Source: a virus
Length of the DNA stretch: 50,424 bases
Virus record (IMG/VR): IMGVR_UViG_3300045971_000210
Coordinates: 1-50,424 of that record
Reading direction: 5' to 3' (one strand)
Part shown: piece by piece, positions 1 to 50,424 of the stretch
Layout: each line of letters starts with the position of its first letter
Position numbering within the stretch: position 1 is the first letter of the stretch
Notes under the pieces: model-generated
What the model saw: only the letters and a program-made list of their open reading frames with translations
What the model was told of the DNA's origin: nothing
Databases searched by the model: none
Program-made: the position numbers and the translations under genes

Positions 1-3000
1 AACGCACAAATCACTGGTGGTGCTATTACTAATACACCAATAAGCGGTACAACTGGATCGTTTACTACAGCAACAGTTGGTAACTTACAAGCAACCAGTG
101 GTTCTGTAACTGGTTTGGCTACATTAAGTGCCACAAACGGTACAGTAACTAATTTGACTTCTGGTAATGTCGACATTACTGGTGGTACTATTACAGGTAC
201 TCCAATTAGCGGATCAACTGGTTCGTTTACTACGTTAGCAGCAAGTGCCGGTATTACTGGTACATTGCAAACAGCAGCACAAACTAATGTTACGAGCGTT
301 GGCACTTTATCTGGATTAACCGTATCTGGTAATACAGCATTGGCAGATACAACGGCTTCATCATTAACTACAGCTAATGCTCAAATCTCTGGTGGTGCTA
401 TTACAGGTACTCCAATTAGCGGATCAACTGGTAGCTTTACATCATTGTCAGCGAGCAGCTTCACAGCAGATAGCATTAACAATACTCCAGTTGGTAACGC
501 AGTTCCTTCAACAGGTGCGTTTACAACATTGGCATCTAATAGCCAAGTTAACTTTACTTCTACAACGCAAAGCACAACAACTGCTAACGGTGCGGTGGTT
601 GTATTAGGTGGTGTTGGTATTGCTAAGAACTTAAATGTTGGCGGAAATGTAGTAGTTGAGGGTGACTTTACTGTTACTGGTAATGTAACGACTGTTAACT
701 CATCAACTTTAAATGTTGTTGACAAAAACATTACAGTAGCGCAAGGCGCATTATCAAGTATCGCAGCAGACGGCGCAGGTATTACCGTTGATGGTCCAGC
801 AGCAGCTACGATTTTATACGTTGATGCTACTAAGACTTGGAACCTTAACTTACCAGTAGTAGCAAGTGAATTCCGTGGTAACGTAGTTGGTACAAACGTA
901 ACTGGCACATTGCAAACAGCAGCACAACCAAACGTAACAAGCGTTGGTACATTGACCTCATTGGCAGTAAGTGGTGCTACTTCTACAGGTGCGTTGACAA
1001 CTGGTAACGCAACAATAACTGGTGGTACAATTGCTGTAACATCGTTGAGCGCATCAGTAGTAACGACAGCTAACGCTCAATTGTCTGGTGGTGCTATTAC
1101 AGGTACACCAATTAGCGGTTCTACAGGTAGCTTTACCACATTGGCATCCAGTGGAGCAGCTACATTGAATAGCTTGGTAACGGCAAACGCACAGGTAACT
1201 GGTGGTGATATTACAAACACACCAGTAAGCGGTTCTACAGTTGGCGCTACAGTATTAACAGCAACAGACGGTACGGTAACTAACTTGTCAAGCGGCAATG
1301 TTACAATCACTGGTGGTACAATTTCTGGTACTCCAGTAAGCGGATCAACTGGCTCGTTTACATCAATGACAACTGCTAACGTAGTTATCACTGGCGGTAC
1401 AGCAAGCGGCGTAACTATTACAAGCAGCCCAATTAGCGGTTCAACAGGTTCGTTTACGACCTTGTCGACACCAAGTGCAACTATTAGTGGTGGCACATTG
1501 TCAAGTGTTTCTATAACTGCTACGTCATTAACAACAGCTAATGCCCAAGTAACTGGAGGTAGTGTAACTGGATTAACAACACTAACTGCAACAGACGGCA
1601 CAGTGACTAACTTTGCTTCTGGAAATGTTACTATCACTGGTGGTACTATTACAGGTACTCCAGTAAGCGGTTCAACTGTTGATGCATCAGTATTGACAAC
1701 ATCTAATGTACAAGTAACTGGCGGTTCGTTATCAAGTGTGACTGTTGCTGCATCGTCTTTGACGACGGGCAACGCTCAAATCTCTGGTGGTGCTATTACA
1801 GGTACTCCAATTAGCGGATCTACTGGATCGTTTACTAATATTACTGCCGGCTCGTTTAGCGCAGCAAGTATCAACAACACACCAATTGGCAATGCAACCC
1901 CAAGTACAGCGGCGTTTACAACATTGACAGCAAATGGGTTAACTTCCGTTACTGATACAACACAATCTACGTTGTCATCAAATGGTGCATTTACAGTAGC
2001 TGGTGGTGTTGGTATTGCTAAGAACTTGAATGTTGGTGGTGATACAATTATTGGCGGCAACTTAACGGTTCAAGGTACATCTACAATCGTTAACTCAACA
2101 AGCTTGTCAACAGCAGACTTGAACATTACATTGGCAAGTGGCGCAACTAACAACGCAACAGCAGACGGTGCAGGCTTAACTGTAGCAGGTAGCGGAGCAA
2201 CGTTTACATATGACGGCGTAGCTAACACATGGAACGTAAACCGTAACTTTGTTGCTCCGGCAGTAACGGCATCTAATACAACACAGTCTGCAAGCACATC
2301 AACTGGTGCAATCGTAACAGCAGGTGGCGCTGGTGTAGCTAAAGATTTGTGGGTTGGTGGTGTAATACACGGTGATGTAACTACAGCTAACTTGCAAGCA
2401 ACTGGTGGCGATGTAACTGGGTTAGCTACTCTAACAGCTACAAACGGCACAGTAACAAACTTGTCAAGCGGCAATGTTACCTTAACTGGTGGCACAGCAT
2501 CGTTAAGTAAAGTAACAACTGGCAACGTGCAAGTAACTGGTGGCGATTTGTCTAGTGTCTCAGTAGCAGCAACATCTTTAACCACAGCTAACGCTCAAAT
2601 CTCTGGTGGTGCTATTACTGCAACTCCAGTAAGCGGATCAACCGGTTCGTTCACAACTTTAGCTTCAAGTGGCGCTGCTACGTTGAACAGTTTCGTAACG
2701 GCAAACGCTCAAATCTCTGGCGGTGCTATTACTAACACTCCATTCTCTGGATCAACAGTTAACGCAACAGTGTTAACTACTACTGATGCACAGATCACTG
2801 GCGGTGATATTAATGGTATTGCAACGTTTACAGCTACAACAGGTGAAATTGTTAACTTTATTTCAGGTAACGTTAAAATCACTGGTGGTGCTATTACCGG
2901 TACTCCAGTAAGCGGGTCAACTGGTTCGTTTACTACATTGGCAGCAAGTGGTGGTATCACTGGTACATTACAAACGGCAACACAAAACAATGTTACACAC

Positions 3001-6000
3001 GTTGGAACATTGACTGATGTAACTGTTTCAGGTAACGCAACTCTTTCTGATACAACTGCTTCATCATTAACTACAGCTAACGCTCAAGTAACTGGTGGTG
3101 CTATTACTGGTACTCCAATAAGCGGATCAACTGGTTCGTTTACAACATTGACAGCAAGCAGTTTTACTGCAAGCAGCATCAATAACACACCAATTGGTAA
3201 TGCAACCCCAAGCACAGCGGCGTTTACAACGTTGACAGCAAATGGTTTAGCAAGCATTACAGACGCAACACAAAGCACGACAACAGCAAATGGCGCGTTG
3301 GTAGTAGCTGGTGGTGTTGGCATTGGTAAGAACTTGAATGTTGGCGGCAACTTGGTTGTTGAAGGTGATTTTACAGTACAAGGTAACGTAACAACAGTTA
3401 ACTCTGCTACATTAAGCGTTGTTGACAAGAACATTACAGTAGCGCAAGGTGCAGCGACAAGTATCGCAGCAGACGGCGCAGGTATTACCGTTGATGGCCC
3501 AGCAGCAGCTACAATCTTGTATGTTGATGCAACACACACCTGGAATTTGAACTTGCCTACAGTGGCTAGCGAATTCCGCGGTAATGTTGTTGGTACAAAC
3601 TTAACAGGTACATTACAAACAGCAGCTCAGCCAACTGTAACTTCCGTGGGTACATTGACAAGCTTGGCAGTAACTGGTGAAACAAGCACAGGTTCGTTGG
3701 TAACGGCAAACGCACATGTAACTGGCGGTGCTATCACAGGTACTCCAATAAGCGGTTCAACTGGTGGCTTTACCACTGCTACTATTAGTAACGTGCAAGC
3801 AACTGGCGGTTCCATAACTGGTTTAGCTACATTAGGTGCTACAAACGGCACAGTAACTAACTTGGCTTCAGGTAATGTTACCTTAACTGGTGGTACTATT
3901 ACCAGCACGCCGATTAGCGGTAGCACTGGTAGCTTTACAACGTTAACCGCTAGCAGCTTCACAGCAGCAAGCATCAACAACACGCCAATCGGCAATGCAG
4001 TAGCATCCACTGGTGGATTTACGACAGTGACAGCCACCGATGTTAACACAACTAGTTTAGACGTAACCGGTATTACTAATCTAGTTACCTTGAATACAAC
4101 TGGTTCATTAACTACGTCTGGTAACTCAGCAGCAACATTTGATGGCACGGTAGTTTCAAATAACTTAGTAAACTTAAACGGTATTGTAACTGCTAATGCA
4201 GCAGTAGTCTTTAATGGAACAGTAACAGCAAATGGCGGGGTAACTCTTAGCCCTACTACTGGTTCAGTAACTATTAATCCAACTACAACTGGTTCGATTG
4301 CTAATGTAACAGTAAATGCAACGTCATTAACTACCACAAGTGCTACTATAACTGGCGGTGCTATTGACGGCACAACAGTTGGTGCAACTACACGAGCTGC
4401 TGGCTACTTTACTAACTTAAATGCGGCAAGCTTCACCGCAGATAGTATCAATAACACACCAATTGGCAATGCAACTCCAAGCACTGGCGCATTTACAACA
4501 TTAAGCGCAACAGGTGGTATTACTGGTACTTTACAGTCAAACGCACAGCCAAATATCAACTCAGTTGGTACATTGTCTAGCTTGACAGTAAGCGGTGCTA
4601 CAGACACGGGCTCATTAACAACTGGCAACGTGCAAGTAACGGGTGGTTTAATTGACGGCTCAACGATTGGTAGTGTAACTCCAGCAGCAGGTACGTTCAC
4701 AACAATGAACGCAACTAACGTTGGCGGTACATTGACAACGGCTTACCAGCCGAATGTAACTGGCTTGGGTACATTGGGTAACTTGACAGTAAGCGGCGCG
4801 ACAAGCACAGGTGCGTTAACAGCAAGTTCAGTGACTACAGCTAACGCACAAGTAACTGGCGGTGCTATTACAGGCACACCAATTAGTGGTTCTACAGTTG
4901 GCGCTACAGTATTGACTACTGCTAATGCACAAGTAACTGGCGGTGCTATTACAGGCACACCAATTAGTGGTTCTACAGTTGGTGCAACAGTATTGACAGC
5001 TACAGATGGTACAGTAACAAACTTGTCAAGTGGTAATGCAACTATCACTGGTGGTGCTATTACAGCAACTCCAGTAAGTGGATCAACAGGCTCGTTCACA
5101 ACGTTGGCATCCAGCGGTGCAGCTACATTGAACAGCGTAGTGACAGCAAATGCGCAAGTAACTGGCGGTGCTATTACAAGCACACCAATTAGCGGCTCAA
5201 CAGGTGCGTTTACAACGTTAACTGCTGGTACAACCACTATCACTGGCGCATTGACAGCAAACGCTAACGTAGCAAGCACAAGCACAACGACAGGTACAAT
5301 TATTGTAACTGGTGGTGTTGGTGTGTCTGGCAACGTAAACGTTGGTGAAGGTGTTACTGTTAATAACAATAACACAAGCGTCAACACAATCGTTAAGGGC
5401 GCTACTGACAACGCATTGATATTTGTAGACTCGGCTAACGACAGGATCGTAATTGGCGGTAACACGTCAGTGGCTGGTGCTAAAGTTACGTTTGCAAATA
5501 CAGACTCAATAATGATGCCAGTTGGTACAAGCGGTCAACGTCCAGGTACTCCAGTAATGGGTATGACACGTTACAACTCAACTTATAATCAGTTAGAGTT
5601 CTGGAACGGTACATTGTGGGCTAGCACAGAGACAGTGTTTACATTGATTACTGATCAGCAGTTTACTGGTGATGGTTTGTCAACTAACTTCACATTGAGT
5701 GAAGCATCTACAACAAATGCAACTATTGTGTCTATAAACGGTGTTGTACAGGTCCCAGGCTTGGCATACGCAGTAGCAGGTACGACGTTACAGTTTACAG
5801 AGGCGCCATTAACAACTGACGTGGTTGATGTGCGTGTGTTAGTAACAACACAAACTATCAGCGGTATGGCAAGCCCAAGTGGCTTTAACCAAATTATACC
5901 TGACGACACTGGCATTTACTTCTGGACTGGTACTTCATCAAGTGCTAATACTTGGAAAGTTGATGCTACAACTGGTAATTTATTGCCAGTGGGTTCAGGC

Positions 6001-6504
6001 AGAGATATTGGTAGCCCAACAGCAGTAGTTGACAACATTTATGTTAGCAACGTAGTTGTTTCGGGTGGTTCTATTAGTGGCGTAAGCTTCAGCTTATCAG
6101 CTATTGATAACACAGTAATTGGTGCAGCAACACCAGCAGCTGGTACATTTACAAGCGTAGGCACAACAGGCTTGGCATTGACCAGCGGTGGTGCAGTAAC
6201 GTTTAACGAAACTGGTACATCGTTTGGTACAAGCTCAACAGTAGTAGACACGTTTGCGGCTGCAACATATCGCACTGCCAAGTATGTAGTGTCCGTGACA
6301 AACGGATCATCATACCAAGCAGCAGAGATATTAGTAACGCACAACGGTACAAACGCATACAGCACGACATACGCGGTTGTGACATCTGGAGCAACATTAG
6401 CAACATTTACAGCTGATATTTCAGCAGGTAACGTGGTGCTTAAAGCAACAGGAACAGCAACAGGTAACGTGGTTAAGGTACAGAAAACATATATCGCAGT
6501 ATAA
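1..6504 (+). CDS. Giant repeat-rich tail fibre/structural protein, 5'-truncated by the window
   Basis: The reading frame is open from base 1, so the gene begins upstream and at least 2,167 residues are visible. Nearly all of it is a degenerate Gly/Thr/Ser repeat of about 25-30 residues (AQITGGAITGTPISGSTGSF followed by TTL). Larger repeated blocks contain GGVGIAKNLNVGG, VVDKNITVAQGA and GTLQTAAQPNVTSVGTL. Near residue 1840 the repeats give way to a module with PVGTSGQRPGTPVMGM and YNQLEFWNG, a motif I associate with fibres of aquatic T4-like phages, and a C-terminal beta-rich end. There are no Cys-rich motifs or membrane segments. The composition and the partner gene at 6618 suggest a beta-solenoid-like distal fibre or whisker. 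Function is inferred from repeat style, not from a catalytic motif. Antisense ORFs through the gene are codon shadows of the repeats. Confidence 0.8.
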   Translation, partial: NAQITGGAITNTPISGTTGSFTTATVGNLQATSGSVTGLATLSATNGTVTNLTSGNVDITGGTITGTPISGSTGSFTTLAASAGITGTLQTAAQTNVTSVGTLSGLTVSGNTALADTTASSLTTANAQISGGAITGTPISGSTGSFTSLSASSFTADSINNTPVGNAVPSTGAFTTLASNSQVNFTSTTQSTTTANGAVVVLGGVGIAKNLNVGGNVVVEGDFTVTGNVTTVNSSTLNVVDKNITVAQGALSSIAADGAGITVDGPAAATILYVDATKTWNLNLPVVASEFRGNVVGTNVTGTLQTAAQPNVTSVGTLTSLAVSGATSTGALTTGNATITGGTIAVTSLSASVVTTANAQLSGGAITGTPISGSTGSFTTLASSGAATLNSLVTANAQVTGGDITNTPVSGSTVGATVLTATDGTVTNLSSGNVTITGGTISGTPVSGSTGSFTSMTTANVVITGGTASGVTITSSPISGSTGSFTTLSTPSATISGGTLSSVSITATSLTTANAQVTGGSVTGLTTLTATDGTVTNFASGNVTITGGTITGTPVSGSTVDASVLTTSNVQVTGGSLSSVTVAASSLTTGNAQISGGAITGTPISGSTGSFTNITAGSFSAASINNTPIGNATPSTAAFTTLTANGLTSVTDTTQSTLSSNGAFTVAGGVGIAKNLNVGGDTIIGGNLTVQGTSTIVNSTSLSTADLNITLASGATNNATADGAGLTVAGSGATFTYDGVANTWNVNRNFVAPAVTASNTTQSASTSTGAIVTAGGAGVAKDLWVGGVIHGDVTTANLQATGGDVTGLATLTATNGTVTNLSSGNVTLTGGTASLSKVTTGNVQVTGGDLSSVSVAATSLTTANAQISGGAITATPVSGSTGSFTTLASSGAATLNSFVTANAQISGGAITNTPFSGSTVNATVLTTTDAQITGGDINGIATFTATTGEIVNFISGNVKITGGAITGTPVSGSTGSFTTLAASGGITGTLQTATQNNVTHVGTLTDVTVSGNATLSDTTASSLTTANAQVTGGAITGTPISGSTGSFTTLTASSFTASSINNTPIGNATPSTAAFTTLTANGLASITDATQSTTTANGALVVAGGVGIGKNLNVGGNLVVEGDFTVQGNVTTVNSATLSVVDKNITVAQGAATSIAADGAGITVDGPAAATILYVDATHTWNLNLPTVASEFRGNVVGTNLTGTLQTAAQPTVTSVGTLTSLAVTGETSTGSLVTANAHVTGGAITGTPISGSTGGFTTATISNVQATGGSITGLATLGATNGTVTNLASGNVTLTGGTITSTPISGSTGSFTTLTASSFTAASINNTPIGNAVASTGGFTTVTATDVNTTSLDVTGITNLVTLNTTGSLTTSGNSAATFDGTVVSNNLVNLNGIVTANAAVVFNGTVTANGGVTLSPTTGSVTINPTTTGSIANVTVNATSLTTTSATITGGAIDGTTVGATTRAAGYFTNLNAASFTADSINNTPIGNATPSTGAFTTLSATGGITGTLQSNAQPNINSVGTLSSLTVSGATDTGSLTTGNVQVTGGLIDGSTIGSVTPAAGTFTTMNATNVGGTLTTAYQPNVTGLGTLGNLTVSGATSTGALTASSVTTANAQVTGGAITGTPISGSTVGATVLTTANAQVTGGAITGTPISGSTVGATVLTATDGTVTNLSSGNATITGGAITATPVSGSTGSFTTLASSGAATLNSVVTANAQVTGGAITSTPISGSTGAFTTLTAGTTTITGALTANANVASTSTTTGTIIVTGGVGVSGNVNVGEGVTVNNNNTSVNTIVKGATDNALIFVDSANDRIVIGGNTSVAGAKVTFANTDSIMMPVGTSGQRPGTPVMGMTRYNSTYNQLEFWNGTLWASTETVFTLITDQQFTGDGLSTNFTLSEASTTNATIVSINGVVQVPGLAYAVAGTTLQFTEAPLTTDVVDVRVLVTTQTISGMASPSGFNQIIPDDTGIYFWTGTSSSANTWKVDATTGNLLPVGSGRDIGSPTAVVDNIYVSNVVVSGGSISGVSFSLSAIDNTVIGAATPAAGTFTSVGTTGLALTSGGAVTFNETGTSFGTSSTVVDTFAAATYRTAKYVVSVTNGSSYQAAEILVTHNGTNAYSTTYAVVTSGATLATFTADISAGNVVLKATGTATGNVVKVQKTYIAV
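4846..4981 (+). repeat. Perfect in-frame tandem repeat of 81-bp period in the fibre gene
   Basis: The stretch beginning GCACAAGTAACTGGCGGTGC at 4846 recurs at 927 offset (4927), 81 bases (27 codons) later. The first roughly 54 bases are identical between copies and the rest is similar. It is the clearest tandem copy among many diverged in-frame repeats in this gene, and a likely site of slippage or recombination that would change fibre length without breaking the frame. Confidence 0.8.
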
Positions 6505-6519
6505 CAAAATAAGTGATGC

Positions 6520-6527
6520 GATAAATA
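6520..6527 (+). promoter_or_regulatory. T4-type late promoter motif GATAAATA
   Basis: GATAAATA lies 90 bases before the second fibre gene. T4 late promoters are TATAAATA, and relatives use NATAAATA. The same octamer precedes many structural genes in this window, which supports a real signal. Confidence 0.6.
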
Positions 6528-6534
6528 CTTAAAA

Positions 6535-6560
6535 CAAATGGGGTGGCAACACCCCATTTG
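6535..6560 (+). terminator. Strong hairpin between the fibre genes (11-bp stem, GCAA loop)
   Basis: CAAATGGGGTG (6535-6545) pairs perfectly with CACCCCATTTG (6550-6560) around a GCAA tetraloop. No clear U-tract follows, so this may be a terminator, an RNA-processing site or an mRNA 3'-end stabiliser. It lies between the late-promoter motif and the downstream start codon, so it would be in the 5' leader of the second fibre mRNA. Confidence 0.5.
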
Positions 6561-6617
6561 CAAATCAAGTTGATCCAGTGGGGTGATGCTTGACGGTTAG
6601 ATAAACAGGAGTTTTAA

Positions 6618-9600
6618 ATGGCTAATATAGACGAAAATTTTGTAGTAAAAACGGGTTTGACAGTGGGTCCAACAACGATTACTTCAGCAACAGGAGCAAT
6701 TACTACTACAGGTAATATTACTGTTGGCAGTACAGTAATTGATGGCACAACTGGTAATATTACTGTTGGTGCAACTGTAATTAATGGTACTACGGGTGCA
6801 ATTACTACAACAGGTAATATAACTACTACATCTGGCAGTTTCGTAGTAGGTGGAACGGTTTTAAGCCCGTCAGGAGCAGTAACAACAAATAATATTGTAA
6901 CCACTGGCGGTACTATTAATAACACCCCAATTGGTTCTACTACTCCAGCAGCAGCATACTTTACAACTGTTGACGCAACCGGTACAGTAACTACTAACGA
7001 TATTTTGCCTCACGTTACTAACGTAAGTAACATTGGTAGTGCGACACAGAGATTTCAAACAATTTTCGTCAATGAAGCTAAATTATCGACAAATACATTG
7101 TATTTGGGCGATACACCTATTTTAGGTACAGCAAATAACGTTATTAATATTCACGCCGACAGTGGACAAGCAATTAGTATGCAAACCACTGGCGCTGCTG
7201 GCACTATGTCTTTTGTAAGCAACGCACAAGTTACAATGCAAACCGTCGGTAATAATGCAGATATATTAATACAGTCTAACGGTACTGGGGCTAAAACTAG
7301 ATTTTTATCTGGTACTGAAGTAGACTTAACTGCGCCAACAATAGTATTATCTGGTAACGTAACCACCAGTGGTGGCGGAACAGTAACTGGTGATTTATTA
7401 GTTAGTGGCAACTTGACGGTTTCTGGGACAACGGCAACTATTAACGCAGCACAATTGAATGTTAAAGATGACATTATCATCGTTAACTCTGGCGAATCAG
7501 GAACTGGGGTAACCTCAGGTAGTGCAGGTATCCAATTTGCACGTGGACAGTTAGGTAGCTATCAATTAGTATTCAAAGAATCAGACCAATCATTACAATT
7601 TGGCCCAATTGGTGCAACTATTGCAATAGCAGATAAACCATTCATTGCTAACACCTACGTTGCTAAAAACTCCACAGATACATTAGCAAACTTAACTGTT
7701 ACTAACAACTTTGTAACGGCACACTCAACTCCAACATTGTTAAACACTGGCAACGCACAAATTACTGGTGGTGCGATTAGCAATACACCAGTAAGCGGGT
7801 CAACTGGTTCGTTTACTACATTGGCAGCAAGTGGTGGTATCACTGGTACATTACAAACAGCGTCACAAACTAATGTTACAACGGTGGGCACATTAAGTAA
7901 CTTAACTGTAACTGGTACTACAACATCTGGAGCATTCAGTGGACCATTGACTGGCGCCGTTATAGGTAATGTAACAGGTAATGTGTCTGGCTCAGCAGCA
8001 ACAGCAGGAACAGTGACTACCGCAGCACAACCAACTATTACGAGCGTTGGCACATTAGGAAACTTGGCGGTTTCAGGTACTACGACATCTGGCGTATTTA
8101 GCGGCCCATTGACTGGTAACGTAACTGGTAACGTAACTGGTAACGTAACTGGTTCATCATCAACAGTTACTGGGGCAACACAATCGGCAATTACAAGTGT
8201 AGGCACTTTAACAAGTTTAGCAGTGTCGGGTAGCGCAATCATTGATCACGACTTAACTGTTGGCGGTAATTTGATTATTCAAGGTAACTCGTCAACATTA
8301 AGTTCAACAGTGTTAAATGTTACAGACTTACACATTGAACTAGCATATGGTATAGCAACAGCAGCCGCAGCTGATACAGGTGGTATTCACTTAAACGGTG
8401 CAAATGCAAACATTGTTTATGACTACTCAACTGACAGTTGGAATGTAAACAAAAAACTAGTAGCAACATCTTTTAGCGGTCCATTAACCGGTAACGTAAC
8501 TGGTAACGTGTCTGGCTCAGCTGGTTCGGCAGGTTCTGCTACTACAGCAGGTACGGTTACAACAGCAGCACAGCCAGCAATCACGTCAGTTGGTACTTTG
8601 ACATCATTGGCAGTTACTGGTAACATTAGTGCTGCTAACTTTAACGGTAATCATACTGGGTCATATGATGGTATTTCATTAGCAAATGTAACTACTGCGT
8701 TAGGCTTTACACCATATAACGCTACGAATCCTTCAGGTTACACAAACAATACTGGTACAGTAACCGGTGTAACTGCGACGGCTCCAGTAGCGTCAACAGG
8801 TGGTACAGCCCCAGTTATTAGTATGGCAGCAGCCACGGCAACAGTAAACGGTTATATGACTAGCACATACGCTAGCAAGTTAGATGGTATTGCAGCAGGC
8901 GCAACCAACGTTACTGATACCAACCAGTTAACTAACGGTGCTGGATTTGTTACGGCGTCAGGGTCAGTAACTTATGCAACGACAGCAGGTGGCGCTCCAG
9001 CAACTGATGTATATGCATGGGCTAAAGCAGCAACGAAACCATCGTATACTGCATCTGATGTTGGTCTTGGCAATGTTGATAATACAGCAGACTCAGCTAA
9101 ATCAGTAAGCTATGCTGCAACAGCAGGCGACGCTGGAACAGTTGATGGACAAAACTTTGCGTATTCTAACAATTCAAATGCACCAACTTATTTGTGGGCA
9201 ACTGACGTTACTGGCACTGCATACTTAGCTGCACGTGGATCGATGAGTGTTAACTATGCTACTACCGCGGGATCAGTAACCAGCCAAGCAAACTCCGCTA
9301 CTATAGCAGCAAGTACCACGGCAGTTAGTACGATTGTTTTGCGTGATGCGTCAGGTAACTTTACAGCAGGAACAATGACAGCAACAGCTACTAACGCTAA
9401 ATACGCTGACTTGGCAGAAAACTATCTTGCTGATGCAAAGTACGAAGTTGGTACAGTGTTGTGCTTTGGCGGTGACGCAGAAGTTACATTGTGCGATGTT
9501 GACGGCTCACGCAAAGTAGCTGGTGTAGTTTCTACAAACCCAGCTTACTTGATGAACAGCGGTTTAGAAGGCACTAAGGCAGCAGTAGCATTACAAGGTC

Positions 9601-9773
9601 GTGTACCATGTAAAGTAACTGGCAAGATTGCTAAGGGTGACATGCTAGTTGCTGCTGGTAACGGCGCTGCTCGCGCAGAGGCAGATCCAAAAGTTGGCCA
9701 AGTGATTGGTAAGGCTTTAGAAAACTTCAACGGTGAAGCAGGCGTTATTGAAGTTGTAGTTGGCCGCGTGTAA
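6618..9773 (+). CDS. Second repeat-rich tail fibre protein with conserved C-terminal domain
   Basis: This is a complete 1,051-residue protein. The start is set by AGGAG about 7 bases before the ATG. The N-terminal two thirds carry the same Gly/Thr-rich repeats as the upstream fibre, including GPLTGNVTGNVTG runs. A middle part carries SYDGISLANVTTALGFTPYN and a KPSYTASDVGLGNVDNTADS motif typical of phage tail fibres. The last 125 residues (from about NAKYADLAENYLADAKYEVG) form a non-repeat domain with VAGVVSTNPAYLMN and ALQGRVPCKVTGKIAKGDML, which I know from the ends of fibre proteins of marine myoviruses. Likely a tail fibre or attachment appendage co-assembled with the preceding protein; receptor unknown. 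Confidence 0.8.
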   Translation: MANIDENFVVKTGLTVGPTTITSATGAITTTGNITVGSTVIDGTTGNITVGATVINGTTGAITTTGNITTTSGSFVVGGTVLSPSGAVTTNNIVTTGGTINNTPIGSTTPAAAYFTTVDATGTVTTNDILPHVTNVSNIGSATQRFQTIFVNEAKLSTNTLYLGDTPILGTANNVINIHADSGQAISMQTTGAAGTMSFVSNAQVTMQTVGNNADILIQSNGTGAKTRFLSGTEVDLTAPTIVLSGNVTTSGGGTVTGDLLVSGNLTVSGTTATINAAQLNVKDDIIIVNSGESGTGVTSGSAGIQFARGQLGSYQLVFKESDQSLQFGPIGATIAIADKPFIANTYVAKNSTDTLANLTVTNNFVTAHSTPTLLNTGNAQITGGAISNTPVSGSTGSFTTLAASGGITGTLQTASQTNVTTVGTLSNLTVTGTTTSGAFSGPLTGAVIGNVTGNVSGSAATAGTVTTAAQPTITSVGTLGNLAVSGTTTSGVFSGPLTGNVTGNVTGNVTGSSSTVTGATQSAITSVGTLTSLAVSGSAIIDHDLTVGGNLIIQGNSSTLSSTVLNVTDLHIELAYGIATAAAADTGGIHLNGANANIVYDYSTDSWNVNKKLVATSFSGPLTGNVTGNVSGSAGSAGSATTAGTVTTAAQPAITSVGTLTSLAVTGNISAANFNGNHTGSYDGISLANVTTALGFTPYNATNPSGYTNNTGTVTGVTATAPVASTGGTAPVISMAAATATVNGYMTSTYASKLDGIAAGATNVTDTNQLTNGAGFVTASGSVTYATTAGGAPATDVYAWAKAATKPSYTASDVGLGNVDNTADSAKSVSYAATAGDAGTVDGQNFAYSNNSNAPTYLWATDVTGTAYLAARGSMSVNYATTAGSVTSQANSATIAASTTAVSTIVLRDASGNFTAGTMTATATNAKYADLAENYLADAKYEVGTVLCFGGDAEVTLCDVDGSRKVAGVVSTNPAYLMNSGLEGTKAAVALQGRVPCKVTGKIAKGDMLVAAGNGAARAEADPKVGQVIGKALENFNGEAGVIEVVVGRV

Positions 9774-9778
9774 TATAA

Positions 9779-9801
9779 GCGGGGAGCATAAAACTCCCCG
9801 C
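9779..9801 (+). terminator. GC-rich hairpin after the second fibre gene
   Basis: GCGGGGAG (9779-9786) pairs with CTCCCCGC (9794-9801) across a 7-base loop, directly after the stop codon. The U-tract is weak (ACTTTAAGG), so partial termination or 3'-end protection is as likely as full termination. The next gene starts 19 bases later. Confidence 0.5.
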
Positions 9802-9819
9802 ACTTTAAGGACAATGTAA

Positions 9820-10566
9820 ATGATTCAGTTAAAAAAACTATTTAGGGCAACTTACCAAGGTGAAGAGGTGGTAACAGACCTAGTGCATACTAATCAACAA
9901 TGGAAACCATCTAAAGAATGGATTCCTAACTCAGTTATCAACAATCAAATCTCTAACAAGGCATGCGTTATTGGTAATGGTATTTCAAGAAAAGGGTTCA
10001 ATACTAAAGTAGTTATGAACCAGTTTGGCGGATTACTTGGAAGAGAAAAACTACAAACTTACGGATGCAATGCGTTGTATCGTGACTTTACTCCAGACTT
10101 TTTAGTAGTGTCAGGTGACGACGATCAAATCGTTAAAGAAGTAGCTGATAGTGGTTATTGTGATAATAATGTAGTATACGCATCAGCACCACACATCCAA
10201 TCACACCCAGGCCAGTTTTATCTAATCCCACAAGATCCAGGTTGGAACTCAGGCTCAGTGGCTACTTACTTAGCAGCATTTGACGGTCACGCTCGTGTAT
10301 ATTTGCTTGGCTTTGATGGGCAAGACACCGCGCATTACAATTACAATATGTATGCTGGCACACCAGGATATCAAACAGCTAAAAATGCGCAAGCAGATCC
10401 AATGTTCTTCGATATTACAATGAAGCAAATATTTGACTTGTACACTGAAGTTGATTTTGTTCGTGTTATGCCTGGAGAATACTCTGCGATACCAGAACTA
10501 TGGAAATATTGTGTAAACTTACGTCAAATCTCGTTTAGACAGTTTGTATTAGACGCAGATCTGTAA
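9820..10566 (+). CDS. Conserved phage protein with Rossmann-like VIGNGISRKGF motif
   Basis: 248 residues, with AAGGACA as Shine-Dalgarno before the ATG. A glycine-rich segment ACVIGNGISRKGF (about residues 48-60) is followed by YGCNALYRDFTPDFLVVSGD, and later YLLGFDGQD. This pattern is shared with a family often found beside structural genes in aquatic T4-like phages and resembles the nucleotide-binding core of DUF115/MptE-like proteins. That kinship is from memory and uncertain. No membrane segment or signal peptide is seen. It follows the fibre genes and precedes a bidirectional terminator, so it may be the last gene of the fibre unit. Possible roles are sugar/nucleotide metabolism or fibre modification; none can be proved here. 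Confidence 0.6.
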   Translation: MIQLKKLFRATYQGEEVVTDLVHTNQQWKPSKEWIPNSVINNQISNKACVIGNGISRKGFNTKVVMNQFGGLLGREKLQTYGCNALYRDFTPDFLVVSGDDDQIVKEVADSGYCDNNVVYASAPHIQSHPGQFYLIPQDPGWNSGSVATYLAAFDGHARVYLLGFDGQDTAHYNYNMYAGTPGYQTAKNAQADPMFFDITMKQIFDLYTEVDFVRVMPGEYSAIPELWKYCVNLRQISFRQFVLDADL

Positions 10567-10584
10567 CAGTATATCTAAAATACA

Positions 10585-10610
10585 AATAATGGGCTAACAA
10601 GCCCATTATT
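10585..10610. terminator. Bidirectional intrinsic terminator
   Basis: AATAATGGGCT (10585-10595) pairs with AGCCCATTATT (10600-10610) around AACA, followed by TTT on the plus strand and a T-rich tail on the minus strand. It sits exactly between two convergent genes, as expected for a shared terminator. Confidence 0.85.
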
Positions 10611-10615
10611 TTTGA

Positions 10616-11056
10616 CTATAAAATACGTTCTAACGTTTTAATTTTTGCGATCACTGTGGCGAACTTAAATGTACGCCATATTCCTGGGTGTAGCGGGCGA
10701 GGGTAATCGTCTAAGTTTACCCAGCAGTAACCACGATGCTCACCGTTCAGCACAGGCACAAACTCGTCCTCTACTGTAATAACGAACGTGTGATATTGGA
10801 AATCTTGATCAGTGCTGGTAAACGTTTCAAGTGGGATAATTTTGTTGTCATTGAGTGTAACTGATAGCTCTTCTTTGATTTCTCTAAACAATGCTTCAGT
10901 AACACGCTCGCCGTGCTCTATCTTACCGCCAGCCAGCCCCCACACGCCAGCATACTTGCGCCCGTTGCGGAGCAAAAACAGATACCTATGCGTTTTCTTG
11001 CTGTAGATTAACGCACCGACATTATTTTTTATAGAGCTGACAACACTATGGTCCAA
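10616..11056 (-). CDS. Nudix hydrolase
   Basis: A complete Nudix box is visible: GGKIEHGE, seven residues, then REIKEELSV, matching Gx5Ex7REUxEExGU with EE catalytic residues. Family members hydrolyse nucleoside diphosphates linked to another moiety (oxidised dNTPs, NDP-sugars, caps); the substrate cannot be read from this sequence. I prefer the TTG start at 11056 because GAGG lies 4 bases upstream and overlap with the gp15 gene is only 28 bases. An upstream in-frame ATG at 11116 would overlap gp15 by 88 bases. It is the last gene of the leftward gp14-gp15 unit, ending at the bidirectional terminator. Confidence 0.8.
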   Translation of the reverse strand: MDHSVVSSIKNNVGALIYSKKTHRYLFLLRNGRKYAGVWGLAGGKIEHGERVTEALFREIKEELSVTLNDNKIIPLETFTSTDQDFQYHTFVITVEDEFVPVLNGEHRGYCWVNLDDYPRPLHPGIWRTFKFATVIAKIKTLERIL

Positions 11057-12438
11057 TCTCCCTCTCTGTACTGGCCTTCTACTGATTTGCTCCACGACTG
11101 GGAATCTGGCATCCATTTGAATTGTAATCCGCTTCTTAAGTTTGTAGTGTATTTAACCTCGGTTTCAGCAGCCGCAGTAAAAGCAACAAACCATTTCGAA
11201 CCATCGAACTCAATAATGTCATTCTCTTTAGCAACTAAGTCACTGCCATCAGCACCGTGCCAAGCTTCCGCCGCCGTAACATTATCAACTGACCCGATAT
11301 CATTGAGGATCAAATAACGTGTACCTGCTAGTGCGTTGAGATAACTAGCCTCTACTGGCATTGCGTATGGGTCTATCACTGCGGTCACTGGTGCTAATGT
11401 ATTAGCGGGGGTAGTGTCAGCAATCTGGTTAAAAATCAACAATGTATCGTCAGTTGGATGCATGCTAACTGTGCCAACCACAGTGCTTCCGTTTGGTTGG
11501 TCTAATCTTAGCTGCGATATTCCGTCCTCTATACGTGCACCAAAGCGTTCAAACAGTGATTTCCACGAATACGTATCACCTACAGACAATGCAACCGTAT
11601 TAGCACTTGCTGAAACGATATTGTGTATGTCTATTAGGCGTACAGTGTTGCCCATATACAGTAAACCGTAGCTTAACGGAGTAAATACACGCCTTGCCAG
11701 CACAGTAGCATCGCCCATATCAGTGATTTCGTTAGTAATATTGCCATTAGCGTCGAGCACGTCAGCGATAATACGTTTGATAACACCCAACTGCTTGACC
11801 TTAGCGGGTAAGCTGATCCAAATTGGCAACTCAAACGTTAAGCCAGCAATATCTATAGTCGTAGCACCACCAGCAGGTATACTGCGTGAAGTCCAACTGC
11901 TTGATTGTAAGTAAATCGCGCTTAAACTTGTCCAGTCAATGTAGTTATCTGTGCTTTGTATTTCCAATGCGGGGTTAAACAGTGGAAGCATCTGTTCCAA
12001 TAACTGTAACTTTTGTGTAGTGTTACTTGTCCAAATATCCACCTTCAACGTCAGTTTGTACGGCACAGGCATAAAGCGCTCAACTGTAAAAGCATCGCCC
12101 TGCGTATTGCCCCATGTATCTGTAGCAGCATCGTATGAGCGTTCTCTGATGTTCATCTTGCTTACGTGGTAAGGTTCTTGAACACGCTGGCGGTCATAGT
12201 CCAGTGCGGATATGTAAACTGCGATACACGGCACAGTCGGAAGAGTATTCTCACTATTGCCCATAATAATGGAAGCCGCTTGAGAAGACGAATCGCCATA
12301 GATAACTGGTACTTGCTGCAATGCGGTATTTCCGTTGTGATCTTGCCCGAATTCTACCTGAAACCGGCTCATTATGCGTACAAATTGTATGATAAAGCGA
12401 CGAATTTGCCCTGAATATGTAAATGTGTTAAGTGACAT
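11029..12438 (-). CDS. 15: Tail sheath stabiliser/tail completion protein, gp15-like
   Basis: 469 residues. The N-terminal part follows the T4 gp15 pattern: a SGQIRRFIIQFVRIMSRFQV opening (T4 gp15 also opens with an FRRY and sub-unit-packing helix), VPVIYGDSS, TLPTVPCIAVYISALDYD, then PVPYKLTLKVDIWT with LLEQMLPLFNPALEI, and a FELPIWI segment. In T4, gp15 forms the hexamer that caps the tail tube and sheath and docks to gp14/gp13 of the neck. This protein is much longer than T4 gp15 (about 270 residues), with a C-terminal extension from about residue 230 of unknown role. It lies 9 bases downstream of the gp14-like gene and is probably co-transcribed with it. Confidence 0.75.
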   Translation of the reverse strand: MSLNTFTYSGQIRRFIIQFVRIMSRFQVEFGQDHNGNTALQQVPVIYGDSSSQAASIIMGNSENTLPTVPCIAVYISALDYDRQRVQEPYHVSKMNIRERSYDAATDTWGNTQGDAFTVERFMPVPYKLTLKVDIWTSNTTQKLQLLEQMLPLFNPALEIQSTDNYIDWTSLSAIYLQSSSWTSRSIPAGGATTIDIAGLTFELPIWISLPAKVKQLGVIKRIIADVLDANGNITNEITDMGDATVLARRVFTPLSYGLLYMGNTVRLIDIHNIVSASANTVALSVGDTYSWKSLFERFGARIEDGISQLRLDQPNGSTVVGTVSMHPTDDTLLIFNQIADTTPANTLAPVTAVIDPYAMPVEASYLNALAGTRYLILNDIGSVDNVTAAEAWHGADGSDLVAKENDIIEFDGSKWFVAFTAAAETEVKYTTNLRSGLQFKWMPDSQSWSKSVEGQYREGDWTIVLSAL

Positions 12439-12446
12439 GTGAAACC

Positions 12447-13592
12447 TTAATAATCAGCCTTAGGACGCAACGCATGTGAAAGCGGCTGGCTTTCGTTTAT
12501 AACGTCACCATTGCTTAACGTATGTGTTCTTGGGTTGTTAGCAAAACTGTTACGCAATGTTTCATTACCTACATCGCCAGCAGTCAAGTTAGTGCGTACA
12601 TTGTCCTCGACCTTAATCCACTTGCTACCACTAAATCTAAATAGTCGGTTCGGCAAGTAATCTAAACGCAATGCATAATCGCCCTGTGCTGGGTTTGCTG
12701 GAAACGATACCCCTGCGGTTACAGGCATTCCGTTTGGTGCTAACCCGTCCCCTGATAAGTAACCCGCTGGGTTCTGTGCTGTGACAGGATTAAACGTTTG
12801 CCCTGTATTTCTTGCTATTTCATCTTTTATATCAGCACGTGGCGAGTAAATTTTGCTTACATCGTACCCGCTCTTTGGTACATCTGCTTCAGCCTGCGTA
12901 ATGATAGCTTCGTTAATGTTGATGTACTTGTTATACGTGCTCATTATGTCTTGTAACGGCGTTGGCGGGTTCAACGTGGTACCCATTGGGCCGCTATTGT
13001 TAGCAACCGTTATAGTTTTCAGTATGTCCTTGTACTCTTGGCTGTCAACAAGTGGGTTCAACTTAGCACGCCACAAGTGCGGGTACCACGTTGGGCTAAA
13101 ACCCTCGCTTGCCCACGAGCAATCACCCACAACGTAGTAACGTTTTAGTGCTGCGGGCAAATCATTCAATGCATCGTAGTCCTTCAAGTGCATCAACTCA
13201 AGCACATCACCGTTCATAATCTTGCGACCAATCTGCGCAATCATGTCGTTATAATGGAACGTCATGATCACTGTGCCGGTTTGTAAAAAAATGCCAAACT
13301 GTGTTAGGTCAAAATCGTTGTCACTGCGCTGATAAATGCCACGCATGATGTAAACGTCGGGGTCGTATTTGCGATCGCGATTTTCCAAAAACAAGATGTC
13401 TTGGATGTTAGTTGGGCTTTGACCACTGTAAATTGGCTGGGTAGCATCGCCCGTTGTCCCTGATGTGCCAGGACCTAAATATTTGTGCAGTGCGACACCC
13501 GTGCCACCAGCAACGTACATTTCGGCGACCTGCCTATCGATCCATCGAAAATCCGCCCCTTTTTCTGGTTTCCACATGCTAATTCGTGCCAT
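12447..13592 (-). CDS. 14: Neck protein, gp14-like
   Basis: 381 residues. Features shared with T4 gp14-type neck proteins are DILFLENRDRKYDPDVYIMR, an FGIFLQTGTVIMTF strand pair, and a DVLELMHLKD segment followed by YYVVGDCSWASEGFSPTWYP. These set up the loader interface on which gp15-capped tails dock. The C-terminal 150 residues are a lower-complexity extension with an FPANPAQGDYALRLDYLPNR module also seen in structural decoration domains. GAGGGG lies just before the start, and a late promoter (13611-13618) sits upstream. Position beside gp15 and near gp13 supports the assignment; sequence similarity to T4 itself is weak. Confidence 0.7.
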   Translation of the reverse strand: MARISMWKPEKGADFRWIDRQVAEMYVAGGTGVALHKYLGPGTSGTTGDATQPIYSGQSPTNIQDILFLENRDRKYDPDVYIMRGIYQRSDNDFDLTQFGIFLQTGTVIMTFHYNDMIAQIGRKIMNGDVLELMHLKDYDALNDLPAALKRYYVVGDCSWASEGFSPTWYPHLWRAKLNPLVDSQEYKDILKTITVANNSGPMGTTLNPPTPLQDIMSTYNKYININEAIITQAEADVPKSGYDVSKIYSPRADIKDEIARNTGQTFNPVTAQNPAGYLSGDGLAPNGMPVTAGVSFPANPAQGDYALRLDYLPNRLFRFSGSKWIKVEDNVRTNLTAGDVGNETLRNSFANNPRTHTLSNGDVINESQPLSHALRPKADY

Positions 13593-13610
13593 TTTATCCC
13601 CTCAGTGTGG

Positions 13611-13618
13611 TATTTATC
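13611..13618 (-). promoter_or_regulatory. Late promoter for gp14-gp15 (GATAAATA, leftward)
   Basis: The plus strand reads TATTTATC, i.e. GATAAATA on the minus strand, 18 bases before the gp14 ATG with a good GAGGGG ribosome site in between. Confidence 0.65.
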
Positions 13619-13629
13619 TATTTTTTCTG

Positions 13630-13658
13630 TTGACAGTCACATGAAATGAGTGTATAAT
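13630..13658 (+). promoter_or_regulatory. Consensus sigma70 promoter (TTGACA-N17-TATAAT)
   Basis: TTGACA at 13630-13635 and TATAAT at 13653-13658 with a 17-base spacer is a perfect host-type promoter, expected to be read immediately after infection. The predicted start is about 13665. Confidence 0.85.
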
Positions 13659-13682
13659 ACCCACATGGAAGTGAAAAATAGC

Positions 13683-13943
13683 ATGGATTGGGCAATAACT
13701 AAAGCAAATTTGTTAGTAAGCCTTAATAAGGCGACTGACGATAATTTCGCAAACAGGCAGCAAGCCACCAAATTATTGCGGCGAATTGAGGGTAAAGTTC
13801 GTCACTTGTCGTATGCAGAGCTAAATTCACGACGCCACAATATTGGCGCAAACTTGCGAAACGTGCAAGAAGCAACAATGGAAGTAAATAAAGAGATTCA
13901 CGATTTAGAGAATTGGCTTTTATTGTTAATGTTATCGAAGTAA
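13683..13943 (+). CDS. Small hypothetical protein, early unit gene 1
   Basis: Starting at ATG 13683 the protein is 86 residues (MDWAITKANLLVSL...), soluble, rich in charged residues and predicted helical. A second ATG lies at 13665, exactly where transcription from the perfect sigma70 promoter should begin, so that start would be leaderless. I prefer 13683 because GGAAGTGA then acts as ribosome site. The family is not recognised. It precedes the 396-residue protein by 12 bases and shares its promoter. Strong host-type promotion suggests an early role, unlike the late neck genes on either side. Confidence 0.6.
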   Translation: MDWAITKANLLVSLNKATDDNFANRQQATKLLRRIEGKVRHLSYAELNSRRHNIGANLRNVQEATMEVNKEIHDLENWLLLLMLSK

Positions 13944-13955
13944 ACGGAGTAAAAA

Positions 13956-15146
13956 ATGGTCACAGCAGCCGGTGTCAAGATTAAAGTTAAAGCAAAAACA
14001 AAACGCGAGCCAAACGCAAAACTGGGCGCACTTGGCGAGCCAATTTGGGACGCTGACAGGGCAATTTGCTTTGAAGACGCAGAGTACGATCACTATTTGC
14101 GCAAGAGCTTGAATTACTACAATTACAACTTTACGCAAAAGGACTTGAAAAAGTATGTAGCGGTGTGGATGCACGAGAATGCCAAATGGGGCAAGGAAGA
14201 GCTCGCAGCATACGCTGACACTGAACCCACAAAAACATCGATGACGCTTTGCGGCGTTGTTAAAGCAGCAGGCATGGGCATGCCAATCCGCGAAAAGGAC
14301 AAAAAGTACCTGATTAGCGAAATGAACGCCGTAATTGCGCCTGTACTTGCTGAGCACAAAGCAGCAGCAGAAGCAGCAAAGCTGATTGCCAAGGTTAAGG
14401 GGCAAACAGTGTATGCAGCACCTACAATCCAGGACCGTCTCGCTGAGAAAACAGCAGAGGTGATTGGCGAGATTGAAGGGCAAGTTGACAACATTTTTGC
14501 TAACAAGCCCATGGACTTCAAAATCTACGACTTCCTTACAACTAAGGGCGTAGCACAGTCGCAAATTGGCAAAATCCGCGCAGTGTTTCAACGGCAGATT
14601 GAAGAAATCACAGCATACGTTGGGGGCAAGGACGCTCAACTGAAGGAAGCATACGCACATTTGAAGAAAGCAGACTTGAAGCGCATTGGCGACTTTTACG
14701 TTAAGCTGATGGCTGATTTGGATAGCTATACGCAAGTTAAAAAGGCTGTGAAAAAAGCCCGCGTCAAGAAAGCAGTGCCAGCAGTGAAGCTGGTGAACAA
14801 GGTTAAGTACATGAAAGAGGACAAAGCACTCAAGATTGTGTCCATTAACCCAGCGCACATTGTTGGCGCTAAGGAACTGTGGTGCTTTGACACTAAGACC
14901 CGCAAGCTGATACACTATGTTGCTGATCAGTATGCGCTGGAGTTAAGTGTGAAAGGCACAACGATCCAAGGCTTTGACACTACGAAAAGCATTGCTAAGA
15001 CACTGCGTAAGCCTGAAGTTTCTTTACATGAATTTATGAAAACTAGCAAAATTCAGCGCAGGACTTACATGCAGCAAATTAAAGCAGTTGAGGTGCGAGC
15101 TACCGGCAGGCTAAATGAAAATCAGTTATTGATCAGGGTTGACTAA
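13956..15146 (+). CDS. Conserved hypothetical phage protein with basic linker, early unit gene 2
   Basis: 396 residues, preceded by CGGAG about 8 bases before ATG. The N-terminus is Lys-rich (VKIKVKAKTKREPN). The middle is helical, with YFVKL-type segments and HLKKADLKRIGDFYVKLM, followed by a very basic linker KKAVKKARVKKA and a globular end containing SINPAHIVGAKELWCFDTKT, KGTTIQGFD, KTLRKPEVSL. The C-terminal block is one I recognise as widespread in aquatic T4-like phages without known function. Basic charge suggests nucleic-acid or ribosome contact, but this is inference. Its 3' end overlaps by 21 bases with the convergent GIY-YIG gene. Confidence 0.65.
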   Translation: MVTAAGVKIKVKAKTKREPNAKLGALGEPIWDADRAICFEDAEYDHYLRKSLNYYNYNFTQKDLKKYVAVWMHENAKWGKEELAAYADTEPTKTSMTLCGVVKAAGMGMPIREKDKKYLISEMNAVIAPVLAEHKAAAEAAKLIAKVKGQTVYAAPTIQDRLAEKTAEVIGEIEGQVDNIFANKPMDFKIYDFLTTKGVAQSQIGKIRAVFQRQIEEITAYVGGKDAQLKEAYAHLKKADLKRIGDFYVKLMADLDSYTQVKKAVKKARVKKAVPAVKLVNKVKYMKEDKALKIVSINPAHIVGAKELWCFDTKTRKLIHYVADQYALELSVKGTTIQGFDTTKSIAKTLRKPEVSLHEFMKTSKIQRRTYMQQIKAVEVRATGRLNENQLLIRVD

Positions 15147-15824
15147 CTGCCAGCCCAAGGATGATTTAATTCTACCGCGTATTAAGTTGCTTACGTTGCC
15201 GCGGCGTAACCCAAATGATTTAACCATATCATCCTGTGTCATTGAAACTCGAACTGAGGTAGATACATGTTCAAAGCAATACACAGTGTGGTTATACAAT
15301 GGATTATTCTTGCCCTTACGTTTATTTGAAATTTCTGGGGTTAACATCGGATTATAGATATTCTTTTTGTGCTCAGCAGATTTTGCTTTGCCCTTGAGTT
15401 TACTTGAAATTTTGTCCCTGTATTCTTGATTATTCATTGGGTTATTTTGAATCATGCGTATTCTATGTTTGGGATCTTTCATACAGTTATTGGCACTAGC
15501 TAACGCTCTGTATTCTGGCAATTTCATATGGAGCCCGCTACTAGGATAAGCGCCACCGTCACCCGTTTCAAATTTTAAATTTGCCCACGCATGATCTTCA
15601 ACTACATTAAACAATTTGCTGTAATAAATGCCCCATTCTTTAACTTCAGCGGCAGTTTCACACTCGCGCAGTATTTCAGTGTCAAAGTAATACCCATGAA
15701 CTTTTAAGTGATTAGTCCACCGTGTCCCAGATCCAGGGTATTTTATGGGATTTTTAGCTTTGGTTTTTCCAAGATATTTTAATCCAGTTATCTTGTGAGT
15801 TTTAACATACAAATAAATACACAT
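15126..15824 (-). CDS. GIY-YIG homing endonuclease (Seg-like)
   Basis: 232 residues. The N-terminus carries a diverged GIY-YIG core (IYLYVKTHKITGLKYLGKT; usual order GIY then YIG) followed by conserved Arg/Glu positions of a small nuclease. Downstream are NUMOD3-like DNA-binding segments (MNNQEYRDKISSKLKGKAKS, NPMLTPEISNKRKGKNNPLY) and a NUMOD1-like C-terminus (VSMTQDDMVKSFGLRRGNVS then LIRGRIKSSLGWQLV). Such free-standing endonucleases cut intron-less alleles and spread by recombination. It sits between the early unit and gp13, transcribed leftward from its own late promoter through a conserved leader shared with two other GIY-YIG genes. Confidence 0.85.
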   Translation of the reverse strand: MCIYLYVKTHKITGLKYLGKTKAKNPIKYPGSGTRWTNHLKVHGYYFDTEILRECETAAEVKEWGIYYSKLFNVVEDHAWANLKFETGDGGAYPSSGLHMKLPEYRALASANNCMKDPKHRIRMIQNNPMNNQEYRDKISSKLKGKAKSAEHKKNIYNPMLTPEISNKRKGKNNPLYNHTVYCFEHVSTSVRVSMTQDDMVKSFGLRRGNVSNLIRGRIKSSLGWQLVNPDQ

Positions 15825-15882
15825 GCTGATTGTCTCCTACGACATTAGAGTATCTGGGCCGGCAAGCCGCGAGATACACTAG
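15825..15882 (-). promoter_or_regulatory. Conserved hairpin leader of GIY-YIG gene (copy A)
   Basis: On the minus strand the 5' leader holds GTATCT...AGATAC (plus-strand 15850-15855 with 15872-15877) closing an inner CGGC..GCCG hairpin, then CTCTAATGTCG and AGGAGACAATCAGC right before the ATG. Two other GIY-YIG genes (39380 and 48212) carry the same arrangement. Confidence 0.75.
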
Positions 15883-15896
15883 TATTTAGCTAAATA
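15883..15896. promoter_or_regulatory. Palindromic divergent late promoter (TATTTAGCTAAATA)
   Basis: The 14-base sequence is a perfect palindrome. Rightward it gives GCTAAATA 20 bases upstream of gp13. Leftward it gives the same octamer upstream of the GIY-YIG leader. Late promoters in this phage include NCTAAATA as well as NATAAATA, e.g. before the tail tube gene. Confidence 0.6.
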
Positions 15897-15915
15897 TGTT
15901 AAAGGACTTAAAATA

Positions 15916-16698
15916 ATGAGCACCACCATTGCCAACTCAATAGAGGGTTTAGACACTCTAATAGATAAAAAAACAGACATTATTGACTATATCAAGTTGC
16001 GACTTGGTCATCAAATGGTTGATGTAGAGCTGGACAAAGAGCACTACGACATGGCTATAAAGCAAGCGTTAGTCCGTTATCGCAGTCGCACAGAGCACTC
16101 AGTTGAGGAATCATACGCATTCTTAGAGTTGCTTGCTGATACACAAGAATACATCCTGCCAAAAGAGATTACGTCGGTTCGCCAAATATTCCGTCGCGGG
16201 GTTGGCGGCCTTTCCAATGCGTCACAGTTTGAGCCATTCAGTTCAGGCTTCCTTAACACTTACATGCTGGTTGCTGGCCGTGTTGGCGGGCTTACAAACT
16301 ACGAGTTATTTGTTGACTACCAAAAGTTAACCATGACAATGTTTGGCGGTTACATTAACTTTACGTTCAACGAGTCAACGAAAAAACTTACGATCCAGCG
16401 TAAAATGACGGGTGCAAGCGAAAGCGTTTTGCTATGGGTTTATAACTACAAGCCAGATCAAGTTATTTTGAACGATACACGCTCATTCCCATGGATACAA
16501 GACTACGCATACAGCATGGCAAAGCACATGTTGGGCGAAGCAAGGGAAAAGTTCGCAACAATCTCTGGGCCACAAGGCGGGTCATCGCTTAACGGCACTG
16601 CGTTAAAAACAGAAGCAAAAGAGGAAATGGCATCACTGATGGACGACTTAGGCAAATACAGTGATGGCTCTACGCCTCTTACTTTCGTTATAGGATAA
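15916..16698 (+). CDS. 13: Neck/head-completion protein, gp13-like
   Basis: 260 residues. Key stretches are DTLIDKKTDIIDYIKLRLGH and VDVELDKEHYDMAIKQALVR near the N-terminus, then LPKEITSVRQIFRRGVGG, a middle beta part, and FPWIQDYAYSMAKHMLGEAR with a helical end KEEMASLMDDL. This layout matches gp13-type neck proteins of aquatic T4-like phages, which bind the portal after DNA packaging and recruit gp14 and the tail. T4 gp13 is about 309 residues, so length is near. Its gp14 and gp15 partners are encoded on the opposite strand 2.3 kb away, separated by an early unit and a homing endonuclease. TTAAAGGAC gives the ribosome site. Confidence 0.7.
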   Translation: MSTTIANSIEGLDTLIDKKTDIIDYIKLRLGHQMVDVELDKEHYDMAIKQALVRYRSRTEHSVEESYAFLELLADTQEYILPKEITSVRQIFRRGVGGLSNASQFEPFSSGFLNTYMLVAGRVGGLTNYELFVDYQKLTMTMFGGYINFTFNESTKKLTIQRKMTGASESVLLWVYNYKPDQVILNDTRSFPWIQDYAYSMAKHMLGEAREKFATISGPQGGSSLNGTALKTEAKEEMASLMDDLGKYSDGSTPLTFVIG

Positions 16699-16710
16699 CT
16701 TGGATGATAG

Positions 16711-16718
16711 GATAAATA
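16711..16718 (+). promoter_or_regulatory. Late promoter motif GATAAATA 5 bases before an HNH gene
   Basis: GATAAATA followed by ATAGT then ATG. This places the predicted transcript start at or just inside the start codon, like the N4-spaced cases elsewhere. Confidence 0.5.
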
Positions 16719-16723
16719 ATAGT

Positions 16724-17533
16724 ATGAAAACTATTATTTTAGATATAATCAACTCAGATACGAGCTATAACAAATCAGCATTAAAGATGCTGAAGCGAAC
16801 TAACCCTGAATTATGGGGTAAAATACTTGAAGTAACATCATTTCTGCCAATGGATTCGTTACCCAAACAACGATGCTGGCATATTATAAACGATATTTAC
16901 ACTCGGCCCGTTTGCCCTGTGACGGGAGAACTTGTAAAATGGAATGAGAATAGATATCTTAGCACCGCAAATAGAAGAGCAAAACAACTCCACAAATGGG
17001 CCAATGGCGATTATTTAACGATGAATAATGAGGATGGGAAAGAGTCTCGGCGTCAAGGGAATCTATTAGCAGTAGCTAACGGTAGAAAATATAGAGGTAA
17101 AGAAACTTATACAGAAGATCAGAAAGAAAAGCAACGCAATACATTTTTACAGAAATATGGAGTTGATAATCCAAGTAAAGCACTGGTCGTAAGAAAGAAG
17201 ATATATGAGGCAGGATTAGCGAGAGGTAATACACCAAAACATCTTAAAGAGTCAAGGCAGGTATATCAAGAAGCAGTATACGCAATGACAAAAATAAGCT
17301 GGAGAGAGCATTTTGATAAAATAAATCCGTTGAGGATCAATCGCACTGAAAATTCTCTTGACCATATTTACAGCGTTCAGCAAGGATTTAACGACAACAT
17401 ACCACCTTACATAATAGGGCATTGGACAAATCTTAGAATGTTAACGTTGCCAGAAAACTCGTCAAAGGGAATGCGGTGCGATAAAACACAAGACCAACTG
17501 TTTGAAGATTTCTTCTCAACTATAGATAAATAG
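16724..17533 (+). CDS. HNH-family homing endonuclease
   Basis: The ATG at 16724 (269 residues) is preferred over a TTG at 16700. The N-terminal half contains CWHIINDIYTRPVCPVTGE, and then a NUMOD-like block NTFLQKYGVDNPSKALVVRK. The C-terminal nuclease core reads NSLDHIYSVQQGFNDNIPPY, then a WTNLRMLTLPENSSKGMRC motif; His of SLDHIYS and the Asn pair fit a divergent HNH site. I know this combination from free-standing homing endonucleases of T4-like phages. It lies between gp13 and a MRAKEFI protein, with 26 bases after gp13. A late-promoter octamer precedes it. Confidence 0.75.
   Translation: MKTIILDIINSDTSYNKSALKMLKRTNPELWGKILEVTSFLPMDSLPKQRCWHIINDIYTRPVCPVTGELVKWNENRYLSTANRRAKQLHKWANGDYLTMNNEDGKESRRQGNLLAVANGRKYRGKETYTEDQKEKQRNTFLQKYGVDNPSKALVVRKKIYEAGLARGNTPKHLKESRQVYQEAVYAMTKISWREHFDKINPLRINRTENSLDHIYSVQQGFNDNIPPYIIGHWTNLRMLTLPENSSKGMRCDKTQDQLFEDFFSTIDK
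17525..17532 (+). promoter_or_regulatory. Late promoter motif GATAAATA before MRAKEFI gene
   Basis: The motif overlaps the stop codon of the HNH gene and lies 18 bases before the ATG of the next gene. Confidence 0.55.
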
Positions 17534-17550
17534 TTGATGAGAAATATAAA

Positions 17551-17928
17551 ATGAGAGCCAAAGAATTCATTAAAGAAAGTTCCATTGCTGACGGTGTAGC
17601 GAGAGCATTACCATCAACGTATGTGCTGCCAGAGCTAAGAAGCCAAGATGCTTATACACAATACAGATTTGGCATGGCATTGGCGAGTGCACGGGCTAAA
17701 GCAAAAGGTGAAGTCTCAGACTTCACCGACGAAAGTTCTTTTGGCGAGAATATGGTAGTGGTCGCAAGATCCAAAGAGGAAGAGGAAACTTTGACCATGG
17801 CATTATCACTATACGGCAAAGATAACTCAAAACGGTTAATATCTACGCCAAAATCTCAAGAGCCAAAAGACACGCAAACCAAATCCCCTATGGTTGCGGC
17901 CAAACGCATTCAGCCAAAACAGTCATAA
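17551..17928 (+). CDS. MRAKEFI-type small protein, candidate packaged protein
   Basis: 125 residues. The N-terminus MRAKEFIKESS resembles the capsid-targeting leader of T4 internal proteins (MKTYQEFIAEA; cleavage after Glu by the gp21 protease). The body contains YTQYRFGMALASARA, ESSFGENMVVVARSKEEEET and LISTPKSQEPKDTQTKSPMV. This is a family found repeatedly in aquatic T4-like phages without known function. A shorter paralogue lies at 34228 with the same leader and a matching YRLGMAMA block and C-terminus. Located between homing endonuclease and dNMP kinase. Targeting to the prohead is an inference from the leader. Confidence 0.7.
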   Translation: MRAKEFIKESSIADGVARALPSTYVLPELRSQDAYTQYRFGMALASARAKAKGEVSDFTDESSFGENMVVVARSKEEEETLTMALSLYGKDNSKRLISTPKSQEPKDTQTKSPMVAAKRIQPKQS

Positions 17929-17931
17929 AAG

Positions 17932-17960
17932 TTGATTTTGCTTGTATGCTTTTATATAAT
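17932..17960 (+). promoter_or_regulatory. Sigma70 promoter with dyad over the -10 (dNMP kinase)
   Basis: TTGATT (17932-17937), 17-base spacer, TATAAT (17955-17960). GTATGCT (17944-17950) and AGCATAC (17963-17969) form a perfect inverted repeat flanking the -10, which could be an operator. Confidence 0.75.
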
Positions 17961-17983
17961 AGAGCATACACGTGAGGTAAAGC

Positions 17984-18622
17984 ATGAATATAGTTTCGAT
18001 GAGTGGCCTGATTGGCTCAGGTAAAGACACAGTAGCGGAATATTTGATTAGCGAGCATGGATATGAAAAAGAGTCCTTCGCTAATAGCTTAAAAGACGCA
18101 GTGGCAGCGGTTTTTGGCTGGGATAGGGCAATGCTTGAAGGTGCTACTAAGGAAGCGCGGGAAATACGCGAAAGAGTAGACCCATGGTGGGCAAACAAAA
18201 TGAACATGCCGCACTTAACCCCACGATGGGTGTTGCAGTATTGGGGAACGGAAGTTTGTCGTCAAGGATTTGATGATCAGATCTGGGTAGCAAGTTTAGA
18301 AAAACGACTGCTTGACCACGGGTATGGCAAAAACATTGTTATCAGTGACGCACGATTCGTCAACGAGCTTAACATGCTGAAGGGCATAGGAGCAATCACA
18401 GTGTGCGTTTCGCGTGGTGATCTGCCACAATGGTGGGATATTGCGTCCCAAGCACACAGCAGCAAACATGCGATGGACTATATGCTAACGTCAGGCATAC
18501 ACAGGTCAGAGTGGGATTGGGTTGGCTGTGATTTTGATGTAGTGATTAACAACAATAAAGGTCTTGGTGATCTTTATGGCGTAGTGGACACTAAAGTTCT
18601 TAAAAGTCCGGCCTTAGTTTAG
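17984..18622 (+). CDS. 1: Deoxynucleoside monophosphate kinase (T4 gp1-like)
   Basis: 212 residues. P-loop GLIGSGKDT at residues 8-16 near the N-terminus, then PRWVLQYWGTEVCRQGFDDQ with WVASLEKRL, and VISDARFVNELNMLK: the ordered signature of phage T4 gene 1 kinases, which phosphorylate dGMP, dTMP and hydroxymethyl-dCMP to diphosphates for phage DNA synthesis. T4 gp1 is 241 residues, slightly longer. It has its own sigma70 promoter with an overlapping dyad, fitting early expression, and a GAGGTAA ribosome site. Its 3' end overlaps the convergent HNH gene by 23 bases. Confidence 0.88.
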   Translation: MNIVSMSGLIGSGKDTVAEYLISEHGYEKESFANSLKDAVAAVFGWDRAMLEGATKEAREIRERVDPWWANKMNMPHLTPRWVLQYWGTEVCRQGFDDQIWVASLEKRLLDHGYGKNIVISDARFVNELNMLKGIGAITVCVSRGDLPQWWDIASQAHSSKHAMDYMLTSGIHRSEWDWVGCDFDVVINNNKGLGDLYGVVDTKVLKSPALV

Positions 18623-18950
18623 ATTTTGGTTTAACCCACGTGGCATTTTTTTGCGATAACTCAATGCTACAGTTAGCGCATACAGTTCGCAAGTTAAACC
18701 AGTCATTGTTTTGCGTATTTTGATCAATGTGGTGAACCGATGACTGTAAGTCAAACTTAAACTTAAAGTTACACTGCTCACACTTCTCTTTCTTCTTGTA
18801 ACCTGAACGAACCCATCCCGCTGGCATGGGTTTTTTCTTCTTTCGGTAACATTGAGCACACTTGTTCCGGTAATACGTGCGCCCATACTTATAGTAGTTA
18901 ATCGCCACTGGATTAACGTTACAGCACGGGCATAGAATACGGGTAAGCAT
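18600..18950 (-). CDS. HNH endonuclease with zinc ribbon
   Basis: 116 residues. An N-terminal CPCC...CAQC pair and a second CEQC...CANC pair could hold structural zinc. The HNH core is VHHIDQNTQNNDWFNLRTVC (His-His, Asn, Asn/Leu). Small HNH proteins of this form are common free-standing endonucleases in T4-like phages. It is leftward, converging on dNMP kinase, and lies just upstream of the tail sheath. On the minus strand GTAAATA is 4 bases before the ATG, similar to the leaderless arrangement at other genes. Confidence 0.8.
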   Translation of the reverse strand: MLTRILCPCCNVNPVAINYYKYGRTYYRNKCAQCYRKKKKPMPAGWVRSGYKKKEKCEQCNFKFKFDLQSSVHHIDQNTQNNDWFNLRTVCANCSIELSQKNATWVKPKSKLRPDF

Positions 18951-19012
18951 ACAGTATTTACTTGGTGTGCGTTATAAAGTACACCTGAACTACTACTTTT
19001 TCGCATAGATGT

Positions 19013-19020
19013 GATAAATA
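19013..19020 (+). promoter_or_regulatory. Late promoter of the tail sheath gene (GATAAATA)
   Basis: GATAAATA lies 28 bases before the sheath ATG, followed by TTTTAAGGAG as ribosome site. Confidence 0.75.
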
Positions 19021-19048
19021 TCTTTAACAATGTTTTAAGGAGTTCCCC

Positions 19049-22000
19049 ATGCTTGTATCCCCAGGATTAGAGATCACAGTTACAGACGAAAGCCAATATG
19101 TTTCTACAGCAGTAGGTACGGTACCGTTTGTCCTGTTAGCAACAGCAGAAAATAAAATTTTCAATGGTTCAATTGCACCATACACCGCAAAAATTAATTC
19201 TAACAGACTGTTAGCAGTTACTTCACAACGCGACTTAATCACGAATTTTGGTTATCCAACATTCAAGTCAAGCGCAGCAGGTACACCGCTACATGGCAAC
19301 GAATTAAACGAATACGGCTTAATGGCTGCTTACAGTGCTTTGGGCTCTGTAAACCGCATGTACATTATCCGTGCTGACATCGACTTAGCGCAACTTGAAG
19401 GCACAGCAGTTCGCCCAATCGGTAATCCAGTTAACGGTACTTACTGGTTGGATTTGAACAAGACAGCGTGGGGCTTCCAAGTTTGGAATGCAGCATCCCA
19501 AGCGTTTACTGCTATTTCACCAACAGTGCTTACATCAGCAAGCCAAGTGTTTAACAACGCTGGCATTTTAACACCGTTGCAAACAGTTGGCCGTGTTGGT
19601 ACTTATGCAGTGGTTGCAGTGAGCAACAATAACTATTTGTTCTACAAGCGCAGTGACAATGTTTGGACTCGTGTTGGCAGCGCAGAATGGCAGCAAGCTT
19701 ACGCAACAGTAACAGGCACAGTAGTTAACCCAACTATTACCCCAGGTAGTCAATTAGTTATTAACAACAGCCCTGCTATTACTATTAGCGGCACTGATGT
19801 GAACACCGCAGCATCTACTATTAACAGCGCAGCTATTCCAGGCGTTAGTGCAGCAGTGGTTAATGGTCGTTTAGCATTTTATGTAACTAGCGCATCACAA
19901 AGCGACGGTGTTAATGCTGATGGTAAGATTTCATTAGTTGATGGCACACTAGCACCATTGGCAACAATGGGTGTTACCACTGGCACATTCGCTGGACCAA
20001 CTATTTCTTACAGCTCTTACATTAACATTCCAAACTGGAGAGCAACTGACAGTACACCGCGACCAAGCGGCAGTGTATGGGCAAAAACTTCAGTATTGGG
20101 CAATGGCGCAGATTTTGCGTTTAAACAATACAACGAAATCAATGATGTATGGACTCCAGTGGCGGCATCTGTATACTTATCAGAGCAGGCAGCAATCTTT
20201 GGGATGGATCCAAATGCTGGTGGCTTTGGCATAGCAGCAGGAACAGTAATTGTGATGGGCAATGTGCTCTCTGACGGTACAGTAACATATCGCCCATTCT
20301 ACAGATCTACACAAGGCAAAACAGTAGTGTCTGGCACACCAATGGCTTCGTCAGCACCGTTTACATCTGGTGATTCGTTCCTTATTCGTGCGTCACAAAC
20401 TGGTATATCAACGTTTAACCAAGCAATGATAACAGTTAATGGCAATAACAAAGACGATTTTGTAACTGCCGTGCTAGCAGCTAATTTGCCTGAAGTTGAC
20501 ATCAGCGTATCAGCAAGCAATGTGATTACGTTCACTCATCGCGCAGGCGGTATGATTAGATTGGCAAACGTTGCAGGTTCAGCATTAGCAGCAGCAGGGT
20601 TTACATCTGCAACCACTGGTGTTAGAGTTGGGCCAACTGGTGATTTAACATTGTCTAACTTCTCGTCGTTAATTTACACTTATTCAACATCACAACCATA
20701 TACTGCTCCAGTTGATGGTACATTGTGGTTTAACAATAGCCCGCTTGATGTTGACATTATGATTAACGAAACAGCAGGTTGGAGAGGTTATCGTAATGTG
20801 TCTAACGACGCTCGCGGTTTCAACTTAGTCAACACTGACCCAGCAGGCCCAATTATGGCACCATTAGCTCCAACTACACAGTCTGACAGCACTGCTCTTG
20901 AAGCGGGTGATTTGTGGATCAACACTGGCGATTTGGAAAACTTCCCAGTAATTTCCCGTTACAATGGCAATAAGTGGGTATTGCTTGACAATACTGATGT
21001 AGTTAGCCAAAATGGTGTTGCTTTTGCTGATGTACGTTGGGATACAGCTGGCACAGCAGATCCAGTAGCAGGAACTATGCCAACGATTGCTGACATGCTG
21101 ACTAGTGATTATACAGACTTAGATGCTCCGGATCACCGCTTGTACCCACGTGGCACATTGTTGTTTAACTTACGCCGCACAGGTTTCAACGTCAAACAAT
21201 ACGTAAGCAATTACTTCAACGTAGATGCTTTCCCTAACGCTATTTCATTGCCAACACAAAAAGCAACTTGGATGACAGCAAGCGGCTTGCAAAACGACGG
21301 CTCCCCATACATGGGGCACAAAGCTCAGCGTGTAATGGTTGTTAAGGCATTACGTGCTGCTATAGATGGTAACGATACAGTGCGCGAAGAAAGCTTTGGA
21401 TTCAACTTGCAAGTAACTCCAGGTTACCCAGAGTTGATTAGCAACATGGTTGCGTTGAACAACGATCGTAAAAACACTGGCTTTATCATTGGTGATACAC
21501 CAATGCACTTGCCAGCTAAGGTTATGGACGTTAACTCATGGTCTACTAACGCTAAGGGCGATGGTTTGTCAACAGCAGATCCATACATGGCAGTTTACTA
21601 CCCATCTGGTTTAGCTAACGACTTACAAGGTAACACTATTGTTGTACCAGCTAGCCACATGATTTTGCGCACAGCTATTAAGAGCGATAACGTATCTTAC
21701 CCATGGTTTGCATACGCAGGTACACGCCGCGGCTTGATCGACAACTCCACTGACATTGGCTATGTTGACTTCAAATCGGGCGCATTTATCCGCAATGGTA
21801 TCAACCAAGGCATGCGCGATGCATTGTACACGTTAAACATTAATCCGTTGACATTGTTGCCAGGTGTTGGTTTAACTAACTTCGGTAACAAGACACGTAG
21901 TGGTGTTGCTAGCGCAATGGACCGTGTAAACGTAGCACGTTTAGTTAACTACATTCGTACTATCTTGTCGCATGTAAGTGATGGCTTCTTGTTCGAGCCA

Positions 22001-22243
22001 AACGATGCGATTACACGTAACCAGATTAAACAAGTTATCTCTAGCGCATTGAACGACTTGATCGCAAAACGCGGTGTTTACGATTACTTGGTTATTTGTG
22101 ACGAATCCAATAACGACAATGGTCGTATTGCTCGCAACGAGTTGTATGTTGACGTGGCTATTGAGCCGATGAAGGATGTTGAATTTATTTACATTCCAAT
22201 TAGGTTGAAAAACCCAGGCGGCATTAAGTCTAGCGGTAAATAA
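19049..22243 (+). CDS. 18: Tail sheath protein, gp18-like
   Basis: 1,064 residues. It opens with MLVSPGLEITVTDESQY, the typical sheath N-terminus that donates a strand to the neighbouring subunit. The C-terminal core contains RRTGFNVKQYVSNYFN, then YPWFAYAGTRRGLI, INPLTLLPGVGLTNFGNKTR, VARLVNYIRTILSH and a DVEFIYIPIRLKNPGG end: the conserved phage sheath domain that polymerises around the tube and contracts to drive DNA injection. T4 gp18 is 659 residues; here about 400 extra residues occupy the middle (roughly residues 110-640) and would project outward as surface domains. Own late promoter and strong ribosome site. The gene ends in a strong hairpin shared with the convergent endonuclease. 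Confidence 0.93.
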   Translation: MLVSPGLEITVTDESQYVSTAVGTVPFVLLATAENKIFNGSIAPYTAKINSNRLLAVTSQRDLITNFGYPTFKSSAAGTPLHGNELNEYGLMAAYSALGSVNRMYIIRADIDLAQLEGTAVRPIGNPVNGTYWLDLNKTAWGFQVWNAASQAFTAISPTVLTSASQVFNNAGILTPLQTVGRVGTYAVVAVSNNNYLFYKRSDNVWTRVGSAEWQQAYATVTGTVVNPTITPGSQLVINNSPAITISGTDVNTAASTINSAAIPGVSAAVVNGRLAFYVTSASQSDGVNADGKISLVDGTLAPLATMGVTTGTFAGPTISYSSYINIPNWRATDSTPRPSGSVWAKTSVLGNGADFAFKQYNEINDVWTPVAASVYLSEQAAIFGMDPNAGGFGIAAGTVIVMGNVLSDGTVTYRPFYRSTQGKTVVSGTPMASSAPFTSGDSFLIRASQTGISTFNQAMITVNGNNKDDFVTAVLAANLPEVDISVSASNVITFTHRAGGMIRLANVAGSALAAAGFTSATTGVRVGPTGDLTLSNFSSLIYTYSTSQPYTAPVDGTLWFNNSPLDVDIMINETAGWRGYRNVSNDARGFNLVNTDPAGPIMAPLAPTTQSDSTALEAGDLWINTGDLENFPVISRYNGNKWVLLDNTDVVSQNGVAFADVRWDTAGTADPVAGTMPTIADMLTSDYTDLDAPDHRLYPRGTLLFNLRRTGFNVKQYVSNYFNVDAFPNAISLPTQKATWMTASGLQNDGSPYMGHKAQRVMVVKALRAAIDGNDTVREESFGFNLQVTPGYPELISNMVALNNDRKNTGFIIGDTPMHLPAKVMDVNSWSTNAKGDGLSTADPYMAVYYPSGLANDLQGNTIVVPASHMILRTAIKSDNVSYPWFAYAGTRRGLIDNSTDIGYVDFKSGAFIRNGINQGMRDALYTLNINPLTLLPGVGLTNFGNKTRSGVASAMDRVNVARLVNYIRTILSHVSDGFLFEPNDAITRNQIKQVISSALNDLIAKRGVYDYLVICDESNNDNGRIARNELYVDVAIEPMKDVEFIYIPIRLKNPGGIKSSGK

Positions 22244-22270
22244 AAAATGGGGACTTAAAGTCCCCATTTT
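22244..22270. terminator. Bidirectional terminator after sheath gene
   Basis: AAAATGGGGACT (from 22244) pairs with AGTCCCCATTTT (to 22270) around TAA, a 12-bp stem; the minus strand is followed by TTTTTTATTT, giving a clear intrinsic terminator for the leftward gene too. Confidence 0.85.
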
Positions 22271-23670
22271 CATGACTTGATATTCCAAACCCATTTACTA
22301 CTGCCACAATCCCAAATGCGGTAGTACCCTTCACTTGACCGCAGTTCTCTCTCAGTAATTCCTGTTGGGCAAGTAACTGGTTTTCGTAAAGTGAATCTAT
22401 GAATCCGAGATGGGTGATTTGGCTTCACATACCAATAATTGGGAGTTCCACTATTAATTTTGTCAAATCCAAGTTGCGCATATACGCCCCCATTGCTCCA
22501 TCTGTTATCTGAATATGATATGACAGATTCTGGTTTTTCGTCGCGTATAAATGCAGTAAACAATCTTGATGCTCCCCCAATGACATTGGTATTAATTAAT
22601 GAGCAAAACCTATTTAATTCCCACCCTGCTACTTTTCGTGATATATTTGATTTTGAAAAGGTCATGACAGAAATTAATGTGTCATCGTGGAATAACCCAT
22701 AGCATGTATTACTGCGTCCAGCCCCCATAATATGGTTTGCGTTACAAAATATTGCTGCTTCATTTCCAGATATTTTTATAACTTTGCATTTTCTTGCAAA
22801 CACTCTTGGCATTGCAGAATGCAAAATACTTGATAACCTACTTTTTACTATATCTTGATGTAAATCCCATTCATCCTCGAAAATTTGTATTAGTCTGATA
22901 CTTTGTTTTTCAGCCCATTCCATTTTTTCAAAATCTGAATGTTTATTACGATTATTTGATTCAAGAACATCTTCTGAATGCCAGTATAGTCCATTAAACT
23001 CAATGCCAATGTTCAACTCTGGAATAAACATATCTATTTCTTTGCTGTGATACTTACTTCTATATGATTGCACCGCAGATGGACAAAGTGTTTTTACAAA
23101 AGTATACACTTCATTCTCTTTGCCACTTATTGGTTTTTTTCTTGGATGACATGTTGGGCATAACTCAAGTTTGAATTTTGAAGGTTGCAAGTATTGTTTT
23201 GTAAATGTGAAGTTAGTATTGCAAACTGAACATTCCAATTTTACTACAGTATCAATAATATTTGAGTGCAATACTAACTTCGAATCATTGAGAGCCTTGG
23301 TAATCACTATATCTGATTGTATTTTTCTTTTTTGATTTAACTGTTTAATGGTCTCTCTACTTTTGTTTTTAGATGACTCAGATTGTTTTTTACCACGCAT
23401 CGCTGATCCAAAATCATAACCGTTTTTAATTTTTGTCGCAATCGCTTTCGCGGTGCGTGATTGCATTGCTATTGCGTTATCATCAGCATACTTTTTAATG
23501 CCATTGGAGATTTTTTGTCTACGCTCTTCTGGTAGTGTAAATTTTCCTGGTATAGAAATAGGACCATGAAGGTTCTTATATTCAATGCTAGTTAAACCAT
23601 GGTCACGAAGATGAGTCCAATGAATAAATCTATCAAATTCAGAACCGCAAATTTTGCATTGTATTTTCAT
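22270..23670 (-). CDS. EDxHD-type homing endonuclease
   Basis: 466 residues. The N-terminus has a Cys motif (CKICGSEFDRF with H...H) and NUMOD-like helices (RRQKISNGIKKYADD, SAMRGKKQSESSKNKSRE), then a CSVCNTNF...CPTC zinc ribbon. The nuclease region has EIDMFIPELNIGIEFNGLYW (Asp/Glu of a very-short-patch-repair-like fold) and IRLIQIFEDEWDLHQDIVKS (the EDxHD motif, here EDEWDLHQD-like). The family prototype is I-Bth0305I. The C-terminal third is an extra domain (MGAGRSNTCYGLFHDD, YSDNRWSNGG) also usual in this family. It is inserted between sheath and tube genes, which are adjacent in T4, and points leftward. Confidence 0.85.
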   Translation of the reverse strand: MKIQCKICGSEFDRFIHWTHLRDHGLTSIEYKNLHGPISIPGKFTLPEERRQKISNGIKKYADDNAIAMQSRTAKAIATKIKNGYDFGSAMRGKKQSESSKNKSRETIKQLNQKRKIQSDIVITKALNDSKLVLHSNIIDTVVKLECSVCNTNFTFTKQYLQPSKFKLELCPTCHPRKKPISGKENEVYTFVKTLCPSAVQSYRSKYHSKEIDMFIPELNIGIEFNGLYWHSEDVLESNNRNKHSDFEKMEWAEKQSIRLIQIFEDEWDLHQDIVKSRLSSILHSAMPRVFARKCKVIKISGNEAAIFCNANHIMGAGRSNTCYGLFHDDTLISVMTFSKSNISRKVAGWELNRFCSLINTNVIGGASRLFTAFIRDEKPESVISYSDNRWSNGGVYAQLGFDKINSGTPNYWYVKPNHPSRIHRFTLRKPVTCPTGITERELRSSEGYYRIWDCGSSKWVWNIKS

Positions 23671-23766
23671 AATATTGAACCAGTATAAAGTATTTACGCA
23701 TTGGAGTCAACAGTTAACTGCCCATATAATTCACGATACTAAATAGCAAAAAAATCACTGAATCCT

Positions 23767-23774
23767 ACTAAATA
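23767..23774 (+). promoter_or_regulatory. Late promoter variant ACTAAATA before tail tube gene
   Basis: ACTAAATA lies 41 bases before the tube ATG; a second copy is at 23738-23745. The octamer matches the GCTAAATA and ACTAAATA forms at 15889 and 37604. TAAGGAG follows as ribosome site. Confidence 0.55.
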
Positions 23775-23814
23775 TTAATAAGAGTGTAGGCACTACAGTA
23801 AGGAGAATTACAAA

Positions 23815-24432
23815 ATGGCAATTTCATCACTAACCAAATTTACAGTACCATTGGCTACTAACCAGAGTGCATCTGCGCAAGGTTTGTTAATGCCAAAACT
23901 AAAGTTTCGCTTCCGCGTTTCTTTTGAAGGCTTTGGTGTAAGTTCAAACAAGGTAGAGTTAACAAAGCAAGTCAAGACATTTAAGCGTCCTAACCCAACA
24001 TTTGAGACATTTGTTGTTGATGTATATAACAGCAAAATAAACCTAGTAGGCAAACCAAAGTGGGAAGCCGTAACATGCGTATTACGTGATGATGCTGCTG
24101 GTAATGTATCTAAGTTAGTTGCAGAGCAAATGCAAAAACAATTCGACTTTATGGAACAATCATCAGCAGCGTCTGGTATTGACTATAAGTTTGTTACACG
24201 TTTAGAAATGCTAGACGGCGGTAATGGATCTCATGAGCCACAAATCCTCGAAACATGGGAAATGTATGGTTGCTTGCTAACTGGCGTTGAGTACGGTGAT
24301 GTAGACTATGGTGCAAACGAGCCAGTCGAACTTACATTGAACATTATGATGGACAATGCATTGCAAACTCCGCAAGGAACAGGTATTGGTACAGACGTTG
24401 GCCGTACTTTAGGTCAAGCAGTAACAGGTTAA
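23815..24432 (+). CDS. 19: Tail tube protein, gp19-like
   Basis: 205 residues, close to T4 gp19 (163) and its aquatic relatives. Conserved features are MPKLKFRFRVSFEGFG near the N-terminus, TKQVKTFKRPNPTFET, VEAVT-type strand (WEAVTCVLRDDAAGN), ETWEMYGCLLTGVEYGDVDY, and an ELTLNIMMDNA end. These make the two-layer beta barrel that stacks as hexamers to form the rigid inner tube. It follows the sheath gene as in T4, apart from the EDxHD insertion. Strong AAGGAG ribosome site and an intrinsic terminator after the stop. Confidence 0.9.
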   Translation: MAISSLTKFTVPLATNQSASAQGLLMPKLKFRFRVSFEGFGVSSNKVELTKQVKTFKRPNPTFETFVVDVYNSKINLVGKPKWEAVTCVLRDDAAGNVSKLVAEQMQKQFDFMEQSSAASGIDYKFVTRLEMLDGGNGSHEPQILETWEMYGCLLTGVEYGDVDYGANEPVELTLNIMMDNALQTPQGTGIGTDVGRTLGQAVTG

Positions 24433-24450
24433 TAACTTTAACACAAAAGA

Positions 24451-24473
24451 AAAAGGGGCTTTATGCCCCTTTT
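24451..24473 (+). terminator. Intrinsic terminator after tail tube gene
   Basis: AAAAGGGGC (24451-24459) pairs with GCCCCTTTT (24465-24473) around a 5-base loop and is followed by GTTTTAT. Stem plus U-tract is typical of rho-independent termination. Confidence 0.85.
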
Positions 24474-24497
24474 GTTTTATGAGCAGTTATTTCATAG

Positions 24498-24505
24498 CAT
24501 AAATA
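24498..24505 (+). promoter_or_regulatory. Late promoter motif CATAAATA
   Basis: CATAAATA lies 21 bases before the next ATG, after the tube terminator, so the following gene gets its own late transcript. GTAGGA is the ribosome site. Confidence 0.6.
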
Positions 24506-24526
24506 CAAGATAACGTAGGAATCTTG

Positions 24527-26257
24527 ATGTCAACATTAGCCGAATTACAAGCAGCATTAGCCGCCGCCAACGCGGGTATGGCATCACTTGATTCGCAGTA
24601 TGTTGATATATACAACCGCACTAAGGCTGTTGACCCAACAGCGATAGATGCAGAGGATCAACTTAATTCCTTAGCAAACGAACGAGCTGCGTTATTAGCA
24701 GTAGCTACAGATTATACTTCTCCCGCAAAAGCAGCACTTGATAATTTAGATCCAGCTGATAAAACAGCAGGATTTGCATTATGGAATCCATCAGTAAAAG
24801 CGCAAGTTGCAGCAATGAGTGTAACAGGCCCAACTATTGATGCGGAGATAGCGGCAAAAAATAGTTCAGTGCAAGCCGTTCAAGGTGCTGCCATTGGCCA
24901 AGAAGCCCCGCCAGACGCTAATCCAGCTGATGCAAGGTTATCAGCGGGGACACAGTACACGCCTTCAGATTCTGACCCAACTGGTGGGGCAGTAGGACAA
25001 GAGGCGCCATCGTCGGGATCGTTATTTAGCTCAGTGGTTGGTTTAGCTGGCACTGCATTGGCCGCAACTGCATTGGTTAAAGGGATATCTAGCAGCGGCG
25101 GAGTAGGAACTTTTCTTAATCAAGTTGCTAAAGGCGACAAAATAAAAGATTGGGATCACGCATCGAAGCTTTTTGTTGCTGACAACTATGCGTTAATGCC
25201 AAAGCAAGCATTTTTGTATCATGTATTCTTTGACATAAATCAACTTGCTGGCCCAATAAATGGAATGAATGATTCCGGTAATGCAACTGAAATGGGCATG
25301 ATGGTTAAACAATGCTCGTTGCCAAAGTTTACAATAGATGCGGATACGCTCAATGCGTATAACAGGCCTCATAACGTTCAGAAAAAGATACACTACGATC
25401 CAGTAAACATTACTTTTCATGATGACTCTGCTGATCGTGTGCGTAATTTTTGGTATGACTACTACAAGTATTACTATAGAAATTCTGACGTGCCAACAAC
25501 ATCTAATCTAACACGTATGAATAACGTGAATAAGGAACTTATTAACCCCCGTGACATTAAAGACTGGGGTTACACTATACGTGGGTCAACAACGGGTGAT
25601 GTTAAGCGTGAACGTTACTTGAATGCGATAAAAATATATTCCCTACACAACAAACAGTTTAGCGAATACATTCTAATCAACCCAATGATTAAATCCTTCC
25701 AGCACGGTGAACATAACTCCTCAGATGGGTCTGGCGTAATGCAGCATACAATGACGGTTATATATGAATCAGTATTATATGGGTACGGTAAAGTATCTGC
25801 CAACTCAGTGATGGGATTCTTAAATTTACATTACGATAAGAGACCATCGCCGCTTAGTGTTGCTGGCGGTGGTTCACAGAGTATTACAGGACAAGGCGGG
25901 CTGTTAGATGCAGTAAGTGAAATATCTGGGGACTTAGCTAACGGAAACTTTGGCAGTGCAATTTTTAAAGGTATGCGATCAGCAAGTGGATTAAAGGGTG
26001 CGGACCTTGGCGGGATGATAGCGTCAGAAGCGTTAAGTATGGGCAAGCAACTTATCACCACTGGTAAAAATCCGTTTGCGTCAATAAATATACCGTCGGC
26101 AGCAACTTTATCAGCAGCAGGTTCAGCAGTGAGCAATAAAGTAAGCAGTATTTTTACTAACACGCCGCCAGCCTACAGTCCACCTAGTTTTCCATCAAAC
26201 CTACCACCAGCAGCAGATGGCACTGGCAATGACAATAGTACACGCAAAGGATTCTAA
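24527..26257 (+). CDS. Large structural protein with tail-tube-like core
   Basis: 576 residues from ATG 24527. The N-terminal 170 residues are Ala-rich and coiled-coil-like with glutamine/proline linker (IGQEAPPDANPADARLS). The central part (about residues 200-420) resembles tail tube or tube-initiator proteins of the gp19/gp54 type: MVKQCSLPKFTIDADTLNAY, VNITFHDDSADRVRNFWYDY, and YILINPMIKSFQHGEHNSSD. The rest is Gly/Ser-rich. A second tube-like protein after gp19 is common in aquatic T4-like phages and is probably the tube-baseplate junction or tail completion component. The exact T4 equivalent is not settled. It is overlapped at its stop by the next gene (TAATG), indicating coupling. Confidence 0.6.
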   Translation: MSTLAELQAALAAANAGMASLDSQYVDIYNRTKAVDPTAIDAEDQLNSLANERAALLAVATDYTSPAKAALDNLDPADKTAGFALWNPSVKAQVAAMSVTGPTIDAEIAAKNSSVQAVQGAAIGQEAPPDANPADARLSAGTQYTPSDSDPTGGAVGQEAPSSGSLFSSVVGLAGTALAATALVKGISSSGGVGTFLNQVAKGDKIKDWDHASKLFVADNYALMPKQAFLYHVFFDINQLAGPINGMNDSGNATEMGMMVKQCSLPKFTIDADTLNAYNRPHNVQKKIHYDPVNITFHDDSADRVRNFWYDYYKYYYRNSDVPTTSNLTRMNNVNKELINPRDIKDWGYTIRGSTTGDVKRERYLNAIKIYSLHNKQFSEYILINPMIKSFQHGEHNSSDGSGVMQHTMTVIYESVLYGYGKVSANSVMGFLNLHYDKRPSPLSVAGGGSQSITGQGGLLDAVSEISGDLANGNFGSAIFKGMRSASGLKGADLGGMIASEALSMGKQLITTGKNPFASINIPSAATLSAAGSAVSNKVSSIFTNTPPAYSPPSFPSNLPPAADGTGNDNSTRKGF

Positions 26258-26619
26258 TGCCTGGATATAATAACTTACCTTCGAAAAAAGTAGACAATAC
26301 TACTGACTACTTTAACAATTTTTTTAAGCCGTCTTTTGATATATCACAAGATGTGGACGGTGCTATTGTTAGCTTTTTTGAGAAAATGACAGAAGGCAAA
26401 GAGAGTGCCAGGTTATTGGCTGGCGCAGTTATCTATACTGCTGGCGTACAAGGGATAGATTTCATGACATTGCTACAGCAGTTTGCTAAAATGCCCAAGG
26501 GCGAGTTAAACGCATATCTTACGATGTTTTTAAACCTCAATCGTGTTGGCACTTCATACTTAGGCATGAGCAAAGCAGCACCCGCTAGCAAATATATAGC
26601 ACGTACCATTCTCCCATAA
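26257..26619 (+). CDS. Conserved hypothetical phage protein (120 aa)
   Basis: Starts in TAATG with the preceding tail gene and ends in TAATG with the GIY-YIG gene, so translation is coupled at both ends. The sequence (SFDISQDVDGAIVSFFEKMT, LLAGAVIYTAGVQGIDFMTL, FLNLNRVGTSYLG) belongs to a small family I know beside tail genes and gp4 in aquatic T4-like phages. No catalytic motif, mainly helical, no signal peptide. A role in tail or head assembly is inferred only from neighbours. Confidence 0.65.
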   Translation: MPGYNNLPSKKVDNTTDYFNNFFKPSFDISQDVDGAIVSFFEKMTEGKESARLLAGAVIYTAGVQGIDFMTLLQQFAKMPKGELNAYLTMFLNLNRVGTSYLGMSKAAPASKYIARTILP

Positions 26620-27374
26620 TGACAAAATATACATCAGAGCAAGTGAGACCATATGTTTATATGGGAATACACAAAATCACAGGTGAGATTTATGTCGGGT
26701 ATCGCGAAGCAAATACATTGCCGTCGCATTTAGACTTATATCAATATAGGACTTCATCTAAAGTGGTCAAACCAAATTTTGACGAGTATGATTGGTTTAT
26801 TATTGCTGAATTTTCCAATGGCAATGATGCGTATGATTTTGAACAATCTCTTATTTTAGAACATTGGGAAAATTCATTGTTATTAAATGGGTATTGCCAT
26901 AAGCAAGGAAAACGATTTAAACGGAATTTTCAAACTGAAGAAACTAAACGAAAAATATCAGAAAAGGCGAAGGGTCGGACACTCACTGCCGAACATAAAC
27001 AAAAAGTGTCTGCAGGTGGTAAAGGAAAATTGAGGTCAGAAAATACTAAGCAAAAGATGCGGAAGCCAAAATCTGAATCCCATAAATCTAATATGAAAAA
27101 GTATCATCAAGAATTAAAAGAGTATTCAATTAAAAATGGCATTCCATTACGGTCTGATCAAACAAGACAACGCATGGCTGAATCAAAGTCAAATATGACA
27201 GAAGACCAGCGAAATAGTTGGATAGCAAAAATGTCAGCTAATAGTAAAGGTATGGTATCTGCGTTTGACTTGACAACCCGCACAAATTGTAGGGTAACAA
27301 AAGACGAGTTTATTATGCTGAAAAATATTAGATATGTAGGTATAAAGTCAAAATTAAAAACTAAAGCAGGATAG
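26619..27374 (+). CDS. GIY-YIG homing endonuclease
   Basis: 251 residues. GIY-YIG core VYMGIHKITGEIYVGYR at residues 13-29, with Arg and a Glu-rich YDFEQSLILEHW segment downstream (catalytic Glu). Two NUMOD3-like helices follow (EETKRKISEKAKGRTLTAEH, and HKQKVSAGGKGKLRSENTKQ), then basic DNA-binding repeats. The N-terminus is nearly the same as that of the 39380 gene, so these are recent paralogues. It sits between a tail gene and gp4, has no leader of its own, and overlaps the upstream stop by one base, which suggests expression by coupling. Confidence 0.85.
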   Translation: MTKYTSEQVRPYVYMGIHKITGEIYVGYREANTLPSHLDLYQYRTSSKVVKPNFDEYDWFIIAEFSNGNDAYDFEQSLILEHWENSLLLNGYCHKQGKRFKRNFQTEETKRKISEKAKGRTLTAEHKQKVSAGGKGKLRSENTKQKMRKPKSESHKSNMKKYHQELKEYSIKNGIPLRSDQTRQRMAESKSNMTEDQRNSWIAKMSANSKGMVSAFDLTTRTNCRVTKDEFIMLKNIRYVGIKSKLKTKAG

Positions 27375-27378
27375 CATT

Positions 27379-27808
27379 ATGACAAAATATTCTCAGGGGA
27401 TTTATATTCCCAAACACCCAGAAAAATATGTGGGTAAAGGGTCAATAAAATTTCGTAGTTCATGGGAACACGCTTTTTTTTTTATTCCTAGACAACCACC
27501 CAAACATAACGCAGTGGGCTAGCGAAAGCATTCGTATTCCGTATCGTAACCCGCTAACTGGCAAAAATACAACCTACGTTCCTGACGTGTTTATGGTCTA
27601 CATAGACGCTAACGGGCAAACACACGCAGAGCTAATAGAGATCAAGCCGAGCAAAGAGACTACAATGGAAGCAGCAAAAAGCAGGCACGACGTAGCGATG
27701 GTAGCTATTAATATGGCAAAATGGACAGCAGCAAGGGCATTTTGCGCTAGCAAGAACATTACATTTCGTGTAGTGACAGAAAATGATTTATGGCGCGGCG
27801 GAAAATGA
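27379..27808 (+). pseudogene. 4: Head completion nuclease gp4-like, split by a +1 frameshift at a T10 run
   Basis: Frame 1 from ATG 27379 encodes MTKYSQGIYIPKHPEKYVGK, then FRSSWEHAF, and stops at 27522. Skipping one T in the run at 27474-27483 joins it to DNHPNITQWASESIRIPYRN, then YVPDVFM and ELIEIKPSKE, ending at 27808. Together these match T4 gp4 (head completion, TnsA-like nuclease fold): E of SSWEH, D of PDV, E-I-K. With nine Ts the alignment to T4 has no gap. Either a sequencing or assembly error, a true mutation, or transcriptional slippage at the homopolymer. gp4 is essential in T4, so a null allele would be surprising. It lies directly after a GIY-YIG gene and before the small terminase. 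Confidence 0.8.
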
Positions 27809-27814
27809 TAAATA
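27807..27814 (+). promoter_or_regulatory. Late promoter GATAAATA four bases before small terminase ATG
   Basis: GATAAATA-CCGC-ATG. The expected late transcript would start at or next to the AUG; no Shine-Dalgarno lies between. Confidence 0.6.
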
Positions 27815-27818
27815 CCGC

Positions 27819-28340
27819 ATGTCTACTACTTTAGAATCCCTATTCAACCTTCCACCCGCACCCAAACCTAGCGATGCTACTCCTGCTCCTACACCTGAGG
27901 AATCACTAGCTAAATCAGAAGAAACTAAAACAAGTCTAGCAGAGATTAATGCTGCTATTGACAAGATTGATTTAGCTTTACCCACTGTGCGCGACTTAGA
28001 TGCTAGCGATGCGGAAATGGATGCACTAGCGCAGCTAGCACAAGATACATTTACGGATATGGTAGATTATGGAATGAATGTGGACCCTCGTGTAAGCGGG
28101 CAAATATTCCAGTCAGCCTCCGCACTACTTGGCCACGCATTGACTGCCAAAATGGCAAAAATGGACAAGAAACTGAAAATGGTTGACTTACAGCTAAAGA
28201 AAGCGCGGCTAGACCAAGCAGCAAATAGCAAAGCGCCAGCAGCAGATGTCATTGAGGGCAAAGGGACAATGCTTGATCGCAACGCCCTGTTGCGAGAAAT
28301 TTTGTCTAAACATGACGGAAATAAATCTTCCATGCAATAA
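27819..28340 (+). CDS. 16: Terminase small subunit, gp16-like
   Basis: 173 residues from ATG 27819. The in-frame ATG upstream at 27783 lies inside gp4, so I prefer 27819. The Ala/Pro-rich N-terminus (PPAPKPSDATPAPTPEES) is followed by helices (IDKIDLALPTVRDLD, DTFTDMVDYGMNVDPRVSGQ) and the coiled LGHALTAKMAKMDKKLKMVD segment, with MLDRNALLREIL near the end. This matches small terminases of aquatic T4-like phages, which form the ring that recognises phage DNA and regulates gp17. Next to gp4 and, through insertions, gp17. Confidence 0.72.
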   Translation: MSTTLESLFNLPPAPKPSDATPAPTPEESLAKSEETKTSLAEINAAIDKIDLALPTVRDLDASDAEMDALAQLAQDTFTDMVDYGMNVDPRVSGQIFQSASALLGHALTAKMAKMDKKLKMVDLQLKKARLDQAANSKAPAADVIEGKGTMLDRNALLREILSKHDGNKSSMQ

Positions 28341-28346
28341 CAATAT

Positions 28347-28964
28347 ATGCTTGAATATTCATCAACAAAAATATGTGCGTATGTTTACCTGTGCACTCAT
28401 AAAGTATCTAAACATTTTTACATTGGGTATCGTGAGAGAAATATAGCACTTGGCAGGGTTTCGACTGTAGATTTCCCAAGGTATAAAACCTCAGTAAAAA
28501 GTATTAAGGAAAATTTCAATGAATATGATTGGATGGTAGTAGCGGAATTCACGGAAGGTAATGATGCTTATGATTGTGAACAACAGTTAATACATGAAAA
28601 TTGGGATAATCCTCTTATGTTAAACAAATCGTGTTTTTATCAAAAAACTCGGTTCAAGGGCGGGCACCCAATATCAAATGACACTAAAGCTAAAATATCT
28701 AAAGCATTGAAAGGTAAGCCATCTTGGCATAAAGGACGTGTCAAAACGCCAGAAACAATTGAACGAATGCATTTTGGCAATAAATCTAGGAAACCCGTTA
28801 CTGAGTTAACTAAACAGAATATGAGTAAAGCTCGCGCCGGCAAAAAAGTGTCACCTGAAATAGTTGCGAAACAACGGGCGAGCAATACGGGTCAGAAAAG
28901 ATCTGTCGAAGTGCGGCAACGAATGGCGTTAGCTCAACAACTGCGTAGAGCACAAAAAAGATAA
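28347..28964 (+). CDS. GIY-YIG homing endonuclease
   Basis: 205 residues, 7 bases after small terminase. GIY-YIG core VYLCTHKVSKHFYIGYRERN (Y-x-x-C replaces GIY), with YDCEQQLIHENW as the catalytic Glu region, then NUMOD3-type helices ISNDTKAKISKALKGKPSWH and GRVKTPETIERMHFGNKSRK. Related in its first 90 residues to the GIY-YIG genes at 26619 and 39380. No recognisable leader; it would be read from the terminase transcript. A late motif (28960-28967) overlaps its stop and serves the next gene. Confidence 0.85.
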   Translation: MLEYSSTKICAYVYLCTHKVSKHFYIGYRERNIALGRVSTVDFPRYKTSVKSIKENFNEYDWMVVAEFTEGNDAYDCEQQLIHENWDNPLMLNKSCFYQKTRFKGGHPISNDTKAKISKALKGKPSWHKGRVKTPETIERMHFGNKSRKPVTELTKQNMSKARAGKKVSPEIVAKQRASNTGQKRSVEVRQRMALAQQLRRAQKR

Positions 28965-28967
28965 ATA
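28960..28967 (+). promoter_or_regulatory. Late promoter motif GATAAATA
   Basis: GATAAATA overlaps the stop of the GIY-YIG gene and lies 21 bases before the ATG of the 187-residue protein; TCAGGA serves as ribosome site. Confidence 0.55.
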
Positions 28968-28988
28968 AGTAAATAATCAGGACATTTT

Positions 28989-29552
28989 ATGTTTAAACCA
29001 TTTACTCATTTTTTACTCGAAAGCGACCAAACTTACGATTTTAAAATAAAAATCGCTTGCCAAGATATGGATAGCGATGCGCAAGACAGGTTAGAGCATG
29101 CGTTAAAAGCGTATGACTTAGGCACTGTTAGCAAGCCAAAGCGTTTGCCACCAGACGCACAGAAAAACGAATTCTCACAAGCTGAAGGCTGCGATGTATT
29201 TTTAATGACTGCATCTGTAAAACTACCATGCACTGACGCTCAACTGCGCCAAGTTATTAGCGATCAAGGTAGATTTCAATTAGCAAGCATCAAAGTGTCC
29301 CCAGCAAATCAAACAGACGAAGAAGCAGTTGCAGAACTTGAGGCTGATAGCAAAAAAGAAGCATTGCTTACTAAGGATTTAGAGAAGGGCGAAGATGGGC
29401 AACCACAAGTTGGACAACGTCGTTTGGACAGCATGCTTAAAGAACTTGAGTCTCAGAAGATGGAATTTGTCGCTAAGGAAAAAACTAGTTCCAAATCAAC
29501 AAACGATCTCCCACAAAATAATAAGAGCATTGTGAATACAAAAGCAAAATAA
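28989..29552 (+). CDS. Conserved phage protein of the head region
   Basis: 187 residues. It opens MFKPFTHFLLESDQ, a hydrophobic peptide with L-L-E-S, similar to prohead protease sites of T4-like phages (L/I-x-E). The body has YDFKIKIACQDMDSDAQDRL, LGTVSKPKRLPPDAQKNEF and GCDVFLMTASVKLPCTDAQL; the first part is a ferredoxin-like beta-alpha pattern. I recognise the family from the packaging/head regions of aquatic T4-like phages; function unknown. The C-terminus is polar and disordered-like (KTSSKSTNDLPQNNKS). Probably an internal or scaffold-associated head protein, by context. Confidence 0.55.
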   Translation: MFKPFTHFLLESDQTYDFKIKIACQDMDSDAQDRLEHALKAYDLGTVSKPKRLPPDAQKNEFSQAEGCDVFLMTASVKLPCTDAQLRQVISDQGRFQLASIKVSPANQTDEEAVAELEADSKKEALLTKDLEKGEDGQPQVGQRRLDSMLKELESQKMEFVAKEKTSSKSTNDLPQNNKSIVNTKAK

Positions 29553-29553
29553 T

Positions 29554-30216
29554 ATGATGCATTATAGACAAATTTTCGAGGAACAACACGGGGCCATTCC
29601 AAAGGATAGTGATGGGCGAACATTTGATATTCACCATATCGATGGTAATCACCAAAATAATGATGTTAATAATTTAATAGCAGTAAGTATTAAAGAGCAT
29701 TATGATATTCATTATTCTCGGGGTGACTATGCAGCATGCTTATTAATAGATAAAAGAATGAAGTTTCCAGTGTTAAGTTCAGAAGAGAGAAGCAAACTTT
29801 CTACCATGCATAACTTGCGTCGGTCAGCAAATGGCACTAATCCGTTCTTAGACGGAGAAGTGGCAAGGAAATCTGCCAATGCTCGTGTTGCAAATGGCAC
29901 ACATAATTGGTTAGGTAGTGAACACGCAGTTAAGACAAATAAGAAAAAAATTGAAAATGGAACTCACCACTTGCTAACGCGAGCAGATGGGTCAAGTTTG
30001 TCAAAAGATCGGGTTAATAATAAAACACATCACCTATTACGTCGTGAAGATGGCTCAAGTTTAGCATCAGATAGAGTAAAATCAGGAACTCACCATTTGG
30101 TTACCAATAATCCAAGCAAAATTAAAGTAACATGTCCACATTGCCAAAAACTTGGCGGCTTCCCAAACATGAAACGATACCATTTTGAAAATTGCAAATT
30201 AAGGAAAATTCAATGA
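29554..30216 (+). CDS. HNH homing endonuclease with zinc-finger C-terminus
   Basis: 220 residues. HNH core FDIHHIDGNHQNNDVNNLIA followed by EHYDIHYSRGDYAA is the typical HNH variant of phage homing endonucleases. The middle is repetitive (GTHHLLTRADGSSLSKDRV, GTHHLVTNNPSK), a DNA-binding repeat used in this group. The C-terminus carries CPHCQKLGGFPNMKRYHFEN plus Cys, a zinc finger also present twice in the GIY-YIG protein at 39380. It starts two bases after the upstream stop and its 3' end overlaps the next start by 4 bases. Confidence 0.85.
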   Translation: MMHYRQIFEEQHGAIPKDSDGRTFDIHHIDGNHQNNDVNNLIAVSIKEHYDIHYSRGDYAACLLIDKRMKFPVLSSEERSKLSTMHNLRRSANGTNPFLDGEVARKSANARVANGTHNWLGSEHAVKTNKKKIENGTHHLLTRADGSSLSKDRVNNKTHHLLRREDGSSLASDRVKSGTHHLVTNNPSKIKVTCPHCQKLGGFPNMKRYHFENCKLRKIQ

Positions 30217-33134
30217 AAAATATTCTCGCAAAATTAGCCTCGTTTGAGACGCCAGCTAAAACAGTTCTTACTGAAGAAAGCACTCTTGGACAAGTAAAGA
30301 ATGGTAACTTATTTGGCACCTATGATGAAAAGAAAAAAGCAGAGGCAAAGGCTAAAAAAGAAAAAGAGCAGGCAGCTAAAAAAGAAAAGAAACAAGCAAC
30401 TACTGAAAGCGAAGATAACGACAGGCCAGCATTTGGCAAACGCGATTGGGATGCAGAGTCAGAAGACAAGCCGCATGACAAGTTTTTAGCATACAAGGCT
30501 AAAGGCGGTAAGCTATCACGTAAGCAATGGGAAGAAGATAAATCCAATGGAGCAGACGATGTTAATGAATCAGCAGGTGCTACTAAGTTTGGTGTATACA
30601 TGAGTGGTGGCAGCGTTGGTGAAAAGAACGATGCTCCTAAGAAAACTTTTGACTCCAAGGAAGAAGCAATAGCATTTGCAAAACGTAGAAACAGTCAGCT
30701 AACTCCAGGTGAGCGCGGCTACTACAAGATGAAGTATACAGTAAGGCCTGTTAAAGCAGAGCCAGTGGACGAAGCAAAGAATACACCGTGGCCAAAGAAT
30801 CAGGCTCTAAAGAAGCCTATGACTGATGCTGATCACAAAGCTTGGCAACAGCAGCAAAAAGATGAAAAGAAAGCAGCAAGTTTAGCACGTAAAAAAGCTA
30901 ATGAATCCACTGGAGAACTTGATGAAGCAGTCCAAGACTTAACTAAAATTCCTACTGAAAGATTGAAGGCATATATTGCTAAACATAGTGGTGGTGGAGT
31001 ACCAACTTTTGGTACCGGAGGTCAGATAAAACGAGCACAAGCTGAACTAAAGCGCAGAGGTGAAGTAGTTAAAGAAGAGCAAGTTGATGAAGCACCATCA
31101 GCAGCAGCTCTTGGCAAAGCAGCAGAAGATGAGTTTAATAATCAATTCAGCCCACGAGCTTCAAGGTCGCAAACGCCAGCTACAAGTTCTAGAAAAGTGT
31201 ATATCGTAAGTAAAACATCTGGAAAAAAAGTTGGTGGTCCATATCCAGATTTTAGAGTAGCGCAGTCTGCCAGGGCTAAAATGCAAGATGCAGAAAATTA
31301 TTCTTTAATAAAAGAAACTAAAACTCGTAAATTGTTCAAGGTAATAGTTGAAGGTGTTCAGTTTAATGTGTCTGATTCGGGCCTAGCTAAAGTGTTACGC
31401 CGATTCCCACATGAGACAGCAAAGTTTAAAGAAGGTGGAGACTTAGCAGATCACTTGTATGATGCATTGTACGATCACTACTGTAACAATGGCGAAATGC
31501 CATACGGCACAATGAAAGCTCGTGACGGTGATCCATACGAATGGGTAACACAGCGGCTAGATAGAGAGCTGTCTAAACTAGGGTTAGATGAAAGCGACGG
31601 AAATGTGAACCCAGAGTTACAAGCTATACTTAAAAAGTATCCGCATGAAGCTAAACAGTTTGAAGAGTTTGGCGAGTTAGATGACGGCCCAATGTATGAA
31701 GAGTTTTTTGACCATTACCTACACGCTGGTGAAATGCCTTATGGCGTAGCTAAAGCCCGCACTGGTGATCCAGTGCAATGGGTAGCAAAACAATTAGAGC
31801 AAGACTTAGGACTGAATCCTGAAAACCCAGATCCAGGCTATATGGACTCAGCAGAAGAGTTATCAAGCCATGAGCGTTACGAGCCTCCAATGGAAGGCAT
31901 GGGCGGCGATATGATGCCTCAAGAAAGCATTGGTGAAGATAGCTTAGATCCAACTCCAGATGATGGCACAGTTATTGTTGAAGGCTTGGAAAAAGTTGTC
32001 TCTAACATTTTAACAGATGCGGGATTTGATGAAGGTTTAGACTTCTTCTTTGAAAATGGCCTAGTTGTTATTGGTAAGTCAACAGCAGTAGCAGTTATGA
32101 ACTTGCTACGCTCTAATCCACAAATTTCGTCACAGCCTACTATAGAATCTATGGACGGTGAAGAAGTGCGTATTAGTTTTGGTGGCGCTAAAGAGCTAGG
32201 CGAAGGCTTGGCAGATGACTTTGCTGCTATGGCAAACAACATGAAGAACCCAGACGGCTCTAAGCGTTTTGCTACAGCACGGGTTGTAACACCACAGCAA
32301 AAACAAGATGAACGTGCAGCATTAGATGCTAAACGTGCAGCAGACGCAGCAGCTCGCCCACCAGTGGCACCAGGACCAGACACTACTAATAATGGTAGCT
32401 TTGGCGATAACCGTGGCTACGGTCAAGGACGCTATATGGGCGATAGCAAAATTAATAAGGGCAATATGTTAAACGAATCTAAAGCAAAAACAAGGCAACA
32501 GAAAGTTGATTGCCCAGAGTGTAATGGCACTGGAAAAGAAGAGAAAAAATCGTACAATAACATGCAAGCACAAACATGTTCACATTGCGGTGGATCTGGC
32601 AAAGTAAATCCTAAAGTAAACGAAGACGCAAATATGAATCTCAGCGTGTCTGGCACAGATGATGTGCTAGCAGTGTTGCGCAAACTAAGCGGGTTAGATG
32701 ATGCTCAACCAGCAATGGGTGGCATGGATGCAGCACCTGAAGACGACATGATGGGCATGGACGAACCACAAGCAGCAGAGCCATCAATGCGTGACATGAT
32801 GGGTATGATGGATGGACCAAGCGAAGATCCAGCAATGGACGCTGAACCTGAAATGGGTGCAGAGCCAGAGTTAGCACCTGAAGTACCATCAGAAGAGCCA
32901 GCTGGTGATATGGAAATGTCGGCAGAGCCTGAAGTTGAAGTTGAAGAAGATTATGCCAACGAACCACACGAGAAAATCCTCCCAGGCTATGGTACTGCTC
33001 GTGGTGACAAGGATGGCCAAGGTCGTCGTTACCCAATGACTAACCCAGGTAACAACCCAATGGCAAACGAATCTAAAACAGCACAGTTGATGAGAGATTA
33101 TCAAACAATGCTAAAAGGTATGAAAGCAAAATGA
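30213..33134 (+). CDS. Large putative internal head protein with duplicated domain and DnaJ-like zinc motif
   Basis: 973 residues from ATG 30213, with AAGGAAAA just upstream. The N-terminus (MKNILAKLASFETPAKTVL, then LTEESTLGQ) has several L/V-x-E peptides. A low-complexity Lys/Glu region follows. Two tandem copies of about 75 residues lie around residues 385-530 (KVLRRFPHETAKFKEGGDLA and AILKKYPHEAKQFEEFGELD, each ending in GEMPYG...KAR.GDP). At about 767-797 there is a CPECNGTG...CSHCGGSG zinc motif of the DnaJ type without a J domain. The C-terminus is acidic with a VLRKLSG peptide. It sits among packaging genes, so an internal or scaffold-like role is likely. I do not recognise a T4 equivalent. 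Confidence 0.6.
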   Translation: MKNILAKLASFETPAKTVLTEESTLGQVKNGNLFGTYDEKKKAEAKAKKEKEQAAKKEKKQATTESEDNDRPAFGKRDWDAESEDKPHDKFLAYKAKGGKLSRKQWEEDKSNGADDVNESAGATKFGVYMSGGSVGEKNDAPKKTFDSKEEAIAFAKRRNSQLTPGERGYYKMKYTVRPVKAEPVDEAKNTPWPKNQALKKPMTDADHKAWQQQQKDEKKAASLARKKANESTGELDEAVQDLTKIPTERLKAYIAKHSGGGVPTFGTGGQIKRAQAELKRRGEVVKEEQVDEAPSAAALGKAAEDEFNNQFSPRASRSQTPATSSRKVYIVSKTSGKKVGGPYPDFRVAQSARAKMQDAENYSLIKETKTRKLFKVIVEGVQFNVSDSGLAKVLRRFPHETAKFKEGGDLADHLYDALYDHYCNNGEMPYGTMKARDGDPYEWVTQRLDRELSKLGLDESDGNVNPELQAILKKYPHEAKQFEEFGELDDGPMYEEFFDHYLHAGEMPYGVAKARTGDPVQWVAKQLEQDLGLNPENPDPGYMDSAEELSSHERYEPPMEGMGGDMMPQESIGEDSLDPTPDDGTVIVEGLEKVVSNILTDAGFDEGLDFFFENGLVVIGKSTAVAVMNLLRSNPQISSQPTIESMDGEEVRISFGGAKELGEGLADDFAAMANNMKNPDGSKRFATARVVTPQQKQDERAALDAKRAADAAARPPVAPGPDTTNNGSFGDNRGYGQGRYMGDSKINKGNMLNESKAKTRQQKVDCPECNGTGKEEKKSYNNMQAQTCSHCGGSGKVNPKVNEDANMNLSVSGTDDVLAVLRKLSGLDDAQPAMGGMDAAPEDDMMGMDEPQAAEPSMRDMMGMMDGPSEDPAMDAEPEMGAEPELAPEVPSEEPAGDMEMSAEPEVEVEEDYANEPHEKILPGYGTARGDKDGQGRRYPMTNPGNNPMANESKTAQLMRDYQTMLKGMKAK

Positions 33135-33523
33135 AATCCTTTAAGTCTTACCTTCCTGAATCGTTTATCACGGAGTTAGCAGAAGCCCCAACGGATTCTG
33201 CTAGCCCAGTGAATGGCAGCGAAGCAAGTGGTTATCCTAACCCTGCGGAAAGCAAGTACGGAGTTAGGGAATTAAACTTGGGTGACCCAGTAGTTATTAC
33301 TGGCAATGTTGAGTTCTCTGGTAAGACAGGCGATGTAGTTGGCTTTGACAACGAGGAAAGAAAGTCGTTTATCGTGGTGAATTTATATAACCACGGTAAG
33401 CATAGCTTTCACTCCTCTGATGTTGAATACAACGATTATGCCGACGAGGAAGATCGTGAAAATGATGACGAAGATGAAGATGATCGTGCGATATATGCAT
33501 TACGTAAACTAAGCGGGTATTAA
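33131..33523 (+). CDS. Small acidic protein with FITEL leader
   Basis: 130 residues, ATGA overlap with the gene before. The N-terminus MKSFKSYLPESFITELAEA carries L-P-E-S and I-T-E-L, which resemble prohead-protease sites in T4 internal proteins. The centre is a compact LGDPVVITGNVEFSGKTGDV segment followed by SFIVVNLYNHGKHSFHSSDV, a KOW-like beta strand set. The end is acidic (DEEDRENDDEDEDD) and closes with ALRKLSGY, a peptide related to VLRKLSG and MRRLAGLY in neighbouring proteins. Function unknown. Confidence 0.6.
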   Translation: MKSFKSYLPESFITELAEAPTDSASPVNGSEASGYPNPAESKYGVRELNLGDPVVITGNVEFSGKTGDVVGFDNEERKSFIVVNLYNHGKHSFHSSDVEYNDYADEEDRENDDEDEDDRAIYALRKLSGY

Positions 33524-33524
33524 A

Positions 33525-33608
33525 ATGTACGGAACTGATGACGATTATCCAGTATATCCAGAAGACGACGGATACGATCGTTATAAAAATCCATTTAGTC
33601 CAGCATGA
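33525..33608 (+). CDS. Tiny acidic/aromatic ORF (27 aa)
   Basis: ATG at 33525, stop at 33608, overlapping the next ATG by ATGA. It is two bases after the upstream stop with AAGCGGG as possible ribosome site. The peptide (MYGTDDDYPVYPEDDGYDRY then KNPFSPA) is acidic and Tyr/Pro-rich. Tight spacing on both sides supports a translated gene. Confidence 0.5.
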   Translation: MYGTDDDYPVYPEDDGYDRYKNPFSPA

Positions 33609-34231
33609 GAGCATCTGAATTTATCACTGACGCGATTACATCACCATTGGGTAGAGATGAGGAAGTTAGGTACAAATCCATATATTTTGCAAAATCGCCA
33701 ATAGTTGACGTAATCAATGAGTTGGAACTTAGGAAATATGTAAACGGAGATGAGTTATGGTATGGGCTCATTGATAGTAGTAAAGGTTATATGGATGTGG
33801 TTGGAATACTACAACTTGAAAAAGAAGGAAAGTTTTATCAAGTAAGATTGACACAAATAGAAGAAAAATTTAAAACTCAAGGATACGGATCATATTTATA
33901 TGATTATGCTATTATGAATGATGGTATTACTATATTATCAGATTTTTCTCAAACATCTGGAAATTTAGGTGGCAGTAAAGGGCTATGGGAGAAATTATAC
34001 CGTCAAGGTAGGTTCACAGTGTGTGGATATAATGTTGATACAGGTGATATTATACCTATTAGGGATATGTTGGATGTTAACACTAAAATTTATAATCAAA
34101 AAGAAGATGTTGTATGGATGGCATCGCCCAAACCACTACAGGAAAGCATAAATGTGATGCTGGCTCGAATAAACACTCGTAATAAATATAGAACAATTGA
34201 ATGGTATGGACCAGAGGTAACCGACATATGA
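33605..34231 (+). CDS. MRASEFI-type protein with GNAT-like segment
   Basis: 208 residues. The leader MRASEFITDAI resembles T4 capsid-targeting peptides. The body contains GYMDVVGILQLEKEGKFYQV followed by KTQGYGSYLYDYAIMNDGIT, where QGYGSYLYDYA fits the acetyl-CoA-binding turn of GNAT acetyltransferases (Q/R-x-x-G-x-G/A), and ends with KGLWEKLYRQGRFTVCGYN. GNAT assignment is moderate because no other catalytic residue is obvious. It starts inside the stop of the tiny gene before it and ends in ATGA with the next MRASEFI gene, so all are one operon. Confidence 0.6.
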   Translation: MRASEFITDAITSPLGRDEEVRYKSIYFAKSPIVDVINELELRKYVNGDELWYGLIDSSKGYMDVVGILQLEKEGKFYQVRLTQIEEKFKTQGYGSYLYDYAIMNDGITILSDFSQTSGNLGGSKGLWEKLYRQGRFTVCGYNVDTGDIIPIRDMLDVNTKIYNQKEDVVWMASPKPLQESINVMLARINTRNKYRTIEWYGPEVTDI

Positions 34232-34584
34232 GAGCATCTGAATTTATCACTGAAGGTGAAATACATGCTTGGCACCATCAAGGTATACCAGGATTAAAAT
34301 CACTTGAGGGTGTAAACCAATATTACGATTTATATAGATTAGGGATGGCCATGGCAGCAGGCGGCCGCCCAGAGCATCCCTTTAAGGGCGATCCTGACGG
34401 GGTCACTGGAGATAATCCTACTACTCTAAGCTATACACAAGCAGACGAGGATATAATAAACGCTGGGTTAAAACGTGTCGGTAAAACAGCAAAGCAAATT
34501 ACAAGTAGATTAAGTTCTGAACCTACAGACACAAACCACCAAAGCATCGTTGCTACACGTAAGCCGTTGCCACGTAGAGAATAA
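34228..34584 (+). CDS. MRASEFI-type small protein (paralogue of 17551 protein)
   Basis: 118 residues from ATG 34228 in ATGA overlap with the gene before. First 9 residues MRASEFITE are the same as in the gene at 33605 and resemble the T4 capsid-targeting signal. The body QYYDLYRLGMAMAAGGRPEH and the tail SSEPTDTNHQSIVATRKPLP correspond to parts of the protein at 17551. Immediately upstream of large terminase (1-base overlap). Candidate internal/ejected protein by leader and location. Confidence 0.65.
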   Translation: MRASEFITEGEIHAWHHQGIPGLKSLEGVNQYYDLYRLGMAMAAGGRPEHPFKGDPDGVTGDNPTTLSYTQADEDIINAGLKRVGKTAKQITSRLSSEPTDTNHQSIVATRKPLPRRE

Positions 34585-36131
34585 TGGCTGCTCCTACATT
34601 AGATACAGTGCTGGTAAAGCCAGCACATAAACCAGACTACTATACAGACGCACAGGTAACAGAGTTCCTGAAATGCGCTGACCCTGACACGGGCTACGCT
34701 TATTTTTTAGACAACTATTTCTTCATTCAGCATCCTGTACGCGGTCGCATTCCATACCAGCCGTACGAGTATCAAAAGCAGTTAGCACACTCGTACCACA
34801 CAAATCGTTTTAGTATAAACCTACTATCACGGCAGTTAGGTAAAACAACGACAGCAGCAGGTTACTTATTGTGGTTTGCTATGTTTAAACCAGACAGCAC
34901 AATCCTAGTAGCTGCGCACAAGTACACGGGTTCACAGGAAATCATGCAGCGTATTCGCTATGCGTATGAATCTGTGCCTAATCACATTAGAGCAGGTGCA
35001 ACGAGCTATAACAAAGGTAGTATAGAATTTGAAAACGGGTCTCGCCTTATATCAGCTACCACTACTGAAAATACTGGCCGGGGTTTATCTATTACGCTAC
35101 TTTACATGGACGAGTTTGCATTCGTGCCGCACAACATTGCTAAAGAGTTTTGGACTTCCATGTCGCCAACACTGTCAACAGGCGGTAAAGCGATTATCAC
35201 ATCAACACCAAACTCAGACGAAGATCAGTTCTGGGAAATTTGGCTAGAGGCAAATAAAACAATAGACGAGTTTGGAAATCAAACCTCTCTAGGCAAGAAC
35301 GGGTTTAAAGCGTTTACTGCGTTATGGAACGAACACCCAGATCGAGACGAGCAATGGGCATCAGATGAACGCGGCCGCATCGGCGATGAACGATTTGATC
35401 GTGAACATAACTGCCGTCCTATTGTGTTTGAAGAAACACTTATCAACGCGATGCACTTAGCTAACATGGTAGGCACGGACCCAGTAGAAAAGCAAGGTCA
35501 AGTTCGTTGGTTTAAAAAGCCTAAAAAAGGATCTACTTATTTGATTGGCCTAGATCCATCATTGGGAACGGGTGGTGACTTTGCCGCGTTAGAAATTTAC
35601 GAGTTACCATCGTTTGAACAAGTAGGCGAGTGGCAAAATAATAAGACCACTATACAAGCACAAATACGCTTGCTCAAAGAGATTATTCAGTATTTGTATG
35701 AAACAACTGGTACTGAAAATGAGATTTATTACAGCATTGAAAACAATGGGTTGGGTGAAGCTGCGTTAGTAGCTATAAACGAGATCGGCGAGGAAAACTT
35801 CAAGGGTGTGTTTATATCTGAGAACGGTAAGCACCGCAAAGGATTTACAACTACAAATAAGTCTAAGCTAACTGTATGCGCTAAATTCAAACAACTTGTA
35901 GAAAACGGTAAGTTAAAAATCAACAGTAAAAACTTGATCAGCGAGTTAAAAACATTTGTAGCTTCAAATAACACATTTAATGCACGACTTGGCGATACTG
36001 ATGACCTAGTAGCTGCGACACTGCTAACAGTGCGTATCATGCAGAGCCTACAAAACTATGACGCTGACATTGATTCCCACATGAGATCGCTAGAGCAAGA
36101 AATTTTACCTCTACCGTTCATCATGATGTAG
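34584..36131 (+). CDS. 17: Terminase large subunit, gp17-like
   Basis: 515 residues. ATPase domain: Walker A SRQLGKTT (residues 82-89), Walker B TLLYMDEFA (Asp176-Glu177), and coupling motif STPNSDEDQ. Nuclease domain: first Asp in LIGLDPSLGTGG, Glu region in IYYSIENNGLGEAA, and final Asp in GDTDDLVAATLL, i.e. RNase H-like metal ligands. T4 gp17 is 610 residues. This is the packaging motor that pumps and cuts concatemeric DNA at the portal. It begins in a TAATG overlap with the upstream MRASEFI gene. Confidence 0.95.
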   Translation: MAAPTLDTVLVKPAHKPDYYTDAQVTEFLKCADPDTGYAYFLDNYFFIQHPVRGRIPYQPYEYQKQLAHSYHTNRFSINLLSRQLGKTTTAAGYLLWFAMFKPDSTILVAAHKYTGSQEIMQRIRYAYESVPNHIRAGATSYNKGSIEFENGSRLISATTTENTGRGLSITLLYMDEFAFVPHNIAKEFWTSMSPTLSTGGKAIITSTPNSDEDQFWEIWLEANKTIDEFGNQTSLGKNGFKAFTALWNEHPDRDEQWASDERGRIGDERFDREHNCRPIVFEETLINAMHLANMVGTDPVEKQGQVRWFKKPKKGSTYLIGLDPSLGTGGDFAALEIYELPSFEQVGEWQNNKTTIQAQIRLLKEIIQYLYETTGTENEIYYSIENNGLGEAALVAINEIGEENFKGVFISENGKHRKGFTTTNKSKLTVCAKFKQLVENGKLKINSKNLISELKTFVASNNTFNARLGDTDDLVAATLLTVRIMQSLQNYDADIDSHMRSLEQEILPLPFIMM

Positions 36132-36139
36132 GATAAATA
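36132..36139 (+). promoter_or_regulatory. Late promoter motif GATAAATA
   Basis: Lies directly after the terminase stop and 20 bases before the next ATG. Confidence 0.65.
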
Positions 36140-36159
36140 AGTAATACAACGAGATAACT

Positions 36160-37608
36160 ATGATTGAAGCAGATACAGTAGCAGAAGCATTATTTGAAAA
36201 GATTCGTGCCAGATTCGAAAAAGTGTCTGTCGGCGACGAAAATGCCAAGGCCACTACTGAACCATCAAAAGCTAGAATCTTTAGTTTTGATTACATCGCT
36301 AAGGATGGCGAGAATTTTGGTAACGTCACAATAAGTATCGCTGATGAACAAGCGTTAAAACTGTTTTTTGGTAAGAACCTCACAGCGGAACTAGATGAAG
36401 TACAAAAAATTGAGTGGTACGACTTCCTACGCGACATACGGATGTTTTCACGACGCAATCTGCTATCATTTGATGCTCGCGACATTAGCCGTAATAACTT
36501 GGAAGTTAAAGACTTAAAATACCTTACTAAGAACAACAGCATAGAGACCACTGGTGAAACACAAGTTGCTGAAGGCAAAATGTACGGCTCCACTAAAACA
36601 AGTTATTCGCCAATATCTAAAAATACACGCCTAATTATACGTCACACTGGTTCAGTTGATGAGTCAGTGCACGGTGCTCGCAGTAGAAAAATACAAGCTA
36701 TCTACGTTGAGGACGGTGATGGACAGCGATTGAAGGTTCCGCACACACATTTAGGTGGTGCTAAAGCATTAGGTATGCATATTGCCAATGGTGGTCAAAT
36801 CAATGACGATTTTGGCAAATATACCACTGATTTGGTGCAAGAAATGGCAAAAATGCGTAAGTTCATACAAGGATCACGCAATAAAACGTTTGAAGATCAC
36901 GAAGCAACGGACATGGTACAAGCTGCAAAAGAACGCTACCACACTATTCACCATATACTACACAAAATCTCTGGCAACCGCGGTTACCATGTGTTTAAAG
37001 AAACATGGGCACCAGAAACGGACCAATCCGACGTTGATTTAGATACAATGCGTAGCAAGTTTACGCAGAAGAACTTTGACCCACGATTAGAAGATGCGTT
37101 GCCGCACGTACATAAAGCATATACTACTATGAAAAAAACAACAATAGAATCGCAAATACAAGAGTTTGCTGAAAATTTGGACCAACTTGAAGAAGGCACA
37201 TGGGCAATACCAGAAGATGACATGAAAATGCAAGAACTTCAAGAGTTGATGTCTAATGTGTTAGTTGCTGGTGTTGACGGGCAAGATGCGTCAGCAGCAC
37301 TATACGACATTTTAGGTGATGATGATCTGTTTGACCGCATTTACGATGCGTCACAAGGCAGCCCAGATATGGACGTTCGCCCGATTGTTTACGATTGGTT
37401 GATGGCAAACATGCCAAGCATTGGCAAACGTATTGAAGCAAATATGGGACAAGGCGGGGAAGAACAGATGCAGCAACCACAACCAGACGCTGAGGCTCAA
37501 CCAGAACCACAGCAAAATCAGTCAGACGAACAGCAACAGCAGCAAGAATCAATCGAACGCGACACTGCGGCATTAGCCGAAATGCGTAGATTAGCTGGAT
37601 TATACTAA
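36160..37608 (+). CDS. Conserved hypothetical head-region protein (482 aa)
   Basis: 482 residues, no recognised enzyme motif. Segments include FGNVTISIADEQALKLFFGK, WYDFLRDIRMFSRRNLLSFD and EVKDLKYLTKNN, then GKMYGSTKTSYSPISKNTRL, IYVEDGDGQRLKVPHTHLGG, a helix-rich part, DASAALYDILGDDDLFDRIY and a Gln/Glu-rich end closing MRRLAGLY. The family accompanies large terminase and portal genes in aquatic T4-like phages; I cannot equate it with a T4 gene. It is not the portal (gp20) by length and motif content. Late promoter in front. Confidence 0.55.
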   Translation: MIEADTVAEALFEKIRARFEKVSVGDENAKATTEPSKARIFSFDYIAKDGENFGNVTISIADEQALKLFFGKNLTAELDEVQKIEWYDFLRDIRMFSRRNLLSFDARDISRNNLEVKDLKYLTKNNSIETTGETQVAEGKMYGSTKTSYSPISKNTRLIIRHTGSVDESVHGARSRKIQAIYVEDGDGQRLKVPHTHLGGAKALGMHIANGGQINDDFGKYTTDLVQEMAKMRKFIQGSRNKTFEDHEATDMVQAAKERYHTIHHILHKISGNRGYHVFKETWAPETDQSDVDLDTMRSKFTQKNFDPRLEDALPHVHKAYTTMKKTTIESQIQEFAENLDQLEEGTWAIPEDDMKMQELQELMSNVLVAGVDGQDASAALYDILGDDDLFDRIYDASQGSPDMDVRPIVYDWLMANMPSIGKRIEANMGQGGEEQMQQPQPDAEAQPEPQQNQSDEQQQQQESIERDTAALAEMRRLAGLY

Positions 37609-37611
37609 ATA
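37604..37611 (+). promoter_or_regulatory. Late promoter variant ACTAAATA
   Basis: ACTAAATA overlaps the preceding stop and is 18 bases before the ATG of the 59-residue gene; CTGGAGA gives the ribosome site. Confidence 0.5.
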
Positions 37612-37629
37612 ACTATACTGGAGATCAAA

Positions 37630-37809
37630 ATGGCAGCAACAAACACAAAATTATCAGGCGCAGAATTTTTCCGTAAGTACTCAGATATTATCAAAGAAGC
37701 TGAAGAAAAAGACGACAAGAAAGAAGAAGTGAAAGATGACGATAGCAAAGACGATGAAAAAGATGAAGATGGCAAGAAAGTAATGCCATGGGATAAAAAG
37801 AAAAAGTAA
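37630..37809 (+). CDS. Small Lys/Asp/Glu-rich protein (59 aa)
   Basis: ATG 37630 to stop at 37809, with CTGGAGATC as ribosome site. The N-terminal half LSGAEFFRKYSDIIKEAEEK is a helix, and the rest is strongly charged (DDKKEEVKDDDSKDDEKDED then GKKVMPWDKKKK). T4 has similarly small charged core proteins (gp67/gp68), but no homology can be claimed from composition. Position after two head-region genes makes a scaffold/core role possible. Confidence 0.6.
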   Translation: MAATNTKLSGAEFFRKYSDIIKEAEEKDDKKEEVKDDDSKDDEKDEDGKKVMPWDKKKK

Positions 37810-37824
37810 ATATCAGCTTTGATG

Positions 37825-37856
37825 ATAGGAAGGGCGATTTCGGTCGCCCTTCCTAT
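37825..37856 (+). other. Long hairpin with UUCG loop upstream of late promoter
   Basis: ATAGGAAGGGCGA (37825-37837) pairs with TCGCCCTTCCTAT (37844-37856), 13 bp, with an inner UUCG tetraloop. It sits between the 59-aa gene and GATAAATA. No U-tract follows, so it may be a boundary/processing hairpin or a factor-dependent stop. Confidence 0.6.
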
Positions 37857-37858
37857 TG

Positions 37859-37866
37859 GATAAATA
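37859..37866 (+). promoter_or_regulatory. Late promoter GATAAATA four bases before MRSTEFL gene
   Basis: GATAAATA-CACA-ATG, no Shine-Dalgarno. Same spacing as at 27807, 45371 and (minus) 45318. Confidence 0.6.
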
Positions 37867-37870
37867 CACA

Positions 37871-38809
37871 ATGCGATCAACAGAATTTTTATCAGAACTA
37901 CGGCGTAACCCTACTCTGAATGTTAAACAAGAAGGACACGAAGCTGCGGTAAAATATTTGCTTACAAAAGGCAAATACACAAAAAATTTTTGTGTTAGCA
38001 TGACTAACTTGCCAAAACTTGGGATAAATCCTGGTAGTACATACAATACGCCAGTAGGCGTTTATTTTTATCCAGCTGACTATTACATAAGAAACAAAGT
38101 TGATGGCCTTGAGATGCCGTTTCAAGATGATGCTCCGTATATACAAATATTTGAGATAGTGGGCAATGTTGAAGATATTTCCAACATGGGTAGAGAAAAG
38201 TATCAAACCTATGTTGGCAAACTAATGGCAAATGTCCACAGAATTGCCCCACTTGTTTTTCTGACAGAAAAAGAATGTTATGTCTACATTGCTGATTTAG
38301 CTCGTGAAGCAGCATCAGAAGCAAAAGTCGACACTTACGGCGGTATGCTATGGTATATTTTATATGCGTTAAGTAACTACAGCGGACCACAAAAACGTAA
38401 CGCTATTGCCCCACGATCATCGGTGATTTGGAACAGCATATTTAGAATGATTGATGTCGACGCAGTCATTGATGAAGGTGAAGGCATTATCCATGTCAAC
38501 GAAAAATACCAAGGTGTTGTAATAAATCCACGAGCAATCAGGCAGGTCAATACTTTTCAAAATAAAGATACAAGCGATAGAAGAGCCGAACTTGAAATTA
38601 AAAAAGAAAAAGCAATTGCTCCAATGATTGATTCAAATCCAACTGGCAAGCTGCCTTTATATTTTATAAGAATTGAGCTAACTGGTGGAAAGGTAATAAC
38701 GGCAAACACGTATGCAGCAAACGATTCTATCGCGGTAAATAATGTTGTCAAACATTACAATGTGGGTGGTAACTTAATACATGATGTCATAGCTACCAAA
38801 TTGGGATAA
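37871..38809 (+). CDS. MRSTEFL-leader protein of unknown function, candidate injected effector
   Basis: 312 residues from ATG 37871. Leader MRSTEFLSELRR resembles capsid-targeting peptides (F-L-S-E-L). The body has NFCVSMTNLPKLGINPGSTY followed by NTPVGVYFYPADYYIR. In aquatic phages this FTxxxKLGINP...TPxGVY block is common; it also resembles the Y/F-x-T...G opening of ADP-ribosyltransferase folds, which would be meaningful because T4 Alt is a packaged ADP-ribosyltransferase, but I see no convincing full motif. A C-terminal domain contains LPLYFIRIELTGGKVITANT. Own late promoter; stand-alone, followed by hemerythrin. Confidence 0.5.
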   Translation: MRSTEFLSELRRNPTLNVKQEGHEAAVKYLLTKGKYTKNFCVSMTNLPKLGINPGSTYNTPVGVYFYPADYYIRNKVDGLEMPFQDDAPYIQIFEIVGNVEDISNMGREKYQTYVGKLMANVHRIAPLVFLTEKECYVYIADLAREAASEAKVDTYGGMLWYILYALSNYSGPQKRNAIAPRSSVIWNSIFRMIDVDAVIDEGEGIIHVNEKYQGVVINPRAIRQVNTFQNKDTSDRRAELEIKKEKAIAPMIDSNPTGKLPLYFIRIELTGGKVITANTYAANDSIAVNNVVKHYNVGGNLIHDVIATKLG

Positions 38810-38832
38810 GTAAAAATAAAATAGGATATGAC

Positions 38833-39273
38833 ATGAAAACAGGGTTAGATATCATTGATAAAGAACACCAAATCTTAGCTGATATGCTTCATGAAATTAA
38901 GTTGCAACAAAGCAAGGGTGAAGAGCCATTGACTCTAAGTGCAGTCGAAATACTTCTAGATTATGTTGACTATCATTTTGCGAGTGAGGAGGCAATAATG
39001 AAAAAATTCAATTATTTTGATTATGATAGACATGCAAGTGAGCATAAAGAAGTACTCGCTAAGGTCAGTGACTATTATTTTCAAATCAAATCTGGATTAG
39101 TTGAAATGAATTTGACTGATTTTGTTGATATAATTGGCCAATATGTTTCTACTCATATGGCTGTTGAGATTCCATTATTTACTAGTCATTTGCATCCAGA
39201 TGCATTGCTATTATCGGATATCTTAATGAATGCACGATCAACTCAAGAAATGATATTGAATGATTTAAAATAA
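38833..39273 (+). CDS. Hemerythrin-like protein
   Basis: 146 residues. A bacteriohemerythrin pattern: His12 in IDKEHQ, His48 and Glu52 in YHFASEEAIM, His67 and His71 in DYDRHASEHKEVL, His108 in STHMAVEI. These are six of seven ligands of the oxygen-bridged di-iron site in a four-helix bundle. The seventh, normally Asp five residues after the last His, is Ile113 here, although Glu112 is adjacent. Family members bind O2, sense oxygen or protect from it. It has AGGATATGAC as ribosome site and follows the MRSTEFL gene. Hemerythrins are unusual phage cargo; function may have shifted because of the ligand change. Confidence 0.8.
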   Translation: MKTGLDIIDKEHQILADMLHEIKLQQSKGEEPLTLSAVEILLDYVDYHFASEEAIMKKFNYFDYDRHASEHKEVLAKVSDYYFQIKSGLVEMNLTDFVDIIGQYVSTHMAVEIPLFTSHLHPDALLLSDILMNARSTQEMILNDLK

Positions 39274-39312
39274 ATCAGTTTGGTCTAGACCCATACGACC
39301 ACGAATACGATT

Positions 39313-39320
39313 GATAAATA
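39313..39320 (+). promoter_or_regulatory. Late promoter GATAAATA of GIY-YIG gene (leader copy B)
   Basis: GATAAATA followed by AAGGTGTAG, the same opening as leader copy C on the minus strand at 48274-48281. Confidence 0.65.
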
Positions 39321-39379
39321 AAGGTGTAGTTCGCGGCTGGCCGGCCCAACTACTCTAATGTCGTAAGGAGACAATCAGC
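39321..39379 (+). promoter_or_regulatory. Conserved hairpin leader of GIY-YIG gene (copy B)
   Basis: GTAGTT (39326-39331) pairs with AACTAC (39348-39353) around an inner CGG/CCG hairpin with GGCC-rich loop. Then CTCTAATGTCG and AAGGAGACAATCAGC lead into ATG. Outer stem differs from copy A (GTATCT/AGATAC) by compensating changes. Confidence 0.8.
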
Positions 39380-40057
39380 ATGAATATTTATGCGTCAAGC
39401 AAAGTAAAGCCATATGTTTACGTGGGGATACATAAAATCACAGGTGAGATTTATATTGGCTATCGTGAGGACAATGTAAGAGTAAATAGAACATCTGACG
39501 TAGATTTATTTGAATATAGAACTTCATCAAAAGTAGTCAATCCGAGATTTGATGAATACGATTGGATTATTGTAGCTGAATTTGACACTGGTAACGACGC
39601 ATACGACTTCGAACAACAATTGATCTTTGAGAATTGGATGAATCCATTGCTTCTAAATAAAAATTGCCACTATGGAAATAAGAAACGATTTAAAACTAGC
39701 ACCAAAGGTAGAAAAGTTGGGCCGCAATCACTGCGAAGCCGAATAGCCAAATCAGTCGCAACTCGAGGAATACCTAAATCCGCATCATTTGGCCCTAAAG
39801 TTTCAGCAAAATTGAAAGGAAGACCAACTGGCAGAAAGGGTGAAGAATCCCCAAAGAAAGGCATTCCACAAGAAATTATAATTTGCTCGCATTGCGGAAA
39901 AACTGGCGGTGAATCAAATATGAGAAGATACCATTTTGAAAATTGTTCAAAGAAAATTGAAATTAGGCCAACAGTCACCTGTCCACACTGCCAAAAGACT
40001 GGCGGAATAAATGTAATGTCAAGATGGCATTTTGAAAATTGTAAAATGGCTAGATAG
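39380..40057 (+). CDS. GIY-YIG homing endonuclease with two C-terminal zinc fingers
   Basis: 225 residues. GIY-YIG core VYVGIHKITGEIYIGYR at residues 13-29; catalytic Glu region AYDFEQQLIFENW. A short basic linker (KTSTKGRKVGPQSLRSRIAK, GRPTGRKGEESP) follows. The C-terminus has two related zinc fingers, CSHCGKTGGESNMRRYHFEN and CPHCQKTGGINVMSRWHFEN, each closing with Cys. The same finger occurs in the HNH protein at 29554 and diverged forms in the GIY-YIG proteins at 44540 and 47628, so DNA-binding ends are being exchanged between nuclease families. Own late promoter and conserved leader. Confidence 0.87.
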   Translation: MNIYASSKVKPYVYVGIHKITGEIYIGYREDNVRVNRTSDVDLFEYRTSSKVVNPRFDEYDWIIVAEFDTGNDAYDFEQQLIFENWMNPLLLNKNCHYGNKKRFKTSTKGRKVGPQSLRSRIAKSVATRGIPKSASFGPKVSAKLKGRPTGRKGEESPKKGIPQEIIICSHCGKTGGESNMRRYHFENCSKKIEIRPTVTCPHCQKTGGINVMSRWHFENCKMAR

Positions 40058-40090
40058 AAGCAAATTTATTCTTCAAATATATCGTGACGG

Positions 40091-40098
40091 CATAAATA
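40091..40098 (+). promoter_or_regulatory. Late promoter motif CATAAATA before gp32 gene
   Basis: CATAAATA lies 82 bases before the ATG of the ssDNA-binding protein. gp32 in T4 is expressed early, middle and late, so other promoters are likely too. Confidence 0.5.
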
Positions 40099-40180
40099 AG
40101 TATGTTAGACTAACTACATGCCGTGGATAGTTTATCCAAGCAAAACCGAGACCATCTCTTAATTTACAAAGGAATATTAT

Positions 40181-41209
40181 ATGGCACTTACTCTATCTCA
40201 AATCCGAGCAAAACTCCAAGATCAAGAAACAAAAGCTACCTCAGGTGGAAGCAGATTTGGCGATTCCGCCACTTTCCCACACTGGAATATCAATGAGGGC
40301 GATGTAGCTCGCTTGCGTTTCTTGCCAGACGCTGACCCAGCAAATAACTATTTTTGGGTTGAGAAAGCAATGCTCAAATTGCCGTTCAACGGCATTAAAG
40401 GTCAAGCTGACAGCAAACAAGTAATTGTGCAAGTACCTTGCATTGAAATGTGGCCAGACATGGGCGCATGCCCAGTATTGTCTGAAGTGCGTCCTTGGTT
40501 CAAGGACAAGTCCCTTGAAGAAATGGGTCGTAAATACTGGAAAAAGAAATCATATTTGTTCCAAGGTTTCGTTCGCGAAAACCCGTTGAAGGAAGACAAG
40601 ACTCCAGAAAATCCAATTCGTCGTTTCATGATTAGCCCGCAAATTTTTGCGTTGGTTCGTGCAGCATTGATGGACCCAGAATTGGAAAACTTGCCAACAG
40701 ACTACGAAAACGGTCTGGACTTTGTGGTCAATAAGACCTCCAAGGGCGGCTATGCTGATTACAGCACTAGCAAATGGGCACGTAAGGAAAACGCATTGAC
40801 TGTAGACGAAGTAGCAGCTATTGAAAAGAATGGCTTGTTTAACTTAGCAGAGTTTTTGCCAAAGCGTCCTACTAAGGAAGAGCTGGACATTATCGTTGAT
40901 ATGTTCCACGCATCAGTTGACGGCGAGTCGTACGACCCAGAAAAGTGGGGTAAGTTTTACAAGCCAGCTGGTTACCAATCAGCTGACACAGCAGAAACGA
41001 CCACAACAGAAGCAGCACCTGCTCCAGCACCAGCTAAAGCAGCAAAGCCAGCGCCTGCACCGGCTCCTAAGTCGGAAGACTTTGACGCTGATGACGATGA
41101 CACCCCAGTGGCAACGGCACCAGTTAAAGTGCCAGCAGCCGCAGCAGCAGGTGGATCACGTGCTGAGGACATCCTTGCGATGATCCGCAATCGCCAAAAG
41201 ACAGCATAA
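40181..41209 (+). CDS. 32: Single-stranded DNA-binding protein, gp32-like
   Basis: 342 residues. N-terminal MALTLSQIRAKLQDQETKA is the cooperative-binding arm type; core includes FPHWNINEGDVARLRFLPDA, FWVEKAMLKLPFNGI, QVPCIEMWPDMGACPVL, YLFQGFVRENPLKED and IFALVRAALMDPELEN, the OB-fold region of gp32 proteins in aquatic T4-like phages. The tail is Ala/Pro-rich then acidic (DFDADDDD) and ends AEDILAMIRNRQ, a protein-interaction tail. gp32 coats DNA during replication, recombination and repair and loads via UvsY. AAAGGAATAT is the ribosome site. It heads a recombination cluster with uvsX. Confidence 0.9.
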   Translation: MALTLSQIRAKLQDQETKATSGGSRFGDSATFPHWNINEGDVARLRFLPDADPANNYFWVEKAMLKLPFNGIKGQADSKQVIVQVPCIEMWPDMGACPVLSEVRPWFKDKSLEEMGRKYWKKKSYLFQGFVRENPLKEDKTPENPIRRFMISPQIFALVRAALMDPELENLPTDYENGLDFVVNKTSKGGYADYSTSKWARKENALTVDEVAAIEKNGLFNLAEFLPKRPTKEELDIIVDMFHASVDGESYDPEKWGKFYKPAGYQSADTAETTTTEAAPAPAPAKAAKPAPAPAPKSEDFDADDDDTPVATAPVKVPAAAAAGGSRAEDILAMIRNRQKTA

Positions 41210-41215
41210 GTTAAC

Positions 41216-42259
41216 ATGCGTTGCCCCGGATTTGAGGGGCATTATGTAAAAATTAATGGCAACAAGGACGGATATGTTTTTCGTCCTTGCTGCAATATTA
41301 ACAAACATGTGATGCCTATCTTTACTAATTACGAGTCGATGGTTAACAGTCAGTGGATTTCTGAATGCCGTGAACTTATGGCACAAGAGATCTGGCCAGA
41401 GGGTTGTGGTAAGTGTAAGCATGATGAAACGGTGCTTGCTGATATTGATGGTAATCGAAGTCCAAGGCAAGAATTGCTACTAATAGATGCTCAGCAAAGT
41501 ATACCTAACTATTTGCTTGCGAATGTAACTGTGTCAAACGAATGCAACGCAGCATGTCATATGTGTGGACCAGGATTGAGTACTCGTATTGGTAGGTTGC
41601 ATGGTCGTGAATCTATACCAATTACATGCGTTAATGAGTACAATGCATTGCCAAGGGATCGTATTACTTCAATGATACTAACAGGTGGAGAAGTAAGTTT
41701 TAGTAAAGAGGCCACGGCGATTATTTCAGATTTACCACCAAACTTGTCAAAGCTTACTATTATTACAAACGGGTCACGGCAAATGCATGAGCTGTTGCCA
41801 CTGATGGATAAAGATATAGACATTGATATTGTTATAAGTGTAGACGGTGTTAGCAAAGTTTTTGAATATTCACGATGGCCATTGAAGTGGGACGTAGTTG
41901 TAAAGACAATTAAGTGGTACAGGTCTTTATATCCTAAAATAAACAGTTCGTTAAATGTTACTGTAACTGCTTACAATATTTTAGATATTGAACATATAAT
42001 AGAATTTGCAAAAGCAGTAGGGATAACTATCAAGTGGTCGATGGTGAACAATCCTAAAGAAATGGATGTAAGGTATGAAAATGTGCTAACATTGAAGGCA
42101 AGGGATAAGTTTGCTGCCACTAATGACGAAGTAATTAAACAATTGATGCAGCAAGTAGCAATTTACGGCAATAATCAAATTGAACTAGATGCTTTTATTA
42201 GTAAACAAGATGCATTAAGGAAAATTAATATATCAGATTATTTGGATTATTCATATTAG
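41216..42259 (+). CDS. Radical SAM protein (twitch-type)
   Basis: 347 residues. CNAACHMC (Cys110, Cys114, Cys117; CxxxCxxC) binds the 4Fe-4S cluster that cleaves S-adenosylmethionine, followed by LTGGEVSFSKEA (GGE SAM site) and TIITNGS. The N-terminus has MRCPGFEGHY, FRPCCNI (Cys25-Cys26) and GCGKC (Cys64, Cys67), the extra Cys set of twitch/SPASM-type enzymes but placed before the core. Such enzymes modify peptides, tRNA or cofactors; the substrate is unknown. It begins 6 bases after gp32 and is followed by uvsX, so it is expressed with the recombination genes. An unusual passenger for this locus. Confidence 0.85.
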   Translation: MRCPGFEGHYVKINGNKDGYVFRPCCNINKHVMPIFTNYESMVNSQWISECRELMAQEIWPEGCGKCKHDETVLADIDGNRSPRQELLLIDAQQSIPNYLLANVTVSNECNAACHMCGPGLSTRIGRLHGRESIPITCVNEYNALPRDRITSMILTGGEVSFSKEATAIISDLPPNLSKLTIITNGSRQMHELLPLMDKDIDIDIVISVDGVSKVFEYSRWPLKWDVVVKTIKWYRSLYPKINSSLNVTVTAYNILDIEHIIEFAKAVGITIKWSMVNNPKEMDVRYENVLTLKARDKFAATNDEVIKQLMQQVAIYGNNQIELDAFISKQDALRKINISDYLDYSY

Positions 42260-42270
42260 TCTGCTACACT
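42242..42270 (+). promoter_or_regulatory. Possible sigma70 promoter for uvsX
   Basis: TTGGAT (42242-42247), 17-base spacer, TACACT (42265-42270), 16 bases before the uvsX ATG, with AAAGGAAAT as ribosome site. Two mismatches in each box, so moderate. Confidence 0.4.
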
Positions 42271-42286
42271 ACTTTAAAGGAAATAT

Positions 42287-43354
42287 ATGACAAAAGCTTT
42301 TGACATTTCTAAATTTAGAAAAAGCATTACAAAGTCCATTGAGGGACTTGGTATCGGTTTCAATGACCCAACAGATTGGGTATCTACTGGAAACTATACT
42401 TTGAACTATCTTATTAGTTCAGATTTTAACCGTGGCATCCCACTTGGCAAGGTAACAGTGTTTGCTGGTGAGTCAGGTGCAGGCAAGTCCTACATTTGCT
42501 CAGGCAACATTATTAAAAATGCGCAGGATCAAGGCATCTTCCCAATCTTGATTGACACTGAAAACGCACTCGATGAAAAGTGGCTAATTGATCTTGGTGT
42601 TGACACTGATCCTAGCAAGTTGCTTAAACTTAGCCTATGTATGATCGACGACGTAGCAAAAACTATTTCAGAGTTCATGAAAGAATACAAAGTGATGGAC
42701 GAGGGTACTCGACCAAAGATTTTGTTTGTTGTTGACAGTTTAGGCATGCTGCTTACTCCAACTGACGTTAACCAGTTTGAAGCTGGCGAAATGAAAGGTG
42801 ATTTGGGTCGTAAACCTAAAGCACTAACCAGCCTTGTGCGTAACTGTGTAAACATGTTTGGCTCCTACAATGTGGGCATGGTGTGTACTAACCACACTTA
42901 CGCTAGCCAAGATATGTTTGACCCAGACGACAAGATTAGCGGCGGGCAAGGATTTATTTACGCATCATCCATTGTGGTTGCTATGCGTAAGTTGAAACTG
43001 AAAACTGATGCTGACGGCAACAAGACTAAAACAGTAAATGGCATTCGCGCAGCATGTAAAGTTATGAAAACACGCTACTCTAAGCCCTTTGAAACTGTAC
43101 AGGTTGAAATCCCGTATGACACTGGTATGAGCCCATACTCAGGCTTGACTGACTTGTTCGAAGAACGTAACTTGCTGAAGAAAGAAGGCAACAGTTTGGT
43201 GTATACGTGCGCTGACGGCAAAATAATCAAACAGTTCCGCAAAGCATGGGATAGAAATGATAACGGATCACTAGATACAGTGATGGCTGAAGTGATGGCA
43301 AACCCAACTAGTTTTACTACTGTTTCAGAAGCAGAAACTGAAGTTGCGGAATAA
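42287..43354 (+). CDS. uvsX: RecA-like recombinase UvsX
   Basis: 355 residues, T4 UvsX 391. Walker A GESGAGKS at residues 61-68, Walker B KILFVVDSLGML, then PTDVNQFEAGEMKGDLGRKP (L1-like region), NVGMVCTNHTYASQDMF and DKISGGQGFIYASSIVVAMR (L2-like). These make the ATP-dependent strand-exchange filament acting with gp32 and UvsY in recombination-dependent replication. It follows the radical SAM gene by 27 bases and precedes a small acidic gene by 21. Confidence 0.93.
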   Translation: MTKAFDISKFRKSITKSIEGLGIGFNDPTDWVSTGNYTLNYLISSDFNRGIPLGKVTVFAGESGAGKSYICSGNIIKNAQDQGIFPILIDTENALDEKWLIDLGVDTDPSKLLKLSLCMIDDVAKTISEFMKEYKVMDEGTRPKILFVVDSLGMLLTPTDVNQFEAGEMKGDLGRKPKALTSLVRNCVNMFGSYNVGMVCTNHTYASQDMFDPDDKISGGQGFIYASSIVVAMRKLKLKTDADGNKTKTVNGIRAACKVMKTRYSKPFETVQVEIPYDTGMSPYSGLTDLFEERNLLKKEGNSLVYTCADGKIIKQFRKAWDRNDNGSLDTVMAEVMANPTSFTTVSEAETEVAE

Positions 43355-43357
43355 ATA
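43350..43357 (+). promoter_or_regulatory. Late promoter motif AATAAATA after uvsX
   Basis: AATAAATA overlaps the uvsX stop, 19 bases before the next ATG; ATGGAGAC is the ribosome site. Confidence 0.45.
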
Positions 43358-43375
43358 ACGCAATGGAGACATATT

Positions 43376-43609
43376 ATGATTGACGTAGACTTATTAGGTG
43401 AAGCATACACCACATTAAAACAATACATACACGCTAAGGACAGGCAGGAAGCTGCTGACGCACTGATGGGACTTTTGGTTGACTCGTTAACTGATGAGGA
43501 ACTAAAGGAATTTTCAGGCATTGACTCTAAGTTAGCTAAAGCATACAAAGAATATGCTGTTGATGAGGACGAGGAAGAAGACGATTACAACGCTGACCAC
43601 GACGAATAG
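43376..43609 (+). CDS. Small acidic protein beside uvsX
   Basis: 77 residues: LLGEAYTTLKQYIHAKDRQE, AADALMGLLVDSLTDEELKE, FSGIDSKLAKAYKEYA and an acidic tail (DEDEEEDDYNADHDE). A protein of this size and pattern sits next to uvsX in many aquatic T4-like phages; function unknown, but the helical and acidic character suggests a protein-interaction partner of the recombination set. It ends one base before the following HNH gene. Confidence 0.65.
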   Translation: MIDVDLLGEAYTTLKQYIHAKDRQEAADALMGLLVDSLTDEELKEFSGIDSKLAKAYKEYAVDEDEEEDDYNADHDE

Positions 43610-43610
43610 T

Positions 43611-44123
43611 ATGCGTAGTTTAGAAATGAAGTTTTGCAGGCATTGCAACACAGAAAAATCTGTTGCGGAATTTTATGCACGTAGCGGGTTTCAGTGTAAG
43701 GAATGTAAGAAATTGGCAACACGCAACAGATATTTGGCGGACCCAGCTAAGAAAAGAGCAGTAAATGAAAAATGGAAAGTTGCAAACAAAGAACGTAATA
43801 GAGCAACAATGCGAGTTCATGACTTAAAAAGGTATGCAGATGACCCAGCCAAGACACATGAGCGTAATAGAAGAAGGCAATGTGAAAAAGTAAATGCAAC
43901 TCCAAAATGGGTAAATTCAGAGTTTGAGAAATTTTTTCTTAAAGAAATATATGCGTTGGCGACGTTGCGATCTAAACTTACTGGTGTTAACCATCACGTT
44001 GATCACAACGTACCACTCACGTCAACAAGAGTGCAAGGATTTCATTGCTCGTCTAATTTGCAAATATTAGAAGCTCATCAAAATTATGCAAAAGGTAACA
44101 GACAATGGCCAGATATGTGGTAA
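43611..44123 (+). CDS. HNH-type endonuclease
   Basis: 170 residues from ATG 43611, one base after the preceding stop (an upstream in-frame start would overlap by 56 bases). The N-terminus has CRHCNTEKSVAEFY and FQCKECKKLATRNRYLAD, a CxxC zinc pair. The C-terminal nuclease core reads VDHNVPLTSTRVQGFHCSSN followed by LQILEAHQNYAKGNRQ: His-Asn-His-like site of phage HNH endonucleases. It separates uvsX from the uvsY-like gene. Confidence 0.75.
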   Translation: MRSLEMKFCRHCNTEKSVAEFYARSGFQCKECKKLATRNRYLADPAKKRAVNEKWKVANKERNRATMRVHDLKRYADDPAKTHERNRRRQCEKVNATPKWVNSEFEKFFLKEIYALATLRSKLTGVNHHVDHNVPLTSTRVQGFHCSSNLQILEAHQNYAKGNRQWPDMW

Positions 44124-44142
44124 CAAATAGTAGGGGGTTGAT

Positions 44143-44598
44143 TTGACCTGGTATGCAACGGTTACCTCTGACATCAGTAAGATACCGGAGTTTACTGATT
44201 ATTTTGACAACGAGCTCGCAAATGCCAAGCGTGATGTAATCATCCATGGCAACGTTGAGAAAAGCATAGCAGCACTGCCCGGCATTATCGAGTATCGATA
44301 CAACCAGCTTCAAGAAATTGAAGCTGTTCTTCGTTACTTAGAGCTACAGCTACGCAAGCTACGGCGCAAGCACTTCCAAAAGTATATGGAAGCATACAAC
44401 CGTGTGCTAACGTCCCGTGATGCTGAAAAGTACACAGAGGGCGAGGAAGAAGTGGTAGACTTTGAGGTCATCATTAACGACATAGCACTGATCCGCAATA
44501 AATGGCTAGGCATATTGAAGGGTCTAGAAAGCAAGAACTTTATGCTTGGCCACCTGATTCGGTTGAAATGTGCTGGGATGGAAGATTATCATGTTTAA
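44143..44598 (+). CDS. uvsY: UvsY-like recombination mediator
   Basis: 151 residues from a TTG start at 44143; TAGGGGG lies 5 bases upstream and no ATG fits better. Helical: PEFTDYFDNELANAKRDVII, LPGIIEYRYNQLQEIEAVLR, LELQLRKLRRKHFQKYMEAY, RDAEKYTEGEEEVVDFEVII and a LLGHLIRLKCAGMED end, matching the UvsY pattern of aquatic T4-like phages (YME.Y...R.A.KY..GE). T4 UvsY is 137 residues and loads UvsX on gp32-coated DNA. Low sequence identity to T4 keeps certainty moderate; gene neighbourhood supports it. Its end overlaps the convergent GIY-YIG gene by 59 bases. Confidence 0.65.
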   Translation: MTWYATVTSDISKIPEFTDYFDNELANAKRDVIIHGNVEKSIAALPGIIEYRYNQLQEIEAVLRYLELQLRKLRRKHFQKYMEAYNRVLTSRDAEKYTEGEEEVVDFEVIINDIALIRNKWLGILKGLESKNFMLGHLIRLKCAGMEDYHV

Positions 44599-45313
44599 GC
44601 TTACATTTATCTCCGTGATATCTTGTATAGTTGGCCTTATCTAAGTTTTTGCCGCAATGTATACAAGTAATGCGGTTATTGAGTCTATTATCTTTCTGCT
44701 TCTTTTTCAGATGAGCTATAGTTTCGCCACTATGCTTTTGGTTAAAAAATCCATTGTCGGCTCCACAGTTACCGTATTTTTCCTTTCGCTCGTCAGAGCT
44801 GAGCGAAGCATTTATCTCGACAAGTGTTGCTGATATTTTACTAGACATATCGCGTAATATGGCAGAATTTTCTTTGGTGAGTCCTTTATTCCAAGTTGGC
44901 CCAAAAGATCGCCCTGTTCTTGATTTGCTAATTTTGTTTGAAATTTCCTGGGCTCGCTCTGTGCCAAATTGCTGTTCAAAGGTTACTCCTTTTTTTCGAA
45001 GACTACTTATTTTTCTAGCTTCAGGAGTTCTACTATAGTTCAAATCACCAGAAGCAAAGCCGCACGATCGGTTGTTGTAATTCATATTATTGGGTGTGCC
45101 TATTACTTCTGAAATATATTTTTCTTCCAGTATGAGCAATTCTTCAAATGAATTAGCAAAAATTAAAATATCTCTTCGTAGTTGAGATTTATCTTTGATA
45201 GATGAAATCCATTTGCCAGATCCTAAATATCCGTCGTTTATATTAGTAGTTGAATGCCTTCCCCTATAAAATTTACCACTCGGTGATGTGGTTTGATATA
45301 TAAAATGTTTCAT
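44540..45313 (-). CDS. GIY-YIG homing endonuclease
   Basis: 257 residues. Start FIYQTTSPSGKFYRGRHSTT is a GIY-YIG variant (IYQT..FYRG, Arg and His downstream), with NDGYLGSGKWISSIKDKSQL as the following conserved segment and a LLILEEKYISEV Glu region. NUMOD3-type helices follow (KISSLRKKGVTFEQQFGTER, ISNKISKSRTGRSFGPTWNK). The C-terminal finger CIHCGKNLDKANYTRYHGDK plus Cys is related to the fingers of the 39380 and 47628 genes. CATAAATA lies 4 bases before its ATG on the minus strand. Tail-to-tail with uvsY. Confidence 0.85.
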   Translation of the reverse strand: MKHFIYQTTSPSGKFYRGRHSTTNINDGYLGSGKWISSIKDKSQLRRDILIFANSFEELLILEEKYISEVIGTPNNMNYNNRSCGFASGDLNYSRTPEARKISSLRKKGVTFEQQFGTERAQEISNKISKSRTGRSFGPTWNKGLTKENSAILRDMSSKISATLVEINASLSSDERKEKYGNCGADNGFFNQKHSGETIAHLKKKQKDNRLNNRITCIHCGKNLDKANYTRYHGDKCKLKHDNLPSQHISTESGGQA

Positions 45314-45317
45314 ATGT

Positions 45318-45325
45318 TATTTATG
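45318..45325 (-). promoter_or_regulatory. Late promoter CATAAATA four bases before GIY-YIG ATG (leftward)
   Basis: Plus strand TATTTATG; on the minus strand CATAAATA-ACAT-ATG without Shine-Dalgarno. It faces the rightward promoter at 45371, so the two late promoters are divergent. Confidence 0.6.
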
Positions 45326-45370
45326 CGAACTGCTGGTATGGACAATATTTACTGGAAGATGTGACATTGT

Positions 45371-45378
45371 GATAAATA
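45371..45378 (+). promoter_or_regulatory. Late promoter GATAAATA four bases before ATG
   Basis: GATAAATA-CACT-ATG; the nearest purine-rich stretch (GGAAG) is about 25 bases upstream, so no Shine-Dalgarno is present in the predicted transcript. Confidence 0.6.
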
Positions 45379-45382
45379 CACT

Positions 45383-46879
45383 ATGCGTGACTTATTAAAC
45401 AAACTAGACCTCTTAGAGGCAACATTAACTCCTTCACAGATCACTAAGTATCCTGAGCGTATAGCTGCCTTTTTGGCACACATTCGCGCTGGTGGATTAT
45501 TTTATGTTGATGCTGACGGAACTGAGGTTATCCTCGATCCGTCCGAAGCAGATCGATTTGAAGATATGATTGCTAGTAAAACTTTTACTGGTCGAGTCAT
45601 GGGTAAAGACCTTAAAGGTAATGAGTGGGCTCTTAGTAGTTTTGCTAAAACGTCAGAGTTTGGCGGGGCATCAGCAAAGCCAGGGGCTGGCGATGACACT
45701 AGTGATTTAAACAAAGAAGGTGTGTTAGTTAAACCCGGGCAAATCGGTATCACTGACAAGTTTATACCAGCGTCTACACTTGCTGACGAGATTACGGGCA
45801 ACACTGTGTTAAACAGTACAGCATATGGTAAGGCAGTCATTGATATAGCTCGCGCACTTGACAATGGTATGACTCCAACGCTTCCACAAGAGTTTATAAA
45901 AAACACGCAGATTAAAAAAGCTATCGTTGATTACGCTGGGGAATATCTAGGTGTGCTTGCGTTAGTAAATGGTCGGTCTAAGTTTAAAAATATATCTGGG
46001 TTCTTAGATTGGCTCGGTGGGGACTTGAGTAAACTTGTATTGAATTTTCCGGGAGCATCGAATAACCCATTAGCAGACAGTTTCGCCGCTATTGTGAACC
46101 CAACTACCGACAGACAAGTTAACATATCTAGCAAAGGGTCTGGGGGCGGCGCCGCCCCAAGTATGGGCAGTCTAGTGATTCCTGAATCACTGCGTAAAAA
46201 GAAAGCAAGCAAAACAGCAGTAGATTTGATTGATTTGTGCCAAAATAAGAGCTTGCCAGCACCACAATCAATTAGCCAAGTTTTTCAGGCTATGAACTTG
46301 TTTTATGAACGTATTCCAGAAAAAATACCTAAAAAGTTCCACAAGTTTTTACCATGGTCATTGTCTATTATTAACGAAGTTAATGACAGTTTAAAAAATG
46401 GCACGCCAATGCCTAAGTACGCAGAGTTGTTTGTTGGCGTAAAGAGTCGCGGCGAAGATGGCGGTAAAATAACGTATGTGACAAAACTTGTCGTTATGGA
46501 GATTGTCAATAGCGGAGCATTACCTGAATTTCAGGCTGCTATCTTGGAGATTCTTGGCTACAACTTTATTCAGCAATACACAGATATTGAAAATAAATCT
46601 GGAGCAATGACGTTCACGACACAATGGCCAGCCCAACTTGATGGAGTAGTAACGTTAGAGACCAAGTCTGGTGCTACAGATCCAACAAAGGGCGGGTTTA
46701 GTTTTAAACTTAAACCAGCAGGGTCAAAGGCTGATGATATTCCTGAGCCTACTGCTGATGAAGTTCAAAAGGATACAGTAGCAAAAGTATCAAACGTTAC
46801 TAACGCACACGTAAACATTCGTCCACCTGGCACACCACAACGAGAGAAGAAAATTTCTTCACCACGAGAAAAACGTTAA
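45383..46879 (+). CDS. Conserved phage protein with LLEA leader and ISSKGSGGGAAPS motif
   Basis: 498 residues. The opening MRDLLNKLDLLEATLTPSQI contains L-L-E-A, resembling prohead-protease sites. An early part has YVDADGTEVILDPSEADRFE and FTGRVMGKDLKGNEWALSSF. The middle has a VNISSKGSGGGAAPSMGSL motif seen in a family widespread in aquatic T4-like phages; it has been suggestive of a nuclease-like fold, but I do not see a complete catalytic site. C-terminal part GYNFIQQYTDIENKSGAMTF followed by TTQWPAQLDGVVTLETKS. Function unknown. It ends in TAATG with the methyltransferase gene. Confidence 0.55.
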   Translation: MRDLLNKLDLLEATLTPSQITKYPERIAAFLAHIRAGGLFYVDADGTEVILDPSEADRFEDMIASKTFTGRVMGKDLKGNEWALSSFAKTSEFGGASAKPGAGDDTSDLNKEGVLVKPGQIGITDKFIPASTLADEITGNTVLNSTAYGKAVIDIARALDNGMTPTLPQEFIKNTQIKKAIVDYAGEYLGVLALVNGRSKFKNISGFLDWLGGDLSKLVLNFPGASNNPLADSFAAIVNPTTDRQVNISSKGSGGGAAPSMGSLVIPESLRKKKASKTAVDLIDLCQNKSLPAPQSISQVFQAMNLFYERIPEKIPKKFHKFLPWSLSIINEVNDSLKNGTPMPKYAELFVGVKSRGEDGGKITYVTKLVVMEIVNSGALPEFQAAILEILGYNFIQQYTDIENKSGAMTFTTQWPAQLDGVVTLETKSGATDPTKGGFSFKLKPAGSKADDIPEPTADEVQKDTVAKVSNVTNAHVNIRPPGTPQREKKISSPREKR

Positions 46880-47631
46880 TGGCAGATAACTTTAAAGACG
46901 TCTACGCGAGTCACGATCACTCGCTTAGAGTGTTAGAGATTTTGGGTGGCTACGATAGTTTTATGGATAGCTTAACTACAGTCGTAGACATGGGCGCAGG
47001 CTCTGGCTTAGACATAAACTGGTGGGCAACAGCGGAGTCGTGGGACGGTGAGGAGCACAGGCCTTATAACTTTGACTGCTATGCGGTGGACAAAAACGTT
47101 ACAGAGTTAACAGACTTACCTAAAAACGTTACTGTCATTGAAGCAGATTTTGAAAAGTTTTCAATGCGTAAGAAGATAGACTTGCTATGGTGCCACGACA
47201 CTTTCCAGTTCGCATTAAACCCGTTGGAAACATTGCGGTCATGGAATCAGCAAATGTCTGTAAACGGCATGCTTGTTCTTATCCTACCACAAACATCAAG
47301 CTATCAATACAATCGCTTCGTTAACCGCGTCTATGATGGTTGCTACTATAACTATAACGTGTGTAACTTGCTTTACATGTTGGCGTTAAATGGGTTTGAC
47401 TGTAAAGACTCATACATGTACAAGGCACCAAACGATCCATGGATTCACCTAGCAGTGTACAAGTCAGGAATACCTCCAATGGACCCAGGTACTACACGCT
47501 GGTACGATTTAGCAGACAAGGGCTTACTACATGACTCTATTGCTGGGTCAGTAAACAAGTATGGATACTTGAGGCAAGAGGATATTATTTTGCCCTGGCT
47601 CGACAAATCGTTTTATTTTGTCAAGGATTAA
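46879..47631 (+). CDS. SAM-dependent methyltransferase
   Basis: 250 residues. Class I motif I VVDMGAGSGLDINWWA at residues 35-50, acidic motif II (YAVDKN), motif with EADFEKF, and IDLLWCHDTFQFALNPLETL then SVNGMLVLILPQTSSYQYNR. Such enzymes transfer a methyl group from S-adenosylmethionine; the target (small molecule, RNA, protein or lipid) is not readable. Start in TAATG overlap with the preceding gene, so translation is coupled. 3' end overlaps the convergent GIY-YIG gene by 4 bases. Confidence 0.78.
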   Translation: MADNFKDVYASHDHSLRVLEILGGYDSFMDSLTTVVDMGAGSGLDINWWATAESWDGEEHRPYNFDCYAVDKNVTELTDLPKNVTVIEADFEKFSMRKKIDLLWCHDTFQFALNPLETLRSWNQQMSVNGMLVLILPQTSSYQYNRFVNRVYDGCYYNYNVCNLLYMLALNGFDCKDSYMYKAPNDPWIHLAVYKSGIPPMDPGTTRWYDLADKGLLHDSIAGSVNKYGYLRQEDIILPWLDKSFYFVKD

Positions 47632-48212
47632 TGTTTGCAATTAGCGCCGTGGTGCTTAGTATAGTTGCCAATGTTAGTGACAGTTTTACAAGTTAAGCAT
47701 GACGCCTTTATGACATGATACGTTTTCTTGACTCCCTCGGATATACGACGTTTAGTCTCATCTGACAGGCTCTGCCCAAAATTTTTATGGTTACTTCCAG
47801 CGTGAGCAGCCGATAGATTGTTACGGTGTTCTTTTGAAAACGGTCCTTTTGCCCTACCGGTATGTGCCTTAGACATTGCAGCCCTAGTCTTCTCACTGTG
47901 GGTCATGCCTGACACGCCAGTGCCCCCGTCAGTTCTGTTTTGTAAAATGCCAGTTTTGTTATTTTTGCGACCATACCACCTAATCATGCGGCGCTCAAGA
48001 GCAAGAGCACCGATCTCTGACAAATTTTGTTCGAGTATTACTATTTTAGAAAAGTCTCGTGGGGTAGATATGCTGCATCCGTTTTTATGATGTTGAACAA
48101 ATGCTCGCGTACCAATACCTTTGCCTATATAATATGGAGTTGAATTTGATTTACGTATATATGCGTAAACATAAAATCCCTGTGGCGGATTTGTTCTGGA
48201 ATAAATATTCAT
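47628..48212 (-). CDS. GIY-YIG homing endonuclease
   Basis: 194 residues. GIY-YIG core FYVYAYIRKSNSTPYYIGKG, then LALERRMIRWYGRKNNKTGI, an Arg/Glu-rich catalytic region with LxNRTDGGTG. NUMOD3-type segments follow (GVSGMTHSEKTRAAMSKAHT, GPFSKEHRNNLSAAHAGSNH, DETKRRISEGVKKTYH). A C-terminal finger CLTCKTVTNIGNYTKHHGAN plus Cys is a diverged form of that in the 44540 gene. Leftward from its own late promoter and conserved leader (copy C). Confidence 0.87.
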   Translation of the reverse strand: MNIYSRTNPPQGFYVYAYIRKSNSTPYYIGKGIGTRAFVQHHKNGCSISTPRDFSKIVILEQNLSEIGALALERRMIRWYGRKNNKTGILQNRTDGGTGVSGMTHSEKTRAAMSKAHTGRAKGPFSKEHRNNLSAAHAGSNHKNFGQSLSDETKRRISEGVKKTYHVIKASCLTCKTVTNIGNYTKHHGANCKH

Positions 48213-48273
48213 GCTGATTGCTCCTTGAAAGCGTTAGGGTAGTCGGGGATTGCCGTCCCGCGGGCTACACCTT
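48213..48273 (-). promoter_or_regulatory. Conserved hairpin leader of GIY-YIG gene (copy C)
   Basis: On the minus strand: GGTGTAG, hairpin (plus-strand 48239-48244 with 48263-48268, inner GGGA/TCCC), CCCTAACG, and CAAGGAGCAATCAGC before ATG. Outer stem GTAG/CTAC and Shine-Dalgarno/start context match copies A and B while the inner bases differ. Confidence 0.75.
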
Positions 48274-48281
48274 TATTTATC
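48274..48281 (-). promoter_or_regulatory. Late promoter GATAAATA (leftward) for leader copy C
   Basis: Plus strand TATTTATC. On the minus strand GATAAATAAAGGTGTAG, the same as in copy B. Confidence 0.65.
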
Positions 48282-48423
48282 TGTTTTATGCGGGCAAATA
48301 TAAAATAGCCAAAACACTTGCAAGCACTGTGCAAAAAGTGCACAATACACATCATGAACAAAATTGGCTTTGTTGTAGAAAAACAACACACATAGATTTT
48401 GGCAAAATAAATCACAAAAATAG

Positions 48424-48451
48424 TAGACAAAGCAGAAAACTGTGTTATACT
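48424..48451 (+). promoter_or_regulatory. Sigma70-type promoter with adjoining late motif
   Basis: TAGACA (48424-48429), 16-base spacer, TATACT (48446-48451), directly followed by the late motif CATAAATA (48455-48462). It heads the tRNA/ncRNA region. Confidence 0.55.
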
Positions 48452-48514
48452 AGGCATAAATAAAGTTACAGCGCAAATATTTTTGCACTTTGGCTAAATA
48501 AAAGAAGATAGTTG

Positions 48515-48543
48515 TTGACAGCAGGCATAAATAATGTTATACT
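48515..48543 (+). promoter_or_regulatory. Sigma70 promoter with late motif in the spacer
   Basis: TTGACA (48515-48520), 17-base spacer, TATACT (48538-48543). The late octamer CATAAATA (48526-48533) lies inside the spacer, so early and late polymerase forms would compete for this site. Downstream are small ORFs and the tRNA array. Confidence 0.75.
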
Positions 48544-48604
48544 TGCTTCATAAACTAGCAAGTAAGTTAGTAAATTTTTAGAAAGTAATTAAAGAGTAAA
48601 CAAC

Positions 48605-48766
48605 ATGAGATCCGCGATACAAACGTTAACACATACAATTAGTCCTATGCCGTTGTGGCTCCAGACTAGTGTGGCAGCGGCTGAGTCGTTTATTGGGACA
48701 CCACGTTGCGGCTCAAATTATGAAGATAAATCGACAGGGTTCAGAGAAGGAAGCGGTATAGCGTAA
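48605..48766 (+). CDS. Small ORF (53 aa) under the sigma70 promoter
   Basis: ATG 48605, stop at 48766. Peptide starts MRSAIQTLTHTISPMPLWLQ and ends TGFREGSGIA; not a known family. The leader AAAGAGTAAACAAC gives a weak ribosome site. It is followed by a clear terminator hairpin. Real translation is plausible but unproven. Confidence 0.4.
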   Translation: MRSAIQTLTHTISPMPLWLQTSVAAAESFIGTPRCGSNYEDKSTGFREGSGIA

Positions 48767-48791
48767 CAGCACATACAGCACACATTCAAAG

Positions 48792-48818
48792 AACCCTAGG
48801 ACTAAAAACCCTAGGGTT
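48792..48818 (+). terminator. Intrinsic terminator in the tRNA-leader region
   Basis: AACCCTAGG (48792-48800) pairs with CCTAGGGTT (48810-48818) around a 9-base loop, followed by TCGTATTTTAAG. Probably a partial terminator after the 53-residue ORF. Confidence 0.65.
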
Positions 48819-48840
48819 TCGTATTTTAAGAAAGAGTTTT

Positions 48841-48969
48841 ATGAAGCGCAATGCAGTTGCAAAAGATTTAAGGACACCGAAGTACCGTATGCGAGTAGTA
48901 TGCGGTAAAAAGGGCCGTGGAACTTGGCAACGCCATGCGAAGCATAAGGAAAAAGTTTTAATATCGTAG
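48841..48969 (+). CDS. Small basic phage protein (42 aa)
   Basis: ATG 48841, stop at 48969, weak AAAGAG ribosome site. Sequence KDLRTPKYRMRVVCGKKGRG then TWQRHAKHKE is very basic; small proteins with KYRMRVV...KKxxRxxKHK are common in T4-like and other phages, function unknown. Strong charge suggests nucleic-acid or ribosome contact. Confidence 0.7.
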   Translation: MKRNAVAKDLRTPKYRMRVVCGKKGRGTWQRHAKHKEKVLIS

Positions 48970-48999
48970 GGCTATATATTGCCCTAGAAAGGCAGTAAA

Positions 49000-49164
49000 A
49001 TAGCAGACGATAAAGAGAAAAGAGTTAAGCAGCAAGAAGAATGGAAAGCAAAGTTTACGCTGACAGAAGCAGACAAACAGAAATTGTTTGATGGCAAGTT
49101 AGCAAGAATGGCGCTATACAGACTTCCGCATAAGAAGGTTGTGAAACCCCGGTGCGGCTGCTAA
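49000..49164 (+). CDS. Small protein with apparent ATA start (54 aa)
   Basis: The frame IADDKEKRVKQQEEWKAKFT followed by LTEADKQKLFDGKLARMALY, then RLPHKKVVKPRCGC, reads as a coherent protein, stop at 49164. The frame is closed upstream by TAG at 48985, and the only candidate near the expected position is ATA at 49000, after AAAGGCAG as ribosome site. Either a rare AUA start, a mutated ATG, or not expressed. The next in-frame ATG (49108) would leave only the tail. Confidence 0.4.
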   Translation: MADDKEKRVKQQEEWKAKFTLTEADKQKLFDGKLARMALYRLPHKKVVKPRCGC

Positions 49165-49379
49165 CAGGTAAACAGTGTGAATATACAGGAAACGAGGTCC
49201 TGGCGGTGCACTTTAAACATGCCGCAAACGGGCGTATTAGGGGTATGAAATCCGTGGCGATAACGCGGAGAGTAAGAACTTAATATTGTAAAGCACGTTA
49301 AACGTAGCTGAGTTTTGATATCAGGGTTCCTACTGAGGGGACCACTGGCAAGGCCACCTAATATAGCATGTTTTACAAT
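49165..49379 (+). other. Non-coding stretch between small ORF and structured region
   Basis: No convincing gene. One hairpin TCCGTG/CGCGGA (49251-49256 with 49264-49269) around GCGATAA, which lacks the T33 needed for an anticodon arm. Stop codons in all frames. Confidence 0.5.
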
Positions 49380-49560
49380 ACGCATTGGCAACAGTGCGTT
49401 AAAGTAAGTCGTTTTACAGGAGGCGACGAGGCGGTGAACGATTCCGCCTAGACGGCAAAGTGGTGATAGGGGTGGTTCCCGTGTAACTACAATGCATGTG
49501 ACATCAGTCCTTCTAACCATTGGCTGCTAGTGTAAACCTAGCCGTCTCTTGTAAAACGAT
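49380..49560 (+). ncRNA. Candidate structured non-coding RNA
   Basis: Hairpin ACGCATTG/CAGTGCGT with GCAA loop at 49380-49399. Then TCGTTTTACA (49409-49418) is the perfect inverse of TGTAAAACGA (49550-49559). Inside are AGGCGG/CCGCCT (49429-49434 with 49444-49449) and AGACGGC/GCCGTCT (49450-49456 with 49541-49547). No open reading frame of quality. The nested pairing looks like a folded RNA; I match no known family. Confidence 0.4.
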
Positions 49561-49568
49561 TTTAAAAC

Positions 49569-49644
49569 GGGGGCAGTCAGTGGGCTGCGGATGGGCCTTG
49601 CAAGTCTGTCGACTAGAAGGGTTCGATTCCCTCGGCCTCCACCA
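49569..49644 (+). tRNA. tRNA-Ala (TGC), reduced D-arm, CCA encoded
   Basis: Acceptor GGGGGCA (49569-49575) pairs with GGCCTCC (49634-49640), including G3:U70, the main alanine identity pair; discriminator A and CCA follow. Anticodon loop CTTGCAA gives TGC. The anticodon stem extends to 7 bp (GATGGGC region with GTCTGTC). T-arm AGGG/CCCT with TTCGATT. Only 16 bases lie between acceptor and anticodon stem, so a normal D-arm cannot form. Total 76 nt. Confidence 0.6.
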
Positions 49645-49652
49645 TAGTTAAT

Positions 49653-49724
49653 GCGGGTTGTTTGTGGAATACGTTTTGCCTTCCAAGCAGAAAGATGCAG
49701 GTTCGAACCCTGTAGCCCGCTCCA
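49653..49724 (+). tRNA. tRNA-Gly (TCC), short D-arm
   Basis: Acceptor GCGGGTT/AGCCCGC, discriminator T, CCA encoded. Anticodon loop CTTCCAA (TCC) on stem TTTGC/GCAGA. T-stem GCAGG/CCTGT with TTCGAAC. The region between acceptor and anticodon stem is 15 bases, so the D-arm is reduced (about 3 bp, 5-base loop). Reads GGA/GGG codons. Confidence 0.82.
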
Positions 49725-49730
49725 AGTTAT

Positions 49731-49805
49731 GCCATTGTAGTCCTCTGGGAGGGCAACGGATTGTCTATCCGACTAAGGCGAGTTCGATTCTCGTCAGTGG
49801 CGCCA
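49731..49805 (+). tRNA. tRNA-Asp (GTC)
   Basis: Acceptor GCCATTG/CAGTGGC, discriminator G, CCA encoded. D-arm GTCC/GGGC normal. Anticodon loop TTGTCTA (GTC). T-stem GCGAG/CTCGT with TTCGATT. 75 nt, otherwise standard. Confidence 0.9.
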
Positions 49806-49880
49806 AGTTTAGGATCAGTTCAGCAAATACAAAAAATTTGACTTTTAATCAAACTAAAAAATGATCCTGTTATATACTGT

Positions 49881-49972
49881 GCGAGCGAGACTTGGAAGTC
49901 AGAGAGGCCTTATAAGCCTTTTAGCCCCAGATTAGGGTTCTTGAGAGTGTTCGATCCACTCCGCTCGTACCA
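49881..49972 (+). tRNA. Class II tRNA with TAT anticodon, short D-arm
   Basis: Acceptor GCGAGCG/CGCTCGT (G1:U72), discriminator A, CCA encoded. Anticodon loop CTTATAA (TAT, reads AUA) on stem GAGGC/GCCTT, extended by A-T and G-T. Variable arm is long (24 bases) with stem AGCCC/GGGTT, a class II feature of Leu/Ser/Tyr tRNAs. T-stem GAGTG/CACTC with TTCGATC. D region only 16 bases. By anticodon it is Ile, by shape Leu/Ser-like; amino acid uncertain. Confidence 0.7.
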
Positions 49973-50133
49973 CAAAAGACGATGAGTTATCCGTAAAGCT
50001 GAATAATGCGCAAGCGAACGGACGGTTAAGTGAAATGCTTATCCTATTTTTATCACTGTAAGATGCGTCCAAACTCAGCACTGTCTAATAACGGTGTGAC
50101 GTGAACAATAAAGAGTGACAGTGTATTTTATTT
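49973..50133 (+). other. Spacer between tRNAs
   Basis: No coding frame or tRNA seen. Small dyads only (TAAG/CTTA near 50030; CACTG/CGGTG near 50080-50097). No TTCGA T-loop. Confidence 0.5.
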
Positions 50134-50218
50134 GGGTGATTATACCGTTAAGGAGACGGTCCGGACTGTAACCCCGGCGCATTAAGCTCTGATGGATCGT
50201 TACCATCATCACCCACCA
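50134..50218 (+). tRNA. tRNA-Tyr (GTA)
   Basis: Acceptor GGGTGAT/ATCACCC perfect, discriminator A, CCA encoded. D-arm ACCG/CGGT with 9-base loop. Anticodon loop CTGTAAC (GTA). Long variable arm, as expected for Tyr in bacteria. T-stem GATGG/CCATC with loop ATCGTTA. 85 nt. Confidence 0.88.
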
Positions 50219-50293
50219 AACAAGAAGGTTGTTAGTAGACGGTCTCTAGTACACGTATCTGACAGTTAACATATTTAGTTTAGGCAAAGATAT

Positions 50294-50369
50294 TCCATCT
50301 TAGTATTCTTGGTGAGCACCCCGGACTGTTAATCCGGTGAGCCTGGATCGAAGCCAGGAGATGGAGCCA
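50294..50369 (+). tRNA. tRNA-Asn (GTT)
   Basis: Acceptor TCCATCT/AGATGGA seven Watson-Crick pairs, discriminator G, CCA encoded. Anticodon stem CCGGA/TCCGG, loop CTGTTAA (GTT). T-stem CCTGG/CCAGG. D-stem GTAT/GCAC with one mismatch. 76 nt. Confidence 0.9.
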
Positions 50370-50375
50370 AGTTTT

Positions 50376-50424
50376 GAAGTGTAGATGTTGCGAACGCAGG
50401 AACTCGAAATCCCTGCAATCTGAC
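50376..50424 (+). tRNA. Possible tRNA-Ser (CGA), truncated by the window end
   Basis: GCAGGAA (50396-50402) and TCCCTGC (50410-50416) form a 7-bp stem with one mismatch around CTCGAAA, a good anticodon loop with T33 and CGA. The variable and T-arms would lie beyond the edge, so the call is tentative. The region 5' of the stem is again short for a D-arm. Confidence 0.3.

Follow-up and report, generated by a model that had tools for sequence, protein, structure and literature searches.

A probable antisense RNA brake built into the homing endonuclease genes of large phages

Large phages contain mobile homing endonuclease genes, each of which is probably equipped with an antisense RNA brake of its own. 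In the window, by which we mean the whole 50,424-nucleotide stretch of viral DNA analyzed here, three such genes are preceded by a common leader and, judged by its non-Watson-Crick pairs, the fold under selection in this leader is that of the antisense strand. The covarying structure, the strand that folds, the promoter-like hexamers on both sides and the link to endonucleases can be read directly from the sequence. From this arrangement we infer transcription, with its start sites, an antisense transcript and the 3' end of that transcript, as well as repression. The explanation that we favor, and consider reasonably probable, is a cis-encoded antisense RNA that would limit endonuclease translation in the manner of IS10 RNA-OUT.

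On the mRNA strand, the parts of the leader follow a constant order. TAAATA, in most leaders five bases 5' of what follows, precedes the 5' strand of a 6-bp stem (P1), CRC and a 4-bp stem with a variable loop (P2); then come one base, the 3' strand of P1 (P1'), YCUA, a hairpin with the Shine-Dalgarno sequence in its loop (P3), CAGC and the start codon, which can be ATG, GTG or TTG. The position of the start codon after CAGC varies slightly, and TATTTA then lies within codons 2-4. All three leaders described for the window in the earlier note are present (Table 1) and are the only good matches there to the R1 covariance model, which extends from the outer stem to CAGC (next best E 0.85); since the R1 seed of 41 sequences includes the window copies, their scores arise partly by construction and the whole-contig scan is the stronger test. 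The extent proposed for copy 1 (15825-15896) does contain the leader, but its end at 15896 lies a few bases too far, as the promoter core is at 15883-15888. At the palindrome TATTTAGCTAAATA (15883-15896), two late promoter cores point away from each other, one toward the endonuclease and the other toward a head-tail adaptor gene at 15916. Just 5' of copy 2, the window encodes a hemerythrin-like protein (PF01814; 38833-39273, plus strand).

Table 1. Positions of the leader parts and endonuclease genes at the three window copies; promoters and RNA start sites are predictions.
Feature	Position	Strand	Basis
Copy 1, candidate antisense RNA body, two hairpins, predicted +1 G at 15825	15825..15877	+	Antisense covariance model R2, E 4.8e-10
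Copy 1, TAAATA, predicted late promoter of antisense RNA, endonuclease codons 2-4	15814..15819	+	Sequence; N5 then G at 15825; kept in relatives
Copy 1, endonuclease mRNA leader, Shine-Dalgarno AGGAG 15834-15838	15825..15877	-	R1 match, E 3e-13
Copy 1, TAAATA, predicted late promoter of endonuclease mRNA	15883..15888	-	Sequence; motif overrepresented before ordinary genes
Copy 1, homing endonuclease ORF, 232 aa, PHROG 314	15126..15824	-	
Copy 2, candidate antisense RNA body, predicted +1 G at 39379	39326..39379	-	R2, E 6.5e-12
Copy 2, TAAATA, predicted antisense RNA promoter, codons 2-4	39385..39390	-	Sequence
Copy 2, mRNA leader, Shine-Dalgarno AAGGAG 39365-39370	39326..39379	+	R1 match, E 9e-16
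Copy 2, TAAATA, predicted late promoter of endonuclease mRNA	39315..39320	+	Within GATAAATA 39313-39320
Copy 2, homing endonuclease ORF, 225 aa, PHROG 314	39380..40057	+	
Copy 3, candidate antisense RNA body, predicted +1 G at 48213	48213..48268	+	R2, E 1.5e-13
Copy 3, TAAATA, predicted antisense RNA promoter, codons 2-4	48202..48207	+	Sequence
Copy 3, mRNA leader, Shine-Dalgarno AAGGAG 48221-48226	48213..48268	-	R1 match, E 5e-17
Copy 3, TAAATA, predicted late promoter of endonuclease mRNA	48274..48279	-	Within GATAAATA 48274-48281
Copy 3, homing endonuclease ORF, 194 aa, NUMOD3, PHROG 314/655	47628..48212	-	

Covariation is strong in P1, P2 and P3. The compensatory changes that had been noticed in the outer stem proved real: 12 of 14 pairs are changed on both sides, and the observed covariation score was reached by 0 of 500 shuffles. 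The short elements that had been listed separately exist as well, but UCUA and CAGC pair together and lengthen P3, and the extension co-changes, with UUUA accompanied by CAAC (L250, L255, L257) and the next pair turning from A-U to U-A (L230, L259). The structure of P3 is kept even where the start codon falls inside it (L229, L260, L255, L257). Leaders with the start codon inside the 3' strand of P3 form a subclass in which CAGC is translated (L229:3908-3969, L260, L261, L255:5397-5443, L257:3551-3599). Three other interpretations of the leader were discarded: a CsrA-like GGA loop, as GGA sometimes lies outside the loop; a further helix (P0) pairing the outer promoter with TATTTA, which shows neither extension nor covariation and has two exceptions; and a known ribozyme, riboswitch or other Rfam family, as there was no match. 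In Rfam 15, no family exceeded its curated threshold for the leaders, and the matches in the window were tRNAs only.

RNA stems tolerate G·U pairs, and a true mRNA fold is therefore expected to show G·U and to avoid A·C. Among 194 distinct leaders read on the mRNA strand, however, the non-Watson-Crick pairs comprise 369 A·C and 1 G·U, divided (A·C/G·U) into 30/1 in P1, 24/0 in the R-Y pair, 6/0 in P2 and 309/0 in the extended P3. Excluding the long hairpin with its fixed wobble leaves 60 A·C against 1 G·U (binomial p 5e-17), and the strand asymmetry persists when each distinct P1 helix has one vote (p 8e-5). The parser that collected most of the leaders scored G·U as paired and A·C as unpaired, so that its bias favored G·U and ran against this result. 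Because an A·C mismatch on the mRNA strand is a G·U wobble on the opposite one, the selected fold is, by this reading of the pairs, antisense. Both this signal and the conserved TATTTA inside the ORF had escaped the earlier note.

Read as antisense RNA, the leader begins with a G and an 8-bp hairpin; a single purine then joins this to a second hairpin of 11 bp, in which two Gs are bulged. This reading leaves 97.2% of the cells paired, compared with 33-52% for slid structures; changes on both sides are found in 16 of 19 pairs, and none of 500 shuffles scored as high. The folding energy of the whole leader is -15.7 kcal/mol on the antisense strand versus -12.4 kcal/mol on the mRNA strand, and that of the Shine-Dalgarno hairpin is -6.1 versus -2.9 kcal/mol, with the antisense hairpin being the more stable in 190 of 190 cases. 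Within the window, copy 3 has no non-standard pair on the antisense strand and a mismatch in the outer stem on the mRNA strand. The fixed A·C sites make sense in this light, because they would loosen the mRNA hairpin at no cost to the antisense RNA.

The fold is flanked by promoter-like hexamers on both strands. For the ordinary genes of these phages, [ACG]TAAATA was counted 333 times in 1037 upstream stretches versus 21 times in coding stretches, mostly 10-40 bases from the start, and TAAATA upstream of such genes occurs 260 times versus 84 times on the opposite strand. Judged by sequence, this enriched core matches the late promoters of T4-like cyanophages (NATAAATA) and of T4 (TATAAATA) (PMC2984593). 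TATTTA is the reverse complement of this core. A TATTTA-type hexamer was found 3' of the start codon in 59 of 59 model matches above 45 bits, in all three reading frames and outside the model that identified these matches; among ordinary genes it follows the start codon in 10 of 1037. Its presence in three frames rules out conservation of an M-x-I-Y peptide as the reason for it. In about 13 of 142 parsed leaders TATTTA is replaced by TACTTA, and TAAGTA, the antisense form of the latter, shows no promoter enrichment at ordinary genes, which counts against the antisense reading. All three window copies carry TAAATA-N5-G on both strands, and in either direction the structured RNA begins with this G; the simplest reading is therefore two convergent late promoters whose transcripts would be complementary over the whole leader. 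We withdrew a doubt concerning the antisense promoter, raised by TATTTA flanks that differ from those of the outer TAAATA, as ordinary promoters are unconstrained there.

These observations bear on the suggestion of the earlier note that the mRNA leader itself acts as a translation or timing switch similar to that of T4 I-TevI. Under this view, TATTTA would bind the upstream TAAATA in read-through transcripts only and thereby lock the start site. In its favor, the loop of a hairpin contains the Shine-Dalgarno site, TATTTA and the promoter core are perfect complements, and I-TevI, I-TevII, I-TevIII, segB and mobE all combine RNA structures with a late promoter (PMC2988022). However, A·C replaces G·U on the mRNA strand, where the Shine-Dalgarno hairpin is weak, and the fold is located wholly inside the predicted late transcript. 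The complementarity of TATTTA and TAAATA ends at six A-U pairs without extension, TATTTAT is still present in two matches that lack the upstream TAAATA, and most upstream neighbors are divergent, which makes read-through unlikely at those loci. We thus regard an mRNA switch as quite improbable. Least probable of all, in our estimate, is that the fold acts as bottom-strand single-stranded DNA, for example as a recombination or replication signal. DNA tolerates G·T wobbles, which fits the strand signal, and large phages have much single-stranded DNA during replication, but such a function leaves unexplained both the precisely placed hexamers with a G five bases on and the Shine-Dalgarno site in the loop.

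In the antisense brake that we favor, every endonuclease cassette would have a pair of convergent late promoters separated by about 70 bp. The outer promoter (TAAATA, five bases, G) would produce the endonuclease mRNA, with the first base of the outer stem as its 5' end, and the inner promoter, on the opposite strand within codons 2-4, a small antisense RNA of approximately 53-60 nt plus a tail. This RNA would start opposite the base just 5' of the start codon region, span the whole leader including the Shine-Dalgarno sequence and fold into two adjacent hairpins (8 bp, and 11 bp with two bulged Gs). It may end in a U-rich stretch after the second hairpin; the stretch preceding P1 is more A-rich than ordinary promoters, which corresponds to U-richness beyond the antisense hairpin. 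Against this explanation, terminator prediction called none of the intrinsic type around copy 3, and the matches in L231 and L258 lack the outer TAAATA; these two have a U5 tract following the antisense hairpin, with TTGACA directly beyond. Pairing of the antisense RNA with the leader would block ribosome binding and limit endonuclease output, possibly according to copy number; the A·C mismatches would keep the mRNA leader loose, and G·U at the same places would keep the antisense RNA compact.

Copies within one genome mostly have P1 and P3 in common, and P2 with its loop nearly always differs (12 of 13 and 10 of 11 distinct). Predicted duplex energies are -111 kcal/mol with the own leader versus -62 kcal/mol with other copies of the same genome, on an uncalibrated scale for cross-pairing, and pairing with other copies is thus predicted to be weaker than with the own leader but not negligible. 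Both bulged Gs and the opening pairs of the long hairpin are nearly invariant, which counts against antisense control, because plain base pairing needs no such constancy. As pairing alone does not explain the bulged Gs, they leave room for a protein partner. The RNA might accordingly be a partner of the endonucleases or of a common phage or host protein (as an RNP, a guide or a chaperone-bound RNA) and not act mainly by pairing with the leader. The fixed terminal pairs and the occurrence of one RNA with unrelated nuclease folds would fit such a role together with the bulged Gs. We nevertheless consider it improbable: a common binding site is unlikely because the nuclease domains are unrelated, no variable segment resembling a guide and matching a target was seen, and the RNA spans exactly the mRNA leader. 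A broader view, in which a new class of phage small RNA, common to unrelated homing endonucleases, serves as a shared copy-number brake in trans or as a protein-bound RNA that these elements need, and so ties distinct selfish genes of one genome together, is less improbable but still unlikely.

The leader module is present in well over 100 further viral contigs, with up to 13 copies per genome, almost always 5' of homing-endonuclease genes of the GIY-YIG and HNH types. The earlier note had placed it in front of GIY-YIG genes; other copies precede HNH genes as well. Its view of the leader as a covarying module that selection maintains in its own right, and that moves as part of the mobile unit, was borne out: there are many matches in other phages, nearly all before endonuclease genes of diverse types, and covariation is strong. 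Searches of whole contigs with the model, which were repeated with the antisense model on 23 contigs, revealed 1 to 13 copies in each of 12 other contigs, including 13 copies apiece in two contigs 361 and 333 kb long. When viral contigs were scanned for sequence patterns, 118, 22 and 58 loci were obtained; the full leader is present in most of the first set and in all of the other two, the remainder of the first set being chance matches to the 16-base pattern, without hairpins. Among 75 ORFs behind leaders, the leading Pfam families are HNH_3 (17), NUMOD3 (15), GIY-YIG (6) and SegE_GIY-YIG (2), and at least 44 ORFs behind leaders belong to PHROG homing endonucleases. At leader-bearing loci, the leader accompanies 192 related endonuclease ORFs and is missing from 11, several of which are fragments, although sampling through leaders means that this tally is not a free estimate. 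A fourth endonuclease in the window (29554-30216, plus strand; HNH type, PHROG 12324) has no leader, and its start abuts the end of the preceding ORF. PA5oct-like jumbo phages are distant relatives of the window phage (52% terminase identity); model searches gave no significant leader match in phage T4 and none whatever in PA5oct. A blastn search of the leader consensus against 50,697 phage records returned nothing meaningful, and pattern scans of GTDB genomes, the first with an ill-suited pattern, gave zero leader matches.

Upstream neighbors are divergent in 135 of 192 cases and on the same strand in 57, and the antisense promoter is kept in 131 of the former and 55 of the latter. Since it is retained equally in both orientations, the antisense RNA with its promoter seems to serve the cassette and not the neighbor; for the same reason, the leader is not the 5' region of a divergent neighbor. 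This also bears on a possible likeness to the put RNAs of phage HK022, in which two stem-loops would act on RNA polymerase, in put through binding to the zinc-binding domain of beta', and thereby let outward late transcription run through terminators and on into the neighbor. The HK022 put RNAs measure about 70 nt and have two adjacent stem-loops close to a promoter, putL lying just 3' of its own (PMC9378689); here, too, two stem-loops with conserved bulges are joined by one nucleotide, and divergent neighbors predominate. However, the put RNAs drive anti-termination of early operons, whereas the present RNA is tied to endonuclease genes and indifferent to the gene downstream of it. It is also kept where the upstream neighbor lies on the endonuclease strand, so that this neighbor is antisense to the outward transcript and could not profit, and U-richness beyond the second hairpin points to termination rather than to read-through. 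We therefore judge a put-like function as improbable as a protein-bound one.

TGTCAA is found upstream in 34 of 200 leaders, 26 of which have an ATTATA-like box at the right distance, a combination that would read outward as a sigma70-type promoter for the divergent neighbor. Accordingly oriented TTGACA, sometimes together with TATAAT, lies 13-31 bases 5' of P1 in many leaders. Comparison of L172 with the empty sites of L150 and L146 places the cassette just 5' of the -10 box of the neighbor, to which it brings TTGACA. In L152, as compared with L013, the cassette has entered, in antisense orientation, where a primase-like gene overlaps a helicase-like one (names read from the sequence and not from a family search); both stay complete, and the helicase-like gene gains a new ATG and TATAAT. 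Comparison with L013 and L133 shows about 25 bp of target sequence on both sides of the L152 insert, which keeps both genes complete.

Antisense control of mobile elements is known, as is one antisense RNA at a phage endonuclease gene. RNA-OUT of IS10, 69 nt long, is antisense to the translation start of the transposase (PMC5006887). The present case resembles the RNA-OUT/RNA-IN system of IS10/Tn10 in that a mobile element encodes, on the opposite strand, a candidate antisense RNA of similar size, structured and lying over the endonuclease translation start, the Shine-Dalgarno site and the leader. It differs in its late phage-type promoters, in the two hairpins with fixed bulges, in complementarity over the whole leader and in one RNA type being common to unrelated endonuclease families; no sequence relation is claimed. 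CfrI of cyanophage S-PM2, a phage with NATAAATA late promoters, is likewise an antisense RNA at a phage homing-endonuclease gene (PMC2984593). However, CfrI measures approximately 225 nt, is antisense to the endonuclease gene and psbA, and occurs in a single place, whereas the present RNA of about 55 nt covaries, lies over the translation start and is linked to well over a hundred endonucleases. T4 I-TevI, segB and mobE share with our cassettes a late promoter directly 5' of the homing endonuclease gene and RNA structure around the Shine-Dalgarno sequence (PMC2988022). In those genes it is the mRNA that forms the inhibitory structure, which requires sequence 5' of the late start (PMC2988022), whereas here we found no Shine-Dalgarno sequestration through upstream sequence, and the fold under selection belongs to the opposite strand and stays within the leader. 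In Rfam and the literature searched, which mostly lies outside subscription papers, we found no small covarying antisense RNA family on unrelated homing endonucleases.

Free-standing homing endonucleases cut DNA and must be held in check, and our analysis addresses the open question of how large phages tolerate a dozen copies of them. The leader also offers a clear case in which the folded strand, and hence the function, is opposite to that first assumed. If the antisense reading is true, an antisense RNA on each endonuclease would give these elements a general means of control and would account for the exchange of unrelated nuclease domains behind a single expression module. The control of homing-gene copy number would then become directly testable.
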